Source of the DNA: Bacillota bacterium
Lineage (GTDB): Bacteria > Bacillota > Sulfobacillia > Symbiobacteriales > ZC4RG38
Length of the DNA stretch: 64,000 nt
Direction: 5' to 3'
Assembly (NCBI GenBank): GCA_021890795.1
Contig: JAKKUO010000009.1
Coordinates: 1 to 64,000 of the forward strand
Shown here: piece by piece, positions 1-64,000 of the stretch
Numbering within the stretch: the stretch's first letter is position 1
How the letters are laid out: each line of letters begins with the position of its first letter
The notes under the pieces: model-generated
What the model saw: only the letters and a program-made list of their open reading frames with translations
Databases searched by the model: none
What the model was told of the DNA's origin: nothing
Position numbers and translations under genes: made by a program

Positions 1-213
1 AGCCAGGAATTATCGCGGCCTTGGCAAGTCTGCATAATAAGTTGTATTCCGCCGGCCATGGACCGTCAAGCCTGGCCGGGATGCGGGGCGGTGGGTGAGG
101 CGGTGGGAGGCGGGGTGAAGCCCCGGCAGATGGTTATTTTGGAAACTAATCAGTTAAATAAGTTGCGCCGGCGTGTGGCCGTGTTACAATGAAAGTAAAC
201 GTGAGTAGGGAGC
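1..213. other. Leader region, no gene seen
   Basis: No coding region is recognisable here. A clearly AT-rich patch at about 130-165 precedes the first gene and is where its promoter probably lies. I could not place convincing -35 and -10 boxes at proper spacing, so no promoter is called. Confidence 0.4.
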
Positions 214-909
214 GTGACCGCTTTGGCCACGGCACCGGGCCCGTCCCGGGAACCTTCGACCCGCACCGAGATCATCACCCTGCTGCGCACGGCAGGGCCG
301 CTCACCGTCGCGGAGTTGGGGGAGCGGCTTGGGATCACCCACGTGGCGGTCCGCCGGCACCTCACCGCGCTGGAGCGGGACAACCTGGTGACCTCCCGGT
401 TGGCCCGCCAGCCCATGGGGCGCCCCACCCGGGTCTATTCCCTCACGGAGCAGGCCGAGGATCTGTTTCCGAAGAGGTACGGGGCCCTCAGCCTGGAGAT
501 CCTGGACTTCCTGGCGGAGCTGGACCCTGAACAGCGGCTGGTGGAGGAGTTCTTCGCCCGGCGGGGCCGGGAGATGGCCCAGCGGTACGGCCCGTACGTG
601 GCCTCTGGCCAGACCCTCCAGGAACGGGTCGCCCTGCTGACGGAGGTCCAGACGGCCAACGGCTACCTCGCGAGCTGGGAGCCCGGTCACGAGCCCGGCG
701 TCCTGGAACTCAAGGAGTTCAACTGCCCGGTCCATTCGGTCTCCCGGAAGTACCGCCACGCCTGCCGCCATGAACTGGAGTTCTTCAAGACGGTCCTGGG
801 TACGGACCAGGTGGAGCGGGTGGAGTGCATCGCGGAGGGCGGCACCTGCTGCCGGTACCGGATCCGTCTCGCCGGCGGGCTCCAGCCCGCCGGGGATGCC
901 AGCGCTTGA
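214..909 (+). CDS. SufR-like winged-helix transcriptional regulator with C-terminal cysteines
   Basis: Predicted DNA-binding regulator of the ArsR/DeoR-like class that includes the iron-sulfur sensor SufR. Residues about 15-80 form a winged helix (TVAELGERLGITHVAVRRHL is the helix-turn-helix). The C-terminal half holds Cys171, Cys184, Cys205, Cys212 and Cys213, and the C-x12-C spacing of the first pair resembles the cluster-binding cysteines of SufR, so an Fe-S or metal ligand role is inferred. The annotated start is GTG 214, but the AGGGAG at 207-212 is one base from it. TTG 223, ten bases downstream of that site, is a better-spaced start. No suf genes are next to it; the following gene is the HtrA-like protein 37 bases on. 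Target and ligand are unknown. Confidence 0.75.
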   Translation: MTALATAPGPSREPSTRTEIITLLRTAGPLTVAELGERLGITHVAVRRHLTALERDNLVTSRLARQPMGRPTRVYSLTEQAEDLFPKRYGALSLEILDFLAELDPEQRLVEEFFARRGREMAQRYGPYVASGQTLQERVALLTEVQTANGYLASWEPGHEPGVLELKEFNCPVHSVSRKYRHACRHELEFFKTVLGTDQVERVECIAEGGTCCRYRIRLAGGLQPAGDASA

Positions 910-946
910 GAGCCGGAAACAACTCCTGGATGTGGGGCGACGAGCC

Positions 947-1867
947 ATGGATCAGTGGTCGCGGGCCATTACCGAGGCCCTGGCCGCGATCCGTCCGGTG
1001 GTCGTCCACGTCACCGCGGTGGACCAGAAGGGCGTTACCACCGTGGGCACCGGCGTGGTCCTGGACAATTACCACGTGCTGACCAGCGGGCAGATCGCGG
1101 CCCGGGAAGACGCGTGCACGATCCGAACCTTTGAGGGAAAGAAATTTGAAGCCGACTGTATTGCCGTCGATCCCCTCTATTTCATCGCGGTGCTCCGGGT
1201 GAAGCACCGGTTGCCCGTCGATCCGCCCCGGATCACCCCCCGGTCGGAGATTCAGGTGGGCCGGACCGTCCTGGCGGTGGGGTACGCCCTGGGCCTGGAG
1301 CTGACCGCAAGCCAGGGAATCGTCACCGCCACGGACCACACGGTCTACCGGCCGGAGCGGTTCCCGGTGGACGGCCTGGTGGTGACCGATGCCAGCATCC
1401 ACCCGGGGAACACCGGTGGCCCCCTCATTGACCTGGAGGGGCGGATCCTGGGGCTCAACGGGGTCCAGTGGATGAACGGCCTGAGCCTGGCGGTCCGGTT
1501 CGACGTCGCGGCCCGGATTGCGAACCAGGTGATCGAGTACGGCGCGGCCACCCACCCCTGGTTGGGCTTCTTCGGCCAACCGGAGGTGGTCGACCCCACC
1601 CTGGTCAGCCTGCTGGAACTGCCCGCCGACCGGGGCGTGGTGGTCCAGTACCTGGACCAGAGCGGTCCCGGCGCCCGGGCCGGCCTTGAGGTGATGGACA
1701 TGGTGGTCCGGGTCGCAGGGGAGCCGGCGGTGCACGTGGGGCAGATCCGGCAGGTGCTGGCCACCCGGCGGCCGGGGGAGAAGGTCCCCCTGACCGTGCT
1801 CCGGGGCGGCAACCTGATCGACCTGGAGATCGAGGTGGAGGAGATCCCGCGGCTCCGGAAGAAGTGA
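947..1867 (+). CDS. HtrA/trypsin-fold protein with PDZ domain, catalytic triad lost
   Basis: 306 residues: a DegP/HtrA-like chymotrypsin fold (about 10-195) followed by one PDZ domain (about 205-300). Aligned by eye to the usual HtrA motifs, all three catalytic positions are changed. The His in the T-N-N-H-V motif is Gln49 (HVLTSGQI). The Asp in D-P-x-x-D-L-A-V-L is Phe79 (DPLYFIAVL). The Ser in GNSGG is Thr156 (GNTGG). No signal peptide or membrane anchor is visible, unlike most HtrA proteins, so it should be cytoplasmic. Peptide binding or scaffolding through the PDZ domain is an inference. The ATG at 947 is chosen because the fold starts just after it. Confidence 0.8.
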   Translation: MDQWSRAITEALAAIRPVVVHVTAVDQKGVTTVGTGVVLDNYHVLTSGQIAAREDACTIRTFEGKKFEADCIAVDPLYFIAVLRVKHRLPVDPPRITPRSEIQVGRTVLAVGYALGLELTASQGIVTATDHTVYRPERFPVDGLVVTDASIHPGNTGGPLIDLEGRILGLNGVQWMNGLSLAVRFDVAARIANQVIEYGAATHPWLGFFGQPEVVDPTLVSLLELPADRGVVVQYLDQSGPGARAGLEVMDMVVRVAGEPAVHVGQIRQVLATRRPGEKVPLTVLRGGNLIDLEIEVEEIPRLRKK

Positions 1868-2067
1868 CCGGCACCGCCGGGAGCGCAGGTGGGAGCACCG
1901 GTGCATCTGCGCTCTCCGGTCAGTTCCATTTATCCCCGCTTCTGGAAATAGAAGGAAAATCACCGCCGGTGGCGAACTCTGACCTGGACGGGGCTGCGGA
2001 ACGGGCTCTATCTGATCTTGCCCCGGGCAGAATCGCCCCGGTGGCCATCGGACCCGTGGGAGGGCTG

Positions 2068-2310
2068 ATGGCGGTCCGCCGGGCAACCCGAAGGGGGTGG
2101 TTGCCCATGTTCGGCCGCGGTCCTCTGGTGGCCCGGCTCCTCGGCCGGGACCAGCGGGGAAGCCAGACGGTGGAGTGGCTGGCCCTCTCCCTGGTGGTGC
2201 TGGCGCTGTTGGGGCTGTTCGCCCAGGCGGTCCGGAACCACGGGACCCTGCCCAGCAAGTTCACCGCCGCGGTCTCCCGCCTGATCGACCAGGCCGTGCC
2301 CAAAGACTAA
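2068..2310 (+). CDS. Flp/TadE-like small membrane protein
   Basis: 80-residue protein with a positively charged N-terminus, then DQRGSQTVEWLALSLVVLAL, which looks like the processed N-terminal segment of type IVb (Flp) pilins and TadE-like pseudopilins: a short basic leader, a Glu soon after the hydrophobic segment starts, and one transmembrane helix. Flp-type pilins carry GxxxxE(Y/F) at this position; here it is G-S-Q-T-V-E-W. No tad or flp assembly genes lie nearby. An alternative start is ATG 2107, preceded at good distance by GGGGGTGG. A strong terminator follows. Function is inferred from resemblance only. Confidence 0.55.
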   Translation: MAVRRATRRGWLPMFGRGPLVARLLGRDQRGSQTVEWLALSLVVLALLGLFAQAVRNHGTLPSKFTAAVSRLIDQAVPKD

Positions 2311-2336
2311 CCCGACCGCGGCGGGCGGGAGCGCGG

Positions 2337-2374
2337 GGCGAGGCGGAGCCGGGGCTCCGCCTCGCCGCCTTTTT
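2337..2374 (+). terminator. Rho-independent terminator
   Basis: 14-bp inverted repeat GGCGAGGCGGAGCC (2337-2350) / GGCTCCGCCTCGCC (2353-2366) followed closely by five T at 2370-2374. It ends the pilin-like gene on the plus strand. It also lies just past the stop of the convergent small peptide gene, but has no T-run in that direction. Confidence 0.85.
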
Positions 2375-2379
2375 GTCCG

Positions 2380-2502
2380 TCAGCAGCTGCCGTACGTCCG
2401 CCAGGTGCTCACGGTGCACTCGATGCCCACGGAGCCTGCCACGGCCGTGCCGGCCAGACAGAGCAGCACGGCTGCCGCCAGGATCACCACCCGCCGGATC
2501 AC
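2380..2502 (-). CDS. 40-residue exported peptide, candidate signalling peptide
   Basis: Unannotated small gene read on the minus strand. Its GTG start at 2502 overlaps the stop of the TPR gene as GTGA, the signature of translational coupling. AAAGGGGG lies eight bases before the start. The product has a basic N-terminus (MIRR), a hydrophobic core (VVILAAAVLLCLAGTA) and a likely signal-peptidase site AVA/GS after residue 22. This would release the 18-mer GSVGIECTVSTWRTYGSC, with Cys29 and Cys40 available for a disulfide or thiolactone. A TPR protein followed by a short exported peptide is the layout of Rap-Phr and other RRNPP cassettes in Firmicutes. The signalling role is an inference from this arrangement. 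Confidence 0.6.
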   Translation of the reverse strand: MIRRVVILAAAVLLCLAGTAVAGSVGIECTVSTWRTYGSC

Positions 2503-3575
2503 CGCTTCTGCCCCCTTTTCTGGGTTTTCTTGTCACCAATGTATAACGAAGGAAATCGTGGGGCGGTTCGCGGGCGGGGATCCGGTTCCTGGCTGGCGGC
2601 GGCCTCCCGGACCAGCAGCGACGGGCTGAGGTATGGCCCGATGTTGATGCCCTGGGCGAGGTAGGACCGGTCCAGGGCCTGTACCAGCTCCCGGCCGCCG
2701 ATCCGGATCAGCTCGCACATCAGGAAGGTTGCTTCGAACTCCAGGTCGTACTGCCGGGCGCCCAGGGCCAGGACCCGGGCGGAAAGGGCAAAACCAAGGG
2801 CATCCTCCAAGAAGCCCAGGGCCTGACTGGCCCGGGCCAGCAACATGTGGATCTCAAAAGCCAACCACGGCTCTTCTTGGCTAAGCTCCCGGGCCCGAAG
2901 CCCCAAAGACGTGGCCCGCCAGAAGCGTCCCCGGTCCAGGGCCCAGAGGCCCTGTTCCAGCAGGTAAAGGGCGACAACTCCGGGCCGTCCCCGGTGCGTT
3001 TGGGCGAATCCCTTGAGCAGATGCAAGAGCCCCGGCACCTCCCGGGGGGCCGCGGCCCGGGCTGAGGCCAGGAGCTGATGCCAGGTCAGGCAGGCGAAGC
3101 CAAGCTCCCCCTGGCTGAGAAAGCCGCTCAGCGCCCGGCGGAAGGCCGGTATCGCCTGGCTGTGGTGGTTCTCCATCTGCCAGGCCGCGCCGAGGTTGGC
3201 CCAAATCCGGGGCTGGAAGCGGGTCGCTTTCCGGTACCGATGCTCGTAAAGAAAGTAGTTGGAAAGGACCCGGCGGGCTTCTCTCGGCTCCCGGATGCTC
3301 AGGTGGCACTGGCCGAGTTCCAGGCAGAGGGTACCGACCAGGTCCCAGAGCCCCAGGTCCCGGGCCAGGTGGAGGGCCGACCGCCAGGCGGGCAGGGCGC
3401 CCACGGCATCGCCGACGTTGAACCGGGCGCAGGCTACCAGTCGATTCAGATGGGCCAGGTCCTCGGGCCGGTGCCCGCCCCGTTGCAGCAACTGCTCCGC
3501 AAGGTCCAGCGCCTTCTGATGCTGCCCGGTCTCCACCAACTCGATCAGGTAGTACAGGGCTTCGGGTGAAAGCAT
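2499..3575 (-). CDS. TPR-repeat protein, candidate Rap/RRNPP-type peptide receptor
   Basis: 358 residues, helical throughout, with several degenerate tetratricopeptide repeats (for example HQKALDLAEQLL, AVGALPAWRSALHLARDLG, HSQAIPAFRRALSGF, WLAFEIHMLLARASQALGF). There is no N-terminal helix-turn-helix, so it is closer in plan and length to Rap proteins than to PlcR or NprR. The tail (about 335-358) is basic and Pro-rich. Start ATG 3575 has an excellent ribosome site, AGGAGGGAGG, five bases upstream. The gene overlaps a 40-residue exported peptide gene by four bases at its 3' end, suggesting a receptor-peptide pair. The partner protein or promoter it would act on is unknown. Confidence 0.65.
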   Translation of the reverse strand: MLSPEALYYLIELVETGQHQKALDLAEQLLQRGGHRPEDLAHLNRLVACARFNVGDAVGALPAWRSALHLARDLGLWDLVGTLCLELGQCHLSIREPREARRVLSNYFLYEHRYRKATRFQPRIWANLGAAWQMENHHSQAIPAFRRALSGFLSQGELGFACLTWHQLLASARAAAPREVPGLLHLLKGFAQTHRGRPGVVALYLLEQGLWALDRGRFWRATSLGLRARELSQEEPWLAFEIHMLLARASQALGFLEDALGFALSARVLALGARQYDLEFEATFLMCELIRIGGRELVQALDRSYLAQGINIGPYLSPSLLVREAAASQEPDPRPRTAPRFPSLYIGDKKTQKRGQKR

Positions 3576-3678
3576 GGCGGCCTCCCTCCTGGACTGGGGT
3601 CGGAGGACGCCCCGTGGACGTCCTCTTGTAAGTACGGAGGGAGGCCGCCTGCGTGTTCGAAGGCTGGAACGGAATGAT

Positions 3679-3701
3679 CGATAGAGGATTTGAATCTATC
3701 G
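3679..3701. repeat. Inverted repeat between TPR and HEAT genes
   Basis: CGATAGA (3679-3685) and TCTATCG (3695-3701) form a perfect 7-bp inverted repeat with a 9-base centre, about 100 bases upstream of the TPR gene and just past the end of the HEAT gene. There is no T-run. It could be an operator for the TPR gene or a weak hairpin. Confidence 0.4.
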
Positions 3702-3708
3702 CCGCGGC

Positions 3709-5421
3709 TTATTGCTGCGGCTGCCGCTTCTTCAGCCGCGCCTTCAGGGCGACCTGCTGGAGATACTCCTCCAGGCCTTCGCCCTCCTGGGCCCGCTGCA
3801 GTTCCAGGATCTCCTGGGCCTTGAACGGGGAGTGGCCGAAGAGCTCCCACCGGGCGGTGTGGTTCCAGAGCTTCATCATGGCCTCCGTCAGTCGCTTCCC
3901 CGGCTCCATCCCGCCCGCCAGGGCCTGCTGCAGCCACTGCCGGAAGGCCGTCAGGGCCTCGGACTGGCCCCGCATCGCCCGCTGCAGCTCGGCGATCCGC
4001 TCCCGGGTGGCCAGTTCCTCGGGCAGGAGCCGGAGCAGCTCCTCGGCAGCTTCCTCCTCGTTGGAGTCCCAGGCCAGGTGGGCAAGGCCCCGGGCGGTCA
4101 GCGCCATCGCCCGCAGGGGGATGATGGCCGGGCCGATGCCCAGCTCCTCCCGGTGGGCCAAGATCTCCTCGACCTTGTCCACATCCCGCAGGGCAACGAT
4201 CCGGCCGGTGTGCACCGTGAAGCGGGGATCCGCCTTGATCGCCTGCCAGAGCGTCTCGGTGTCCGGAGGAGCCATCAGGCCGGCCAGAGAGACCGCGGCC
4301 ACCAGGTGTTCCAGGGTGAGGGCGCCGTAGAAGTGCAGGGCGCCGAAGCAGTAGTCCAGGTACCGGGCCAGGGTCGCCTCCGCCGGCCGCTCCAGGAGGG
4401 TGTCGGCCAGCCGCTGGATATGCTCGTAGACGTACCAGTCCACGGCCCCGGGGTCCTCCCGCTCCTTGCGCTCCAAGAGGTCCAGGGCTTCCTGCACCCA
4501 CTGCCGGCCCAGGTCCTGGACGCCGGCCTCCACCAGGGTGCGGGTCCCTTCCAACAGGTCCCCTTCCGGGTCGGTCTCCGCCGGCGGCGGCGCCGGGACG
4601 TTCGGGCGCTTGGCCCCCAGCCGGTGCAGGGCCGCGGCCAGGGTGGCGTATTCGGCCCGGTTGGCGGTGCCGGCGGTCAGTTCGTCCGCCACCAGGGGAG
4701 CCAGGGCGGGGTCGCCGTGGCGGCCGATGGCCCGGGCCAGGGCGATCCGCTCCGGGTGAGATGCCTCCTGCCAGGCCTCAGCGATCGCCTCCCGGACCGG
4801 GGCCTCCCGGGGCAGGCAGCCCAGGGCGGTGTACAACCCTTCCTTGAGGTGGGGATCCCGGGTGCGGCGGAGGGCCTCGGTGATCCCGGGCAGGGCGTCG
4901 GTGCCCATCCGCCCCAGGCTCTGGGCGGCAGCCTCCCGAATCTCCGGGTGCCCGGTGGCCAGGCCGGCCAGGAGCCAGGGGATCACCCGGGGATCGCCGG
5001 TCTCACCCAGCGCCGTGAGGGCCCCTACGGTCACCGCGACGTTCTCCAGTTCCCACTCCGGCTCTGCCAGGCTGCGGTCGACGACGGCCCGCAGCACGGG
5101 CAGGTCCTCCAGATGGGAGTCCGTCACTGTGTCGGCCCGGCTCAGCTCCGCCCGCAGCCGGGTCACCACTTCTTCCAGCCACAGCCGGCCGGGGAGGGTC
5201 TTGCGCAGGTTCGCGGACTCGTCAAAGGCGCGGAGGAGCTCTTCCGGCGGCAGCCCGGCCGCGTACTCCCGGGGCGATGCGCCGCCCAGGTCCGGAAGCG
5301 GCGTCCCGGCCCAGCGCTGGTAGAGCTCCTCCTGGCGCTCCAGTTCCGCGGCTCCGGCCAAGCCAGCGCTTTGCGCGGCCTTGCTAGCCAGAAAGTCCAT
5401 CCGTTCCGCCGAGATGGCCAT
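3709..5421 (-). CDS. HEAT-repeat protein of unknown role
   Basis: 570 residues. HEAT-like helical repeats occupy roughly residues 85-250 (GDPRVIPWLLAGLATGHPEIREAA, then a similar unit with GTDALPGITEALRRTRDPHLKEGL, and so on), followed by a helical C-terminal half ending in a basic KARLKKRQPQQ tail. No enzyme motif is visible. Such proteins are usually scaffolds. Start ATG 5421 is chosen over in-frame upstream codons because GGGAG lies nine bases before it and the upstream reading has no protein-like character. It is divergent from azlC, with a set of direct repeats between them. Confidence 0.7.
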   Translation of the reverse strand: MAISAERMDFLASKAAQSAGLAGAAELERQEELYQRWAGTPLPDLGGASPREYAAGLPPEELLRAFDESANLRKTLPGRLWLEEVVTRLRAELSRADTVTDSHLEDLPVLRAVVDRSLAEPEWELENVAVTVGALTALGETGDPRVIPWLLAGLATGHPEIREAAAQSLGRMGTDALPGITEALRRTRDPHLKEGLYTALGCLPREAPVREAIAEAWQEASHPERIALARAIGRHGDPALAPLVADELTAGTANRAEYATLAAALHRLGAKRPNVPAPPPAETDPEGDLLEGTRTLVEAGVQDLGRQWVQEALDLLERKEREDPGAVDWYVYEHIQRLADTLLERPAEATLARYLDYCFGALHFYGALTLEHLVAAVSLAGLMAPPDTETLWQAIKADPRFTVHTGRIVALRDVDKVEEILAHREELGIGPAIIPLRAMALTARGLAHLAWDSNEEEAAEELLRLLPEELATRERIAELQRAMRGQSEALTAFRQWLQQALAGGMEPGKRLTEAMMKLWNHTARWELFGHSPFKAQEILELQRAQEGEGLEEYLQQVALKARLKKRQPQQ

Positions 5422-5435
5422 GGCGACACGCTCCC

Positions 5436-5512
5436 AAGATGGGGTTCCGTCGGCTTGGTTCTGTCTCCTGGAAAGGTGGGAGTCCGAACACTTCAAAGGT
5501 GGGATTCCGTAA
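5436..5512. repeat. Three imperfect direct repeats between divergent genes
   Basis: Copies of an AAAGGTGGGATTCCGTAA-like unit at 5436-5450, 5472-5488 and 5495-5512. The last two are 23 bp apart, close to two helical turns. They lie directly upstream of the HEAT gene and ahead of azlC. Arrayed near-identical sites in a divergent intergenic region suggest a regulator-binding region; this is inference. Confidence 0.45.
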
Positions 5513-5654
5513 CCTATGTAACTTCGCAGTGACCGGGGCGGTTCCTGCTCCTCTCTCTCCGCCCGGCCGAACTGGAAATTGACAGCCATTGCCCAAGGTG
5601 ATAACTTGTAGTACATCAAGTTCGAATTCCAGTGCCGGAGGAGGTGGCCCCCCC

Positions 5655-6374
5655 CTGAGGCAGACGGCTCCCGTGACCTGGGAGGCGCCGGCGGGCTTTG
5701 TCGCGGGGGTCCGGGCGGCGGCCCCGGTGGTCCTGGGGTACCTGCCCCTCGGCTTTGCCTTCGGCGTACTGGCCCGGACCGGCGGCCTCTCGGTGCTGGA
5801 GATCGCCCTCATGTCCCTCCTGGTCTACGCTGGATCGGCCCAGTTCATCGGCGCCGGGATGCTGGCCGCGGGGGACCCGGCGGGGGCCATCGTCTCCACG
5901 ACCTTTCTGGTCAACCTCCGCCACTTGCTGATGAGCGCGGCCCTGGCCCCTTCCTTCCGGGGGATTCGCCCGGCGGTAGGGGCGCTGTTGGGCTTCGAAC
6001 TGACCGACGAGACCTTTGCGGTGGCGGCGGCCCATCTGCAGGGGCGACCGGCGGACCCCTGGTGGATGGCCGGCCTGAACCTCACCTCCCAGGCGGCCTG
6101 GCTCCTGGCCTCGGTGGCCGGCGGGATCTTCGGCCAGGCGATCCCGGACACCCGGGCCCTGGGGCTGGACTTTGCCCTGCCGGCGATGTTTGTCGCCCTG
6201 CTGGTGCTCCAGCTCGGCCCCCAGGAGGACCGGCGGGGCCGGGGGGTGCGGCTTCGGGTGGCCCTGGCCGCCGGGGTGCTGACGGTGGCCGCGGGACTTC
6301 TCATCCCCGGCCGCTGGAACGTGATCCTCGCCGCGGTGGCGGCCGCGGCCCTGGGGGTGTGGTGGGAGCGGTGA
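5655..6374 (+). CDS. azlC: AzlC-family branched-chain amino acid exporter, large subunit
   Basis: Membrane permease of the AzlC family, which with AzlD exports branched-chain amino acids and their analogues. The family block (AAPVVLGYLPLGFAFGVLA, then YAGSAQFIGAGM and NLRHLLMSAAL) and several hydrophobic helices are clear. The start is unusual. The only strong ribosome site, GGAGGAGGTGG at 5637-5647, sits seven bases before an in-frame CTG at 5655 and 25 bases before GTG 5673; upstream TTG 5589 and GTG 5598 have no such site. From 5655 the length is 239 residues, typical of AzlC. The stop overlaps the azlD start as GTGA. Confidence 0.85.
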   Translation: MRQTAPVTWEAPAGFVAGVRAAAPVVLGYLPLGFAFGVLARTGGLSVLEIALMSLLVYAGSAQFIGAGMLAAGDPAGAIVSTTFLVNLRHLLMSAALAPSFRGIRPAVGALLGFELTDETFAVAAAHLQGRPADPWWMAGLNLTSQAAWLLASVAGGIFGQAIPDTRALGLDFALPAMFVALLVLQLGPQEDRRGRGVRLRVALAAGVLTVAAGLLIPGRWNVILAAVAAAALGVWWER

Positions 6375-6700
6375 CCCTGGACCCGCAGGTGCTGCTGGTG
6401 ATCGGGGGGATGGCCCTGGTGACGGCCCTGCCCCGGATCCTGCCCCTGGTGCTGCTCTCCCGGTTTACCCTGCCCCGCTGGCTGATGCGGTGGCTGGCGT
6501 ACATCCCCGTGGCGGTGCTGGCTTCGCTCCTGGCCCGGGAGCTCGTGATACCGGAGGGCCGGCTCCTGGGGCTGGCGAACAACCTGGGGCTCTGGGCCAC
6601 CGTTCCGACCCTGGCGGTGGCCCTTCTCACCCGCAACCTGATGGCGACGGTGCTGACGGGCATCGCCGCCATGGCCCTGCTCCGGGCCCTGGTGGGCTGA
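6371..6700 (+). CDS. azlD: AzlD-family branched-chain amino acid exporter, small subunit
   Basis: 109-residue, four-helix membrane protein with the AzlD signature (TALPRILPLVLLSRFTLP near the N-terminus and LLTRNLMATVLTGI near the C-terminus). It is the obligate partner of AzlC. The GTG start at 6371 overlaps the azlC stop in a GTGA, indicating coupled translation; GTG 6362 in the same frame is an alternative. The pair sits alone without a dedicated regulator. Confidence 0.88.
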   Translation: MTLDPQVLLVIGGMALVTALPRILPLVLLSRFTLPRWLMRWLAYIPVAVLASLLARELVIPEGRLLGLANNLGLWATVPTLAVALLTRNLMATVLTGIAAMALLRALVG

Positions 6701-6770
6701 GGCGGGCACGGCAGGAGCATGCCGGAGGGTGGGGGCAGGACAGCAGGAGCAATCCGGAGGTGTGGACAGG

Positions 6771-8996
6771 ATGGCGGGTCGGCGCCTGCAGGCGGAGGAC
6801 CTCTTCGGCTTCCGTCTGGCCGGCGATCTCCAGTTCAGCCCCGACGGCAGTCGGGTCGCCTTCGTGGTCAAAAGCCTCAACCGGGAGACCAACCAGTACG
6901 AGCACCGGATCTGGGTCGCCCCGGCGCCCCGGCAGCCCGACGGCGCCCGGGTCCCGGCGGCCCCGGCCCTGGTTCCGGGGGCCCGGCCGGTGACCGCGGG
7001 GCCCAAGGATACCCGGCCCCGGTGGTCCCCGGACGGGCGGTACCTGGCCTTTCTCTCCGAGCGGAGCGGCAGCCGCCAGGTCTGGCTCCTGCCCCTGGAC
7101 GGAGGCGAGGCCTGGCAGCTCACCCGGATCCGGGGCGGGGTACAGGACCTGGCCTGGTCCCCGGACGGCCGGCGGCTGGCGGTGACGGTCCTGGTGGGGG
7201 AGCGGGGGTTGGAGCCGGAAGGGCCGGAACCGGAGCCGGCGGACCTGTACGAGAAGTACACCCGGGACGTGAAGGTGATCGACCGGCTCTGGCACAAGCT
7301 GGACGGGGAGGGCTTCTTTGACCTTCGCCGCCACCGGCAGGTGGCGGTGGTGCCGGTGCCGGAGGGGGAGCCCTGGCTGGTGACCGGGGGGCCCTACCCC
7401 CACGGCGATCCGGCCTGGTCCCCGGACGGGCGCTACCTGGTTCTGACGGGCAAGCGGTGGCCGGACTGGGACTACCGCCCCGACCGGGACCAACTCTGGC
7501 TGGTCCGGGCGGACCGGCCGCCGGAGGGGCGGCCCTGGCCCCTCATCCCCCTCACCGACGACCGGCTGGGGGTGAAGCACCCGGTCTGGGCCCCCGACGG
7601 CGGCAGCGTGGTCTGCCTGGCCTGGGATCCGGAGGAGCAGGGATACGACAACGTCCGGCTCCTCCAGGTGCCGGTGCCGCCCGCGGCCCAGGCCGCGGCG
7701 GACGGCGAGGGGGCGGCCCCGGACCCGGCGCCGCCCCGGTACCTGGCGCCGAACTTTGACCGCCCCTTTGAGAACGCCACCATCACGGACATGCCCGCTC
7801 CGGGCGATGCCCGGCCGGTCTTCAGCCCCGATGGCCGGCACGTCTACACGTTGGCCAGCGACGGCGGCACGGTCCACGTCCACCGGGTGGAGGTGGCCAC
7901 CGGCCGGGTGGCCCGGGTCACCCCGGGAGACCGGGTGATCCATAGCTTCGCCCTCGCGCCGGACGGGGAGCGGCTGGCCTTTGTCGCCGCGACCCCTGTG
8001 AACCCGGCGGAGGTCTGCCTGGGGTGGATCGCCCCGCCGGGGGCCGGGGGCGGCGGTGCGGGCGCCGGCGGGCCGGCGGGCGGCCCTGGGAGTGACTGGC
8101 CCCCGGATCCGCCTCACCTCCTGGCCCCCGCGGAACTGGAAGGGTACCGGGAGCAGCCGCTCACGACCCTGAACGTGGGCCTGCTGGCGGAGCTGGAGCT
8201 CACGGTGCCGGAGCGGTTCTGGTTCCAGGCCGGTCCGGAAGAGCCCCGGGTGGACGGCTGGTACCTGCCGCCCGTGGGGGTGGCCCCGGGGGAGCGGCAC
8301 CCGGCGATCCTGGAGATCCACGGCGGCCCCATGGCCCAGTACGGCAGCGGGTTCATGTTCGAGTTCCACCTGCTGGCTGCCGCGGGCTACGGGGTGATCT
8401 TCACCAACCCCCGGGGCAGCCTGGGGTACGGGGTGGCGTTCTGCCGGGTGATCCGGGCGGACTGGGGCAACAAGGATTACGCCGACGTCATGGCCGGCCT
8501 CGAGGAGGCTCTCCGGCGGCACCCGGAGATCGACCCGGAGCGGCTGGGGGTGGCCGGGGGAAGCTACGGCGGCTTCATGGTCAACTGGATCGTGGGCCAC
8601 ACCGACCGGTTCAAGGCCGCGGTGACCATGCGGTCGGTGGTCAACCGGATGAGCGCGATGGGGACTTCGGACCTGGGCTTCCTCCGGGTCCGGCAGTTTG
8701 GCGGCCGGCTCTGGTGGGAAGACCTGGAGCCCTACTTGCACCAGAGCCCGCTCCTGTGGGCCTCCCGGATCCGGACGCCCCTTCTCATCGAACACCAGGA
8801 GAACGACCTCCGGTGCCCCATCGAGCAGGCGGAACAGCTTTACACCGCCCTGAAGCTCCTGGGCCGAGAGGTGCTCTTCGTCCGCTACCCCGGGGAGTCC
8901 CACGGCATGAGCCGGACCGGCAAACCCTGGCACCGGGTGCACCGGCTGAAGACGATCGTCGGCTGGTTCGACCGGTACCTCAAGGCCGGGGTGTAG
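6771..8996 (+). CDS. S9-family prolyl oligopeptidase / acylaminoacyl-peptidase
   Basis: 741-residue serine peptidase of family S9 (acylaminoacyl-peptidase or dipeptidyl-peptidase type). The N-terminal half is a beta-propeller with repeated WSPDG/FSPDG blades; the C-terminal alpha/beta-hydrolase carries the triad Ser598 (GGSYGGF), Asp679 (QENDLRC) and His711 (GESHGM). No signal peptide is present, so it acts on peptides inside the cell. ATG 6771 is the start, with GGAGGTG seven bases upstream. An insertion rich in Gly and Ala at roughly residues 420-440 is a linker within the propeller. The gene ends opposite bpsA at a shared hairpin. Confidence 0.92.
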   Translation: MAGRRLQAEDLFGFRLAGDLQFSPDGSRVAFVVKSLNRETNQYEHRIWVAPAPRQPDGARVPAAPALVPGARPVTAGPKDTRPRWSPDGRYLAFLSERSGSRQVWLLPLDGGEAWQLTRIRGGVQDLAWSPDGRRLAVTVLVGERGLEPEGPEPEPADLYEKYTRDVKVIDRLWHKLDGEGFFDLRRHRQVAVVPVPEGEPWLVTGGPYPHGDPAWSPDGRYLVLTGKRWPDWDYRPDRDQLWLVRADRPPEGRPWPLIPLTDDRLGVKHPVWAPDGGSVVCLAWDPEEQGYDNVRLLQVPVPPAAQAAADGEGAAPDPAPPRYLAPNFDRPFENATITDMPAPGDARPVFSPDGRHVYTLASDGGTVHVHRVEVATGRVARVTPGDRVIHSFALAPDGERLAFVAATPVNPAEVCLGWIAPPGAGGGGAGAGGPAGGPGSDWPPDPPHLLAPAELEGYREQPLTTLNVGLLAELELTVPERFWFQAGPEEPRVDGWYLPPVGVAPGERHPAILEIHGGPMAQYGSGFMFEFHLLAAAGYGVIFTNPRGSLGYGVAFCRVIRADWGNKDYADVMAGLEEALRRHPEIDPERLGVAGGSYGGFMVNWIVGHTDRFKAAVTMRSVVNRMSAMGTSDLGFLRVRQFGGRLWWEDLEPYLHQSPLLWASRIRTPLLIEHQENDLRCPIEQAEQLYTALKLLGREVLFVRYPGESHGMSRTGKPWHRVHRLKTIVGWFDRYLKAGV

Positions 8997-9053
8997 CGAG
9001 TCCGCCGGCACCGGAGCCCGGCTCGGGGTGCGGTTCGCCGGTGGAGGAGAGAA

Positions 9054-9091
9054 GCGCCCCTGACGGCGGGAAGAGCCGCCGTCAGGGGCGC
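9054..9091. terminator. Perfect 16-bp hairpin between convergent genes
   Basis: GCGCCCCTGACGGCGG (9054-9069) and its exact complement (9076-9091) around a six-base loop. It lies between the S9 peptidase gene and the convergent bpsA. T-runs are weak on both sides, so it may work as a bidirectional terminator or as an mRNA 3' stabiliser. Confidence 0.7.
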
Positions 9092-9136
9092 ATCGGTTTC
9101 CGCCGGGTCGCGGCTTCCGGCTATCCGGCCCTTGGC

Positions 9137-10192
9137 TTACTCGGGGAGCGTGACCGCAGCCTCGTCGTCGTAGTACAGCTCCCGGCCAAGCTCCACCCGG
9201 CCGGTGTAGATGGGCTTGGGCGCCTCGGCCAGCTCGAGCCGGTAGACGGTGCTGGTGTAGAAGGCAACGTCCGGCTCCTGGACCGGCACCGGAGCCATCT
9301 TGGCCACCGGGTAGCCCCGGGCCACGATCTCCTCCAGCAGGTAGTCCTGCCAGGCGCCGCGCATCTCGGTGATGGCGTAGCCCATCTCCAGGAGCCCCTG
9401 CTGGATCTGCCGCCACTTCTGCCAGGAGGCCTCCAGGTACGAGAGGCCGAAGTAGCCGGCGGCGCCGGGACCCCGAAGCGCCTGGGTGCAGCGGCTGAGG
9501 AAGAGGAAGATGCCCTTCAGGGTCTCCACCGGGTCGGTGAAGAAGGTGTCGAACTGGCCCCGGAGGTGAGCCGGCAGCTCCTCCCGCACGTCGTAGACCT
9601 CGGCCTGGACGTTCTGCCAGCCCCGGTCCCGGGCTACATCCCGGATGAACTGGACGATCCGCTCGTCCACATCCAGGACGCAGATCCGCCGGGGCAGCCC
9701 CGACAGGGCCGCCGCGATGCCGGTGAGGTCGTCATCGCCCAGGAGCAGCAGGTCCCGGCCAGCGAGGTCCCCGTGCTGGGCCATCAGGGCGAGGCGCAGC
9801 ACCGTGGTCTCGGGGGTGACGTAGCCCTGGTCGAAGTCCGTGGTGGCCTTCGGCCGCATGGCCACGATCTCCCGGAACTCCGCCAGCACACGGTCGAAGG
9901 GCGGCCGCAGGACGTGTCCGCGCCCCCCGCAGGTTTCGCACTGCGGATCGGCCACCCGGTCCAGCCCCAGCGCCTCCACCTTCTGGCGCCCCGCAGGGGT
10001 GATGACGAAGCGGCTACCGTCGTAGGCGGCCAACTGGTTGTCCAGGAGCGACTGCAGAGCCTGCAGCACCTGGTTGGCCTGGGCCTTGCCGGCTCGCATC
10101 AGCTCCCAGAAAGAACGGGGACCGAAGTAGAGTGCGCGGAGCAGAAGCACCTGGGTCCGATGGGCTTCCACAGCAATACCGGTTGTTGCCAT
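9137..10192 (-). CDS. bpsA: N4-bis(aminopropyl)spermidine synthase (branched polyamine synthase)
   Basis: 351-residue aminopropyltransferase that adds two aminopropyl groups to the same nitrogen of spermidine, giving the branched polyamines known from hyperthermophiles such as Thermococcus and Thermus. It has an N-terminal winged-helix-like domain (about 10-80), a CETC zinc-like pair at 85-88 and a Rossmann fold with the family's GDDD motif at 152-155 (LGDDDLTGIAAAL); the active Asp of characterised BpsA lies in this motif. FTDPVETL at 219-226 is also family-typical. ATG 10192 has AAGGAG eight bases upstream. It stands alone under its own strong promoter. Its presence suggests growth at high temperature. 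Confidence 0.9.
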   Translation of the reverse strand: MATTGIAVEAHRTQVLLLRALYFGPRSFWELMRAGKAQANQVLQALQSLLDNQLAAYDGSRFVITPAGRQKVEALGLDRVADPQCETCGGRGHVLRPPFDRVLAEFREIVAMRPKATTDFDQGYVTPETTVLRLALMAQHGDLAGRDLLLLGDDDLTGIAAALSGLPRRICVLDVDERIVQFIRDVARDRGWQNVQAEVYDVREELPAHLRGQFDTFFTDPVETLKGIFLFLSRCTQALRGPGAAGYFGLSYLEASWQKWRQIQQGLLEMGYAITEMRGAWQDYLLEEIVARGYPVAKMAPVPVQEPDVAFYTSTVYRLELAEAPKPIYTGRVELGRELYYDDEAAVTLPE

Positions 10193-10271
10193 AGGTACCG
10201 CTCCTTCCGCCCTAGATTCGAGGCGCATCGCGCCCTGCTTCCTCCGATCCCGGAGAAGTCGCCAAGCATGG

Positions 10272-10300
10272 ATAATACCGATTCCGGCGCGTTTGGTCAA
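10272..10300 (-). promoter_or_regulatory. Sigma-A promoter of bpsA
   Basis: Read on the minus strand: -35 TTGACC (10300-10295), exactly 17 bases, then -10 TATTAT (10277-10272). The start point would fall near 10265, leaving a leader of about 70 bases before bpsA. Confidence 0.75.
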
Positions 10301-10401
10301 CGGTGGGGACGGGGGGAATTTGGCGCTGAACCGGCATTCCTGCAAGGTCGCAAAGGAGGAATCACACAGTAGGCGGCGAACATTGCCGCAGGACGCACAA
10401 A

Positions 10402-10425
10402 TGGCACGAATGCCACTAGGTGGCA
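10402..10425. promoter_or_regulatory. Overlapping palindromes, candidate IclR operator
   Basis: TGGCACGAATGCCA (10402-10415) and TGCCACTAGGTGGCA (10411-10425) are two perfect inverted repeats sharing a half-site, placed 20 bases before the IclR gene. IclR-type repressors usually bind such palindromes next to their own gene, so autoregulation is likely. Confidence 0.6.
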
Positions 10426-10444
10426 CAACCGGGGAGGGGTGCCG

Positions 10445-11332
10445 ATGGCCGGTTCCATCCCGCTGGTGCGGGCGGTGGAGCGGGCCCTGCGGATCCTGGA
10501 TTGCTTCGACGAGGAGCACCCGGTCCTGGGGCCGGCGGAGGCGGCCCGGCGGGTGGGACTGCCCAAGAGCACGGCCTACCGGCTGATGCTCACCCTGGCG
10601 GCCCACGGCTACCTGGAGCGGGTGGGGGAGGAGCGGTTTGAGCTGGGGCGCAGGCTCCTCTACCTGGGGCTCCAGGTCCGGGCCGGAGGAGAACTCCGGG
10701 AGGCGGCTCACCCGGTGATGGTGGCCCTCCGGGACCGGTTCCGGGAGTCGGTCCACCTCCACATCCGGGAGGGGCACGAGCGGGTCTGCATCCACTCGGT
10801 GGAGGGTACCCATGACCTGCGGGTAGCAGGCAGCGTCGGCCGGCGGGCGCCCCTGTACGCGGGCGCCTCGGCCCGGGCCATCCTGGCCTTCCTGCCCCCG
10901 GCGGAGGTGGAGGCGGTGCTGGCCGCCGGCCTCAGCCCCCTCACTCCGGCCACCATCACCGATCCGGATCGGCTGCGGGCGGAGCTGGAGCGGGTGCGGC
11001 GGCAGGGGTATGCGGTGAGCGCCGGCGAGCGGATCGAGGGCACCGCCTCCATCGCCGTCCCCCTCTGGCGGCCTTCGGGGGAGGTGGTGGGGAGCCTGGC
11101 GGTCTCCGGCCCCCGCTTCCGCTTCGACCCCGAAGGGGTGCCGGGGCTGGTGCCCGCTCTCTTCGAGGCCGCGGCGGCCATCTACCGCCGGCTGGGCGGC
11201 CGGGGCCGGCCGCCGGGACAGCCGCCGGCGCACCCGGCCCTGGCGGACGGCGGGGGGCGGCCCCAGTGGGTGAGCCCCGGGGGTCCTGTCGGGTCCCAGG
11301 CCGCTCTGCCTGAGCCCCGGAGTGTGTCGTGA
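10445..11332 (+). CDS. IclR-family transcriptional regulator
   Basis: 295 residues: N-terminal winged helix (VERALRILDCF...LGPAEAARRVGLPKSTAYRLM) and a C-terminal IclR effector domain of GAF type (about 75-250; ARAILAFLP and EGTASIAVPLW are recognisable). A Pro/Gly-rich tail of about 40 residues follows the usual end of the family. ATG 10445 follows GGGGAGGGG; GTG 10439 is an alternative. It lies 15 bases upstream of an acyl-CoA dehydrogenase and then a CoA transferase, which it probably controls through a palindrome just before its own start. The effector, likely an organic acid or its CoA ester, is unknown. Confidence 0.88.
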   Translation: MAGSIPLVRAVERALRILDCFDEEHPVLGPAEAARRVGLPKSTAYRLMLTLAAHGYLERVGEERFELGRRLLYLGLQVRAGGELREAAHPVMVALRDRFRESVHLHIREGHERVCIHSVEGTHDLRVAGSVGRRAPLYAGASARAILAFLPPAEVEAVLAAGLSPLTPATITDPDRLRAELERVRRQGYAVSAGERIEGTASIAVPLWRPSGEVVGSLAVSGPRFRFDPEGVPGLVPALFEAAAAIYRRLGGRGRPPGQPPAHPALADGGGRPQWVSPGGPVGSQAALPEPRSVS

Positions 11333-11347
11333 AAGGGAGGGTCAGCT

Positions 11348-12514
11348 GTGGACTTTCGTCTGAACTCCGAACACCAGGCGGTGGTCGACCTCGCCCGGCA
11401 GGTGACCCGGGAGGTGATCGCCCCCCGGGCCGATGAGGTGGACCGGACCGGGGAGTACCCGGAGGACTACTTCCAGGCCTTTCGGGAGACGGGCCTTCTG
11501 GGGGTGGCCATTCCGGAGGAATACGGCGGCGCGGGGCTGGGGTGCCTGGGCCTGGTGCTGGCGGTGGAGGAGGTGGCCAAGGCCTGCTGCTCCGCGGGCC
11601 TGATCCTCCTCCTCACCCGGCTCTCCACCATGGCCATCCTCCTGGCGGGGACCGAGGAGCAGAAGAAGAAGTACCTGGGCGGTACCGCCACCGGCGAGCT
11701 TCGGGGCGCCTTCTGCCTCTCGGAGCCCGACGCCGGCTCCGACACCCAGGCGATCCGGACCCGGGCGGTGCGGAAGGGCGACCGGTACGTCATCACCGGG
11801 ACCAAGAGCTGGATCTCCGGCGCCGGGGTCGCGGACTTCTTCGTGGTGGCCGCCAAGACCGACTGGGAGGTCCCCGGGGCCCGGGGGTACAGCGTCTTCG
11901 TCGTCGACCGGGACACCCCGGGGCTGACGGTGGGCAAGAAGGAGCAGAAGATGGGGGTCCGGGGGGTGCCGGTCCACCAGGTGATCTTTGAGGAGGTGGA
12001 GGTGCCCGTCTCGGCCCGGATCGGAGAAGAGAACGGCGGTTTCAAGATCATCATGCAGAACCTGAACGCGGTCCGGCCGGTGGTCGCGGCCCGGGGGGTG
12101 GGGCTGGCTGAGGGGGCCTTGATGTACTGGCTCCAGTACGCCCGGCAGCGGCAGACCTTCGGCAAGCCGATCGTCGAGCACCAGGGGCTCCAGTGGATGG
12201 CCGCGGACCTGGCGACAGAGATCGAGGCGGCCCGGCTCCTCACCTACCGGGCGGCACTCCTGGTGGACGAGGGCAAGACCGGCAAGGAGGTGGCCCACTA
12301 CCTCTCCATGGCCAAGTACAAGGCCACGGAGGTGGCGGTGAAGGCCGCCAACGACTGCCTGCAGATGATGGGCGCGGTGGGCTATATGGAGGACTACCCC
12401 ATGGCCCGGTTTGTCCGGGACGCCCGGCAACTGACCATCGTCGAGGGCACCAGCCAGATCCAGAAGAACATCATCGGCCGGGCCCTGGCCGACGGGCTCT
12501 TGACCTGGTTGTGA
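11348..12514 (+). CDS. Acyl-CoA dehydrogenase
   Basis: 388-residue FAD enzyme that oxidises acyl-CoA to 2-enoyl-CoA. All three acyl-CoA dehydrogenase domains are present: an N-terminal helical domain, a middle beta domain (GAFCLSEPDAGSD, TKSWISGAGVAD) and a C-terminal four-helix domain with GGxG-type contacts and the catalytic Glu in IVEGTSQIQ. GTG 11348 is preceded by AGGGAGG. It sits between the IclR regulator and a CoA transferase, so the substrate is probably a CoA ester made by the transferase from an organic acid. Chain length or branching cannot be told from sequence. Confidence 0.93.
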   Translation: MDFRLNSEHQAVVDLARQVTREVIAPRADEVDRTGEYPEDYFQAFRETGLLGVAIPEEYGGAGLGCLGLVLAVEEVAKACCSAGLILLLTRLSTMAILLAGTEEQKKKYLGGTATGELRGAFCLSEPDAGSDTQAIRTRAVRKGDRYVITGTKSWISGAGVADFFVVAAKTDWEVPGARGYSVFVVDRDTPGLTVGKKEQKMGVRGVPVHQVIFEEVEVPVSARIGEENGGFKIIMQNLNAVRPVVAARGVGLAEGALMYWLQYARQRQTFGKPIVEHQGLQWMAADLATEIEAARLLTYRAALLVDEGKTGKEVAHYLSMAKYKATEVAVKAANDCLQMMGAVGYMEDYPMARFVRDARQLTIVEGTSQIQKNIIGRALADGLLTWL

Positions 12515-12536
12515 GCCGGCCGGAGTGAGGCAGACG

Positions 12537-13763
12537 ATGGGTATGGGCCCGCTGGACGGCGTGAAGGTGCTGGACCTCTCCCGGGTGCTGGCCGGCCCCT
12601 ACTGCGCCATGCTTCTGGCCGACGCCGGCGCCGAGGTGATCAAGGTGGAGCCCCCCACCGGGGACGAGACCCGGGCGTGGGGGCCTCCCTACCTCCCCGG
12701 CTGCGAGCCCCGGCCGGACTACCCCGGGGACAGCGCCTACTACGCCGCCTTCAACCGGAACAAGCGGGGGATCGCGGTGGACCTCCGCACCCCGGCCGGC
12801 CAGGAGGTGGTCCGGCGGCTGGCGGCCTGGGCGGACATCCTCATCGAGAACTTCAAGCCCGGGACCATGGAGCGGTGGGGGCTGGGGTACGAGGAGGTCC
12901 TGGCCCCCCTCAACCCCCGGCTGGTCTACGTCAGCATCAGCGGCTTTGGCCGCGGCGGCCCCTACCGGGACCTGCCGGGGTACGACTTCGTCGCCCAGGC
13001 GATGGGAGGGCTGATGTCCATCACCGGCGAGCCGGATGGGGAGCCGATGAAGGTCGGGGTGGCGGTGGCGGACCTCACCACCGGGATGCTCGGGGCCTTT
13101 GCCGCCACCGCCGCGCTCTTCAACGCCCGGGCTACCGGCCGGGGGCAGCGGGTGGACCTCTCCCTCTTTGAGACCCAGGTCTCCTGGCTGGGCAACGTGG
13201 CGGCCAACTACCTGGTAAGCGGCCGGCCCCCGGGCCGGCACGGCAACGCCCACCCGAACATCGTCCCGTACCAGCTCTTTCACGCCGCGGACCGGCCCCT
13301 GGTGGTGGCGGTGGGGAACGACGGCCAGTTCCGCCGGTTCGCCGCGGCCCTGGGCCACCCGGAGTGGGCCGAGGACCCCCGGTTTGCCACCAACCCGGCC
13401 CGGGTCCGGCACCGGCAGGAGTTGGTGGGGCTCATCGCGGCGGAGCTCCGGCGCCGTCCGGCCGCGGAGTGGGTGGCGGCCTTCCGGGCAGCGGGGATCC
13501 CCTGCGGGCCGGTGCAGACGGTGCCGGAGGTCTTCGCCGACCCCCAGGTGGCCGCCCGGGAGATGGTGGTCGCGGTGGACCACCCCCGGGCGGGATCCTT
13601 GCGGCTGGTGGGGATCCCCTTCAAGTTCGGGGTGACCCCCGGGAGGGTCCGCCGGCCGCCGCCCCGGTTCGGCGAGCACACGGAGGAGGTGCTCCGGGAG
13701 CTGGGGTACTCCCCGGCGGCCATCGCCGAGCTGGCCCGGGAAGGGGTGGTCCGGGGGCTGTAG
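12537..13763 (+). CDS. Family III (CaiB/BaiF) CoA transferase
   Basis: 408 residues with the full CaiB/BaiF fold: PLDGVKVLDLSRVLAGPYCAMLLADAGAEVIKVE at the N-terminus, NRNKRGIAVDLR, and the catalytic Asp in RGQRVDLSLFE. These enzymes move CoA between acids through an aspartyl-CoA anhydride. The gene starts 22 bases after the acyl-CoA dehydrogenase. ATG 12537 is chosen; GTG 12525 and ATG 12543 are in frame nearby. Together the three genes look like a small acid-activation and oxidation module under IclR control. The acid is not identifiable. Confidence 0.92.
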   Translation: MGMGPLDGVKVLDLSRVLAGPYCAMLLADAGAEVIKVEPPTGDETRAWGPPYLPGCEPRPDYPGDSAYYAAFNRNKRGIAVDLRTPAGQEVVRRLAAWADILIENFKPGTMERWGLGYEEVLAPLNPRLVYVSISGFGRGGPYRDLPGYDFVAQAMGGLMSITGEPDGEPMKVGVAVADLTTGMLGAFAATAALFNARATGRGQRVDLSLFETQVSWLGNVAANYLVSGRPPGRHGNAHPNIVPYQLFHAADRPLVVAVGNDGQFRRFAAALGHPEWAEDPRFATNPARVRHRQELVGLIAAELRRRPAAEWVAAFRAAGIPCGPVQTVPEVFADPQVAAREMVVAVDHPRAGSLRLVGIPFKFGVTPGRVRRPPPRFGEHTEEVLRELGYSPAAIAELAREGVVRGL

Positions 13764-14026
13764 GTCCCGGGCTGTAGCGTCGTCTCCCGCACCCCCCGGG
13801 GCGGCCGCCCCGTATGCTGGTACCAGCCCGGATGGTCGCCGGCGCCCCGGGGCCCGGGCGGCACCGGAGCGGCGCCCGGGTGCTACAGGAGCGGTGCCCA
13901 GGGCCGCCCGAGAGGCGCCTGGGCTGCGCCGGAGCGGCGCCCGGGCCGCGCCGGGGCGGCGCGCCGGGTGGCGACGGCAGGGCGCGGCTCCATCCGGAGC
14001 GCGGCCACCGCCGGGGAGGGTTGCCC

Positions 14027-14434
14027 ATGCGGCTCTTTGGCCGGGGCGGTTCCCAGTTCCGGGGGCTGAGCGGCGAGATCCGCCGGGCCTGGGAGGATCC
14101 CGCCTTCCACCGGCAACACCCGATCCTATGCTCTCTGCTCCACGGGTTCTTTCCGGACCTCTGCCCGTGCACGAAGGTGATCCCCGGCTACGGTACCCCT
14201 GTCCTCTTTGGCCAGGCCGAGGGGGCCCGGAGGGGGTCCCCGGGCGGCGCCGGACGCCCGGCGGCGGGCGGTCCGTCGGCAAGCGGGCCGGGGGGGCAGG
14301 GCGGTTCGGGCTGGACCGGGGCACAGGGCTCCGGTTGGCCCGGAGGGCAGGGTCCCGGCTGGTCCGGGGGACCGGGGCCGGGCTGGCCAGCCGGGCAGGG
14401 TCCAGGGTGGCCCGGGGGGGCGGGTCCGTGGTAG
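14027..14434 (+). CDS. Hypothetical protein with Gly-Trp-Pro octapeptide repeats
   Basis: 135 residues. Residues 1-65 are ordinary (charged helix, then HPILCSLLHGFFPDLCPC with three Cys). The C-terminus consists of about five 8-residue units of the form GWPGGQGP (GWTGAQGS, GWPGGQGP, GWSGGPGP, GWPAGQGP, GWPGGAGP). ATG 14027 follows GGGGAGGG at good distance. No family is recognised. Repeats of this kind occur in spore-coat and surface proteins, but that is only a guess. Confidence 0.5.
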   Translation: MRLFGRGGSQFRGLSGEIRRAWEDPAFHRQHPILCSLLHGFFPDLCPCTKVIPGYGTPVLFGQAEGARRGSPGGAGRPAAGGPSASGPGGQGGSGWTGAQGSGWPGGQGPGWSGGPGPGWPAGQGPGWPGGAGPW

Positions 14435-14445
14435 GGCCGAAGGCA

Positions 14446-14477
14446 GGCCCCCGCCGGCGGCGGCGCCGGCGGGGGCC
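14446..14477 (+). terminator. GC-rich hairpin after the repeat protein
   Basis: Perfect 14-bp stem GGCCCCCGCCGGCG (14446-14459) / CGCCGGCGGGGGCC (14464-14477) with a four-base loop, 11 bases after the stop. It lacks a T-run, so termination would be weak or factor-assisted. Confidence 0.5.
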
Positions 14478-14579
14478 GTGCCGATCGCTGCTGTGCCGCT
14501 CGTTGCTGTACCGACCGCTCTTGCCGCTCTTGCCGGAGGCCGCCGGTCTGCCGCAATTGCCTGACTTCCAGGGGGTGTA

Positions 14580-14608
14580 TTGACAGTCCGGGAGAGAGTT
14601 GATAGGAT
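14580..14608 (+). promoter_or_regulatory. Sigma-A promoter of metNIQ
   Basis: Perfect -35 TTGACA (14580-14585), 17-base spacer, -10 TAGGAT (14603-14608). Transcription would start near 14615, about 25 bases before the riboswitch aptamer. Confidence 0.85.
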
Positions 14609-14638
14609 AACCGTCGTTAACTAAATAGGGGACGCACA

Positions 14639-14816
14639 CTCTTATCGAGAGTTCGGCTGAGGGACTGGCCCGATGACGCCGCGGCAACCGGCGCCCACCC
14701 GGGCGCAGCGGTGCCAATTCCTGCGGAACCGCCAGAGCAAGGTTCCGGCAGATGAGAGGCTAGTGCGTTGGGATTTTCGCACTGTGCCTTGTCATCTGCG
14801 GGGCACAGGTTTTTTT
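14639..14816 (+). ncRNA. SAM-I (S-box) riboswitch with transcription terminator
   Basis: The aptamer (14639-14758) shows the conserved S-box segments GAGGGACTGGCCCGATGA, GGCAACC and GGTGCCAATTCC, closed by an 8-bp P1 stem (14639-14646 with 14751-14758). The expression platform is legible. Bases 14751-14760 can pair with 14786-14796 as an antiterminator, which would break both P1 and the terminator. When SAM holds P1 closed, CTGTGCC (14782-14788) pairs with GGCACAG (14802-14808), followed by seven T at 14810-14816. It should shut off the methionine importer when SAM is abundant. Confidence 0.96.
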
Positions 14817-14829
14817 GTCCCTGCGGCGG

Positions 14830-15861
14830 ATGGAGGAGCAAGTTTCGCACGGGCAGGTGAAACCGTTGATCCGCATCGAGAATCTGACCAAGGTCTACAC
14901 CACCCCTGACGGCCGGCAGATCCGGGCCCTGGATGGGGTCAGCCTGCACGTGCGCCGGGGCGAGATCTTCGGGGTGATCGGCCCCAGCGGAGCGGGAAAA
15001 TCCAGCCTGATCCGCTGCATTAACCTCCTGGAGCGGCCCACCTCCGGGTCGATCCAGGTGGACGGCAAGGAGATGACCCGGCTCTCGGGTCCGGAACTCC
15101 GGCGGGAGCGGCGGCAGATCGGAATGATCTTTCAGCACTTCAACCTCTTCTGGAGCCGGACGGTGGCTGAGAACGTCGCCTTCCCCCTGGAGATCGCCGG
15201 CTGGCCCCGGGAGAAGATCCGTCGCCGGGTGGCGGAGCTCCTGGAGCTGGTGGGGCTGACGGACAAGGCCAAGGCCTACCCTGCCCAGCTCTCCGGCGGC
15301 CAGAAGCAGCGAGTGGGGATTGCCCGGGCCCTGGCCGCGGAGCCCAAGGTGCTCCTCTCCGACGAGGCCACCTCCGCCCTGGACCCGGAAACCACCGATC
15401 AGATCCTCGCCCTTCTCCGGCGGATCAACCGGGAACTGGGGCTGACCATCCTCCTGATCACCCACCAGATGGAGGTGGTCAAGGCCATCTGCGACAGCGT
15501 GGCGGTCATGAGCCAGGGGCGGGTCCTGGAGGCCGGTCCGGTGCTGGAGTTGGCTTCCCGGCCGGGGTCCCACCTGGGGCGGATGCTCCTGCCTTCCTGG
15601 AATGGGCTCACCCCCTCCCCCGGCTCGAGCCTGGTGGCCCTCACCTTCGCCGGCCAGGTGGCCCTTGAGCCGGTGGTCACCCGGGTAGCCCGGGATCACG
15701 GGATGGACATCAACATCCTCGCCGGTGAACTGGATGCCTTTGGCAGCGTCCCCGTGGGCCGGTTGCTGGTGGAACTCCCCCGGGTGGGGGAGGAGCTGCA
15801 GGCGGTGCTGGCAGACCTTTCGGCCCGGGGCGTGCGGTGGGAGGTGGTCGCCCGTGGCTGA
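14830..15861 (+). CDS. metN: Methionine ABC importer, ATPase
   Basis: 343-residue ATPase of the MetNIQ D-/L-methionine importer. Walker A GPSGAGKS, signature LSGGQKQR and Walker [13 protein letters not shown] are intact. Residues about 260-340 form the C-terminal NIL domain, where methionine binding inhibits transport in this family. ATG 14830 lacks a clear ribosome site before it. It lies 13 bases past the riboswitch T-run, so translation starts only on read-through transcripts. It overlaps metI by eight bases. Confidence 0.95.
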
Positions 15862-16531
15862 GCAGACCATCCTCGGCCTGGACCCGAGCCGGATTCCGGA
15901 TATCCTGACCGCCACCTGGGAGACCCTCCTGATGGTCGGCTGGGCGGTGCTGGGGATCCTGGCCTTCGGCATCCCCCTGGGGGTGCTCCTGGTGGTGACC
16001 GACACCGGGGGGATTCTGGAGAACCGGCCCCTGAACCGGGTGCTGGGCTTTGTGGTGAACCTCGGCCGTTCCTTCCCCTTCATCATCCTGCTGGTGGCCC
16101 TGGTGCCCGTCACCCGGCGGGTGATGGGAACCACCATCGGCCTCCGGGGCGCGGTCTTCCCCCTGATCGTCGCGGCCATCCCCTTCATGGGCCGGCAGGT
16201 GGAGAGCGCCCTCCGGGAGGTGGACCGGGGGCTGATCGAAGCCGCCCTGGCCATGGGGGCCACCCCCGGGCAGGTAATCGTCCGGGTCCTTCTCCGGGAG
16301 GCTCTCCCGGGCCTGATCCGGGGCACCACCATCATGATCATCAGCCTCATCGGCTACTCCGCCATGGCCGGCGCCGTGGGCGGTGGCGGCCTGGGGGACC
16401 TGGCCATCCGCTACGGCTACATGCGCTTTGAAACCCCGGTGATGATCGCGACCCTAATCATCCTGGTCATCATGGTTCAGTTGATCCAGTGGCTCGGCGA
16501 CTGGCTGGCCCGGCTCCTGGACCGGCGCTAA
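15854..16531 (+). CDS. metI: Methionine ABC importer, permease
   Basis: 225 residues, about five transmembrane helices, with the EAA loop EAALAMGATPGQVIVRVLLR that docks on MetN. GTG 15854 overlaps the end of metN. The reading frame extends upstream inside metN but only this start gives the family's N-terminus (LTATWETLLMVGWAVLG). Confidence 0.95.
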   Translation: MAEQTILGLDPSRIPDILTATWETLLMVGWAVLGILAFGIPLGVLLVVTDTGGILENRPLNRVLGFVVNLGRSFPFIILLVALVPVTRRVMGTTIGLRGAVFPLIVAAIPFMGRQVESALREVDRGLIEAALAMGATPGQVIVRVLLREALPGLIRGTTIMIISLIGYSAMAGAVGGGGLGDLAIRYGYMRFETPVMIATLIILVIMVQLIQWLGDWLARLLDRR

Positions 16532-16666
16532 CCCGGCGGGAGCGGGCAGGCCGGCGGGAGGCCGGAACCCGGCGGAAAAGACCCCGGGCCGGCTGCCGGC
16601 CGCACCGAGCCGCTGTGTCATAGCCGTGTCGACAGCGATATCCGTTGAGGAGGGGTCTACACAGAG

Positions 16667-17509
16667 ATGAAGCGTCCCATCCGCGTTCTGCTGGCTGCTG
16701 CCCTGGCCGTCCTGACCCTGGCGGGCTGCGGCCAGAAGTCCGCTGCCCCGGAGTCCAGCGGCGCTGCCGGCGAAGAGGCCGGGAAGAAGGTCCTGGTGGT
16801 CGGCGCGACCCCGGTGCCCCACGCCCAGATCCTCCGGGACGTGGTGGCGCCCCTGCTGGCCAAAGAGGGCATTGAACTGCAGGTGAAGGAGTTCACCGAC
16901 TACGTCCAGCCCAACCTGGCCCTGGCGGACAAGCTGATCGACGCGAACTTCTTCCAGCACATCCCGTACCTCGAGAAGTTCAGCGCCGAGCGGAACCTGG
17001 ACCTGACCTACACCGTCCGGGTCCACATCGAGCCGATGGGGGTCTACTCCCAGAAGGTGAAGTCCCTGGCAGAGCTGCCTGACGGCGCGACCGTTGCGAT
17101 CCCCAACGATCCCACCAACGCCGGCCGGGCCCTGGTGCTTCTGGCGCAGCAGGGCCTCCTGAAGCTGAAGGAAGGGGTCGGTTTCGCCGCGACGGTGAAC
17201 GACATCGTCGAGAACCCGAAGGGGCTGAAGATCAAGGAGCTGGAGGCGGCGCAGCTGCCTCGGGCCCTGGCGGACGTGGACGCGGCGGTGATCAACACCA
17301 ACTACGCCCTGGAAGCGGGGCTGAACCCGGCCAAGGATGCCCTGGCCATCGAGTCCGGCCAGGACAACCCCTACGCCAACGTCCTGGCGGTCCGCAAGGG
17401 CGACGAGAACCGGCCGGAGATCCAGGCGCTGAGCCGGGCCCTCACCTCGCCTGAGGTCAAGGAGTACATCGAGAAGAACTACCAGGGCGCGGTGGTGCCG
17501 GCGTTCTAG
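16667..17509 (+). CDS. metQ: Methionine-binding lipoprotein
   Basis: 280-residue NLPA/MetQ solute-binding lipoprotein. Signal peptide with lipobox LTLAGC (Cys near residue 21) anchors it to the outer face of the membrane. The family motifs GATPVPHAQIL, FTDYVQPNLAL and NANFFQH-like (DANFFQHIPYL) are present. AGGAGGGG precedes ATG 16667. It lies 135 bases after metI; it belongs to the same SAM-controlled operon. Confidence 0.95.
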   Translation: MKRPIRVLLAAALAVLTLAGCGQKSAAPESSGAAGEEAGKKVLVVGATPVPHAQILRDVVAPLLAKEGIELQVKEFTDYVQPNLALADKLIDANFFQHIPYLEKFSAERNLDLTYTVRVHIEPMGVYSQKVKSLAELPDGATVAIPNDPTNAGRALVLLAQQGLLKLKEGVGFAATVNDIVENPKGLKIKELEAAQLPRALADVDAAVINTNYALEAGLNPAKDALAIESGQDNPYANVLAVRKGDENRPEIQALSRALTSPEVKEYIEKNYQGAVVPAF

Positions 17510-17534
17510 GTGCACCGCCACCGCCCCACCGAGC

Positions 17535-17567
17535 AACCGCCGGCGGGGGGAGACCCCGCCGGCGGTT
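17535..17567. terminator. Bidirectional terminator between met and liv operons
   Basis: 14-bp perfect stem AACCGCCGGCGGGG (17535-17548) / CCCCGCCGGCGGTT (17554-17567), with CTTACTTT following on the plus side. It separates metQ from the convergent livF 12 bases on. Confidence 0.8.
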
Positions 17568-17579
17568 CTTACTTTGGCT

Positions 17580-18293
17580 CTACCTTCCCAGATACGCCTC
17601 CTTCACCCTGTGGCTCCGGGCCAGCTCCGGCCCGGGGCCGGAGAGGACCACGGTGCCGGCCTCCAGGACGTAGCCCCGGTGGGCGATGCCCAGGGCCATG
17701 TGGGCGTTCTGCTCCACCAGCAGGATGGTGGTGCCCTGCCGGTTCAGTTCCCGGAGGATGCTGAAGATCTCCTTCACCAGCACCGGCGCCAGCCCCATGG
17801 AGGGCTCGTCCAGGAGCAGCACCCGGCCCCGGGTGAGGAGCGCCCGGGCCAGGGCCAGCATCTGCTGCTCTCCCCCGGAGAGGGTGCTGGCGACCTGGTG
17901 CCGGCGGTCCCACAGGCGCGGGAAGAGGGAGAAGACCCGGTCAAAGTCCCGGCGCAGCCCCTCCTGGTCCTTCCGCCGGAGCCAGGTGGCGAGTTCCAGG
18001 TTCTCCATCACCGTCAGGCTGGGGAAGATCCCCCGGCCTTCGGGGACGTGGGCGATGCCCAGGGTCGTCACCTCGTGGGGCCGGAGCCGGGTGAGGTCCC
18101 GGCCCCCGAGGCGGATCGACCCCGCGGCCACCGGCACCAGCCGGGAGATGGCCCGGAGGGTGGTGGTCTTCCCCGCCCCGTTGGCCCCCACCAGGGCCAC
18201 CAGTTCCCCCTCCTCGACGGTGAGGGAGACGTCCCGCACCGCCCGGATCGCCCCGTAGTCCACCGCCAGGCCTTCCACCTCCAGGAGCGGCAC
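17580..18293 (-). CDS. livF: Branched-chain amino acid ABC importer, ATPase 2
   Basis: 237-residue LivF-type ATPase with VGANGAGKTT, LSGGEQQMLALARAL and LLLDEPSMGLAP, the last being typical of LivF. Last gene of the livJHMGF operon. GTG 18293 directly abuts the livG stop (TAG-GTG). It pairs with LivG to drive the LivHM channel. Confidence 0.95.
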   Translation of the reverse strand: MPLLEVEGLAVDYGAIRAVRDVSLTVEEGELVALVGANGAGKTTTLRAISRLVPVAAGSIRLGGRDLTRLRPHEVTTLGIAHVPEGRGIFPSLTVMENLELATWLRRKDQEGLRRDFDRVFSLFPRLWDRRHQVASTLSGGEQQMLALARALLTRGRVLLLDEPSMGLAPVLVKEIFSILRELNRQGTTILLVEQNAHMALGIAHRGYVLEAGTVVLSGPGPELARSHRVKEAYLGR

Positions 18294-19130
18294 CTAGCTC
18301 ACCTCCTGCTGGCCCAGGTACGCCTCAATCACCCGGGGGTCGGACTGGATCGCCCGGGGATCCCCCTCGGCGATGGTCCGGCCGAAGTCCAGCACCAGGA
18401 CCCGCTGGCAGATACCCATGACGATGGGCATGTGGTGCTCGATGAGAAGAATGGTCAGGTCAAACTGCTCCCGGACCCAGCGGATGAGCTGCATCAGCTC
18501 CTCGCCCTCCTGGGGGTTCATCCCCGCGGCGGGCTCGTCCAGGAGGAGCAGACGGGGCCGGGTGGCCAGGGCCCGGGCGATCTCCAGCCGCCGCTGCTCG
18601 CCGTAGGCGAGGCTCCGGGCTGGCCGCTCGGCCTTGTCCGCCAGCCGGAACAGGTCCAACAGTTCCAGGGCCTGGCGCCGGAGGGCCGCCTCCCGCTCCC
18701 GGAAGCGCCGGCTCCGCACCAGCGCGTCCCACAGGCCGTAACCGGCCCGGAAGCCCATGGCCACCAGGAGGTTCTCCAGCACGGTCATGCCGCCGAAGAG
18801 CCGGATGTTCTGGAAGGTCCGGGCCACCCCCATCCGGGTGATGGCGCTGGCGGGAAGGCCGGTGATCTCTACCCCGCCCAGGAAGATCCGGCCGGCGGTG
18901 GGCCGGTAGACCCCGGTGAGGACGTTGAAGACCGTGGTCTTCCCCGCCCCGTTGGGGCCGATGAGCCCGACCAGCTCGCCCCTCTGCACCGTCAGGTTGA
19001 AATCCTCCACCGCCCGGAGGCCACCGAAGGCCATGGTGACGCCCCGGGCCTCCAGGAGGGGCGGGGCGGCCGGGTGGGGCGGGGCGCCGGCCCCGGGGCC
19101 TGCCGCCCGGTCTGCCGCCATGCCCGCCAT
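18294..19130 (-). CDS. livG: Branched-chain amino acid ABC importer, ATPase 1
   Basis: 278-residue LivG-type ATPase: IGPNGAGKTTVFN, ARTFQNIRLF (a LivG hallmark), LAYGEQRRLEIARAL and LLLDEPAAGMNP. An N-terminal Ala/Pro-rich extension of about 22 residues precedes the domain. ATG 19130 shares one base with the livM stop (TGATG). The C-terminus ends IEAYLG, as in the family. Confidence 0.95.
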   Translation of the reverse strand: MAGMAADRAAGPGAGAPPHPAAPPLLEARGVTMAFGGLRAVEDFNLTVQRGELVGLIGPNGAGKTTVFNVLTGVYRPTAGRIFLGGVEITGLPASAITRMGVARTFQNIRLFGGMTVLENLLVAMGFRAGYGLWDALVRSRRFREREAALRRQALELLDLFRLADKAERPARSLAYGEQRRLEIARALATRPRLLLLDEPAAGMNPQEGEELMQLIRWVREQFDLTILLIEHHMPIVMGICQRVLVLDFGRTIAEGDPRAIQSDPRVIEAYLGQQEVS

Positions 19131-20086
19131 CAGGTCGCCACCCCCTTCTCCCGCCGGGGCCGGAGGAGCCGGCCGAGGTCCGGGGGCCGGAGGCCCATCA
19201 GCCCCCGGGGCATCCGGAGCATGATGAGGATCAGGATCAGGGGGCCGACCACCGGCCGCCACTCCTTCAGCCCCCGGAGCATCTCCATCAGGGCCGTGTA
19301 CAGGGTGGCCCCCAGCACGGATCCGGCGAGGCTCCCCATCCCGCCCAGATAGACCATCACCAGCATCTCCGTCGACTTGATGTAGTCAAAGCTCCGAGGG
19401 TGGATGTACTGGAGCAGGTGGCCCCAGAGGGCGCCGGCAGCCCCGGCGATGGTCCCGGCGATGACCAGGGCGAGGAGCTTCAGCCGCCGGACCTCCGCGC
19501 CCATCAGCTCTGCCGCGATGTCGCTCTCCCGGATGGCCACCCAGAGTCGGCCGTAGTTGGACCGGACCAGGTTCCGCAGCACCAGAAGGCTGAGGGCCGT
19601 CAGGGCATAGACCCAGAGGAGGTTGGTGGCCCGGGGCAGCCCCGGCAGCCCCCGGGGGCCTCCCAGGTAGTCGATGTTGTTGATCAGGTTGACGACGATC
19701 ATGTTGAAGCCCAGGGTGATGATGGCCAGGTAGTCGCCGAAGGTGGTGAAGGCTGGGATCCCCACCAGCCAGGCGAAGAACCCCGCGGCCACCGCCCCGG
19801 CCAGGAGGGCCAGGGGAAAAGGCAGGTGCCACTTGACGGTGAAGAGGGCGGAGACGTAGGCGCCCACGGCCATGAACCCGGCGTGGCCGATGGCGAACTC
19901 CCCGAGGTAGCCGTTCACCAGATTGAGGCTGGCGGTGAGCATGATGTTGATGCCGATGAGCTGCAGGATCTGCAGGAGGTAGCCGCTGACCAGTCCGGCC
20001 CGGCCCAGGAGGTGGACGGCGACCACGGCCAGCGTCAGGCCGCCCCAGAGGAGGAGGGATTGCCAGCGCTTCACCGGCGTGTTCAC
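19130..20086 (-). CDS. livM: Branched-chain amino acid ABC importer, permease M
   Basis: 318 residues with about nine hydrophobic helices and the LivM core motifs LNLVNGYLGEFAIGHAGFMA and GDYLAIITLGF. GTG 20086 starts seven bases after the end of livH. Works with LivH as the membrane channel. Confidence 0.95.
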   Translation of the reverse strand: MNTPVKRWQSLLLWGGLTLAVVAVHLLGRAGLVSGYLLQILQLIGINIMLTASLNLVNGYLGEFAIGHAGFMAVGAYVSALFTVKWHLPFPLALLAGAVAAGFFAWLVGIPAFTTFGDYLAIITLGFNMIVVNLINNIDYLGGPRGLPGLPRATNLLWVYALTALSLLVLRNLVRSNYGRLWVAIRESDIAAELMGAEVRRLKLLALVIAGTIAGAAGALWGHLLQYIHPRSFDYIKSTEMLVMVYLGGMGSLAGSVLGATLYTALMEMLRGLKEWRPVVGPLILILIMLRMPRGLMGLRPPDLGRLLRPRREKGVAT

Positions 20087-20093
20087 CGTCCTC

Positions 20094-20978
20094 TCAGACC
20101 TTCTTCACAACCGGCCGGCCGAGGAGGCCGGTGGGCCGGAGGAGCAGCACCAGGATCAGGATGGCGAAGGCGATGCCGTCCCGGTAGGTGGAGGGGAGGT
20201 AGGCGGCGACGAAGACCTCGGTGGACCCGAGGATCACCCCGCCCAGCATCGCCCCGTCAATGAGGCCGATGCCCCCCACCACCGCCGCGATGAAGGCCTT
20301 CCACCCCACGACGATGCCCATGTAGGGGTCCAGGACCGGGTAGGCCTGGGCGTAGAGGATGCCGCCGGCCGCGGCCAGGGTCGAGCCGAGGACGAAGGTA
20401 AAGATGATGATCCGGTCCACGTTCACCCCCATCAGCCCCAGGATCTCCGGATTGTCCGCGACGGCCCGCATCGCCTTGCCGACCAGGGTGTGCCGGACCA
20501 GGTACCGGAGGGCCAGCATCAGGGCCAGCGCGGTGCCGATGATGAGGAACTGGAGGCTCGTGAGGGCCACCCCGCCCAGGTCCCAGGCGGCGGTCTCCAG
20601 GAGCCGGGGGAAGTTCCGGGGCTCGGCCCCCACGGTGGCCCGGGTGAAGTTCTCGAGGAAGAGCCCCACCCCCAGCGCGGTGATCACCAGGGACATCCGG
20701 GGCGCGCCGGCCTCCCGGAGGGGCCGGTACGCGACCCGCTCCACGGTCACCCCCAGGAGAGCGGTGAGGACCATGCTGCCCAAGAGGGTGGCGACGAAGG
20801 GCAGTTTCAGGTAGGTCGCCAGGAAGAAGCCGATGAACGCCCCGGCCATGAAGATGTCGCCGTGGGCGAAGTTGATCAGCTTGAGAACGCCGTAGACCAT
20901 GGTGTAGCCCAGCGCGATGAGCGCGTAGATGCCGCCGAGCTGCAGGGCGTTGAGAAGTTGCTGAATGAAGATCGCCAC
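20094..20978 (-). CDS. livH: Branched-chain amino acid ABC importer, permease H
   Basis: 294 residues with the LivH signatures GGIYALIALGYTMVYGVLKLINFAHGD at the N-terminus and GLMGVNVDRII with the following helices. GTG 20978 is preceded by AAAGGAGG at good distance. It lies 85 bases from the livJ stop. Confidence 0.95.
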   Translation of the reverse strand: MAIFIQQLLNALQLGGIYALIALGYTMVYGVLKLINFAHGDIFMAGAFIGFFLATYLKLPFVATLLGSMVLTALLGVTVERVAYRPLREAGAPRMSLVITALGVGLFLENFTRATVGAEPRNFPRLLETAAWDLGGVALTSLQFLIIGTALALMLALRYLVRHTLVGKAMRAVADNPEILGLMGVNVDRIIIFTFVLGSTLAAAGGILYAQAYPVLDPYMGIVVGWKAFIAAVVGGIGLIDGAMLGGVILGSTEVFVAAYLPSTYRDGIAFAILILVLLLRPTGLLGRPVVKKV

Positions 20979-21063
20979 GGACCTGCCTCCTTTGATTCGC
21001 CTCTTGATCTGCCTCCTCTGGCTGGTCCAGTTACGGCGGAGGGTGCCGCACCGGGCACCCTCC

Positions 21064-22227
21064 TTATGGGTTTACCGTGGTCTCGTACCGGAACTCGCCG
21101 CCCTCGATCTTCAGTACCACCGCAGGCTTGACCGGGTCGTTCTTCCCGGCGTAGGTGATGGTGCCGGTCACCCCCTGGAAGCCCTCGGTGGCGGCGATGG
21201 CGTCCCGGATTTGGTCCCGGCCCAGGCTGCCCGCCCGCTCGATGGCCTGGAAGAGGATCCGGGCCGCGTCGTAGGTGAGGGCTGCGGCCGCATCGGGCAC
21301 CTGCCCGTACTTGGCCTTGTACTTCTCGACGAACTCCTTCACTGCCGAGCTATCCGCGGTGGGGGTGTAATGGTTGGTGAAGTAGGTGCCCTCCATGTCG
21401 GCCCCGCCCAGCTCGACGAGCTTGGGGCTGTCCCAGCCGTCGCCGCCGAGGAAGGTGACGTTCAGTCCGAGCTTCCGGGCCTGCTGCACCTGCAGGGGCA
21501 CCTCGTTGAAGTAGTTCGGGAGGAAGAGGACCTCGGGATGGGTGGCCTTGATCTTGGTGAGCTGAGCCGAGAAGTCCTTGTCTTGGGTGGTGTAGGTCTC
21601 ATAGGCGGTGATGGTTCCGCCCATCTTCTCGAACTCTTGCCGGAAGACCTCCGCCAGCCCCTTGTTGTAGTCCGAGGCCACGTCATAGAGCACCGCGGCC
21701 CGCTGGGCGCCGAGCTGTTCCCGGGCAAACTTGGCGGCCACGTACCCCTGGAAGGGGTCGATGAAACAGGCCCGGAAGACGTAGGGCTTGTCCTGAGTCA
21801 CCTCCGGGTTGGTGGCCCAGGGGCTGATGGTCGGCACCTTCGCCTCTTCGGCGATGGGAGCGCCGGCGTTGGTGGCCTTGGAGGACATCGAGCCGATGAT
21901 GGCGACCACCTGGTCCTGGTGGATCAGCTTCTGGAAGACGTTGGCGGTCTGAACCTGGTCGTTCTGGTCGTCCTCGATGATCATCCGCACCTTGAGCTTC
22001 TTCCCGCCGACGTTGATGCCGCCGGCGGCGTTCACCTCCTCAGCCGCCATCTCCGCGGCGTTCCGGGTGGACTGGCCGAGGGCGGCGATGTCGCCGGTGA
22101 TGGGGGCCGAGACGCCGATCTTGATTACGTCGGCCCCGTCCCCACTGCCGCCCGGGCTGCCGCAGCCGCTGAGGAGTATGGCTGCCGCGGCCGCCGCGAG
22201 GGCGCCCCGGCCGATGCGACGGAACAT
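21064..22227 (-). CDS. livJ: Branched-chain amino acid-binding lipoprotein
   Basis: 387-residue type I periplasmic-binding-fold lipoprotein. Lipobox LLSGCGS (Cys about residue 22) follows a basic, Ala-rich signal peptide. IKIGVSAPITGDIAALGQ starts the mature domain as in LivJ/LivK. AGGAGGTG stands seven bases before ATG 22227. First gene of the liv operon and, as usual, probably the most highly expressed. Substrate class is inferred from the operon. Confidence 0.93.
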   Translation of the reverse strand: MFRRIGRGALAAAAAAILLSGCGSPGGSGDGADVIKIGVSAPITGDIAALGQSTRNAAEMAAEEVNAAGGINVGGKKLKVRMIIEDDQNDQVQTANVFQKLIHQDQVVAIIGSMSSKATNAGAPIAEEAKVPTISPWATNPEVTQDKPYVFRACFIDPFQGYVAAKFAREQLGAQRAAVLYDVASDYNKGLAEVFRQEFEKMGGTITAYETYTTQDKDFSAQLTKIKATHPEVLFLPNYFNEVPLQVQQARKLGLNVTFLGGDGWDSPKLVELGGADMEGTYFTNHYTPTADSSAVKEFVEKYKAKYGQVPDAAAALTYDAARILFQAIERAGSLGRDQIRDAIAATEGFQGVTGTITYAGKNDPVKPAVVLKIEGGEFRYETTVNP

Positions 22228-22557
22228 GGGTACGCACCTCCTGTCCTCTGTCTATGTCGCTCTACCGGTGCCATTCCTGTTCCAATGACTCTGATACCAC
22301 CTGCTAATCAGAATTCCTCCATTATTGCGTTGTATTGAGCAACTATGCCGGGCGCCTGGGGAGCGATGGGTGAGGACCGGCCCGGGAAGCCGGTCCTCAA
22401 GGCCGTTCTCCGGTGCCGGCCCTAGGGGCCGGTCTCAGGCGGCCCTTGGGGCCGGTCCCTGGCGTCGGTCCTGATGGAACGGACTGCCTTGCCATTATCT
22501 ATCAATTTATGGTATGTTTTCCAGAGAGAAGAGCGTAGCCCGGAGAGGGGGTGTGTG
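22228..22557. other. Intergenic region between livJ and the EspG-like gene
   Basis: Holds the leaders of two divergent units. A 10-bp inverted repeat GAGGACCGGC (22372-22381) / GCCGGTCCTC (22389-22398) is followed by three or four degenerate GGCCGGTC direct repeats (about 22410-22470). The plus-strand promoter is given separately. No livJ promoter could be assigned with confidence. Confidence 0.5.
22489..22518 (+). promoter_or_regulatory. Promoter of the EspG-like gene
   Basis: -35 TTGCCA (22489-22494), 18-base spacer, -10 TATGTT (22513-22518), about 40 bases before the likely start. The patch is much more AT-rich than its surroundings. Confidence 0.55.
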
Positions 22558-23445
22558 GTGGTGATGGTCCTGCACATCCACGAAGTCTTCGCCCTGGCGG
22601 CGATGGCCGGCGCCGACGAACTGCCCAACTTCCCGGATCCCTTTCCGGGCCGGCTGGCGGCCGAAGTGCGGGCGGTCCTGGCCCAGGCCCGGGCGGCGCT
22701 GGCGGACCGGGGGGTGATCCGCCTGCAGGGGGACGGCACCTATACCCCAGACCCTGCCGCCGCCCCGCTCTTGGCCGCCTGCCTCCTGCCGGAGGTGGCG
22801 ATTACGGCCACCTTCGCCGGCCCGGGGGAGCCGCCGGCGGTCCGGCGGTTCCAGATTGCGGGGGAGGCGGCCCTCGAGGTGCGGATCCGGTGGCCCGAGG
22901 ATCCCACCTGCGAGCTGCTGCCTCTGGCCGGTACCGGCGAGGTGGTCCGGGAGTTGGCCGCCTTCTTCCGGCTGCCCGGGGGGAAGGAAACGCCGGCATC
23001 TTTTGGCCCGGCCTCCGGTGGGAGCGGCCGGCTGCCGGCGCCACGGCTGGAGGAGGCCCGGGCCCTGGCCGGGGCTGCCGGGCCCGATGCGGCCCGGAGG
23101 CTACTGGAAGGGACCGGGGTGTCCCCCGGGGTCGCGGGGGCGCTGGCGGCGGCGCTGGCCCGACCGGCGGGAAACGGCGCCCTGGTGGGGTTCTGCCGGA
23201 AGGAGGCGGGCTGGAGCGTCCGGGGGTTTGGGCTGCTGGCCGGGGAGGGCGGCCTCTGGCTCCTCCGCCCCTTTGCCCGGGCGGGGACTGAGTGGGTGGA
23301 GGTTTCGCCGGCCACCCCGGCGCAGGTGGTCGCGGCGGTGGCGGAGCTTCTGACCTCGGCTGCCGCGGAGGGTGACCGGGTTCGGGCCGGACAAAGCCCG
23401 GGCACGGGCGTCCTCGCTGGCCTATGGAACGGAGGTGCGCCGTGA
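22558..23445 (+). CDS. EspG-like ESX secretion chaperone (tentative)
   Basis: About 295 residues, soluble, no signal peptide. The order of segments (a start like LHIHEVFALAAMAGADELPNFPDPF, a helical RAVLAQARAALADRGVI stretch, then a beta-rich middle and a C-terminal half with a helix bundle) resembles EspG-family proteins, the cytosolic chaperones of ESX/type VII substrates. The stop overlaps the next gene, a WXG-like secreted protein, as GTGA, which fits a chaperone-substrate pair. The start is one of four adjacent codons (GTG 22555, 22558, 22561, ATG 22564); 22558 is seven bases after GGAGAGGGG. Assignment rests on pattern and context, so it is moderate. Confidence 0.5.
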   Translation: MVMVLHIHEVFALAAMAGADELPNFPDPFPGRLAAEVRAVLAQARAALADRGVIRLQGDGTYTPDPAAAPLLAACLLPEVAITATFAGPGEPPAVRRFQIAGEAALEVRIRWPEDPTCELLPLAGTGEVVRELAAFFRLPGGKETPASFGPASGGSGRLPAPRLEEARALAGAAGPDAARRLLEGTGVSPGVAGALAAALARPAGNGALVGFCRKEAGWSVRGFGLLAGEGGLWLLRPFARAGTEWVEVSPATPAQVVAAVAELLTSAAAEGDRVRAGQSPGTGVLAGLWNGGAP

Positions 23446-24785
23446 GCAGGATCGTGGTGGTGCCGGAGATGCTGCAGGCGATGGGCAGCCAGCTGCATCA
23501 GGCCGCGGCGGAACTCACCCGCCTGCAGCACCGCCTCCGAGCCCTTGTCTACGACATCGACTGGGAGACCCGCCACCAGGCCCGGGTGGCGGGGGAGGTG
23601 GAGGCAGCTGTGCAGCAAGGAGCCGCCCTGGCCCGGCGGCTGGAGGCCCTGGGCCGGTGGGTGGTCCTCAAGGCCGAAGCCTTTGCCGAGGCGGACGGCC
23701 AGGGTGGCCTGAGAGAGGGCAGCGGGCCCGGGTCCTTCGCGCCCCAGGGAGGAGGCGCGGGCCTCCGCAGCGGCATTTGGACGGGTAACTCCATCGCCCG
23801 CACCCTGGCCTCGACCCTGGCCTCCTGGTCTCGGTTCGGCATTCCCACCTTCCCCATCGGCCAGGTGCTCCGGCTGGGAAGCCTCATGAGGCCACTGGGT
23901 ATCAGCCTGAGGGACCTCGCCTCAGGGCCGATCCGCTGGCTCCGGAACCTGGTGGAGGGAAGGCTTGTGCTGGGAGGGCCGGGGGAGGCCTTCCGGCTCC
24001 GCCCGGAGCCCGCTCCCGCGCCCATCGCTCCCGGAGCCGGGGCACCCCGGTTACGGCCGGACCCGGTGCCCCCACCGGTCAGCCCGCCACCCCCTCGCTA
24101 CACCGGAGATGTCGTCGACCGGGGCGACGGTGTCCTGGTTGGGCGAGAGGCTCCGGCCAGGCCGGCCTCCCCGCAGCCGGGGGCCGGCCTGGGCGTCACC
24201 CCGGGCCAGGAGGCGCCGGTCGAGGGAACGCCCCTCTCCGAGGGCGTGCCCATCACCAGCACCGAGCGGTGGAAGCCGGTGAAGCCGGAGGTCGTCAGCC
24301 TCCCCGGGGAGCGGTCGGCCAGCGAGTACAACAGGGTGCTGGACCAATTCGACGTTGAGAACAACCCGCGGTACAAGCCTGGCACGAACACGTACTGCAA
24401 CATCTACGTCTGGGATGTCACCCGGGCCATGGGCGCGGAGATTCCCCACTGGGTTGACGACAACGGCAACCCGGTGCCCGTCGGCAAGGGGGAGGAGCTC
24501 GACGCCAACAAGAAGGCCCTATGGTTGGAGGAGCATGGCCCCCGGTTCGGCTGGCGGGAAGTGACGGCGGCGGAGGCCCAGGAGATGGCGAACCGGGGCC
24601 ACCCGGTGGTGGCCGCCTGGCGCAACCCCAGGGGCATCGGCCACGTGGCCCCGGTGGTGCCCGGGGAATACGACCCGGAGAAGGGGCCGACCATCTCCCA
24701 GGCGGGAAGCAAAAACTTCCGCCGGGCCACGGTCCGGGACGGGTTCGGAAGGCTGGAGGAGGTCCGCTATTACGTCCACCCGTAG
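23442..24785 (+). CDS. WXG-like N-terminus fused to Cys-His hydrolase domain, probable type VII-secreted protein
   Basis: 447 residues. Residues 1-90 are an alpha-helical hairpin of WXG100 character, with IDWETRHQARV near the turn and no signal peptide. Residues about 175-280 are a Pro-rich linker (PAPAPIAP, PVPPPVSPPPPRY). The C-terminal domain (about 290-447) contains Cys319 in NTYCNIYVWDV and His401 in GIGHVAPVV, the layout of papain-like NlpC/P60 or CHAP amidases that cut peptidoglycan. GTG 23442 overlaps the EspG-like gene. No immunity-like gene follows, so a cell-wall hydrolase role is as likely as a toxin. The type VII machinery itself is not in the window. Confidence 0.6.
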   Translation: MSRIVVVPEMLQAMGSQLHQAAAELTRLQHRLRALVYDIDWETRHQARVAGEVEAAVQQGAALARRLEALGRWVVLKAEAFAEADGQGGLREGSGPGSFAPQGGGAGLRSGIWTGNSIARTLASTLASWSRFGIPTFPIGQVLRLGSLMRPLGISLRDLASGPIRWLRNLVEGRLVLGGPGEAFRLRPEPAPAPIAPGAGAPRLRPDPVPPPVSPPPPRYTGDVVDRGDGVLVGREAPARPASPQPGAGLGVTPGQEAPVEGTPLSEGVPITSTERWKPVKPEVVSLPGERSASEYNRVLDQFDVENNPRYKPGTNTYCNIYVWDVTRAMGAEIPHWVDDNGNPVPVGKGEELDANKKALWLEEHGPRFGWREVTAAEAQEMANRGHPVVAAWRNPRGIGHVAPVVPGEYDPEKGPTISQAGSKNFRRATVRDGFGRLEEVRYYVHP

Positions 24786-25124
24786 GGGCAGGTGAGCCCA
24801 TCCGGCCCGCCGGTGGTGACCACCGGCGGGCCGGTCCGTACCGGGGTGGCCATCGCCGCCGGCAGGTCTGCCCATGGCCACACCGCCCTCTCCGCTGTCC
24901 TTGCCGGCGGTGGCTGCCCCCGAAGGGCTCGTGGTCGGCCCGGAAGGCTGGACAAAGGGGGCCGGGAGGGTTCTTTCCACCGCTGCCCGAATACTTCTGC
25001 GAAACGTCGTTGTCCGGAACATCTTTCTGCCAACCGCCGTCGTGCCCGGAACATCCTTCTGCAAGACGCCGCAGCGTCCAGAAGGTGGCTTCGGACAAGA
25101 CAGGCGCGGGGAGGGGAAGGGCAG
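24786..25124. repeat. Intergenic region with about three degenerate 30-bp tandem repeats
   Basis: Between the secreted hydrolase and the aldehyde oxidoreductase. Tandem copies of a unit like TGCCCGGAACATCCTTCTGC lie at about 24983-25010, 25011-25042 and 25043-25074, with a worn fourth partly recognisable after it. An inverted pair CACCGGCGGGCCGG near 24820 lies further upstream. No gene is seen on either strand. Confidence 0.5.
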
Positions 25125-26843
25125 ATGGATCGCATCCTCCGGGTGGACATGAGCACAGGTCAGGTCACCGTCGAGCCCCTGCCGGACCGGTGGCGACCCT
25201 ACGGGGGGCGGGCGCTCACCAGCCGGATCGTCTGGGAGGAGGTGGACCCGGGGTGCGACCCCCTGGGGCCCAACAATAAGCTCGTCTGGGCGCCGGGGCT
25301 GCTCTCCGGCACCACCGTCTCCTCCTCCAGCCGGATCTCCGTGGGCTGCAAGAGCCCCCTCACCGGCGGCATCAAGGAGGCGAACGCCGGCGGGGAGACG
25401 GGGCTCTACCTCGCCCAGGCGGGATACCGGGCGGTGATCGTCTCCGGGGCGGCGCCGCCGGGGCAGTGGTACGTCCTGGTGGTGGATCGGGAGGGCGGTC
25501 GGCTGGAGCCGGCGCCGCCGGAGATCCTCGGCGCCGGGAACTACGCCGCCGCGCCGGTGCTCTTTGCCCGGTACGGCCGCAGCGCGGCCATCGCCCTGGT
25601 GGGGCCGGCGGGGGAGCAACGGATGCGGATCGCCGGCATCGCCAACACCGACAAGGAAGGCCGGCCGGCCCGGATGAACGCCCGGGGCGGCGTGGGCGCG
25701 GTGATGGGGGCCAAGGGGCTGAAGGCGATGGTGGTCCTGGGGGACCGGAAGCACCCGGTGCCGGCCAGGGACCCCGAGGGCTGGCAGGCCGGGGCCCGGC
25801 GGTACCACCGGGCGCTCCGGGAGCACCCGTCCACCGCGGACTTCTACCCCAACCTGGGCACCCCCGGGGTGCTGGAGAAGGTGAACAAGCTCGGCGGGCT
25901 GCCGACCCGGAACTTCTCCAGCGGCCGGTTCGAGCTGGCCGAGGCCATCTCCGGGGTGGCGCTCCGGGAGCTGATCCTGGCCCGGGGCGGCGAGGGGGCC
26001 ACCACCCACGCCTGCATGACCGGCTGCGCCATCCGCTGCTCCAACATCTTCCCCGATGCCCAGGGCCGGGAACTGGCCTCGGCGATGGAGTTTGAGACCA
26101 ACGGCCTCCTGGGGGCCAATCTGGGGATCGGCGACCTGGACGCGATCGCTCGGTTCACCCGGCTCTGCAACGACCTCGGGGTGGATACCATCGAGACCGG
26201 CGCCGCCATCGGGGTGGCGATGGAGGCCGGGCTCTTGGCCTGGGGCGACGCGGCGGCGGTGGAGCGCCTCCTGGACGTGGAGGTGCGGCGGGGGACGCCC
26301 CTGGGCCGGATCATCGGCGCCGGGGCCGCCTGTGCCGGCGAGGTCCTGGGGGTGCGCCGGGTGCCGGTGGTCAAGCGCCAGGCCATCTCCGCCTACGACC
26401 CCCGGGTGATCAAGGGGAACGGGGTGACCTACGCCACCTCGCCCATGGGGGCGGACCACACCGCCGGGAACACCATCGGCTACGCCGGGGATCACCTGGA
26501 CCCCCGGGACAAGGTGGCGGTCTCCCGGGAGATGCAGATCAAGGCCGGCCTCCTGGACATCCTGGGCTTCTGCAACTTTGCCCGGGGGATCCTGGACATC
26601 GACCCGGAGAGCTTTGTCGCCCTGTACAACGCCCGGATGGGGACGGACCTCACCTACCGGGACCTCCGGAGGCTGGCTCTCGAGATGATCCGGATGGAGA
26701 TAGCCTTCAACCGCCGGGCTGGGCTGGGGCCGGAGACCGACCGGCTGCCGGAGTGGATGCGGACCGAGCCGCTGCCGCCCCACGGGAGCGTCTTTGACGT
26801 GCCGGAGGAGGAACTGGACCGGATCTGGGAAGGGGCCGAGTGA
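25125..26843 (+). CDS. aor: Aldehyde:ferredoxin oxidoreductase (tungsten-pterin enzyme)
   Basis: 572-residue AOR-family enzyme that oxidises aldehydes to acids with ferredoxin as acceptor, using a bis-tungstopterin and one 4Fe-4S cluster. The cluster cysteines are Cys297, Cys301, Cys305 (ACMTGCAIRCSN) and Cys483 in DILGFCNF, the latter within a pterin-binding D-x-x-G-x-C. The start (RILRVDMSTG...GGRALTSRIVWEEV) and the glycine-rich GVGAVMGAKGLKA are standard. GGGGAGGGG precedes ATG 25125. No MoaD-like or ferredoxin gene sits beside it. It lies 2.4 kb from the 2-oxoacid:ferredoxin oxidoreductase genes, and the two could exchange electrons through a common ferredoxin pool. Confidence 0.93.
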   Translation: MDRILRVDMSTGQVTVEPLPDRWRPYGGRALTSRIVWEEVDPGCDPLGPNNKLVWAPGLLSGTTVSSSSRISVGCKSPLTGGIKEANAGGETGLYLAQAGYRAVIVSGAAPPGQWYVLVVDREGGRLEPAPPEILGAGNYAAAPVLFARYGRSAAIALVGPAGEQRMRIAGIANTDKEGRPARMNARGGVGAVMGAKGLKAMVVLGDRKHPVPARDPEGWQAGARRYHRALREHPSTADFYPNLGTPGVLEKVNKLGGLPTRNFSSGRFELAEAISGVALRELILARGGEGATTHACMTGCAIRCSNIFPDAQGRELASAMEFETNGLLGANLGIGDLDAIARFTRLCNDLGVDTIETGAAIGVAMEAGLLAWGDAAAVERLLDVEVRRGTPLGRIIGAGAACAGEVLGVRRVPVVKRQAISAYDPRVIKGNGVTYATSPMGADHTAGNTIGYAGDHLDPRDKVAVSREMQIKAGLLDILGFCNFARGILDIDPESFVALYNARMGTDLTYRDLRRLALEMIRMEIAFNRRAGLGPETDRLPEWMRTEPLPPHGSVFDVPEEELDRIWEGAE

Positions 26844-26892
26844 CGGGCCGGCGCCGGGCAAGGGCCGCCGCCCACATGGCCAGTGACATAGA

Positions 26893-26923
26893 AGGGGAGG
26901 TCGCCGATGTGGCGACCTCCCCT
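26893..26923. terminator. Terminator after the aldehyde oxidoreductase
   Basis: 13-bp perfect stem AGGGGAGGTCGCC (26893-26905) / GGCGACCTCCCCT (26911-26923) followed by GGTTTTC. It lies between convergent genes, six bases before the end of the glycosyltransferase gene. Confidence 0.75.
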
Positions 26924-26928
26924 GGTTT

Positions 26929-28077
26929 TCAAGGCTGCTGCGGCGGTCCATGGACAACCGACCGGGCCAGGGCCAGGTACCGGCGGCCGATGTCGGACCA
27001 GGCCAGGCCCCGGGTGCGGGCCCGGGCCGCGGCGCCCAGGGCGGCCCGAGCCAGGGGATCCCTCGCCAGTGCCGCCAGGGCCTGGGCCATGGCCTGGGGG
27101 TCCCCAAAGGGGACCATCCAACCCGCGCCATCCCCCAGGAGCTCCTGGGCGTAGTCGAAGGGGGTGGTGAGGATCGCCTTCCCCAGACCGGCGGCGTACA
27201 GGGTGGTGAGGCTGACGCCCCGGCCCTTCTGGGGGTACGGCGTGATGTAGATGTCGGTGGCCAGCAGGTATCCCAGGAGTTCCTCTTCCTCGAGATATCG
27301 GTCGACGAACCGCACCTGATCGCCGAGACCCAGGTTTCGGGCCTCAGCCTGCAGGTACTCCCGGTACCGCTCGCCCCTGAGGCGCCTGACGTCGGGGTGG
27401 GTGGCTCCCACGACCAGGTAGACCAGATCCGGATGGGAGGGAGCCACCCGCCCCACCGCTTCCAGGGCCGTCTCCAGCCCTTTCCCCGGCCCCAGCAGGC
27501 CGAAGGTCATGGCCACGGTCCGGCCGGAGAGCCCGAGGCGCGCCTTCCACTCTTCCGGGTTTCCCGGAGGTGGGGCCGGGACACCCAGGGAGATGGTCTC
27601 AACCCGATCGGCCGGCAGCCGGTGCCGGGAACAGAGGAGGTTCCGATCCCGGTGGGAAAGGGCCACCACCCGGGCGCTGTAGGCGGCTACCTGGCGCAGG
27701 GCGGTGGCCAGGAGCTTGGGCGGGTCGTCGAGCACCGTGTGGAAAACGGTGAGGACCGGCTTGCGGAGGTGGGCCAGGAGGAGGTGGACAAGCGACCCCG
27801 CCGGCCCGCCAAAGATCCCGAACTCATGCTGGAGGATCACCGCATCGACAGGAGCGGCGTTCAGCCGTTCGGCCGCGGCCAGGTAATCCTGCTTCACGTG
27901 GTGGCGAAGGGGCATCAGGATCTCGGGGCCGGTGCCGATGTCGCCGGGGTCCTTGACCATCGCCACCACGGGCACCTCAGGCTCGCCTGCGGCCACCAGG
28001 GCCCTGCGCAGGTGCCAGGCCACGGTGGCCAGGCCGCACCGGCGGGGAGGATAGGTGCTGACGATACCGATTCCCAC
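26929..28077 (-). CDS. Family 4 glycosyltransferase
   Basis: 382-residue GT-B transferase. The N-terminal domain starts IVSTYPPRRCGLATVAWHLRRAL, typical of glycosyltransferase family 4, and the C-terminal nucleotide-sugar domain carries YLVVGATHPD, DRYLEEEELLGYLLATDIYITPY and the E-x7-E-like GLGKAILTTPF region. GTG 28077 follows TGAGGTGA. It is followed upstream by a methyltransferase gene in the same direction, 57 bases away, so both may act on a surface glycan. Donor and acceptor are unknown. Confidence 0.85.
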   Translation of the reverse strand: MGIGIVSTYPPRRCGLATVAWHLRRALVAAGEPEVPVVAMVKDPGDIGTGPEILMPLRHHVKQDYLAAAERLNAAPVDAVILQHEFGIFGGPAGSLVHLLLAHLRKPVLTVFHTVLDDPPKLLATALRQVAAYSARVVALSHRDRNLLCSRHRLPADRVETISLGVPAPPPGNPEEWKARLGLSGRTVAMTFGLLGPGKGLETALEAVGRVAPSHPDLVYLVVGATHPDVRRLRGERYREYLQAEARNLGLGDQVRFVDRYLEEEELLGYLLATDIYITPYPQKGRGVSLTTLYAAGLGKAILTTPFDYAQELLGDGAGWMVPFGDPQAMAQALAALARDPLARAALGAAARARTRGLAWSDIGRRYLALARSVVHGPPQQP

Positions 28078-28134
28078 GCTGATTCACCTCAAGATCGGGG
28101 GTGAGGCCACCGGTGCCGGTCTGGCGCCCCGGCT

Positions 28135-28920
28135 TCACGGGCGCCGGACAATGAGGCCCAGGGAGGTGGCGACATAGGGACCGATCCGAAGCCGGATATG
28201 CCCCGGTCCCCGGCCGTAGGGCGGCTTGTCGACATAGGACTCGATGGGCCCGCGGCCGACGGTCCAGTCGATCTCAACGGCATACCCCCGGCGCCGGAGT
28301 TCCTCGGCCAGGTGTTCGATGTCCGACCTGCGGAAGAGGACCGTGGGACCGCTGGCGATGGTCTTCCGGTCGGAGGAGAGGTTGAACTCGGTGGTATGCA
28401 CGGCGATGCCCCCGGGGCGGAGGCACTCCATCTGGTTGAGAATGAAACGCTGGCCCAGGGCGATGGAGCCGCAGTGCTCGAAGGAGCAGACGGACCAGGT
28501 GAAGTCGAACTGCCCCTCGAGGTCGGCGGGGATGTGGTTCATGTCCACGTGGGCGTACCGGACCAACCGGGCGAACTCCTGGGGGTCGCAGATGCCCAGG
28601 GCGTTCAGTTCGCTCAGGTCGTTGGTGCCCTGGATGGTCGTCTCCCAGCCGATGGAACGGGCGAAGTTGGCCTCCAGGTCGGTGGCGAGGATCTCACAGC
28701 CGTGAGCGGCAAAGAGAGCCGGAAGGGGCTCCTTGCCTACAGCAAAGCCCAGGCCCTTCTTGCCGGGTTGCAAGGCGCCGTGCTCCCGCAGGGCCTGGGC
28801 GATGAAGGTGAACTCCCAGTACTTCCGGTGGTACGTCAGTGGCTGCTTCAGCTTGGCGCACCATTCCCGGTGCCAGTCCGACCGGAAGTCCGCCTCGTTG
28901 CAGAGCTTGGAGACGAGCAA
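28135..28920 (-). CDS. Class I SAM-dependent methyltransferase
   Basis: 261 residues. The Rossmann core is divergent: motif I appears as KGLGFAVGKEPLPALFAAHGCEILATDLEA, and FDFTWSVCSFEHCGSIALG and LRPGGIAVHTTEF match motifs IV-V. Methyltransferases of this kind accompany glycosyltransferases in surface-polysaccharide clusters. The start is TTG 28920, supported by GGGAGG eight bases before it. Substrate unknown. Confidence 0.8.
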   Translation of the reverse strand: MLVSKLCNEADFRSDWHREWCAKLKQPLTYHRKYWEFTFIAQALREHGALQPGKKGLGFAVGKEPLPALFAAHGCEILATDLEANFARSIGWETTIQGTNDLSELNALGICDPQEFARLVRYAHVDMNHIPADLEGQFDFTWSVCSFEHCGSIALGQRFILNQMECLRPGGIAVHTTEFNLSSDRKTIASGPTVLFRRSDIEHLAEELRRRGYAVEIDWTVGRGPIESYVDKPPYGRGPGHIRLRIGPYVATSLGLIVRRP

Positions 28921-29114
28921 GGGCAGGGCCTCCCATCTCCCGGAAGCGACATTCTGTCCCCAGTCTATGCCCGGCCCGGGGTGGTGACACGGTGGTCCGG
29001 CGCCCTGTCCACCCTTTGCGGCCTGGCCCCGACGGCAGACACGGGCGGTTTCCTACCATTCATCGACTTTGGATGTCCATTCATCACCCGATACTTGTTC
29101 CGAAAGGCCTAGGT

Positions 29115-29137
29115 GCAATAAACTTAAACCTTATTGC
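29115..29137. promoter_or_regulatory. AT-rich inverted repeat before the ferredoxin oxidoreductase operon
   Basis: GCAATAA (29115-29121) and TTATTGC (29131-29137), perfect arms with a 9-base centre, in the only AT-rich stretch of the region. A weak -35 TTGTTC (29095-29100) with AATAAA 16 bases on would place the repeat over the promoter. A repressor site is a reasonable reading. Confidence 0.45.
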
Positions 29138-29201
29138 GTGCTAAAACCTCCCCCTGTTATCCTAGGTTGTGGTGATACGCACGAGTCGGGGAGGTATGGA
29201 G

Positions 29202-30227
29202 ATGGTCACGGCGCCTGAGACGAAGAGAGCGGCCCGCCTCCCGATCAAGGACGAGTGGGGCTTTTTCGGGATCCGCTTCGAGTCCATCGGCGGATACGGC
29301 GCCCACATCGCTGGCCGGATGCTGGCCGAGGCCGGGGTTGTCTACATGGGCTTCAACGGGTCGAACTTCTCCTCCTACGGCTCGGAGAAGAAGGGTTCGC
29401 CCGTCAAGGCCTACGTGCGGTTCTGCGATTCGGACCAGGAGGTCCGGACCTCGGCTCCCATCGAGGAGCCCCACGTCATCGCGGTTTTCCATGAAGCACT
29501 GATCCATACCCAGCCCGTGGCCGCGGGCCTGCGGGAAGATGGCACGATCATCGTCAACACCCGCAAGAGCCCCGAGGAGATCCGGGAACTCCTTGGCCTG
29601 GAGTACGGCACGGTGGCCACGGTGGACGCGATCACCATCGCCGTGGAGGAGAAGACCCGGGTCAACACCGCGATGCTCGGGGCCCTGTGCCGGGTGGTGC
29701 CCTTCATCGATCCCGAGGCAGTCAAGGCCGTTATCCGGGACACCTTCGGCAAGAAGTACCCGCACACGGTTCCGGGGAACCTGCGCACCTTTGACCGGGG
29801 TTACGAGAGCGTCCGGATGATGACCATCACCCCCAAGCCTGGGTTTGTCCGGGAGCCCTACCGCCGGCCGGATCCGCCCTTCGGGTACCTGAACGCGCCC
29901 ATCGGGGGCCTGGTCTTGAGCGCCGGCAACTCCATCGTCAAGGACCTCTCGGCTTCCCGGCAGGGCTACCTGCCCGCCTTTGACCGGGAGAAGTGCATCG
30001 ACTGCGCCCAGTGCGATATCGTCTGCCCGGACTACTGCTTCGTCTGGGAGAAGGGCACGGACAAGAAGGGCCGGCCCGCAATGGTTCTGAAGGGTATCGA
30101 CTATCAGTACTGCAAGGGCTGCCTCAAGTGTGTGGAGGCCTGCCCCACCGGCGCCCTGCAGGAGAAGCTGGAAGAGGACGGCTGGGCCAAGGCCCACCGC
30201 GTGCCGCGGTTCGCCCTGCCGGCGTAA
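29202..30227 (+). CDS. 2-oxoacid:ferredoxin oxidoreductase, gamma-delta fusion
   Basis: 341 residues. Residues about 15-200 are the gamma domain (FESIGGYGAHIAGRMLAEAG). The C-terminus is a two-cluster ferredoxin (delta) domain with Cys265, 268, 271, 275 and Cys304, 307, 310, 314, which carries electrons from the active site to external ferredoxin. ATG 29202 is chosen: GGGGAGGT ends six bases before it but abuts ATG 29196. It lies 17 bases ahead of the alpha-beta fusion gene. Pyruvate is the likeliest substrate, but 2-oxoglutarate or branched 2-oxoacids cannot be excluded. Confidence 0.9.
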   Translation: MVTAPETKRAARLPIKDEWGFFGIRFESIGGYGAHIAGRMLAEAGVVYMGFNGSNFSSYGSEKKGSPVKAYVRFCDSDQEVRTSAPIEEPHVIAVFHEALIHTQPVAAGLREDGTIIVNTRKSPEEIRELLGLEYGTVATVDAITIAVEEKTRVNTAMLGALCRVVPFIDPEAVKAVIRDTFGKKYPHTVPGNLRTFDRGYESVRMMTITPKPGFVREPYRRPDPPFGYLNAPIGGLVLSAGNSIVKDLSASRQGYLPAFDREKCIDCAQCDIVCPDYCFVWEKGTDKKGRPAMVLKGIDYQYCKGCLKCVEACPTGALQEKLEEDGWAKAHRVPRFALPA

Positions 30228-30244
30228 TCAGGAGGTGACGCGCA

Positions 30245-32527
30245 ATGGCGATGGTTGAACCCAAGGCCCGGGCGGCCCAGAAGACCGACTTCAAGACCGG
30301 CAACGAGATGGCGGCCCTGGCCGCAGCCCACATCAACTTCCACCTGATGGGTTACTACCCCATCACCCCGTCCACGGAGATCGCGGAGTTCCTCGACGAG
30401 ATGAAGGTCGAGGGCGAGCACGACATCGTCATGGTCCCCGGGGACGGCGAGCACGGCGCGGCGGGGATCTGCTACGGCGCCAGCACCGGCGGCGCCCGGG
30501 TCTTCAACGCCACCTCGGCCAACGGCTACCTCTACGCCCTGGAGCAGATGCCCGTCCAGTCCGGCACCCGGATGCCCATGGTGCTGAACCTGGTCACCCG
30601 GTCGGTCTCCGGGCCCCTGGACATCCGGGGTGACCATTCGGACCTGTACTATGCGCTCCTGACCGGGTGGGTGGTCCTCTTCGCCCGGGAGCCTCAGCAC
30701 GTCTACGACCTGAACATCATCGCGGTGAAGCTCGGCGAGCACCCGGACGTGCGGCTCCCGGTGGTGGTGGCCTTCGACGGGTTCTTTACCAGCCACCAGA
30801 AGCGGCGGGTCCAGTATTTTGAGGACAAGCAGGTGGTTCGGGACTGGCTCGGGCCCATGCCCGAGGGCTTCCCGCACGCGCTGGACCCGAAGAACCCCAT
30901 CACCATCGGCGCTTACATGAACGATCCGGACCTGATCAACAACAAGTACCAGCTGCACCTGGCCCACCAGAACGTGCTCCGGGTGCTGCCGGAGATCTTC
31001 GCGAGCTACGCGGAGCTTTCTGGCCGGCACTACCCGCTGGTGGACCTCTACCGGATGGAGGACGCGGAGGTCGCCCTCTTCCTTATCGGGTCCGCTGCGG
31101 AGACCGCGAAGGACGTCTGCGATAAGCTCCGGGAGCAGGGGGTCAAGGCCGGCGTCATCTCCCCGGTGCTGCTGCGGCCCTTCCCGGTGGAGATCATCCG
31201 GGGCGCCCTGAAGAACGTGAAGGCCCTGGTGGTGGGCGAGCGGGCCGACGTCTACGGCGCCAACGGCGGCCTCATGACCCACGAGGTGAAGGCCGCGCTG
31301 AAGGACGACCCGGAGAACAAGACCATCGTCCTGAGCCGGGTCTACGGCCTGGGCGGCAAGGACTTCTACCCGGAGGATGCCGAGGCCTTCTTCCGCCTGG
31401 CCATGCGGGTGGCGGAGCAGGGCGGCCTCGGTGAGATTCCCGCCTTCGACTACTTCGGCGTGACCCCCATCACCCCGGCGGACCCGGCGAAGCGGGTGCT
31501 GCCGCCGCTCAAGGCCGAAGAGCTCCAGAGCCCGGTGCGGATCGAGGTCCAGCCCGACGGCCGGGTCAAGGCCATCGCGCCGCCGCCCCGGCAGATGATG
31601 GAGATGCCCAAGCGCATCGCCCCCGGCCACGGCGCCTGCCCCGGCTGCGGCATCTTCGGCGCCCTGGACAACTTCTTCCGGGGCCTCTCCGGCCACGTGG
31701 TGGTCCTCTTCCAGACCGGGTGCGCTATGGTGGTCACCACCGGTTACCCGTACACCTCCCACCGGGTGACCTACATCCACAACCTGTTCCAGAACGGCGC
31801 GCCGACCCTGTCGGGCCTGGTGGAGGTCTTCCATGAGAAGAAGCGCCGGGGCGAGCTGCCCGCCGACGAGGACATCACCTTCGTCATGGTCACCGGCGAC
31901 GGCGGCATGGACATCGGCATGGGGCCGGCCATCGGCACCGCGCTGCGCAACCACAAGATGATCATCCTGGAGTACGACAACCAGGGCTACATGAACACCG
32001 GTGCGCAGCTCTCCTACTCCACGCCGATGGGGCACAAGACGGCCACCTCCAATGTCGGCGCCCGCGGCTTTGGCAAGGTCTTCCACCACAAGGACACGCC
32101 GCAGATCATGGCGGCGACCAACATCCCCTACGTCTTCACCGGGGTGGAGTCCCAGCCCCAGGACCTGTGGAAGAAGGCTGCCAAGGCCCAGTACTACGCC
32201 AAGAACTACGGCCTGGCCTACGGCAAGGTGCTGATCGCCTGCCCGCTCAACTGGCAGTCCGAGGAGCGGCTGGGCACCAAGATCGTCCAGGCCGCGGTGG
32301 ACAGCTGCTTCTTCCCGCTCTACGAGGTGGAGCAGCACAAGACCACCATCACCTACGACCCGGAGGAGAAGGGGAAGAAGATCCCGGTCGCGGAGTGGCT
32401 GAAGATGATGGGCAAGACCAAGCACCTCCTGCGGCCGGAGAACAAGCACATCCTCGACGAGATCCAGGCCGAGGTCGACCGGCGCTGGCGGCGGCTCAAG
32501 GCGATGCACGAGCACCCGCTGCTCTGA
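30245..32527 (+). CDS. 2-oxoacid:ferredoxin oxidoreductase, alpha-beta fusion
   Basis: 760 residues. The alpha part (about 1-440) has MGYYPITPSTEIAEFL and EHGAAGICYGAS; the beta part begins near residue 455 with HGACPGCGIFGAL and contains the thiamine-diphosphate motif GDGGMDIGMG at about 551 followed by NHKMIILEYDNQGYMNTG. With the upstream gamma-delta fusion it forms a complete enzyme making acyl-CoA and CO2 from a 2-oxoacid, CoA and ferredoxin. A strong AGGAGGTGA precedes ATG 30245. Two fused genes differ from both the four-gene archaeal form and the single-chain bacterial PFOR. Confidence 0.92.
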   Translation: MAMVEPKARAAQKTDFKTGNEMAALAAAHINFHLMGYYPITPSTEIAEFLDEMKVEGEHDIVMVPGDGEHGAAGICYGASTGGARVFNATSANGYLYALEQMPVQSGTRMPMVLNLVTRSVSGPLDIRGDHSDLYYALLTGWVVLFAREPQHVYDLNIIAVKLGEHPDVRLPVVVAFDGFFTSHQKRRVQYFEDKQVVRDWLGPMPEGFPHALDPKNPITIGAYMNDPDLINNKYQLHLAHQNVLRVLPEIFASYAELSGRHYPLVDLYRMEDAEVALFLIGSAAETAKDVCDKLREQGVKAGVISPVLLRPFPVEIIRGALKNVKALVVGERADVYGANGGLMTHEVKAALKDDPENKTIVLSRVYGLGGKDFYPEDAEAFFRLAMRVAEQGGLGEIPAFDYFGVTPITPADPAKRVLPPLKAEELQSPVRIEVQPDGRVKAIAPPPRQMMEMPKRIAPGHGACPGCGIFGALDNFFRGLSGHVVVLFQTGCAMVVTTGYPYTSHRVTYIHNLFQNGAPTLSGLVEVFHEKKRRGELPADEDITFVMVTGDGGMDIGMGPAIGTALRNHKMIILEYDNQGYMNTGAQLSYSTPMGHKTATSNVGARGFGKVFHHKDTPQIMAATNIPYVFTGVESQPQDLWKKAAKAQYYAKNYGLAYGKVLIACPLNWQSEERLGTKIVQAAVDSCFFPLYEVEQHKTTITYDPEEKGKKIPVAEWLKMMGKTKHLLRPENKHILDEIQAEVDRRWRRLKAMHEHPLL

Positions 32528-32631
32528 GGCGGCCCGGCCCCTGCGGCCCCCGGCGGTATCCCCGCCGGGGGCTGCCGTCATGGAAACGTTATCGAGGGGA
32601 GAAGCCCCACCCTGGACAGGGAAATGGTGAA

Positions 32632-32662
32632 GCCCCACCCGGTGAGCCGGGTGGGGCCTTTT
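32632..32662 (+). terminator. Terminator of the ferredoxin oxidoreductase operon
   Basis: GCCCCACCCGG (32632-32642), loop TGAG, CCGGGTGGGGC (32647-32657), then CTTTT. A second hairpin, GCCCCCGGCGG with CCGCCGGGGGC, stands just after the stop at about 32549-32572. Confidence 0.8.
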
Positions 32663-32690
32663 GCATGGGGCCACTTGCAGCAGCGTGGCC

Positions 32691-33290
32691 CTAGGGTCGC
32701 AGGAAGGGAAGAGGGGCGTCTTCCCAGGTGATGTGGGCGATGACAGGGTGCAGGGGGCCGGTCCGGTCCAGCCGGACCTCCCCCGGCGGCTGGAGCGCCA
32801 GTTTGTACGGGCCGCCGGCGGGATCCCCGCTCAGCCGGTTGACCGCGCCGTCCCGGAGCACCGCGGCCACCTCCCCGTCCTCGTTGTAGGTGACCAGGGG
32901 GCGCAGGACCACCTCGGCTTCGGTCAGCCGGACCGCCACCGCCTCCGCAGGCAAGGGGTCGCCGCCGGCGGCCATGGGCACCATGGTGTGGGCGACGATG
33001 TGGGTGAATTGCCGCACCCGGGCCCGGGCCGCCGGGTCCGGGAGCAGGATGGGGCAGTGCTCCCGGTGCATGAGCAGAAACAGGCACAGAGCCGGCAGGG
33101 AGGCTCCGCTCCGCAGGTGGATCTGCACCTCCCCAGGGGCGGGCGGCCCCCCGAGGCCGGCCAGCACCCGGTTCAGGGCAAACTGGTCCTCCGGCGGGAT
33201 CGCCAGCCGGCTGTGGAGGGCATCGGCCGCGGAGAGAAAGAGGTGCAGGAAGGCATCGAACTGCCGGATGAGCTGGCCACCGATGAACAA
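32691..33290 (-). CDS. Hypothetical protein
   Basis: 199 residues, no recognised family. The N-terminal half is helical (GQLIRQFDAFLHLFLSAADALHSRL), followed by mixed segments with VRLTEAEVVLRPLVTYNEDGEVAAVLRDG, which looks like a beta-sheet. No signal peptide. The start is set at TTG 33290, six bases after GGAGGG. A reading from GTG 33438 or so would add a low-complexity Arg/Pro-rich head and is less likely. It is convergent with the ferredoxin oxidoreductase operon and divergent from the BsuPI gene. Confidence 0.55.
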   Translation of the reverse strand: MFIGGQLIRQFDAFLHLFLSAADALHSRLAIPPEDQFALNRVLAGLGGPPAPGEVQIHLRSGASLPALCLFLLMHREHCPILLPDPAARARVRQFTHIVAHTMVPMAAGGDPLPAEAVAVRLTEAEVVLRPLVTYNEDGEVAAVLRDGAVNRLSGDPAGGPYKLALQPPGEVRLDRTGPLHPVIAHITWEDAPLPFLRP

Positions 33291-33500
33291 GGGCTTCCCT
33301 CCGCCGATGCCGGGCCGCGGGTGCGGACCGGGCCCGGTTCTTCTTTTTCCGGCCTTTCCTTCAGAGTAACGCAGCCGCAGGCCCGGAGCAACTGCGGGAC
33401 CCGGGCGGATGGCGGCAAGTGCAGACTTGTCGGTGAAACGCACCTCCTTGGCCCTCCGTCTAAGGCAACGACTGGATAACCGTTGGGGGGATTCACGGAG

Positions 33501-35792
33501 ATGGCTGGGAAGTGGATGCGCACCGTGCTGGCCGCCACCACGGCGGCGGCGGTGGTCGCCGGAGCCACCCTGTTGCCGGCGCCGGCCCTGGCCTGGGGCC
33601 AGAACTGGCTGCCGGCCATGGCCTGGAGCCGGCTCGGGTGGTTGTGGAACTGGGGCCACATCAAGCCCGTCGCTCAGGCCAAGGAGTCCTTGCAGTACCG
33701 GCTCGAGCAGGTGAACCGGACCCGGCTCCGGTTTACCGTCACCAACGCGGGCAAGACCCCCGTTCCCCTCGTCTTCCAGGGTCACACCCACGAGGTGGTG
33801 ATCCGGGATGGGAAGGGGAAAGAGGTCTGGCGGCTGACCGAGGAGACCGCCGCGGTTGCCGCCATCCGGCAGCTGCAGCTGAAGCCCGGTGCCATCCTCA
33901 GCTACGATGTGGAGCTGCCGGAGCTGAAACCCGGGCGGTACACCGTGGAGGCCTACCTCCTGACCGTCAACGCCGGCCGGACCGCGGGCCGGGCCACCCT
34001 CACCCTGGAGATTCCGGAGCAGAAGCCGGCGGCCCAGCTGGCCACCTCGGTGGCGGTGGTGGCCCCGGAGCCCGGTGCGGCGCCGATGCTGGCGGTGACC
34101 GTGCGGAACCAGGGCAAGCAGGCGGCGAAACTGGAGGCGGAGGGCGGCGTGCTGGGCGAAGTGGTCCTCTCCGGCGGCGGCCGCTCCCGGTTCTGGTCCG
34201 GGACCATCGCCCTGCCGGACCGGAAGATGGGCGAGGTCCAGTGGGCCCCCGGGGAGAGCCGGACCTGGTTCGTGCCCTTGCCGGAGTTGAAGCAGGGGAC
34301 CACCTACACCGCGGAGGTCATCCTCCGGGACCTGGGGAAGCAGCCTGTGGCCCGGAAGGCCTTCGTGGCCGGCACGGCCCCCGCGGGCCTGCGCTACACC
34401 CTCACCCTGTCCGGGAAGGACCGGCGGCAGGTCCGACTGCAGGTGACCAACCCCGGCAACAAGCCGGTGGACCTCACCTTCCCCTCGGGCCAGCAGTTTG
34501 ACCTGGTGCTCTGGCAGGCCGACGGCAAGGAAGCCTGGCGCTGGGCCAAGGACAAGGCGTCCACCGCGGTGGTCCAGACCCGGCGGCTCCAGCCGGGGGC
34601 CAGCCTCACCTTCGACGCGGAGCTGCCCCGGGACCTCGACCTCGCCCGGGCCGGGCTGACCCTGGCGGCTTACGTGACGGCGACAGAGGTGGGGGAGGAC
34701 CCGGTGGCCGCGGTGGCGGTCCGGGAGCCCCAGGCCGCGGCCCTGGCCTTCGAGTTCGAGGCTCAGGCCAGCGCGGACGGCGGCCGGCTGAACCTGACCG
34801 TCCGCAACACCGGCAAGGAGGCTGTCACCCTACGGTTCCCCTCCGGCGCCCAGCACGACTTCGTGCTCAAGGACGAGAAGGGCCAGGAGGTTTGGCGGTG
34901 GTCCAAGGGGCTGGCCTTCGTTCAGCCGGTCCAGGACCTGCGTCTGAACGCCGGCGCCTCCCTGCGCTACAGCGCCGAGCTGCCGGCGGACCTCCCGGCG
35001 GGGACCTACACCGCGGAGGCCTGGTTCCTGGCCGAGGGGTACAGCGGCAAGCCGGTGGCCCGGGAGCGGGTGACCGTCGCTCCCAAGAAGGCCAGCCTCC
35101 GGTTCACCCTCACGGTGGATCGGGACCGGAACCCGGGGCGGGCCAAGCTCACCGTCGCCAACCCCGGCAAGGAGCCGGTGACGATCCGGTTCTCCAGCTC
35201 CCGGCAGTACGACTTCGTGCTGAGGGACGAGAAGGGCAAGGAAGTCTGGCGCTGGTCCCAGGACCGGCTCTTCGCCCAGCCCGTGACGGATGCCCGGCTG
35301 AACGCCGGGGCGGTCCTCACCTATGAGTCGGACCTGCCCCAGAACCTGCCCGCCGGGACCTACACCCTGGAGGCCTGGTTCCTGGCCGAGGGTTACAACG
35401 GTGGGCCGGTGGCCCGGGAGCGGGTGACCTTCACCGGCCGGGCGACCCTCGGGGACCTCCGGTTCCAGGTCGAGCCGGTCTACGAGGGGAAGCGGCTCAC
35501 CGCCTTCCGGGTGCGGGTGACCAACACCGCCCGGGCGGCCCTGGACCTGGAGTTCCCCACCATGCAGCACCTGGAGCTGCGGCTCCGGGACAGCCGGGGC
35601 CGGGTGGTCTGGACCTGGTCTGACGGCGAAGTGATCCTCGTGGCCCCGAACAGCTACCGGCTGGGGCCGGGAGAGAGCCGGGAGTACACCCTGAATGCGG
35701 CGGATGCCCCCAAGGGGCAGTACACCCTGGAGGTCTACTTCCCGGCGGAGGCGGAAAAGCCGGCGTTCACCCAGTCCGTCGACCTCAAGTGA
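33501..35792 (+). CDS. Secreted protein with multiple BsuPI (intracellular proteinase inhibitor-like) domains
   Basis: 763 residues with a signal peptide (MAGKWMRTVLAATTAAAVVAG...ALA). The rest is built from about six repeats of roughly 110 residues. Each has a core such as TVRNTGKEAVTLRFPSGAQHDFV, then GKEVWRWS and an LNAGA-L-Y segment with LPAGTYTAEAWF. This is the BsuPI fold, an immunoglobulin-like beta-sandwich first known from the Bacillus subtilis proteinase inhibitor. Repeats 4 and 5 are nearly identical in places. Most BsuPI proteins have one domain. Surface adhesion or protease inhibition are possible roles. ATG 33501 is taken, following GGGGGG. Confidence 0.8.
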   Translation: MAGKWMRTVLAATTAAAVVAGATLLPAPALAWGQNWLPAMAWSRLGWLWNWGHIKPVAQAKESLQYRLEQVNRTRLRFTVTNAGKTPVPLVFQGHTHEVVIRDGKGKEVWRLTEETAAVAAIRQLQLKPGAILSYDVELPELKPGRYTVEAYLLTVNAGRTAGRATLTLEIPEQKPAAQLATSVAVVAPEPGAAPMLAVTVRNQGKQAAKLEAEGGVLGEVVLSGGGRSRFWSGTIALPDRKMGEVQWAPGESRTWFVPLPELKQGTTYTAEVILRDLGKQPVARKAFVAGTAPAGLRYTLTLSGKDRRQVRLQVTNPGNKPVDLTFPSGQQFDLVLWQADGKEAWRWAKDKASTAVVQTRRLQPGASLTFDAELPRDLDLARAGLTLAAYVTATEVGEDPVAAVAVREPQAAALAFEFEAQASADGGRLNLTVRNTGKEAVTLRFPSGAQHDFVLKDEKGQEVWRWSKGLAFVQPVQDLRLNAGASLRYSAELPADLPAGTYTAEAWFLAEGYSGKPVARERVTVAPKKASLRFTLTVDRDRNPGRAKLTVANPGKEPVTIRFSSSRQYDFVLRDEKGKEVWRWSQDRLFAQPVTDARLNAGAVLTYESDLPQNLPAGTYTLEAWFLAEGYNGGPVARERVTFTGRATLGDLRFQVEPVYEGKRLTAFRVRVTNTARAALDLEFPTMQHLELRLRDSRGRVVWTWSDGEVILVAPNSYRLGPGESREYTLNAADAPKGQYTLEVYFPAEAEKPAFTQSVDLK

Positions 35793-35813
35793 GGGGCGGT
35801 AACGGAAGATCGG

Positions 35814-35844
35814 CGCCCCCGGCCAGTCTCCCTGGCCGGGGGCG
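35814..35844. terminator. Terminator between convergent genes
   Basis: CGCCCCCGGCCAG (35814-35826) and CTGGCCGGGGGCG (35832-35844), 13 bp with a 5-base loop, between the BsuPI gene and the ABC exporter operon. No clear T-run. Confidence 0.65.
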
Positions 35845-35874
35845 TCCGGTTGCCGGGGGTTCGGCCCTTTCTCC

Positions 35875-36663
35875 TCAGCTCCGCATGGCCAGCAGGTTGC
35901 CGGACTCGTACCGCCGGAGCCCGGCCCGGAAGACCAGCACCGCGGCGCCCAGGAAGGCTGCGGCCGCGGCGGCCAGGCCGAGAAACAGGTCCCACCGGAA
36001 GCTCCGCATCAGCTCCACCGGCAGCCAGGTGACGAACCCTGCGGGGATGACGGTGAAGAGTAGGAACTTCAGGGAGCCGTCGAAGATGCCGGCCGGATAG
36101 CTGGCAAAGTGCAGCAGGGCGTTGCCGAGTTGCTCGTGGAGGGCGTCGCCGCTGCCGAGGAAGAAGGCCAGGGAGCCGCCGATGATCTCAAACCCCAGCA
36201 GCACCGCTGCGGACAGGAGGGTGGTAGCGAGGAAGATGGCCACCCGGGACCCGGTGAGGTCGACCGTGGTCACCAGGAGCAGGGGCCCGAAGAGCGCATC
36301 CCCCAGGTTGAAGGGGCGGATGCGGCTCACCAGGAGGTGGACCAGCACGTCCTTGGGCAGAGCGAGGTAGTAGTCCAGCTGTCCCTCGACGACAAGTCGG
36401 GGCAGCAGCCGGACGCTGAAGAAGAGCCCGTAGACCAGGCCGGCGCTGAAGGCAAAGCTCGACCAGAGGATCAGGACGTCCTCCAGGGTCCAGCCCTTCA
36501 CCACCGGGAAGCGGGTGAAGAAGAGGACCCAGAAGACCACCCAGAGGATGTCGTTCAGGATCATCCCCAGCACCTGGGTGACCAGGGTGGCCCGATACTC
36601 CAGGGCCGCCGCGATGTTGGCCCGGAGGTAGGCGAAGATAAAGGCCAGGTACTTACCCCCCAT
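35875..36663 (-). CDS. ABC-2 family permease (DUF990 type) B
   Basis: 262 residues, six predicted helices, of the ABC-2 permease family known as DUF990 (COG3694). It starts KYLAFIFAYLRANIAAALEYRATLVTQ and contains LPRLVVEGQLDYYLALPKDVLVHLL, a conserved loop of the family. ATG 36663 lies inside the end of the preceding permease gene (11-base overlap). With the ATPase and the other permease it forms an exporter; substrate unknown. Confidence 0.88.
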   Translation of the reverse strand: MGGKYLAFIFAYLRANIAAALEYRATLVTQVLGMILNDILWVVFWVLFFTRFPVVKGWTLEDVLILWSSFAFSAGLVYGLFFSVRLLPRLVVEGQLDYYLALPKDVLVHLLVSRIRPFNLGDALFGPLLLVTTVDLTGSRVAIFLATTLLSAAVLLGFEIIGGSLAFFLGSGDALHEQLGNALLHFASYPAGIFDGSLKFLLFTVIPAGFVTWLPVELMRSFRWDLFLGLAAAAAAFLGAAVLVFRAGLRRYESGNLLAMRS

Positions 36664-37525
36664 TGATATCCACCCTCCGCACTCCGAGGCGGTAGAGGGC
36701 CACGCAGACCAGGGCCAGGGCCAGGAGCCAGAGCCCCTGCCGGAGGAGGAGATCTGCCGCCGCCGGCCAGGAGAACCGGACGAAGAGCAGGGCCGGCCCG
36801 TAGATCATCTCCCGGAAGGGCAGGACCTCCGCCAGCTGCCGCAGGGCGGGCGGGAAGAGGTCCAGGGGCAGGAGCATGCCCCCCAGGATCCACTTCACCC
36901 GGTCGAGGAAGAAGAAGATCCCCATGACGTCCTCGGTCCAGAAGGCCAGCAGGCCGATGGCCGCGTGGTAGGTGAAGTGCAGGGCCTGGGTGACCAGGTA
37001 GATGAGCGCCAGGACCGGCAGCGCCTCCCACCGGAAATCAAACCCGCCCACCAGGAGGTAGGCGGTGAGCCCCCCCATCCCCAGGGCGGTGGCCAGGAGG
37101 ACCAGCCCCTCCCCGACAAAGGCGGCGTAGTGGAAGAGCAGGTAGGAGTAGGGCTTGTTCAGCCGGATGGCCAGGTCGCCCCCCTGGACCTCCTGCTGCA
37201 GGGCGGCGTGGACTCGGGGGAGGGAGAGGATGATCGCCTCCGTCGCCACCAGGTACCAGATCATCTCCGGGAGGGTGAAGCCGCTCAGCCGGACGCTCCC
37301 CTCCGCAGCGTAGGTGGTCCGCCAGAGCTGGACAAAGACGAACATGATGATCACCAGGTAAACCCGGGCCAGAAGCTGCTCACCCAGGTAGGCCCACCGG
37401 GACCGGAGGGTGATCCGGGCCACCTCCAGGTACTTCACGGCCTGCCGGCCGAGGGAGGTCCGCCGGGGGGCCGGGCGGCTCGCCATCCGGGATGACGGGC
37501 TGCCGAGCAGCGACAACCGGCTCAC
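36653..37525 (-). CDS. ABC-2 family permease (DUF990 type) A
   Basis: 290-residue partner permease (COG4587 type), six helices, with RSRWAYLGEQLLARVYLVI and GGDLAIRLNKPYSYLLFHYA. GTG 37525 overlaps the ATPase stop as GTGA. The first 30 residues are basic and poorly conserved; a later start is possible. Confidence 0.88.
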   Translation of the reverse strand: MSRLSLLGSPSSRMASRPAPRRTSLGRQAVKYLEVARITLRSRWAYLGEQLLARVYLVIIMFVFVQLWRTTYAAEGSVRLSGFTLPEMIWYLVATEAIILSLPRVHAALQQEVQGGDLAIRLNKPYSYLLFHYAAFVGEGLVLLATALGMGGLTAYLLVGGFDFRWEALPVLALIYLVTQALHFTYHAAIGLLAFWTEDVMGIFFFLDRVKWILGGMLLPLDLFPPALRQLAEVLPFREMIYGPALLFVRFSWPAAADLLLRQGLWLLALALVCVALYRLGVRRVDINGG

Positions 37526-38514
37526 TGGTTCACCGCCTTTCCCCGGTAGATGGCGGCGATGATCGCCTCCATCGGCGGGTTCTGGATGGTGATGTCCTGG
37601 ACCGGGTACTGCCGGAGGATGTGGCTGATCACCCGGTCGATGGGGGTGATGCCGGTGTCCACCGAGAGCTTCACCCCGTACCCCCGGGCCTTGATCACCG
37701 ACACCCCGGGGAGGTCGATGCCCCCGGCGAAGGGGACGCCGAGCTTCAGGTCGATCTCCTTGGTGGTGAGGTAGTCCCGGCGGAGGGCGTTTACCGTGTC
37801 GTCCAGCACCACCTGGCCCTGGCTCACGATGATCACCCGCCGGCAGACCTGCTCAATGTCCCCGGCGTCGTGGGAGGTGAGGAAGACCGTCACCCCCTCC
37901 TCCCGGTTGGCCCGGCGGATGAGCTCCCGGATCGCCCCCTTGGCCACCGGGTCAAGGCCGATGGTCGGCTCGTCCAAGAAGAGGATCTCCGGCCGGTGCA
38001 GGAGGCTGGCGGCGATCTCGCACCGCATCCGCTGACCCAGGGAGAGCTTCCGGACCGGGGTGTACATCAGATCCCCGAGCTCGAAGAGCTCCACCAGCTC
38101 CGCCCGGCGCCGGAGGTAGTCCGACCAGTCCAGTTCGTAGATCCGGGCCAGCAGGTTGAAGGTGTCCACCGGCGGCAGGTGGAGCCAGAGCTGGGACTTC
38201 TGGCCAAAGACCGACCCGATCCGGAAGGCCAGCTCCTGCCGCTGGAGCCAGGGCACGTACCCCAGCACCCGGGCCTCGCCGGAGGTGGGGTGCAGAATCC
38301 CGGTCAGCATCTTGATGGTGGTGGACTTCCCCGCCCCGTTGGGGCCGATGAAGGCCAGGGACTCCCCCTTCTCCACCGTGAGGCTGAGCCCCCGCACCGC
38401 CTCCTGCTCCACGTACCGGGGTCGAAAGGTGGCGGCGAGCCGGGCCCAGCCCCCCTCGGGCTTCCGGGCCACCCGGAAGACCTTGCGCAGGTTGGTCGCG
38501 GTGATGACGGCCAC
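37522..38514 (-). CDS. ABC exporter ATPase (DUF990-associated type)
   Basis: 330-residue ATPase with IGPNGAGKSTTIKMLTGIL, a long Q-loop region GSVFGQKSQLWLHLP (typical of ATPases paired with DUF990 permeases), signature LSLGQRMRCEIAASLL and Walker B ILFLDEPTIGLDP. The insertion GGWARLAATFRPRYVEQEAV before Walker A is also typical. GTG 38514 follows AGGAGGTGA. First gene of the three-gene exporter operon under a good promoter. Confidence 0.93.
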   Translation of the reverse strand: MAVITATNLRKVFRVARKPEGGWARLAATFRPRYVEQEAVRGLSLTVEKGESLAFIGPNGAGKSTTIKMLTGILHPTSGEARVLGYVPWLQRQELAFRIGSVFGQKSQLWLHLPPVDTFNLLARIYELDWSDYLRRRAELVELFELGDLMYTPVRKLSLGQRMRCEIAASLLHRPEILFLDEPTIGLDPVAKGAIRELIRRANREEGVTVFLTSHDAGDIEQVCRRVIIVSQGQVVLDDTVNALRRDYLTTKEIDLKLGVPFAGGIDLPGVSVIKARGYGVKLSVDTGITPIDRVISHILRQYPVQDITIQNPPMEAIIAAIYRGKAVNQ

Positions 38515-38622
38515 AGGGCTTCACCTCCTGGGTGGTTCCTCCCGGCCCCCGGCCGGGGCGGGCGGCGGTTCCCTCCCGGCCGCCCGCCCGAGCCAGCCCC
38601 GCCGGATGGTAGTATGTTTAAC

Positions 38623-38651
38623 AATCTAGCGGCAAGAGCGTCCCTTGTCAA
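38623..38651 (-). promoter_or_regulatory. Sigma-A promoter of the ABC exporter
   Basis: On the minus strand: perfect -35 TTGACA (38651-38646), 17-base spacer, -10 TAGATT (38628-38623). Leader of roughly 100 bases to the ATPase start. Confidence 0.8.
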
Positions 38652-38660
38652 TAGTCGGGT

Positions 38661-38723
38661 TGCTGCCCTACCGACCGCCGCACCACCGGCAGCGCCCTAC
38701 CGCCCACCCGCAGCGCCCTACCG
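38661..38723. repeat. Short direct repeats at the amidase stop
   Basis: The segment GCCCTACCG occurs three times (about 38664, 38694 and 38713), the last two as CAGCGCCCTACCGCC. The last copy contains the amidase stop codon, so the 3' end of the gene appears to have been copied in tandem beyond the stop. Confidence 0.5.
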
Positions 38724-40337
38724 CCGCACGATCCGGACCGCATCGGCCATGATGTAGCCCGGGGTGCTGGTCCAGCGGCTGACGGCCACCACCCCCCGGC
38801 GCCCGGCCAGGAGCCGGAAGGTGCCCAGGTGGACCCACCGGCCTCCGTCCCGGGTCTGGTCGATGTAGCGATTGACCTGGACGGTCCCATCGCCGCTGGC
38901 GTTGGCCGTCATGATGGCCACCGGCACGTTGGGGTTGTAGTCGGCATGGGACGGGTACCAGATGTAGATGTCGTAGTACCCGGTGGTGGGGATGTCAAAG
39001 ATGTACCAGGCGCCGTCGGCGCACTGGCAGGGGCTGGCGAACCGGTAGCCGGCCCCGTACTTCTGGCTGTTCCAGGAGCTGTAGCCCCAGTTGCTGCTGG
39101 CCTGGAAGTTGGAAGAGTCGTTGTCCACCACCTGGCTCCACGGCTGGCCGCCCACCAGGCCCATGTAATAGCTCCAGTCCCAGCAAGGCCCCGGGTCGGT
39201 GTGGGTCGCCCCGGGCACCTCGTTGTGGCCGAGAATGTGCTGCCGGTCCCGGGGGATGCCGTACCGGGCGGTGATGTTCCGGACCAGTTCCGCCGAGGCC
39301 CGGTACTGGATGTCCGTGAACCAGGTGCAGTTCGAGACGTACCCCTCGTGCTCGATGCCGATGCTCCGCTGGTTGTAGGTCCAGTTGCCGGCGTGCCAGG
39401 CGATGTCCTTCTCCCGGACCATCTGGGTGATCTCGCCGTCGCTGGAGCGGAGGACGTAGTGGGCGCTGACGCCCGCGGCCGGGTTCTGGAACCAGCTGAT
39501 GGTGCCGGCGTAAGAGCCCTGGGCGACGTGGAGGACGACGTACTGGATGGGGGAACTGGAGGGGCGGCTTGCGACGGTGTAGTTGCTGCTGTGGGCCGGT
39601 ACCCACTTGGCGGGGGGATAGTCGGGGCTCTGCACCACCGGCGACGCCGCGATCCCCTGTTCGTACCGGCCCCGGTTCGGCCGGACCCGCCGGGGAGCGA
39701 TGTGGAGGCTCTCCCCCTTTACGGTGACATCGATCCCCCGCTCCAGAGCCTCGTAGACCGCATCGGCCGCCAGCCGGGCGGTCCAGTCGGACTCGAAGCG
39801 GAAGTACGCCGCCACCGGGGCGTACCAGTCCTCCAGATCGCTGGGAAGCTCTTCTCCGTGCGCCTCCCGGGCCGTTTGGGCCAGGAGGGCCGCGGCGCCC
39901 CGGATGTTGAGGGCGGTGTCGGTCTGGAGGGCTTCCGGGTCTTCCCCCAGCAGGCCGGCGGCCTCCCGGAGGCTCTGGTTGCCGGGGTTGTCCACCAGGT
40001 GCATCACGCCGTACCCGCCGGCGACGCTGGGCACGCCGCCGTGGTCGTCCAGCCGGGTCTGGGCGTAGCCCAGGGCGACCAGGAGGGGGGCGGGTACCCC
40101 GAACTCCGACGCGGCTTTCCTGAAGAGCCGGCCCAGGGGGCCATCGAGCTGGTCCGCCTGCTCCAGGGCGGGGAACTCCCCGGCTCCGGTCGGCTGGGGA
40201 AAGGCCGGAGACACTCCGTCCACGGGCGGCTGGGGAAGGGCCAGGAACTCCCCTGCCCAGGCCGCCCGGGGCAGGCCGGGGACCAGAGTCGCCAGGGTCA
40301 GGAGCCAAAGGCTCAGGAGCGCAGTCCATCGCCGCAT
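38718..40337 (-). CDS. Secreted N-acetylmuramoyl-L-alanine amidase with transglycosylase-like and golvesin-like domains
   Basis: 539 residues, signal peptide 1-28. Residues about 60-190 resemble a lytic transglycosylase domain (LLVALGYAQTRLDDHGGVPSVAGGYGVMHL), but the catalytic Glu position reads Gln (YAQTR). Residues about 250-390 are an amidase_2 domain that cuts the muramic acid-L-Ala bond, with zinc ligands expected in YVVLHVAQG and the HTDPG segment and the Glu in SIGIEHEG. The C-terminal 130 residues (DNDSSNFQ...YIMADAVRIVRR) match the golvesin/Xly CBM-like fold. GGAGGTGAGG precedes ATG 40337. Probably involved in cell-wall turnover or lysis. Confidence 0.9.
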   Translation of the reverse strand: MRRWTALLSLWLLTLATLVPGLPRAAWAGEFLALPQPPVDGVSPAFPQPTGAGEFPALEQADQLDGPLGRLFRKAASEFGVPAPLLVALGYAQTRLDDHGGVPSVAGGYGVMHLVDNPGNQSLREAAGLLGEDPEALQTDTALNIRGAAALLAQTAREAHGEELPSDLEDWYAPVAAYFRFESDWTARLAADAVYEALERGIDVTVKGESLHIAPRRVRPNRGRYEQGIAASPVVQSPDYPPAKWVPAHSSNYTVASRPSSSPIQYVVLHVAQGSYAGTISWFQNPAAGVSAHYVLRSSDGEITQMVREKDIAWHAGNWTYNQRSIGIEHEGYVSNCTWFTDIQYRASAELVRNITARYGIPRDRQHILGHNEVPGATHTDPGPCWDWSYYMGLVGGQPWSQVVDNDSSNFQASSNWGYSSWNSQKYGAGYRFASPCQCADGAWYIFDIPTTGYYDIYIWYPSHADYNPNVPVAIMTANASGDGTVQVNRYIDQTRDGGRWVHLGTFRLLAGRRGVVAVSRWTSTPGYIMADAVRIVRR

Positions 40338-40520
40338 GGGGCCTCACCTCCGTGTTTGCCGGGATGGCTATCCCGTTGCCCAACAGGATACCGGTTCGGG
40401 CGGCAGATTTCCATGATCTGTAAGGATGAATGACGGGAGGAACTCGGGAAGGCCGGAGCCCAGGAGGGGGGACCGGGGCTGGCGGGCGGGCCGCTGGCGG
40501 CTCTCCGTTTCTCCCTTGGA

Positions 40521-40549
40521 TTTCCGGCGCCGTGCGGAAGGTGTATAAT
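40521..40549 (+). promoter_or_regulatory. Promoter of the ene-reductase gene
   Basis: Consensus -10 TATAAT (40544-40549) with a weak -35 TTTCCG 17 bases upstream (40521-40526). About 45 bases before the start codon. Confidence 0.6.
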
Positions 40550-40590
40550 CCGTTGTATGAGCGTGAGGTTGCCATCCTCAGGAGGTGTAG

Positions 40591-41633
<1,043 letters not shown>

Positions 41634-41634
<1 letters not shown>

Positions 41635-41948
41635 TGCCGCCCACCGGCCTGGGGCCAGGGGGGAGCTTCCGGCTCCTGCCCTCTCCCCTCTGGGTGGGGG
41701 GTTGGGTCCTCTTCTGGAGCGCGGTCGGCTTTCTCTGCATGGCCTGGGACAAGTGGCAGGCCCGCCGGGGCGGGCGGCGGGTGCCGGAGCGCACCCTGCT
41801 GGGGCTGGCCCTCCTGGGCGGCAGCCCGGGGGTCGCCCTGGGGATGGTGGCCCTGCACCACAAGATCCGCAAGCCCCTCTTCTGGCTGGGGGTGCCGACC
41901 CTGATGGTGCTCCAGCTCTGGTGGGCCGGGCGGACGTTCCTCCGTTAG
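41634..41948 (+). CDS. DUF1294 membrane protein
   Basis: 104 residues. Standard DUF1294 core: WDKWQARRGGRRVPERTLLGLALLGGSPG, then HHKIRKPLFW, with three hydrophobic segments. ATG 41634 overlaps the preceding stop as TGATG. Function of the family is unknown. Confidence 0.88.
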
Positions 41949-41983
41949 CGGCAGCGACACGCAAGGGTAGGCGGAACGGTTAT

Positions 41984-42006
41984 ACCCCCGGGAAATACCC
42001 GGGGGT
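41984..42006 (+). terminator. Terminator after DUF1294 gene, edge of the island
   Basis: ACCCCCGGG (41984-41992), loop AAATA, CCCGGGGGT (41998-42006), followed by TTACGTT. Base composition falls sharply immediately after it. Confidence 0.65.
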
Positions 42007-42022
42007 TTACGTTAGGGAAGAA

Positions 42023-42241
42023 GTGGACACGGCAAGGCTACTTGCCAAGTATTTTGAGAATGCGCTCAAACCACATCCTTGCTCTCGCATATATTTCAAT
42101 TGGGTCAAATCTGTTTTCGGTAGCGAGTACACTTTTGTCATACCGCCTGCAGACCGCAAATCGCTCAATCGAGGTATTTTGTCCATGCTCCCCAGTGGTG
42201 ACCCAGTATTGCGCCGTCTGCGCAACATGTCTCATTGGTAA
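42023..42241 (+). CDS. Small hypothetical ORF at island edge
   Basis: 72 residues from GTG 42023, with AGGGAAG just before. The composition is protein-like (ARLLAKYFENAL, RIYFNWVKSVFGSEYTFVIP), unlike the opposite-strand reading, but nothing is recognised and it may be a remnant. Confidence 0.3.
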   Translation: MDTARLLAKYFENALKPHPCSRIYFNWVKSVFGSEYTFVIPPADRKSLNRGILSMLPSGDPVLRRLRNMSHW

Positions 42242-42962
42242 TAACTTTCTTCGCCTAGATTCCAGAATAACGGATTGATTCCCATTATCTTGAGACTTAC
42301 AGACCTCCTGGAGCTGCACTTTCCGTCCCCCAGCAGCGAGAGCTGTTCCGGCGCTTGGCCGTCCAGGAGAGTCTCCTCCTGGCCAGCGGGCAGCATGAGA
42401 CAGGTACCTGCGGTTTTTTGTACGCAAGGATACCGGGCGATTGGGGGATCGCATCGCCTATCTCCCGGGTGGGATGCCGGCCGGCCCCTCTGGATACTGC
42501 GAGCTGCACGCCCACTGGCCTTCTCTGATAGCAACCATCGGCGAGACCAAGCGTTTGACCGGTGCCCCTTCGCTAACCCTGGCGCCCCTGAACCTTCCCT
42601 CCGACTCGTAGTCTCAACGGTGGCCAGCGGCCCATGAGCCGCCGGCTTGACTCTTTCTCCGCTCGGGCCATTCCGGGCGGCTCTCCCTGGATTCTGCACC
42701 TGGGGCCCCCGCCTCCGGCAAGGGGCGCTGCGGCATATCCTCGATGGCAAGCCGGTTCCCGATGACGCGGACGATACTCCTGAATGGCCGCCTCTTTATC
42801 ACGAACTATACCCGCCCTTAATTCGGCCAAAAACCAAGTGTCTGATCTTGATTTCTTGCTCAATTTTATGTATTCTTCGCTCATGAGGGGGTGGTCATCT
42901 TCAGCAGCAAATATCTGCATGGCAAGAAGAGTAATACACATCATTAATCATTCGGAAGGAGA
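42242..42962. other. Gene-poor, probably decayed stretch
   Basis: No intact gene. Between about 42310 and 42600 the plus strand has two frames that each look protein-like for 30-60 residues (ELFRRLAVQESLLLASGQHE, then YLRFFVRKDTGRLGDRIAYL in the next frame), as expected of a frameshifted remnant. Minus-strand stretches near 42700-42940 are similarly ambiguous. The last 100 bases hold the promoter of the secreted-protein gene. Confidence 0.45.
42848..42876 (+). promoter_or_regulatory. Candidate promoter of the secreted-protein/ABC operon
   Basis: -35 TTGATT (42848-42853), 17-base spacer, -10 TATTCT (42871-42876), in a locally AT-rich stretch about 85 bases before the first gene. Confidence 0.5.
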
Positions 42963-43370
42963 GTGTCGGAAAGGCGTAAGCGCGTGATGGCGGGAATCGT
43001 TGGTTTGGCACTCGTGGCCATGGCGGGGGTATCCGCATCTGCTGCTGGCACCTGGTATTCGTTCAACGTCACGGTGCCCGACTGGGGTGGTTCAACGACC
43101 ACCAACAACGAGAGAAAGACCGTGGATGGTGCTTACTCAATCAAGGACGTCAAGGTGGGAACCAACCACACTGTTTCCGTCAGGCTTGAGGATTTAAACT
43201 TCAACGCCCTTTCCTCTTACTCCGTCATTGCCACCGGGGTCGAACGCTCGTTCAGCAGCTCGGGTAAGGCTGGTCAGACCGTCCACATGAGGCTCAAGAC
43301 CTCCACTTTCCAGCCTGCAAATATTCAGGTTCAGGGTCTATGGAGCCCCGATAACCCTGACAACCTCTAA
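42963..43370 (+). CDS. Small secreted protein, resembles DUF2712
   Basis: 135 residues. N-terminal signal peptide (SERRKRVMAGIVGLALVAMAG, cleavage probably after SASAA), leaving about 107 residues rich in Ser, Thr and Val. The mature part begins GTWYSFNVTVPDW, has KTVDGAYSIKDVKVGTNHTV and ends GLWSPDNPDNL. This layout recalls the DUF2712 family of small Firmicute exoproteins, which tend to sit beside ABC transporters; the match is from memory of the pattern and needs a profile search. GTG 42963 is used; GTG 42984 or ATG 42987 would shorten the basic head. First gene of a five-gene unit in low-GC DNA. Confidence 0.6.
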   Translation: MSERRKRVMAGIVGLALVAMAGVSASAAGTWYSFNVTVPDWGGSTTTNNERKTVDGAYSIKDVKVGTNHTVSVRLEDLNFNALSSYSVIATGVERSFSSSGKAGQTVHMRLKTSTFQPANIQVQGLWSPDNPDNL

Positions 43371-43462
43371 TTCCCAATAGAGGACAGCTGCTGTGCCGGT
43401 CGTGAAGACCGACACAGAGCGCACATGACCATACATTCAGAATTGTAAAGGAACGTGGCGGC

Positions 43463-44242
43463 ATGCTCAGAGTTGAGATAAAACGCGCCTTGAATAGCCG
43501 TATGTTTTACCTAACCCTTCTCCTGGGCGTAGCAGCATTGTTACCGGGGCTTTACAGCTACCTTGACGGCCGGTCACCTGCACTGGTCGCTCTTGATCCC
43601 TTCTACTTTAACAGCTATGAGGGCTGGCTCTGGGCTTACATGGACGGGCTGATGCCGGTAGCTGTACCCCTCTTAGTGACGTTACCGGCAGCGAGTTCCT
43701 ATCTGCAGGACAAACAGACGGGTTACCTGACCTTCCTCCTCATGCGGGGACACCGATCCAGTTACTTACGAGCAAAAATCATTAGCAACTTCTTGTCTGG
43801 TGGTCTTTCCGTCTTCATTCCCCTGTTAATCCTGTTTGCAGTCACCTATACCACATTGCCAGCCGGTCTTCCGAAGCAACTCCGCCTGTTGGAGGTAGGC
43901 GCCTTTGGCTTTCTACTTCGCCCGGCTCCTTTGCTCTATATCTTGATCCTTAGCGGCGTCGGATTCCTGTTTGGTGGAGTTTACGCCACCTTTGCCCTTT
44001 CTCTATCGGCTGTCACAAGCTCGCGGTACGTTGTCATGGCCGCACCCTTTGTACTGTTCCACGTTGCGAATTTCGGTCTGACCATCCTGAGACTGGAGCA
44101 CTGGACACCACCTGTGGTACTGGTGCCATTCGCCGTGACCACGACCAGTTGGGTCACCGTACTCGGTGGATTGGCCATTCCTGCGGTTATCAGTGCACTC
44201 CTACTCTTCTACATGTGGCGAAAGGAGTTCTCCAGTGCGTAG
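43463..44242 (+). CDS. ABC-2-type membrane protein 1
   Basis: 259 residues, six hydrophobic segments. It starts MLRVEIKRALNSRMFYLTLLLG, the usual beginning of ABC-2 permeases, and has SSYLQDKQTGYLTFLLMRGHRSSYLRAK, the cytoplasmic loop that contacts the ATPase. AAAGGAACG precedes ATG 43463. It follows the secreted-protein gene by about 90 bases and overlaps the next permease gene. Confidence 0.75.
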   Translation: MLRVEIKRALNSRMFYLTLLLGVAALLPGLYSYLDGRSPALVALDPFYFNSYEGWLWAYMDGLMPVAVPLLVTLPAASSYLQDKQTGYLTFLLMRGHRSSYLRAKIISNFLSGGLSVFIPLLILFAVTYTTLPAGLPKQLRLLEVGAFGFLLRPAPLLYILILSGVGFLFGGVYATFALSLSAVTSSRYVVMAAPFVLFHVANFGLTILRLEHWTPPVVLVPFAVTTTSWVTVLGGLAIPAVISALLLFYMWRKEFSSA

Positions 44243-45092
44243 CAATGGTTTGCCAAGGTACCTGGCACTGATAATCAGGATGGTCAGACTGGATTACATC
44301 AGCCTTTTCCGATCGGCCAGGTGGCTCATCCTACCTGCAGCGATCAGCTTCATCACATGGGTCCAGGGAACCAGGGTGGCACAAGTTGCTTCAGCGGCAG
44401 GACTGGCGACCAATCTCTGGGATTCCGTTGCAACGGTGATGCTCAACAGGTACGCCATTTGGTATTTCATGACACCCATTTATCTTTATCTCGTCAACGA
44501 TTTGATCCTGGACCGAGGGTTTGGCCCGGCCTTCCAGTTACGTACCCTGTCAAGAGATGCATGGTGGACCGGCAAGATCATGGCTATAAGTGGTCTCGCA
44601 TTTATGGCCGGCGTCGTCAGTCTCGGTACATCCATTCTCGTTAGCGCCCTCATGATGCCGTGGGACACCAACTGGAGCGACACCGCTCGTTCGGGTTTGC
44701 AAGATGTACCAGTTGCACCGGTCCTCTTGACCCATAAACCCGCCACTATTGCGCTGGGAGCATGCGCGCTGATGACCCTGGGTTGGTTGCTGTTAACCCT
44801 CGTAGCGGCAGCGACCACAATCCACTTTCGCCATCCACTGATAGGCCTCTCAACTGGATTCAGCGTCTACTTTGGTGGGGTAGCCCTCGATGTCCTGATG
44901 GGCATCAACAGGTTGTCCCAGTGGTTACCTCATCATCACTTCGTCCTCAACGAGATTGCAAATCGTACCGGTCGCCTGGACCTCGTCACAATTCTGGGAT
45001 CGATCGGTTACTTGATCTGTTTAAGTGTAGCCGTTATCACGTTAGGATTTGGAAAGATACAGGACCAAGATTTTCCTGTAACTGGAGGATAG
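44235..45092 (+). CDS. ABC-2-type membrane protein 2
   Basis: 285 residues, about six helices. It has IIRMVRLDYISLFRSARWL at the start and GFGPAFQLRTLSRDAWWTGK as the likely coupling loop. It is not obviously a copy of its neighbours. GTG 44235 overlaps the previous gene by eight bases and has AAAGGAG seven bases upstream. Confidence 0.7.
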   Translation: MRSNGLPRYLALIIRMVRLDYISLFRSARWLILPAAISFITWVQGTRVAQVASAAGLATNLWDSVATVMLNRYAIWYFMTPIYLYLVNDLILDRGFGPAFQLRTLSRDAWWTGKIMAISGLAFMAGVVSLGTSILVSALMMPWDTNWSDTARSGLQDVPVAPVLLTHKPATIALGACALMTLGWLLLTLVAAATTIHFRHPLIGLSTGFSVYFGGVALDVLMGINRLSQWLPHHHFVLNEIANRTGRLDLVTILGSIGYLICLSVAVITLGFGKIQDQDFPVTGG

Positions 45093-45093
45093 A

Positions 45094-45903
45094 ATGGACC
45101 GACCGGAAATTATCCGTGCTGTGCGCTGGGACACTTATGCGCTGCTTCGCTGGCGGCACCTGCTTCTCATCACCGTTCTCTTCGTGGTCATCGCCTTCTG
45201 GAACGCCTATCGGGTGACTCCTCATGGTGACGCCTGGGATGTGGTCTCCCTCACCTTTGGTGGGTTTGTCCGGACATCCGTCATGGATGGAATGGCCTGG
45301 CTCCTGATTCAACTCCTACCACTCTACTATCTCGGTATGTTTGCGAACGAGGCACTCACTGACCATAGCGTGCTCCTCCTGATGCGCATCAGGTCTCGCG
45401 CCCGCTGGTGGATGGCCAAAATCGTAACGGTCCTGATCACCACCCAAGCCTACTTTCTTTGGGGATTTCTGGTGGTCATAGGTTTGGCCCACGTGCTCCG
45501 GCCTGCGGTTTCCGACCCTCATGGATTGGTACTTTGGGGGCAAGAAAGCCTGGATCGATTGCCTCCATTGCTCTGGATGTACATGCTCCAGGCGGTAACC
45601 GCCACAGCCATGGCGACTGTGTTGTTGACGCTATCGATCCTCTGGATGCGCGCCCACCTCCCTTTTCTTCTTGTCAGTCTGACGAACCTGGTCTCGTTAG
45701 CCGTAGCAACCCGACTGCCACGGCTGCATCCTTTTGTGCCTGGGACGCAATCGATGTTGGCCCTGCATGAAGGGGTTGCGACCGGTACACCTGGTTTCAC
45801 CTTGTCCTGGTCGATCGCATACAACGCCGTTCTCTGGGCCCTGGCGTTCTGGCTAGGCTACGGTTTATTGGCTGTGCGGGACATCGCCGGCAGGCAAGAC
45901 TAA
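45094..45903 (+). CDS. ABC-2-type membrane protein 3
   Basis: 269 residues, about six helices. It has ALTDHSVLLLMRIRSRARWWMAKIV, a loop with the same spacing and character as in the two preceding proteins. The start ATG 45094 is one base after the previous stop. The three membrane proteins share plan and coupling-loop position but little sequence. Confidence 0.7.
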   Translation: MDRPEIIRAVRWDTYALLRWRHLLLITVLFVVIAFWNAYRVTPHGDAWDVVSLTFGGFVRTSVMDGMAWLLIQLLPLYYLGMFANEALTDHSVLLLMRIRSRARWWMAKIVTVLITTQAYFLWGFLVVIGLAHVLRPAVSDPHGLVLWGQESLDRLPPLLWMYMLQAVTATAMATVLLTLSILWMRAHLPFLLVSLTNLVSLAVATRLPRLHPFVPGTQSMLALHEGVATGTPGFTLSWSIAYNAVLWALAFWLGYGLLAVRDIAGRQD

Positions 45904-45925
45904 ATCTGTGGAGGTCGCAAGTACG

Positions 45926-46573
45926 ATGTCTGATCATGCAGCCGTGAGGCTGATAGACGTCACAAAGACGTTCGACAGAAAACCGGTGCTGGAAGCAGTC
46001 AATCTCTCCGTCGCTCCCGGCGAGATCTGCGGGATCATGGGCCGTAACGGCTCGGGGAAGACGACCTTACTGCGCATCATCTGCGGTCTGGTACGCCCCG
46101 GATCCGGCCAGGTGATCGTCTTGGGGGAGAACATCACGGCCACGGGTCGATTCCCTGCGGATGTGGGTGCTATCATCGAGCATCCCGGCTTTCTGCCCCA
46201 GTACACGGGGAAGCGGAATCTTGAGTTCCTCGCCATGATCCGTGGCCGGATCGGCATGGCGGAAATCGAAGCGGCGATGCGTCGGGTCGGTTTGGATCCC
46301 AATCTCCGCACCCCGGTCGGAAAATACTCGCTGGGGATGCGCCAGCGGTTGGGGATCGCACAAGCTATTATGGAATCGCCTAGGGTCTTGATTCTGGATG
46401 AACCGACCAGTGCGCTGGACGAAAGAGGGGTCGAGGAGGTCCACGCGCTCCTGCGGCAGCTGCGGAAGGACGGTGTGGCCATCATCTTCACCAGCCACGA
46501 CCGCGATGAAATCCAGCAGATCTGTGATTCGGCCTTCCTACTTGAAAACGGCCGGCTCGTGCCCCTCAGGTGA
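45926..46573 (+). CDS. ABC transporter ATPase of the island system
   Basis: 215-residue ATPase with MGRNGSGKTTLLRII, signature YSLGMRQRLGIAQAIM and Walker B VLILDEPTSALD, of the class pairing with ABC-2 permeases (bacteriocin-immunity and antibiotic exporters belong here). ATG 45926 is ten bases after GGAGGT. Sole ATPase of the unit. Its stop codon overlaps the first codon of a broken DNA methyltransferase reading, so the island joins foreign DNA exactly here. Confidence 0.9.
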   Translation: MSDHAAVRLIDVTKTFDRKPVLEAVNLSVAPGEICGIMGRNGSGKTTLLRIICGLVRPGSGQVIVLGENITATGRFPADVGAIIEHPGFLPQYTGKRNLEFLAMIRGRIGMAEIEAAMRRVGLDPNLRTPVGKYSLGMRQRLGIAQAIMESPRVLILDEPTSALDERGVEEVHALLRQLRKDGVAIIFTSHDRDEIQQICDSAFLLENGRLVPLR

Positions 46574-46749
46574 CTTTAGTCAACGGCACCGGTACCACCT
46601 GCCAGGCTACCGAGTTGCTGGGGTGCCGCTGGATCGGGGTCGATGTGGACCCCGGCTACTGCCGGGTGGCCGAGGCCTCCATGGAGGGGCTGAAAACGTG
46701 TGAAAGCAGCTGGGCCGGCCGGCGGGCTTCCCAAGTCTCCGAGGCTTGA
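46570..46749 (+). pseudogene. C-terminal fragment of a DNA methyltransferase
   Basis: 59 codons reading VNGTGTTCQATELLGCRWIGVDVDPGYCRVAEASM. This is the FxGSGTT SAM-binding motif and the following LGRRWIGVDVDP segment that close N4/N6 DNA methyltransferases of the group with motif I at the C-terminus. Nothing upstream encodes the rest, and the conserved Asp-Pro-Phe before the motif has become VTLVN. It is a truncated remnant joined directly to the ABC ATPase gene. Confidence 0.75.
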
Positions 46750-46810
46750 GAAAGGGATCCTCGGCCGGCCCCTGCCGAAGAGGTCTGGGGATAGACCCTT
46801 GATGAGGTAG

Positions 46811-46894
46811 ATGAAAGGTGGTGTCCGCATCGTGTTGTACCCCAGCGACGAGGAGGTTGTGATCATTCTGATTCCACTAGATACCCTTGCCTGA
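46811..46894 (+). CDS. 27-residue ORF before a hairpin
   Basis: ATG 46811 with TGAGGTAG overlapping its upstream side; the product (KGGVRIVLYPSDEEVV, then a hydrophobic IILIPL) ends immediately before a strong hairpin. It could be a real small peptide or the tail of a lost gene. Not recognised. Confidence 0.25.
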   Translation: MKGGVRIVLYPSDEEVVIILIPLDTLA

Positions 46895-46895
46895 A

Positions 46896-46934
46896 GAAGT
46901 CCCAGGCCCTCGTTATCGAGGATCCTGGGACTTC
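46896..46934. terminator. Long hairpin
   Basis: GAAGTCCCAGG (46896-46906) pairs with CCTGGGACTTC (46924-46934), and CCTCG/CGAGG inside extends the stem around TTAT. The symmetrical structure could terminate transcription from either side. Confidence 0.6.
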
Positions 46935-46953
46935 TCGTTGGCTGGTCAACCTG

Positions 46954-47057
46954 CTATTCCTTCTCAGATACGCCCGGCTCCACCTCGGTTCGGATGCTGA
47001 AATAGGCCGGACTCCCAAGTGATCCAAGATGCGTGGAGACACTTCGAATCTTGCCAT
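46954..47057 (-). pseudogene. Broken 5' end of an ATPase-like gene
   Basis: ATG 47057 with GAGGGAGGG seven bases upstream encodes MARFEVSPRILDHLG, which resembles the start of GHKL-type (HSP90-like) ATP-binding proteins. The expected continuation (SPAYFSIRTE) lies in another frame and soon stops at 46954. Read in its own frame it runs on without meaning to 46863. Probably a frameshifted remnant following the gene at 47097-47418. Confidence 0.35.
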
Positions 47058-47096
47058 TTCGTCTACCCTCCCTCTAAATTGGCTTTGCCTTGTCAC

Positions 47097-47418
47097 CTAC
47101 GGAAGGCTTGTCAAAAGGTTGCGGGTCTGCAGTAACAATCTCCTCAGTAGGAAACAAACCATATTTGCGAATAATACTACGAATGGTTTTTCCTCTCTGT
47201 CTGAGGTAATCGTCGCAAGTTTTTCCTGCACATGCGGTACTTTTCCAGTTTCGCGGACAATTTCTAGATGTCCCAAGCTTTCGCCGGTTATAGGATCCCT
47301 CAATTCTTCAGTGCTAACCCCATATATTGGAAAACGTTGTCCTAACTTGACGCCGTGTTCGATTCCTCGGTTTATGACCACCGTATACTCGTCGAGTATT
47401 TTGACTACAGTGAAGCGT
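47097..47418 (-). pseudogene. Conserved bacterial protein, 5' end replaced by transposase sequence
   Basis: The reading VVKILDEYTVVINRGIEHGVKLGQRFPIYG, then DPITGESLGHLEIVRETGKVPHVQ, resembles a widespread small bacterial protein of unknown function. Upstream of LSRF (about 47418) the sequence switches to transposase-derived codons in other frames, and no start codon with a ribosome site remains. It looks truncated by insertion. Confidence 0.5.
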
Positions 47419-47862
47419 GAGAGCCTGCGTGAACAAGAACCACGCAAACGGTTTGCGTAGAGAATGGAGGGAGCGCCGGCGCAGCTTGCGCCAGAGGCGG
47501 GTCCGCAGCCGCCGGACGTCATCGGCGTGCAGGCGGCGGCAGACCACAGACAGATGCGGCACCTGCTCCCAGCCAAGGGCCTTACGGAGCCATGCTCCCG
47601 CTTCCTGTTCCGCATGGTTGAGCGTTTTGCGCAACGACCAGCCCAACAAATCCGCTGCGATTCGGAACAGGAGCAGCGAGGGGGTCGAGTACAAGCGCGG
47701 GCGCCCGGTTTTGGGTTGGTTCCTCGGCTTGCGGCCCCGCCGTTCGGCAGCAACTCCGTCCAGGAGGCGATGCAAGTGCTGGAGAATCAGGGCCGCGGCG
47801 TGGTACACTGGTCTTGCCACCATTCCCGCGGTTTTGGTTGTTTTGGTGCCTAATCCAACCAA
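47419..47862 (-). mobile_element. Transposase-like N-terminal fragment
   Basis: A protein-like reading with YHAAALILQHLHRLLDG, GRPRLYSTPSLLLFRIAADLLGWSLRKTLNHAEQEAGAWLRKALG and VPHLSVVCRRL. This resembles the N-terminal DNA-binding part of IS4/IS5-type DDE transposases (GRPRLYS...). It breaks off before any DDE residue and runs into the remnant at 47418. Family not settled. No terminal inverted repeats were identified. Confidence 0.5.
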
Positions 47863-47889
47863 TTCGCGGGATATGGTGGCTTTCCTGTT

Positions 47890-48021
47890 CTACGCTCCAG
47901 GTTTCACTGGCTTACGAGGATTTCGCAATACCCCCAACCACAGAATCCCGCCTAGTAACGTGAAAAAGGGACCCTGAGTCACCAAAAAGCTTTTCCCTAG
48001 CAACCTCAGGAAGTTTCTCAT
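47890..48021 (-). CDS. 43-residue single-helix membrane peptide
   Basis: ATG 48021 has GGAAGGTAGG at good distance. The product begins MRNFLRLLGKSFLVTQGPFF, has one hydrophobic helix (TLLGGILWLGVL) and a basic end. Located just upstream, on the same strand, of the transposase fragment and the truncated gene; it may once have been the first gene of that unit or the membrane-anchored 5' part of the truncated gene itself. Confidence 0.4.
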   Translation of the reverse strand: MRNFLRLLGKSFLVTQGPFFTLLGGILWLGVLRNPRKPVKPGA

Positions 48022-48222
48022 GGTACCTACCTTCCATGAGGACCTAGTCTGGTCAAATGGGTACTCCATGGCGGGATTTACGACCAAGACGCGGCTGGCA
48101 CTTTGCCGCAGAATGGTCTCTCCTTTACGGTGGCGTCTCACTACCCCAGCCCCCATCCAATTCGCGGGGGCGGCTTACGGGGGCGGCTTGTCCTCCCTGT
48201 AGGCTTGGTGCTGGAATGAAAC

Positions 48223-48246
48223 AAAAAGCCGCCGCGGCGCGGCGGC
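48223..48246 (-). terminator. Terminator of the thiI operon
   Basis: On the minus strand GCCGCCGC, loop GCC, GCGGCGGC followed by five T (48227-48223). It stands 25 bases after the thiI stop. Confidence 0.85.
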
Positions 48247-48270
48247 GATGGCGGCTCCGGGTGGCGGCTA

Positions 48271-49641
48271 TTACCCCTGCTCCCGGACCCGGGCTTCTTC
48301 CCGCTCGCCCCCATCGGGCTCCGCGGCCTCCTCCGGCTCCGCCGGGCCCGCCCCGGCGGGCGCCGCCTCCACCGGCGGCAGGTCCAAGGGCAGGAAGAGC
48401 TCGTCGCCGTCCGGGGCCGGTGCGGCCGCCCCCTGGGCGAGGGAGCGGGGGTCGTCGGGCCGCACCTCCACCACCTCCCGGCTGGCGATGGCCGCGGCCA
48501 CCAGGGCCTCCACGTCCAGCCGGGCCTCGGCCCGCTCCGCTTGCTCCCGGCGGGGCTTGGTCTTGGGGCTCCGGGGGACGAAGATGGTGCAGCAGTCCTC
48601 GTAAGGCAGGATGGAGAGCTCGTAGGTGCCAATCTCCCGGGCCAGGGCGATGATCTCCGCCTTGTCCATGGCCACCAGGGGCCGCAGCACCGGGATGCTG
48701 GTGACCGCCTCGATGGTGTCCATGCTCTCCAGGGTCTGGCTGGCCACCTGGCCGACGCTCTCGCCGGTGACCAGGGCCAGGGCCCCCACCTCCCGGGCGA
48801 TGCGCTCGGCGATCCGGAACATGAACCGGCGGAGGATGGTGATGTGCAGGTCCTCGGGGCAGTGCTGCCGGATAGCCTTCTGGATCTCCGTCACCGAGAC
48901 CAGGTGGACCCGAATCGGCCCCGCCCACCCGGCCAGCACCCGGGCCAGGTCGAGCACCTTCTCCTCCGACCGCTTGCTGGTGAAGGGGAAGCTATGGAAG
49001 TGGATCGGCTCGATCCGGACGCCCCGTTTCATGGCCATCCAGCCGGCCACGGGGCTGTCAATGCCGCCGGAGAGCAAGAGGCACGCCTTGCCGCTGGAGC
49101 CGTAGGGCAGGCCTCCGGGCCCTGGCAGGGTGCGGGTGTAGAGGTAGGCCTGGCCCTCCCGGATCTCCGCGGAGACCTGCACCTCGGGCTCGTGGACGTC
49201 CACCGTCAGGTTGCGGACCCGGCGGAGGAGGAACCGGCCGAGTTCCCGAGTCAGCTCCTGGGAGGAGAGGGGGAACCGCTTGTCCGCCCGGTTGGTCTCC
49301 ACCTTGAATCGGACCGGCCGGGTCCGGCCCTGGGGCAGCGCGTCCAGGGCGGCCTCCAGTTCCGCCAGGGCCGCGGCCTGGATCGCCTCCAGGGTGGGCT
49401 CCACCCGGAGGGCGGGGCTGATGGAGACGACGCCGAAGACCCGGCGCAGCCGGGCGAGGGCCTCCTCCAGTTGGTGCTCCTCGACCTCCACGTAGAAACG
49501 GCCGAAGGTCTTCCGGACCCGGATCCCCTCCAGGTCCCGGACCGCGTACCGGAGCCGCTCCCGGAGCTGGTCCTCGAAGACCGGCCGGTTCTTGCCCTTC
49601 AGGCCCAGTTCGCCAAAACGGATGATGACGACCCGCTGCAT
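48271..49641 (-). CDS. thiI: tRNA 4-thiouridine / thiazole sulfurtransferase ThiI
   Basis: 456 residues: N-terminal ferredoxin-like domain, THUMP domain (about 60-165) and a PP-loop ATP pyrophosphatase (LLLSGGIDSPVAGWMAMKRG). It adenylates tRNA U8 for sulfur insertion. There is no C-terminal rhodanese domain, as in Bacillus ThiI, so sulfur would come from the adjacent cysteine desulfurase. The last 60 or so residues are an Ala/Pro/Glu-rich tail not typical of the family. ATG 49641 follows GAGGTGA. It starts five bases after the desulfurase gene stop. Confidence 0.95.
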   Translation of the reverse strand: MQRVVIIRFGELGLKGKNRPVFEDQLRERLRYAVRDLEGIRVRKTFGRFYVEVEEHQLEEALARLRRVFGVVSISPALRVEPTLEAIQAAALAELEAALDALPQGRTRPVRFKVETNRADKRFPLSSQELTRELGRFLLRRVRNLTVDVHEPEVQVSAEIREGQAYLYTRTLPGPGGLPYGSSGKACLLLSGGIDSPVAGWMAMKRGVRIEPIHFHSFPFTSKRSEEKVLDLARVLAGWAGPIRVHLVSVTEIQKAIRQHCPEDLHITILRRFMFRIAERIAREVGALALVTGESVGQVASQTLESMDTIEAVTSIPVLRPLVAMDKAEIIALAREIGTYELSILPYEDCCTIFVPRSPKTKPRREQAERAEARLDVEALVAAAIASREVVEVRPDDPRSLAQGAAAPAPDGDELFLPLDLPPVEAAPAGAGPAEPEEAAEPDGGEREEARVREQG

Positions 49642-49645
49642 GATG

Positions 49646-50806
49646 TCACCTCATCAAATTCCGCAGCTCCGGCACGGCCTGGGCCGCCGCGGCGACGAAG
49701 GCGTCGATGTCCGCCTCGGTGGTGAGGGGCGAGAGGCTGACCCGGATCGCCCCGGTGGCCTGCTCCGGGGGCAGCCGGAGGGCCTCCAGGACGTGGCTCA
49801 GGGTCTGCCGCCGGCTGTGGCAGGCGGACCCGGTGCTGACGAAGACCCCCTGCTGCTCGAGGGCGTGGAGGAGCACCTCGCCCCGGGGCACCCCCCGGAA
49901 GCTCAGGTTCAGGATGTGGGGGGCGGCTTCCTCCGGGTCCGGGCCGTTGACCACGTACTCCAGGCCCCGCTCGGCCAGCCCCGCCAGGAGCCGGCGCTTC
50001 AGCGCCCGCAGCCGGTCCGGCACCTGGTCCAGTTCTGCCAGGGCCAGAGCCGCCGCGGTCCCCAGGCCGACGATGCCGGGGACGTTCTCCGTCCCGGACC
50101 TGAGCCCCTCCTCCTGGCCGCCGCCGTAGAGGAGGGGGGCGATCCGCACTCCCTGGCGGACGTAGAGGGCGCCGACCCCCTTGGGCCCGTGGATCTTGTG
50201 ACCGCTCAGGCTGAGGAGGTGGCAGCCGATCTCGTCCACCCGGAGGGGGAGCTTGCCCGCGGCCTGGACCGCGTCGACGTGGAAGAGGGTCTCCCGCCCC
50301 CGGAGGAGCCGGCCCACCTCCGCAACAGGCTGGATGGTGCCGATCTCGTTGTTGACGGCCATCAGAGTGACCAGGATGGTGTCGGGCCTGAGGGCCCTGG
50401 CCACCTGGTCGGGGTCGACCCGGCCGGACCGGTCCACGGGGAGGATCGTCACCTCAAAGCCGCCGGCGGCCAGGGCCCGGCAGGCCTCCAGGGTGGCCGG
50501 GTGTTCGGTGGCCTGGGTGATGATGTGCCGGCCCCGGCGGCCGTACGCCCGGGCGACGCCGAAGATCGCGGTGTTGATCGCCTCGGTGCCGCCGGAGGTA
50601 AAGTGGATCTCCTCCGGCCGTGCGCCGATGAGCCGGGCGACCGCGGCCCGGGCCTCCTGGATCCGCTTCTCGGCCGCAATGCCCAGCCGATGGGCGGAAG
50701 AGGGGTTGCCGAAGTCCTCGGTCAGCGCGGACATCATCGCCGCCACCACCTCCGGCCGGGGCCGGGTGGTGGCGCTGTTGTCCAGGTAATGGATGGTCTC
50801 GGGCAT
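49646..50806 (-). CDS. nifZ: Cysteine desulfurase (NifS-like, ThiI partner)
   Basis: 386-residue PLP enzyme that takes sulfur from cysteine. PLP-binding Lys in LSLSGHKIHGPKG, active Cys in STGSACHSR, and the typical YLDNSATTRP start. In Bacillus subtilis the same order, desulfurase then thiI, encodes NifZ and ThiI; by analogy this enzyme feeds ThiI. ATG 50806 follows GGAAGGAGG. The symbol is given by synteny and may be changed to a generic desulfurase name. Confidence 0.92.
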   Translation of the reverse strand: MPETIHYLDNSATTRPRPEVVAAMMSALTEDFGNPSSAHRLGIAAEKRIQEARAAVARLIGARPEEIHFTSGGTEAINTAIFGVARAYGRRGRHIITQATEHPATLEACRALAAGGFEVTILPVDRSGRVDPDQVARALRPDTILVTLMAVNNEIGTIQPVAEVGRLLRGRETLFHVDAVQAAGKLPLRVDEIGCHLLSLSGHKIHGPKGVGALYVRQGVRIAPLLYGGGQEEGLRSGTENVPGIVGLGTAAALALAELDQVPDRLRALKRRLLAGLAERGLEYVVNGPDPEEAAPHILNLSFRGVPRGEVLLHALEQQGVFVSTGSACHSRRQTLSHVLEALRLPPEQATGAIRVSLSPLTTEADIDAFVAAAAQAVPELRNLMR

Positions 50807-50969
50807 GGCTGCCTCCCTTCCCGCCAGGCCAGGACTGCCTCCCGCCGCCGGGACCCGGGGCAGGAGGGGCCGCGACGGCGGCCTGCCGCCGGGGTGGCCG
50901 GGCGGGCCGCAGGCCGGTCGCTTGTCTCCTTTCAGTGTACCAGACTTCACCCGGCCCGGCGCAACCGCA

Positions 50970-52409
50970 TCAGTCTCCGAACCGGGCCCGGGCGGGACGG
51001 CTGAATACCCAGAGGGTTCCAAGCTCCACGGCCATCCCCACCACCGTGGCCGCTGCGGCCAGGGGCGCGCCGGGGATGTCGGTGAGCCAGGCGCCGGCGT
51101 AGACCAGGGCAAGGGTGGCCCCGCCGCCGGCCAGAGCGGCGAGGTTCACCCGGCCCGTGCGGCCGGTCTGGACCATGAGCCCCTGGAGCCAGTTCTGCAG
51201 GGCGACCTCCAGGGGGTAGAGGGCCGTGAGGATCAGGACCGGGCGGGCGACCCGGGCCACCTCCGGGGGCAGGGCCAGCACCCCGGCGAGGTACCCATCG
51301 CCGGCGGGGGTGAAGCCCAGGACCCCCAGGAGGAGGCTGAAGCCGAGGCCAACCCCAACGGTGAACCGCCGGAGCATCCGGTCCGACTCCCGGTCCCGGA
51401 CCAGGCTGATGGTCATCTGCTGCACCATCCGGGTGCCGTTGGCCAGGAGGCTGACGGTGGTCCAGACCGCGGGCCAGGCGGTGAGGCTGGCCGCAGCCAG
51501 GTCCGCCCGGGCGATGCCGCCGGTCAGCAGCGGCCGGCTCACCCAGACCAGCACCTGGGTACCCGCCAGGGGCAGGTACCACCAGAAGAGGGGGCCGAGG
51601 CGGTCGGGCACCTGGCCCCGGGGTGGGGTCCCGGCGCGAACCGGGGGCTCGCCCCGAGCCGAGGACTCAGCCCGGACCTGCGGCTCGGGCCGGCCCGGCG
51701 CCTCACCCCCGGAGGCGGCCGCGAGCTCTCGCTGCAGCCGCCGGGCAAACCAGGCGATGGCCGCCGCCTCGCCGATGACGCTGGCCTGCAGGGCCAGCCC
51801 CGCGGCGACCGCTCCCGGCACCTGGAGCCGGGAGCCTGGCGCCAGGAAGGCCGGCGCGGTGGCCGCGCCCAGGACCGCCAGCAGGGTGAGGAGCCGGACG
51901 ACCCCGCCCTGGAGGACCTGCCGGGACTGCCCGTGGTAGATGAGCATGCCCTGAAGATAGCGGCGGTAGCCGATGGCTGCGGGCCAGAGGAGCATGGCCC
52001 CGAAGGCGGGCCGGGCGGCCGCGGCGACCTCCGGGGGCAGTCCCAGGGCGGCCTCCGCTATCCAGAAGTATGCCGGGGTGAAGGCCAGGAGGGCGTAGAG
52101 AAGGGTGAGGGCCCCGTTCCAGAGCCACACCAACCGGCCCAGGGACTGGTAGGCAGGGGGGTGGGCGGCGGCCGCGGTGGCGGCCTGCAGGATCATGATG
52201 ATGGGGCTCTCCAGCAGGATCGCCAGGGTCTCGGCCACGCCGTAGGCGGCGATCTGCACGGTGGCCTCCGGCAGCCGGCTGAGGACGGCGCTGATCACCG
52301 GGCCGGAGACGACCAGGATCATGTCGCTCAGGCTCAGGGGGAGGAAAAGGCGCAGAAGCCCCCAGTAGGTGAGGGGCGGATGGATCGGTTGCGACTTCTG
52401 CTGTGCCAT
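50970..52409 (-). CDS. MATE/MOP-superfamily membrane transporter
   Basis: 479 residues with about twelve hydrophobic segments in two halves, starting LLRLFLPLSLSDMILVVSGPVISAVLSRL, the plan of multidrug/oligosaccharide/polysaccharide (MOP) exporters. The halves are joined by a polar stretch rich in Pro, Arg and Glu (about 225-265), longer than usual. ATG 52409. Two identical palindromes lie 25-60 bases upstream and may control it. Substrate unknown; a drug or lipid-linked sugar are the usual options. Confidence 0.75.
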   Translation of the reverse strand: MAQQKSQPIHPPLTYWGLLRLFLPLSLSDMILVVSGPVISAVLSRLPEATVQIAAYGVAETLAILLESPIIMILQAATAAAAHPPAYQSLGRLVWLWNGALTLLYALLAFTPAYFWIAEAALGLPPEVAAAARPAFGAMLLWPAAIGYRRYLQGMLIYHGQSRQVLQGGVVRLLTLLAVLGAATAPAFLAPGSRLQVPGAVAAGLALQASVIGEAAAIAWFARRLQRELAAASGGEAPGRPEPQVRAESSARGEPPVRAGTPPRGQVPDRLGPLFWWYLPLAGTQVLVWVSRPLLTGGIARADLAAASLTAWPAVWTTVSLLANGTRMVQQMTISLVRDRESDRMLRRFTVGVGLGFSLLLGVLGFTPAGDGYLAGVLALPPEVARVARPVLILTALYPLEVALQNWLQGLMVQTGRTGRVNLAALAGGGATLALVYAGAWLTDIPGAPLAAAATVVGMAVELGTLWVFSRPARARFGD

Positions 52410-52433
52410 GGCTCCATCCTAGCACCGGCGCTG

Positions 52434-52469
52434 TTGCCATGGCAAGGGGCGGGACTGTTGCCATGGCAA
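52434..52469. promoter_or_regulatory. Two identical 12-bp palindromes, 24 bp apart
   Basis: TTGCCATGGCAA occurs at 52434-52445 and again at 52458-52469, each within a repeated CTGTTGCCATGGCAAGGGG block. A related TGCCATGGC overlaps the transporter start codon. Tandem perfect palindromes just upstream of a transporter gene look like operator sites. Confidence 0.55.
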
Positions 52470-52800
52470 GGGGCGGCACCGGCAGCCCCCGGACGCGGGA
52501 ACCCGGGAAGGGATGGGCACCGGACCGGCGGCCGCGCAGTAGTACTGAAAGAGACCTCCTCCCCCGGACTGCCCCTCGGGGCACCTGGAGGCCGCCATGG
52601 CAGCCCGCCCCTGGCAGAGTGACCCGCCGCGCCTTGGGGCCGGGGAGGGGTGCGAACCTGTCTCCCCTCGGACCCGTCCAATGGATATGCAAGGAAGAGG
52701 AGCCGCGGGGGGGTGGCCGGTCCCGGGGCCGGGAACCGGGAGGGCGACCGGGCACCCGCCGCCGAAGGGAGGGAACCCGGCCGGTTGGCTGGGGGAAGCC
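52470..52800. other. Intergenic region before the MecA-like gene
   Basis: No gene is supported. The open frame from ATG 52597 is Pro/Gly/Arg-rich and is judged a non-coding extension of the MecA-like gene. No clear promoter was found. Confidence 0.4.
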
Positions 52801-53361
52801 ATGCAGTTGCGCTGGTTCCAGGTGGACGGGCGGGTGGTGGCGATGGCCCACTTCAGCGCCCTGGAACTGAAGGCCATGGGGGTGGACATCGGCAGCGACG
52901 GGCCCACCCCGGACCAGGTGGAACGGCTGCTCCGGGGAATGGTGATGGCCGAAGGGGAGGCCGAGCCGCTACCGCCCCTCAAGGGGTTGGTGGGATACCA
53001 TCTGGAACCGCTGGCCGGTGGCATCCTGGTTGCCCTGCAGGCAGAGGTGCGGGCCCCCCGGCGCCGGGCGCCCCGGCACCTGCTCTACCAGTTCTCCTCG
53101 CTGGAGTGGATGGTGGAGGCGGCCCGGCACCTGGACCGGATCGAGGGGCTGCAGGTGACCCTCTACGTCCTGCCCCACGGGGTGGACCGGCGCTGGTGCC
53201 TCCGGGTCCGAGGCAGCGCCGCTGCCCTCCGGCGGGCCCGGGTCGCCCTGGAGGAGTTCGGGGTGGCCTCTCCCTTCCGCCTGCGGGAGCTGAACCGGCT
53301 GGCGGAGACCATCATCCCCGACGGCATGCCGATCCTGCGCACCCAGTTCAGCCGCCCGTAG
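52801..53361 (+). CDS. MecA-like adaptor protein (tentative)
   Basis: 186 residues. N-terminal 50 residues (LRWFQVDGRVVAMAHFSALELKAMGV...) and a C-terminal alpha/beta domain (LLYQFSSLEWMVEAARHLDRIEGLQVTLYVLP, then RWCLRVRG and ALEEFGVAS, LNRLAETIIPDG) follow the layout of MecA/YpbH, which bring substrates to ClpCP. The two domains are joined by an Arg-rich linker. The similarity is pattern-level. ATG 52801 is preceded by GGGGGAAG. No clp genes are nearby. Confidence 0.55.
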   Translation: MQLRWFQVDGRVVAMAHFSALELKAMGVDIGSDGPTPDQVERLLRGMVMAEGEAEPLPPLKGLVGYHLEPLAGGILVALQAEVRAPRRRAPRHLLYQFSSLEWMVEAARHLDRIEGLQVTLYVLPHGVDRRWCLRVRGSAAALRRARVALEEFGVASPFRLRELNRLAETIIPDGMPILRTQFSRP

Positions 53362-53406
53362 CACGCCCGCTGGCAGGGCCCACCGGGGGGCCGAACAAGA
53401 GCCGAT

Positions 53407-53437
53407 GGAGCCGGTAGGGTTACACCCTACCGGCTCC
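53407..53437. terminator. Terminator between MecA-like gene and dppC
   Basis: GGAGCCGGTAGGG (53407-53419), loop TTACA, CCCTACCGGCTCC (53425-53437): a perfect 13-bp stem between convergent genes. Confidence 0.7.
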
Positions 53438-53494
53438 CGCGCGCGAGGGGGGCGAACGGCCCGACCGGCTGCCCTTTCCTCTCCGGGTCGGCCC

Positions 53495-54325
53495 TCACCG
53501 CCCCCGGGTCCTGGGGTCCAGGTAGTCCCGGAGGCCGTCGCCGAGGAGGTTGACGGAGAGGACCGACAGCATGACGAAGAGGCCGGGGAAGACCGCCAGC
53601 CACCAGGCCTCGGGGAGGTACTGCCGGGCGGAGGCCAGCATCTCGCCCCAGTCCGAGGTGGGGGGCTGGGTGCCCAGGCCCATGAAGCTGAGGCCGGCGG
53701 TGGTCAGGATGGCGAAGCCGATGCTCAGGGTGCTCTGGACCAGGAGCGGGCTGAGGACGTGGGGCAGGAGGTGACGGAAGAGGATCCGGGCCGGACCGGC
53801 CCCCGCGGCCACGCTGGCGGTGACAAAGTCCCGCTCCCGGAGGCTCAGCACCTGCCCACGGACCATCCGGGCGTAGCTGGGGATGGAGACCACCGCCACT
53901 GCGATCATGGCGCTTCCCAGCCCCGGGCCCAGGGTGCCGACGATGGCCAGGGCGAGGAAGATGGTCGGGATCGCCAGGAGGATGTCCAGGATTCGCATCA
54001 GCCACGTGTCCCAGCGGCCGCCCAGGTAGCCGGCGACCAGCCCCAGGAGGGTGCCGGCGGCAGCGCCCCCGGCCACGGGGACCACCCCGGCCATCAGGCT
54101 CACCCGGCCGCCGTAGAGCACCCGGGAGAAGAGGTCCCGGCCGTACTCGTCGGTGCCGAAGAGGTGGGCCCGGGAGGGCGGCTGGAGCCGCTCCTGCCAG
54201 TTCTGCTGATCCGGGTCGTAGGGGGCGATGGCCGGCGCCAGGACGGCCAGGAGCACCAGCGCCGCGAAGACCACCAGGCCCGTCACCGCCAGCCGGTTGC
54301 GGGCAAAGCGCTTCCACTCACTCAT
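53495..54325 (-). CDS. dppC: Dipeptide/oligopeptide ABC importer, permease C
   Basis: 276-residue permease of the OppC/DppC family: ALLAPAIAPYDP near the start, HLFGTDEYGRDLFSRVLYGGRVSL and the EAA-type loop RDFVTASVAAGAGPARILFRHLLPHV. ATG 54325 overlaps dppB by eight bases. Last gene of a dppA-dppB-dppC unit; no ATPase genes follow, so the ATPases must come from elsewhere. Confidence 0.94.
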   Translation of the reverse strand: MSEWKRFARNRLAVTGLVVFAALVLLAVLAPAIAPYDPDQQNWQERLQPPSRAHLFGTDEYGRDLFSRVLYGGRVSLMAGVVPVAGGAAAGTLLGLVAGYLGGRWDTWLMRILDILLAIPTIFLALAIVGTLGPGLGSAMIAVAVVSIPSYARMVRGQVLSLRERDFVTASVAAGAGPARILFRHLLPHVLSPLLVQSTLSIGFAILTTAGLSFMGLGTQPPTSDWGEMLASARQYLPEAWWLAVFPGLFVMLSVLSVNLLGDGLRDYLDPRTRGR

Positions 54326-55247
54326 AGCGGATCCGCGGATCGAGGGCCGCGTACCCCAGGTCGACGATCAGGTTGACGATGCCAAAGACGAGGGCGGCCC
54401 AGAGCACGGCCCCCTGGATCACCGGCAGGTCCCGGGCCTTGATCGCCTCCGCAGCCAGCCGCCCGAGCCCCGGCAGGCTGAAGACCGTCTCCACGATCAC
54501 GGCGCCGCTCAGGAGGCTGCCGAACTGCAGGCCCAGGGTGGTCAAGACCGGGATGAAGGCGTTCCGGAGCGCGTGCCGGAAGATCACCGTCCGCTCCCGG
54601 AGGCCCTTGGCCCGGGCGGTCCGGACGTAGTCCTCCTGGAGTTCTTCGATGAGGGCCGACCGGGTCATCCGGGCGATGAAGGCGATGCTGGCGGCGGCGA
54701 TGGTGACCGAGGGCAGGATCAGGTGCCGCCAGCTTTCCGCCCCCGAGGGGGGGAGCCACCGGAGCCTCAGGGCAAAGAGGTGCATGAGCAGGATGCCGAA
54801 CCAGAAACTCGGCATCGAGACCCCCAGCAGGGCCAGGACCGTCAGCAGGTAGTCGATCCACGTGTGGCGCCGGACCGCGGCCAGCACCCCCAGGGGGATC
54901 CCGCAGAGGGCGGCCAGGGTGAGGGAGGCGGCGGTCACCTGCAGGGTGACCTGGAACCGCTCCAGCACCTGGGGGAGCACCGGCCGCTCCCCCCGGAAGG
55001 AGACGCCGAAGTCGCCCCGGACCGCCCGGAAGACGAACTCGCCGTACTGGACGTACCAGGGCCGGTCGAGGCCGAGCTGGTGGCGCAGCGCGGCCACCGC
55101 CTCCGGCGAGGCGCCCTGCCCCATCTCGCCGAGCAGGGCGCGCACCGTGTCGCCGGGGGTGAGGTGGAAGATGAGGAAGACCACCAGGGTGACGCCGAGG
55201 AGAACCGGGATGAGCAGCAGCACCCGCCGCAGCGCGTAGCGGAGCAT
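54318..55247 (-). CDS. dppB: Dipeptide/oligopeptide ABC importer, permease B
   Basis: 309-residue OppB/DppB-type permease: RYALRRVLLLIPVLLGVTLVVFLIFHLTPGD and the loop DYVRTARAKGLRERTVIFRHALRNA. ATG 55247 lies nine bases after the binding-protein gene. Substrate class follows the binding protein. Confidence 0.94.
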   Translation of the reverse strand: MLRYALRRVLLLIPVLLGVTLVVFLIFHLTPGDTVRALLGEMGQGASPEAVAALRHQLGLDRPWYVQYGEFVFRAVRGDFGVSFRGERPVLPQVLERFQVTLQVTAASLTLAALCGIPLGVLAAVRRHTWIDYLLTVLALLGVSMPSFWFGILLMHLFALRLRWLPPSGAESWRHLILPSVTIAAASIAFIARMTRSALIEELQEDYVRTARAKGLRERTVIFRHALRNAFIPVLTTLGLQFGSLLSGAVIVETVFSLPGLGRLAAEAIKARDLPVIQGAVLWAALVFGIVNLIVDLGYAALDPRIRYE

Positions 55248-55255
55248 GGCACTCC

Positions 55256-56797
55256 CTACTTGACGATCTCGGCCTGCCGCAGGTCCAGGTTGATGAAGGC
55301 GAAGGGGTAGACCTCGCCCTGGAGCCGGCGGTTCTTGGCGTAGGCCGTCAGCGGGTAGTAGAGGGGCAGGTAGGGCAGGTCCTGCTGCAGCTGCTGCTCA
55401 ATCTGGGTGTACAGCCGGGTCCGGGCCTCGAGGTCGGTGGCAGCCCGGGCCTCCTCGAGCCACTGATCGACCTGGGGGCTACGGTAGAACGCCCGGTTGT
55501 CGGCCTCGTGCTGGCTGGAGTGGAGCCAGGCCCAGTAGGCGTAGTCCGCGTCCATGGTCACGGTGCCCCACTGGGAGAGGAAGAGGCCGTGGTCGGGCTG
55601 CCGGGTGTCCTGGTCGAAGGTGCCGAAGTCGGTGACGGAGACCTCCACGTCGATGCCGATCTCTTTCAGTTGGGCCTGGATGGCCCCCGCGATCTGCCGG
55701 GTCTCCGCATTGTCGTAGGTGTGGAGCTTCAGCTTGAGGGGCAGGGTCACCCCGGCCTCCTGGAGAAGCTGCCTGGCCTTGTCCAGGTCATAGGGAACCG
55801 GCTGGAGCCCCTGGGGTGCACCTGCCACCCGGGGCGGCACCATCGCGGTGGCCTCCTGGGCCATTCCCTGGCGCAGGGTCTCCACCATCGCCTTCCGGTT
55901 CAGGGCGTGGGCGATGGCCTGGCGCACCTTCGGGTTGCTCAGGGGCCCCGCCTTCATGTTGAAGCCCAGGTAGACGGTGCCCCAGCCCAGGAACCGGGTG
56001 GCGGTGAGGGGCGGATCGGTGGCCAGCTCATCGAACCGCTCCGGCGGGATGCTGGTGATGAGGTCGACGGTGCCGGCCTTCAGCTCCACGATCTGGGTGC
56101 CGGCCTCGGGGATCACCCGCATCACCAGGGTCTCGATCTTGGGTTTGCCGCCCCAGTAGTCGGGGTTGGCCACCAGGGTGACGGACTCGCCGGGCTTCCA
56201 CTCCTGGAACTTGAAGGGCCCGGTGCCCACCGGCTCCTTGCCCAGGTCCTTCTGGGCCGCGGCGGGGCTGACGATGGCCGTCACCGGGTGGGCCAGGTGC
56301 GCCGGCAGGGGCCCGAAGGGCTTGTCGGTGATGATGCGGACGGTGTAGTCGTCGACGACCTGGACTTCCTTGATCATCGAGACCACATAGGCCCCTGGCG
56401 CCTTCGTTGCCGGGTCCCGGAGCCGGTCCAGGCTGAACTTGACCGCCTGGGCGTCAAAGGGTGTGCCGTCGTGGAACTTCACGCCCTCCCGGAGCTTGAA
56501 CTCCCAGGTGGTGGGGTCCAGGGCCCGGTACTCCGTGGCCAGCCGGGGCACCAGGGAGCCGTCGGGGCTTCTGGCCAGGAGGCTCTCGTAGATCTGGTTG
56601 GTGACGCCGAAGACGTTGCCGCTGAAGGACTTATGAGGGTCCAGGGTGGTGGGCTCGCCGCTGACGGCGATGACCACCTTTTGCTCTGAACTCGGCCCCT
56701 GCTGGCCGCCGTCGCCCCCCTGGGGCGCCTTGCCGCCGCCGCAGGCGGACAGGGCAAAGAGGGCCAGGGTCAGCAGGAGCGCGCCGAACTTCCGCAT
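55256..56797 (-). CDS. dppA: Peptide-binding lipoprotein of dpp/opp type
   Basis: 513-residue family 5 solute-binding protein. Signal peptide with lipobox LFALSACGG; the mature part shows TLDPHKSFSGN, YESLLARSPDGSLVPRLATEY and FKLREGVKFHDGTPFDAQAVKFSLDRL, the standard family motifs. ATG 56797 follows AAGGAG. First gene of the operon. Peptides are the usual ligand, but nickel, glycosides or opines are also carried by this family. Confidence 0.93.
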   Translation of the reverse strand: MRKFGALLLTLALFALSACGGGKAPQGGDGGQQGPSSEQKVVIAVSGEPTTLDPHKSFSGNVFGVTNQIYESLLARSPDGSLVPRLATEYRALDPTTWEFKLREGVKFHDGTPFDAQAVKFSLDRLRDPATKAPGAYVVSMIKEVQVVDDYTVRIITDKPFGPLPAHLAHPVTAIVSPAAAQKDLGKEPVGTGPFKFQEWKPGESVTLVANPDYWGGKPKIETLVMRVIPEAGTQIVELKAGTVDLITSIPPERFDELATDPPLTATRFLGWGTVYLGFNMKAGPLSNPKVRQAIAHALNRKAMVETLRQGMAQEATAMVPPRVAGAPQGLQPVPYDLDKARQLLQEAGVTLPLKLKLHTYDNAETRQIAGAIQAQLKEIGIDVEVSVTDFGTFDQDTRQPDHGLFLSQWGTVTMDADYAYWAWLHSSQHEADNRAFYRSPQVDQWLEEARAATDLEARTRLYTQIEQQLQQDLPYLPLYYPLTAYAKNRRLQGEVYPFAFINLDLRQAEIVK

Positions 56798-56912
56798 GGT
56801 GACACTCCTTCGCTCGGTTGCTGGATCGGGAGATGCTGTGACCCGCAGACGGGATCGAGTCTGGCCAGACCTGCCTCTAACTATAGCAACCAGGCCGCCG
56901 GCGGTTAACGCC

Positions 56913-58463
56913 TCAGAGGCCCAGAAGCGCTCCGGCCCGCCGGGCCGCCTGCTCGCCCTGGCTGATACAGTCCGGGACGCCCACACCCCGGTAGGCGGCG
57001 CCGGCCAGGATGATCCCCGGTTCGGCGGCCAGGGCGGCCTCGATCCGGGCGAGGCGATCCAGGTGGCCCACCCGGTACTGGGGCATGGCCCGGGGCCAGC
57101 GGTAGACCCGGACCAGGGCCGGCTCGGCCCGAAGGTCCATCATCTCGGCCAGGTCCCGGCGCACCGCCGCCAGGATCTCGGGCTCCGGCGCCAGGGCCAG
57201 TTCCTCGTCTCCGGACCGGCCGACAAAGCACCGGAAAAGGGCCCAGTCCCCGGCGACCATGTGGGGCCACTTGCTGGAGACCCAGGTGCAGGCGGTGATG
57301 GACCGCCGCTCCCGGTGGGAGACCACAAAGCCGGACCCCTCCAGGGGCGGCACCTGGCCCCGGGGATAGGCCAGGGCCACCACCGCGGTGCTGACATAGG
57401 GGATGGCCGCCAGTTCCCCGGCGGCGCCGGGGCTGATGGGCTCCACCAGGGAAGCGGCGGCGTAGGCCGGCACCGCGAGGATCACCGCATCGGCTTGAAG
57501 GGTCGTGCCGTCCCCGAGGACGAGGCGGTAGCGGCCGGGGCTGCCCAGCCCGCCGGGCCGGCGCTCGAGCCGCCGGACCGGGGTGCCGGTCCGGACCCGG
57601 GTGACCTGAAGGGCCCCGGCCACGGCCCGGACCAGGCTCCCGAGGCCGCCCCGGAGGCTCACAAACGCGCTGCGGCTGCCAGGGGTGTCCCGCCGCTCCG
57701 GCGCCCCGGAGGGCCGGGCCTGCGCCGGCGTCGCCTGCGCGCCGGGGGACTGACCCTGCCCTGGCGCCGCGGGCACCCCATGGGGCCGGACCTGCCCCCG
57801 CGCCCCCGGCGCCCGGGCGCCCCGGGCCTGGCGCAGGAGCCCCCGGACCAGGCTGCCGTGCCGCCGCTCCAGGTCCCGGAACATGGGGAAGGTGGCCAGA
57901 AGGCTCAGCTCATCCGGGTTGCCCGCGTAGATGCCGCTCAGAAGCGGGCCGGCCAGGACCTCCACCGCCTCGTCCCCCAGCCGGCGGCGGAGGAAGGCGC
58001 CGATGGACTCATCCCCCTCCTCCCGCCGGGGGGGCAGGACCAGGTCCAGGGCCATCCGGAGCTTGCCCAGGGGGGAGATGAGGGGGGAGGCGAGGAAGGG
58101 GCCGAGCCGGGTGGGCGCGACCAGCACCATCCCCTCCGGCAGCGGGTGGAGCCGCCCCCGGTGGTAGACATAGGTCTTCAGCCGGCCCGGGGTGCTCTCC
58201 ACCAGGGCATCCCCCAGCCCCACCGCCTGGGCCAGCCGGGTGGCCGCGACCTTCCGGGCGAGGTACGAGTCCGGCCCGGCCTCGATGGTCAGTTCCCCGA
58301 CCTGCTCGGTCTGGACCTTGCCGCCCAGAACCGGGGCCTCCTCCAGCAGGTGGATCTCCACCTCCCGGCCCGCGGCCCGGGCCTGCTGCTCCAGATAGTA
58401 GGCGGCGGCCAGGCCCGTGATGCCGCCGCCCACCACCGCGACCCGGGGAGGTCCGGCGCTCAC
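56913..58463 (-). CDS. hemY: Coproporphyrinogen/protoporphyrinogen III oxidase, HemY type
   Basis: 516-residue FAD oxidase: VAVVGGGITGLAAAYYLEQ nucleotide motif, EIHLLEEAPVLGGKVQTE, and the C-terminal GIILAGAAYRGVGVPDCISQGEQAA. In Gram-positive bacteria this enzyme (CgoX) makes coproporphyrin III, the substrate of the adjacent ferrochelatase. A Pro/Gly/Arg-rich insert of about 50 residues (about 205-265) interrupts the middle. GTG 58463 overlaps the hemH stop as GTGA. Third gene of hemE-hemH-hemY. Confidence 0.93.
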   Translation of the reverse strand: MSAGPPRVAVVGGGITGLAAAYYLEQQARAAGREVEIHLLEEAPVLGGKVQTEQVGELTIEAGPDSYLARKVAATRLAQAVGLGDALVESTPGRLKTYVYHRGRLHPLPEGMVLVAPTRLGPFLASPLISPLGKLRMALDLVLPPRREEGDESIGAFLRRRLGDEAVEVLAGPLLSGIYAGNPDELSLLATFPMFRDLERRHGSLVRGLLRQARGARAPGARGQVRPHGVPAAPGQGQSPGAQATPAQARPSGAPERRDTPGSRSAFVSLRGGLGSLVRAVAGALQVTRVRTGTPVRRLERRPGGLGSPGRYRLVLGDGTTLQADAVILAVPAYAAASLVEPISPGAAGELAAIPYVSTAVVALAYPRGQVPPLEGSGFVVSHRERRSITACTWVSSKWPHMVAGDWALFRCFVGRSGDEELALAPEPEILAAVRRDLAEMMDLRAEPALVRVYRWPRAMPQYRVGHLDRLARIEAALAAEPGIILAGAAYRGVGVPDCISQGEQAARRAGALLGL

Positions 58464-59398
58464 CGGAGGCCGACCTCCGCCAGGTGGTCGGCGATCACCG
58501 CCGCCACCGCCTCGGCGAAGTCATCGTCGTCGTTCAGCGACGGGGTGCGCTCCAGCCGCATCCCGAGTTCCCGGGCCTGCTGGGCGTAGTCGATGTCGAT
58601 GTCGTAGAGCACCTCCAGGTGGTCGGCGACAAAGCCCTGGGGACAGATGACGCAGGACCGGTACCCCTCCTGGCGGAGCCGGGCGATGACCTCCCCCGCG
58701 TCGGGGCCGAGCCAGGGCACCGGCGTCCGGCCGGCACTCTGGTAGCAGACCTCGAACCGCTGGAGCCCCAGCCGCCGGGCCACGACCTCGGCGCACTCCC
58801 GGAGCCGCTCCGGATAGGGATCCCCCTGATCCAGGACGCTGGCGGGGAGGCTGTGGGCGGTGAAGATCACCGGCACCGACGGACGCTCCTCCGGCGGGAA
58901 CCGGTCCAGGGCCGCCTGGACCCGCCGGGCCAGGGCTTCCTGGAACCGGGGGTGCAGATGCCAGGTGGGGACAAAGGTGAAGTCGATGGGCCGGGGAAGC
59001 TTCTGGTTGGCCTTCTGAACGGCGTCGAAGTAGGAACCGGTGTGGACCGTGGAGTACTGGGGGCTCAGGACGATGGCCACTGCCCGGGCGATGCCGTCCG
59101 CCCCCATCCGGGCCACGGTGTCGGCGATGAAGGGATGCCAGTGCTTCATCCCCACGTAGGTGCGGAGCGGCCGGCTGACGACCTTCTGCAGTTCGGCCTC
59201 GACCTTCCGGGCCAGGGACTCGGTCAGCCGGGCCAGGGAGGGCCGGTGGGGTATCGCTGCATACCGCTCCTGCAGCTCTTGGAGGAGTTCCGGCCGGGGC
59301 TTCCGGCCGCCGAGGATGTGGGTATAGTACGGCTCCACGTCCTCGGCCCGCTCCGGGGAGCCGTAGGACAGGATGAGGATGCCAAGGGTCTCGGACAC
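58460..59398 (-). CDS. hemH: Ferrochelatase (coproporphyrin type)
   Basis: 312 residues that insert iron into the porphyrin. GILILSYGSPERAEDVEPYYTHIL is the family start; the active-site His is in VIFTAHSLPASV and the Glu region lies around CPQGFVADHLEVLYDIDID. In Firmicutes this is CpfC, acting on coproporphyrin III. GTG 59398 is chosen because the fold begins there and AAGGGGG stands nine bases upstream; the longer frame adds only low-complexity sequence. Confidence 0.94.
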   Translation of the reverse strand: MSETLGILILSYGSPERAEDVEPYYTHILGGRKPRPELLQELQERYAAIPHRPSLARLTESLARKVEAELQKVVSRPLRTYVGMKHWHPFIADTVARMGADGIARAVAIVLSPQYSTVHTGSYFDAVQKANQKLPRPIDFTFVPTWHLHPRFQEALARRVQAALDRFPPEERPSVPVIFTAHSLPASVLDQGDPYPERLRECAEVVARRLGLQRFEVCYQSAGRTPVPWLGPDAGEVIARLRQEGYRSCVICPQGFVADHLEVLYDIDIDYAQQARELGMRLERTPSLNDDDDFAEAVAAVIADHLAEVGLR

Positions 59399-59530
59399 GG
59401 TCGCTTGCCCCCTTCTTCGATCCTCCCGCTCCGATGCGGGACCATCCGGGCGCCCGGGCCGGGTCCCGGCCCGCGGCGCCGCCGCTTGCTGCTTCTCACC
59501 CCGGCGATGCACGGGGCCGTCGCTGGCCGG

Positions 59531-60562
59531 TCAGCCCGCCGCGGTCGCGGTGTGGACGATCTCCACCACCCGGCGGAGGGCGTCCGGCGGCGTCTCCGGC
59601 AACACCCCGTGGCCGAGGTTGAAGATGTGCCCCGGCCGGCCGCCGGCCTGCCGGAGGATCGCCCGGGTGCGCTCCGCCAGCACCTCCGGCGGGGCGAGGA
59701 GCAGGGCCGGGTCCAGGTTTCCCTGCACCGCCCGGTCGTAGCCGATCCGCTGCCAGGCCTGGTCCAGCGGCACCCGCCAGTCGACCCCGATGACGTCGCC
59801 CCCGGCTTCCCGCATCAGCTCCAGCAGGGCTCCCGTGCCTACGCCGAAGTGGATCACCGGCACCCCCAGGTCCCGGAGGCCGGCGAAGAGCCGCTGCATG
59901 TACGGCAGCACGTAGGTGCGATAATCCTCCGGGGCCAGGGCCCCGACCCAGCTGTCGAAGATCTGGATCGCTTCGGCACCGGCCCGGACCTGGGCCCGGG
60001 CGTAGGTGACCACCATCTCCGTCAGCCGGTCCATGAGGGCCTGCCAGACCTCCGGCGCCCGGTACATCATGGCCTTGGTGTTGGTGTAACTCCGGGAGGG
60101 CCGCCCCTCCACCAGGTAGCTGGCCAGGGTGAAGGGAGCACCGGCGAAGCCGATGAGGGGCACCTCCAGTTCCCGCCGGAGGATGCGGATGGCCTCCAGC
60201 ACGTAGGGGAGGCTCTCCTCCGGCTCCAGGGGCCGGAGGGCCTCTACCTGGGCCAGGGTCCGGATGGGGCGGTGGACTACCGGCCCCACCGACTCCCGGA
60301 TCTCAAACTCCACCCCCACGCCGCTCAGGGGGATCATGATATCGGAAAAGAGAATGGCCGCGTCGACCCCCAGCTGCCGCACCGGCAGCAGGGTGACCGT
60401 CGCGGCCAGCTCTGGCTGCCGGCAGATCTCGAGGAGGCTGTACTTCTCCCGGATCGCCCGGTACTCGGGCTGGTAGCGACCGGCCTGGCGCATGAACCAG
60501 ACCGGCGTGTAGGGAACCGGCTCCCGCCGGCAGGCCCGGAGGAAGAGGTCGTTCTTCGCCAA
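59531..60562 (-). CDS. hemE: Uroporphyrinogen decarboxylase
   Basis: 343 residues. VWFMRQAGRYQPEYR is the hallmark substrate-binding segment; DAAILFSDIMIPLSGVGVEFEI and IQIFDSWVGALAPEDY are also typical. It converts uroporphyrinogen III to coproporphyrinogen III, the step before HemY and HemH in the same operon. The GAGAGGAG site overlaps GTG 60571 but is eight bases before TTG 60562, so TTG is taken as the start. Confidence 0.95.
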   Translation of the reverse strand: MAKNDLFLRACRREPVPYTPVWFMRQAGRYQPEYRAIREKYSLLEICRQPELAATVTLLPVRQLGVDAAILFSDIMIPLSGVGVEFEIRESVGPVVHRPIRTLAQVEALRPLEPEESLPYVLEAIRILRRELEVPLIGFAGAPFTLASYLVEGRPSRSYTNTKAMMYRAPEVWQALMDRLTEMVVTYARAQVRAGAEAIQIFDSWVGALAPEDYRTYVLPYMQRLFAGLRDLGVPVIHFGVGTGALLELMREAGGDVIGVDWRVPLDQAWQRIGYDRAVQGNLDPALLLAPPEVLAERTRAILRQAGGRPGHIFNLGHGVLPETPPDALRRVVEIVHTATAAG

Positions 60563-60871
60563 GGCTGGCACTCCTCTCGCCGCGGCCTGCGCCGCGGCAC
60601 ATCAGACAACAGGACAAGTTCTAGTGTACCGCAAAGTGCCACCCGATGCCATCCGCCAGCCAAACCCCCCGGGGGTATCCGCCGACCGGGGCCCCTGCTC
60701 CGGATGGCCCGCTCCGGAGGGCTGTCCCCGCCGGAGCCGGCTCGGCTCACCCCTACCGCCCCGCGGCAGGAATCACCAGGTGCTGCCACCGAAATCTACC
60801 TCTTCGGTATTGCATTCACTTGGCCGTGTCCGGCAGGGCACGGCGACAAGGGGGTTGCGAGGTGGCAGCAC
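60563..60871. other. Divergent intergenic region, hemE / SLH exoprotein
   Basis: No gene. It must hold both promoters; for hemE a possible -10 TACACT lies near 60628 on the minus strand but with a poor -35. A small inverted repeat, ACCGAA with TTCGGT, lies at about 60787-60809. Nothing stronger is seen. Confidence 0.4.
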
Positions 60872-62515
60872 ATGGTTCGTAGCAGGCGTGGCCGCCGCTG
60901 GGCGATGGCGACCCTGGCGGCGGTGGCAGTCGCCCTGACCGGGCTGCCCCGGTCGGCCGCGGGGATGGCGCTGCCGGACCTTGCCGGCCACTGGGCCGAA
61001 GGCCCGGTGCGCCGGTTGGCGGCGGAGGGCCTGGTCCAGGGCCGGCCGGACGGCCGCTTTTACCCGGACGCGCCCCTGACCCGGGCCGAGTTCCTGGCTC
61101 TTCTGGACCGGGCCCTGGCAAAGCTGCCGGAAGCGACCGGCGGCCCGGCGGCTCCGGGGACCGGAGCCGCCGGGGCAGCGCCCCTGGCCGGGGTGCCGGC
61201 GGGGCACTGGGCGGCGCCGGCGGTGGGCCGGCTCCTGGGCCGGGGGATCCTCCGGCCGGAGGATTATCCGGGCGGCATCGCCCTGGACAAGCCGATTACC
61301 CGGCGGGAGGTGGCCCGGCTGGTGGTGCGGGCCATGGGGCTGGAGGCTGAGGCCCGGGGCGGCCGGGGGGTCAACCTGCTGCTGACGGACATCGCCCGGG
61401 ACCCGGAGGCCCGGGTCATCACCACCGCGGTGGCCCACGGCTACCTCGGGGGGTATCCTGACGGCCGCTTCGGTCCCGGGGATCCCCTCACCCGGGCCCA
61501 GGGCGCGGCGGTGGTGCTCCGGCTGCTGGACCCCGCGGAGCGGACCGCCCTGTGGCGGGAGCAGTACCAATACCGGGTGGGCAGCGCGAACGTGGACGTC
61601 AATGTCATCCGGGTGAACCTGCGCAACCCGGGGCTCCGGCCCCAGGTGGTGACCGCTGCCGGGGGCATCGGCCAGGTGGAGGATCCCGTGGCCATGGCCC
61701 GGCGGGTGGGGGCCCTGGCGGCGATCAACGGCACCTACCTGAACGCCTACACCCCCCAGCCTCCCCGGGATCCGTACGGCACCATCATCCAGGGCGGCCG
61801 GGTGCTCCACCGGGGTGCGGACCGGGCGGCCATCGGCTTCTGGCCCGACGGCCGGGCCCGGATCGGCTTCACGTCCCCGGCGATCCGGGGCGGCACCTAC
61901 CCCCGCAGCTGGTGGGCCTACGGCCTCAACCACACCGGCACCGAGTGGGGGGAGAACTGGATCGTGGTCCACACCCCGGACCGGGGGCTGGACCTGGGGT
62001 ACGACGCGGGGACTTCGGTGGTGGTGGAGAACGGGGTGATCACCCGGATCGTCCCCGGCAACGTGGCCATCCCCCGGAACGGGTTTGTGGTCAGCCTCGG
62101 GGGCACCCACGTCCAGGAGTTCCTCAGCCGCTTCTCCGTGGGGGATCCCCTGGACTTCCGGGTGGAGCTGGAGCCGGAGTGGGAGGGGGTCTCGGAACTC
62201 CTGCAGGCCGGACCCCGGCTTCTGGCTGAGGGGCAGGTGGCGGTGGACTTTGCCCGGGAAGGGTTTGTCGAGGAGAAGATCACCTCCCAGGCGGCCAACC
62301 GGAGCGCGGTGGGGCTGACCCGGGACGGTTACTTGCTCCTGGTGACCGCGCGCGCGGTGCGGGTGGTGGACCTGGCGGAGATCCTGCGGGACCTGGGCGC
62401 CTGGGAGGCCATGTGCATGGATTCCGGCGCCTCCAGCGCCCTGTACTACCGGGGCGAGGTCATCACCCGGCCGGGCCGGGCGATCAGCAACATCCTGGCC
62501 ATCGTACCCCGGTAA
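60872..62515 (+). CDS. SLH-domain exoprotein with phosphodiester glycosidase (NAGPA-like) domain
   Basis: 547 residues. Signal peptide to about residue 31 (MATLAAVAVALTGLPRSAAG). Three S-layer homology domains follow (LAGHWAEGPVRRLAAEGLVQGRPDGRFYPDAPLTRAEF; then about 98-160; then ITTAVAHGYLGGYPDGRFGPGDPLTRAQ), which attach the protein to the pyruvylated wall polymer. The C-terminal 320 residues are a NAGPA/DUF2233 domain (AAINGTYLNAY, SLGGTHVQEF, MDSGASSALYYRGEVITRPGR) that cleaves phosphodiester-linked sugars. ATG 60872 has GAGGTGG six bases upstream. The frame stays open far upstream but only as a shadow of hemE and hemH. Confidence 0.92.
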   Translation: MVRSRRGRRWAMATLAAVAVALTGLPRSAAGMALPDLAGHWAEGPVRRLAAEGLVQGRPDGRFYPDAPLTRAEFLALLDRALAKLPEATGGPAAPGTGAAGAAPLAGVPAGHWAAPAVGRLLGRGILRPEDYPGGIALDKPITRREVARLVVRAMGLEAEARGGRGVNLLLTDIARDPEARVITTAVAHGYLGGYPDGRFGPGDPLTRAQGAAVVLRLLDPAERTALWREQYQYRVGSANVDVNVIRVNLRNPGLRPQVVTAAGGIGQVEDPVAMARRVGALAAINGTYLNAYTPQPPRDPYGTIIQGGRVLHRGADRAAIGFWPDGRARIGFTSPAIRGGTYPRSWWAYGLNHTGTEWGENWIVVHTPDRGLDLGYDAGTSVVVENGVITRIVPGNVAIPRNGFVVSLGGTHVQEFLSRFSVGDPLDFRVELEPEWEGVSELLQAGPRLLAEGQVAVDFAREGFVEEKITSQAANRSAVGLTRDGYLLLVTARAVRVVDLAEILRDLGAWEAMCMDSGASSALYYRGEVITRPGRAISNILAIVPR

Positions 62516-62528
62516 GGGCGTGGGCGGC

Positions 62529-62562
62529 GGGGCGCACCGCCTCCGCACGGGCGGTGCGCCCC
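62529..62562 (+). terminator. Hairpin terminator after the SLH protein
   Basis: GGGGCGCACCGCC (62529-62541) and GGCGGTGCGCCCC (62550-62562), perfect 13-bp stem, 14 bases after the stop; no T-run. Confidence 0.6.
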
Positions 62563-62774
62563 GGCCCGGACCGGCCCCGCCGGAAGGGCCCCGGCAGCGG
62601 ACGCTCACTGCTACTCACTACTAGAGGCTGGGTCCCAGGTAGGGCCCGGGGGCGACAGGAGTCCCGACGCCGGGGCACCGGCCGTGACCGCAGCCGGGGG
62701 TTGGAACCATCATCATCATTGGGAGATTGGGAGAAGCCGCAAACCGGAGGAGCGGGGGAAGGAGGGGAAGCCTG

Positions 62775-63587
62775 GTGGAGGTTGTCGCGTTCGTGGGGCC
62801 GGCGGGCAGCGGCAAGAGCCACCGGGCTTCGCTGGTCGCCTATCAGTACGGCTGCGACATGATCATCGACGACGGCCTGGTGATCCGGGATGGCAAGATC
62901 CTGGCCGGGAAGTCGGCCAAGGCCGAGGAGACCAAGCTCGCCGCGGTGAAACGGGCCATCTTCCTCGACCCGGAGCACCGGGAAGAGGCCAAGGCCGTCA
63001 TCTGGCGGATCCGACCCCAGCGGATTCTGATCCTGGGCACCTCGGTGGAGATGGTGGAGCGGATCACCGACGCCCTGGATCTGCCCCGGCCGGAGCAGGT
63101 GGTCACCATCGAGCAGGTGGCCACCCCGGCCCAGATCCGGCTGGCCCGGCGCAAGCGCCGGCAGGAGGGCAAGCACGTCATCCCCGCCCCCACCATGGAG
63201 GTCAAGCGGACCTTCCCCGGCTACATGGTGGACCCCCTCCGGTTTCTGCTCCGGCGGCAGGACCAGGAGCCGGTGCCGGTGGAGAAGTCGGTGGTCCGGC
63301 CCACCTACAGCGCCCTCGGCCGGTTCTACATCGCGGACACGGTGCTCGCGCAGATCGCCACCCACGCCGCGGCCGGGGTGCCGGGCATCGCCCAGGTCCT
63401 CCGGGTGGTGGTGGAGTCCCGGCCCGAGGGGGTGACGGTGGACCTGGACGTGGCCCTGCGGTACGGGGTTCCCATGTGGGAGACCATGGAGACGGTTCAG
63501 GTGAAGGTCCGGGATGCCCTGGAGCAGATGACGGCCCTCACGGTGGCGGCGGTCAACGTCCACGGTCGCCGGCTCGTCGTGGAGTGA
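62775..63587 (+). CDS. P-loop NTPase fused to Asp23/Gls24 domain
   Basis: 270 residues. The N-terminus has a Walker A motif FVGPAGSGKSHRASLVA and then MIIDDGLVI and RILILGTSVEMVERI, an apparent nucleotide-binding domain to about residue 150. The C-terminal 100 residues are an Asp23/Gls24 (DUF322) domain: YIADTVLAQIATHAAAGVPGIAQV, VTVDLDVALRYGVPM and VQVKVRDALEQMTALTVAAVNVHG. Asp23 proteins are linked to cell-envelope stress in Gram-positives and are usually single-domain. GTG 62775 is preceded by GGAGGGG. Stand-alone gene. Confidence 0.85.
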   Translation: MEVVAFVGPAGSGKSHRASLVAYQYGCDMIIDDGLVIRDGKILAGKSAKAEETKLAAVKRAIFLDPEHREEAKAVIWRIRPQRILILGTSVEMVERITDALDLPRPEQVVTIEQVATPAQIRLARRKRRQEGKHVIPAPTMEVKRTFPGYMVDPLRFLLRRQDQEPVPVEKSVVRPTYSALGRFYIADTVLAQIATHAAAGVPGIAQVLRVVVESRPEGVTVDLDVALRYGVPMWETMETVQVKVRDALEQMTALTVAAVNVHGRRLVVE

Positions 63588-63705
63588 GGCAAGCCGCGGG
63601 TCGCCCCCTCATGCTCCCACCCCGGCTCCGGTGCCGTCAGGCATACTCCGCTGCCGGCCCCCATAGCATGGCGCCAGATGGAGCGCCGGCCCGGGGGTGC
63701 GGAGG

Positions 63706-64000
63706 ATGGCACGGCCTGGCAAGGGGATACCCCGCCCGGCGGCGGGGTTTTCCTTTTTGTCCGCCGCCCTCCTGCTCCTGGCGGCCTGGGGCTGCGGGCC
63801 GGCGGGAGGGGAGGCTGCCGCTGGGGCCCCGGCCCAGCGGGAGCGGCCGGCAAGGCTGCATCTCGCGGGCTCGGACACCCTCCTGCACTTGGCCGCGGTC
63901 TGGGCCGAGGCCTACCACGCCACCCATCCCGGGGTGACGGTGACGGTCGTGGGCGGGGGTTCCGGGGTGGGGATCCAGGGGCTCCTCCTGGGGGTGGACG
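63706..64000 (+). CDS. pstS: PstS-like phosphate-binding lipoprotein, truncated by window end
   Basis: Runs off the end of the window; 98 codons visible. Signal peptide with lipobox LLAAWGC, then an Ala-rich stretch and LHLAGSDTLLHLAAVWAEAYHATHPGVTVTVVGGGSGVGIQGLL. The AGSDT and GGGSGxGI elements are those of the phosphate-binding site of PstS-family proteins. ATG 63706; GGGGGTG precedes it. The remaining pst genes probably follow beyond the window. Confidence 0.8.
   Translation, partial: MARPGKGIPRPAAGFSFLSAALLLLAAWGCGPAGGEAAAGAPAQRERPARLHLAGSDTLLHLAAVWAEAYHATHPGVTVTVVGGGSGVGIQGLLLGVD

Follow-up and report, generated by a model that had tools for sequence, protein, structure and literature searches.

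A TPR protein and its predicted exported two-Cys peptide as a probable member of a peptide-signalling family in Symbiobacteriales

We identified, in a 2.79-Mb draft genome of Symbiobacteriales, a gene for a TPR protein without HTH that is followed directly by a small gene whose product is predicted to be exported. The two form a real, conserved gene pair, which probably belongs to a lineage-specific Symbiobacteriales peptide-signalling family that would work in a manner resembling Rap-Phr and other RRNPP systems. The DNA analysed, here called the window, is a 64-kb stretch of this genome, and its features at the locus are as follows.

2337..2366, plus strand: intrinsic terminator with a 13-bp stem and a T run, just past the propeptide stop.
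2380..2502, minus strand: propeptide gene of 40 codons with a GTG start, overlapping the receptor stop by 4 nt (GTGA).
2383..2436, minus strand: codons of the 18-residue tail GSVGIECTVSTWRTYGSC, predicted to be exported.
2437..2502, minus strand: codons of the predicted Sec signal sequence MIRRVVILAAAVLLCLAGTAVA, with cleavage after AVA placed by eye.
2499..3575, minus strand: TPR protein gene, 358 aa, ATG start, no HTH; candidate cytoplasmic peptide receptor.
2502..2618, minus strand: C-terminal receptor tail, residues 320-358, disordered in the AF2 model.
2511..2519, minus strand: weak ribosome site AAAAGGGGG of the propeptide gene, preceding its GTG start.

All Pfam matches in the window receptor were TPR, with TPR_2 above the cut-off, and Pfam gave no HTH, which agrees with the 358-residue HTH-less TPR protein described in an earlier sequence-only reading of this DNA. 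An AF2 model (pLDDT 76, pTM 0.66) predicted an all-helical TPR superhelix over residues 1-320, with repeat helices from residue 4 on. The top fold matches of this model in Foldseek were LGN/Pins and designed TPRs, and no RRNPP receptor, Rap included, appeared among the 50 best.

The 40-codon gene of that reading, with its GTGA overlap and its own ribosome site, was likewise found, the site AAAAGGGGG being weak. Translation gave the signal-peptide sequence, AVA site and 18-residue two-Cys tail that it had proposed: the product, MIRRVVILAAAVLLCLAGTAVA followed by GSVGIECTVSTWRTYGSC, has two Arg, a hydrophobic core, the AVA site and then the tail, whose two Cys stand 10 residues apart with the second as the last residue. 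A search for a sigma-70-like promoter of the propeptide gene found none. The terminator at 2337..2366 belongs to a convergent plus-strand gene (2106-2310) for a short pilin-like product (MFGRGPLVARLLGRDQRGSQTVEWLALSLVVLALLG...), which had no Pfam match and is conserved in a sister species. Across the 64-kb window our ORF rule picked out three small ORFs that resemble signal peptides and have a ribosome site, only one of which, the propeptide ORF at 2380-2502, lies directly behind a gene. A further small ORF, at 19130-19282 (minus strand), also has a ribosome site, encodes a hydrophobic segment resembling a signal sequence, and has no TPR gene ahead of it.

We compared the locus with that of the sister species (G002; contig QGUP01000187.1, MAG ZC4RG38), the only same-genus neighbour among the genomes compared. 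The receptors are 86% identical and the peptides 85%. The sister peptide gene has an ATG start and 41 codons, a similar ribosome site (AGAAGGGGGG), and a single indel inside the ORF, of 3 nt and in frame; the last nine tail residues, STWRTYGSC, are identical. Codon conservation, the lack of which the sequence-only reading had named as evidence against the pair, is present: between the two ORFs dN is 0.095 and dS 0.228, with P=0.011 by simulation for so few amino-acid changes. Only these two closely related species were seen to have the window pair itself, and the GTGA coupling is not conserved between them: the sister receptor stops 165 nt before the start of the peptide gene; translational coupling, which had been put forward as a feature of the pair, is thus a peculiarity of one species. 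The window and sister alleles differ by an indel of ~150 nt, and the last ~25 residues of the window receptor are therefore encoded by sequence that lies between genes in the sister.

Searching with the window and sister peptides led to two more TPR/peptide loci in the window's genome, on contigs C57 and C58, and both pairs are retained in the sister species. On C58, the gene of a 318-aa TPR protein shares an ATGA overlap, also retained in the sister, with the gene of a peptide reading MKRVLGLLLAVATVLALAGVAAA followed by SPNGTVGLDSARVGESR. On C57, the TPR protein gene is followed by one for VRRWLALLLAALVLGLLAGTAIA and then YPNGPIWPEETVHTVGYDR, the sister tail being HPNGPIWPDEAVQSVGSPR; between these two tails the core NGPIWP is constant and the remainder drifts. 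Identity between the TPR proteins is ~40% for C57 and C58 and ~21% for the window and C58. Pooled over the three peptide ORF pairs, dN was 0.112 and dS 0.282, and by this measure the peptide ORFs are under purifying selection. The sister carries an extra whole TPR/peptide pair at the C58 locus (G002:C143, L090), which is absent from the window's genome and has left no recognisable remnant there; complete pairs are gained or lost between sister species.

A profile of the window-genome receptors retrieved diverged relatives from the Symbiobacteriales genomes G082, G090, G066, G044 and G024, the last of which we take to be S. thermophilum, with up to about nine TPR/peptide pairs per genome. No family receptor was found in G001, the sole other genus of the window's family. 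Searching 154 genomes from the class and 398 from the phylum turned up nothing convincing outside the order, where the best matches were generic TPR proteins, and within that set the receptor family appears confined to the order; a plasmid search gave no match. Searching the class with a peptide profile returned chiefly chance matches to signal sequences, and real pairs could be told apart only by checking the ORF context.

For that check we used a signal-peptide rule that asks for a positive N terminus, a hydrophobic stretch of 12 residues with none strongly polar, a small residue at both -3 and -1, and a tail of at least 5 residues. It was applied to the strand of the gene in question, between 150 nt before and 400 nt after the stop. 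Under this rule, which was composed after the first pairs were already known, a signal-peptide ORF lies behind 26 of 41 family receptors, a count in which the receptors are not independent (several are paralogues) and one, G066:C25, is doubtful, as against 0 of 65 control genes (0/32 other window genes and 0/33 genes in related loci; Fisher P about 1.6e-14). None of 960 shuffled regions held such an ORF. The peptide ORFs behind the 26 receptors start from about 80 nt before to 190 nt after the receptor stop. Within a linear-peptide clade (tree support 99/98), 13 of 14 receptors are paired when orthologues are collapsed. By sequence, these loci make up an order-wide Symbiobacteriales family of putative TPR/exported-peptide modules.

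The tree places the window receptor's nearest relatives outside its genus at G082:C2, G090:C763, S. thermophilum 3165 kb and G066:C31, and these receptors have no downstream peptide gene and are arranged as tandem TPR genes. Homologues consistently without a downstream signal-peptide ORF had been named as evidence against the pair; this is the situation at the nearest other-genus homologues, and not in the sister species or in a more distant relative, G082:C2, where two two-Cys peptide genes sit between such tandem receptors. Looking upstream of receptors with no peptide behind them gave a convincing case in G082:C2 only. Receptors without a peptide of their own are common among Rap proteins too: Rap genes outside mobile elements have a propeptide candidate in 74% of cases (PMC9765709).

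The lack of a peptide gene at the nearest receptor homologues, the absence of the overlap from the sister species, and the GTG start with its weak ribosome site would all be expected if the window pair were fortuitous or decaying, that is, a real TPR gene beside an unrelated exported peptide, with GTGA an accident of a local indel. We nevertheless regard this as very unlikely: gene order and strand are the same in two species, the peptide is under purifying selection, two-Cys peptides are also encoded between type A receptors in G082, and the family-wide pairing rate is far above that of the controls.

Most of the tails are linear and carry the recurring motifs NG[TPS]IWP/GxWP and GGVGVK. Examples are PNGPIWP, NGNGTIWP, RPIWP, GPRWP, GPKWP, EPRTAGPTIW, EPRSGGPSSF and, twice, IGGVGVK. 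Of the 17 linear tails, 4 contain the pattern [GRP]xWP, where shuffling leads one to expect 0.34 (P=1e-4). One propeptide, G082:C204 (L050, behind a TPR gene at 1477-2364), holds the core NG[TS]IWP twice (ENGTIWP...ENGSIWPF), which resembles the multi-pheromone propeptides of RRNPPA systems; tandem-pheromone propeptides are known from such systems (PMC11343458). The second class comprises the window peptide (GIECTVSTWRTYGSC), two from G082:C2 (SCGPAYPGDAPC and TCTGAAYPGDVPC), and one each from S. thermophilum (ACNGGSGGPPPPPTGSKC), G066 (ACNGGNGNGGPPPSESGC) and G090 (ACDDNGGGPGLVGC). All of these tails have exactly two Cys, 9-15 residues apart, with the second at the last position, a pattern that suggests a disulfide loop. 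Should the peptide act in the cytoplasm, such a loop would have to be opened or enter with it.

Two-Cys tails that end in Cys would also suit disulfide-closed, bacteriocin-like peptides, and several pairs have unrelated neighbours; in two cases a large AAA/PRTase-CE or peptidase C25-like protein is encoded ahead of the pair. Both observations would fit a small product that is itself the effector, a secreted antimicrobial or membrane-active peptide for which the TPR protein serves as regulator, immunity or delivery partner. The tails, however, are short (about 10-30 residues) and mostly neither cationic nor amphipathic, and no double-glycine leader, dedicated exporter or modification enzyme was seen in the neighbourhood. 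They also diverge among paralogues while a short core stays, which suits receptor specificity. We consider an effector role unlikely.

All of the propeptides share a single hydrophobic segment and a positive N terminus, and the gene overlap in some pairs would suit a jointly made protein complex, as if the product were a membrane microprotein that stays uncleaved, sends no signal outside the cell, and tethers or regulates the TPR protein on the cytoplasmic side of the membrane. Arguing against this are the AXA-type cleavage sites behind the hydrophobic segment in nearly all of them (AVA/G, AAA/S, AIA/Y, AFA/G, ASA/E) and the recurring motifs in tails that would face outside, one of which has its motif twice; we think such a microprotein improbable.

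The likeness to Rap-Phr lies in the organisation: a TPR receptor without HTH, then a short propeptide exported by Sec (a prediction here), many paralogous pairs per genome, and presumed uptake by Opp. The sequences give a different picture. The N-terminal 3-helix bundle of RapF covers residues 1-68 (PMC3601957); the window receptor instead opens straight into its repeat helices and matches nothing but TPR in Pfam, and neither this receptor nor alignments A5 and A6 gave a match to the Rap domain or to an HTH. A sequence profile does match RapF (E 4e-6), ranked behind dozens of unrelated TPR proteins, and RapF is absent among the 60 best PDB-sequence matches listed for A6. Ten peptides had no match to a known Phr family in Pfam or NCBIfam. 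In contrast to Phr peptides, the linear tails often carry a conserved core near the cleavage site, and the order has in addition the two-Cys class with its C-terminal Cys. We therefore rejected Rap membership of the receptors, for which Pfam, NCBIfam, PDB sequences and Foldseek give only generic TPR similarity. The proposal of a new pair of TPR receptor and exported peptide is supported chiefly by the two further pairs and the order-wide family; descent from Rap-Phr is not supported.

Among other RRNPPA systems, NprR, PlcR, PrgX, Rgg, AimR, AloR and QssR share with the present pairs a TPR receptor adjoining a propeptide gene; they differ in having an HTH, which the Symbiobacteriales receptors examined lack, and show no recognisable sequence relationship to these receptors. 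All RRNPPA receptors have an N-terminal HTH save Rap and subfamily 17 of Anoxybacter fermentans; the latter, placed in the nine-TPR clan B, is like Rap a lineage founded by HTH loss (PMC12700828). As described there, it resembles our receptors in the missing HTH. Published RRNPPA criteria call for a TPR receptor of 250-500 aa adjacent to an ORF of 10-100 aa with a Sec signal and a ribosome site (PMC10075063). By our own rule this broad arrangement holds for the window pair and 25 further receptors (one, G066:C25, doubtful); the default ATG search of RRNPP_detector would skip the GTG start in the window (PMC10075063). Autoinducers of the AgrD type are also short exported peptides with a Cys able to close a ring, but the two-Cys peptides of Symbiobacteriales have a Sec-type signal sequence and a Cys at the very last residue. 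By eye, no AgrB or AgrC was recognised around the pairs examined, and a match to TIGR04223 was weak (E 0.22) and fell on the leader of a linear-class peptide. The family is best read, on this comparison, as RRNPP/Rap-Phr-like by organisation, with a separate, order-restricted receptor family lacking HTH, and not as a member of Rap-Phr. A stronger version, which we offer tentatively, is that the receptors form an expanded HTH-less family of their own, independent of Rap/RRNPPA, which would read both linear NGxIWP-type and disulfide-closed, Cys-ending peptides, the window's included.

Beyond the gene arrangement, we infer the following course of export, maturation, re-import, binding and output. 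The small gene would give a propeptide, which would leave the cell through Sec and be cleaved by signal peptidase; the tail may be trimmed further and, in the two-Cys class, perhaps closed by a disulfide. As in Rap-Phr/RRNPP systems, an oligopeptide permease would bring it back, after which it would bind the concave groove of the adjacent TPR protein and so change that protein's hold on a partner. Since there is no DNA-binding domain, the output would most likely run through protein-protein contact, a response regulator being one example of a target. The window's genome has eight SBP_bac_5 oligopeptide-binding proteins, one of them encoded in the window (55511-56554, minus strand), a candidate importer of peptides. 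In the linear clade, the Asn and Trp of LQNAAW are nearly invariant, with a second Asn 40 residues earlier; RapF Asn227 holds the PhrF backbone (PMC3601957), and the comparison with the invariant Asn is suggestive only.

Rap proteins control response regulators, and for the Symbiobacteriales receptors there are hints of such links. The C58 pair lies behind genes for a LiaF-like protein, a histidine kinase and a NarL-type response regulator on the same strand (G000:C58, L134:3901-7771, minus), and an N-terminal receiver domain of the response-regulator type is fused to family-type TPR domains at G090:C253 (L041) and G082:C112 (L125). We found no common neighbouring target gene; neighbours differ from pair to pair, so no shared target is visible.

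If the proposal is true, peptide quorum sensing through intracellular TPR receptors extends to a lineage with none described in the literature searched. In the library searched, which covers few subscription papers and no supplementary tables of the RRNPP surveys, no paper was found that links Symbiobacterium to RRNPP or to signalling peptides. Having neither of the known RRNPPA effector domains, the receptors offer a way to study the action of a TPR receptor that has no effector domain of this kind, and synthetic peptides made to the conserved tail cores can be tested directly. S. thermophilum grows well only beside a partner bacterium, and its signalling vocabulary is therefore of interest.

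Two further loci were observed among the pairs. At G082:C92 (L145:1299-5630, plus strand), a pair with the tail DLSGPRWPPVVTISSFRK lies directly behind the gene of a 1087-aa AAA + PRTase-CE protein of conflict-system type, and is possibly a peptide-controlled defence system. At G090:C406 (L141:1133-6902), two opposed TPR/peptide pairs lie behind the gene of a 1060-aa protein that combines peptidase C25 and carboxypeptidase-regulatory-like domains.
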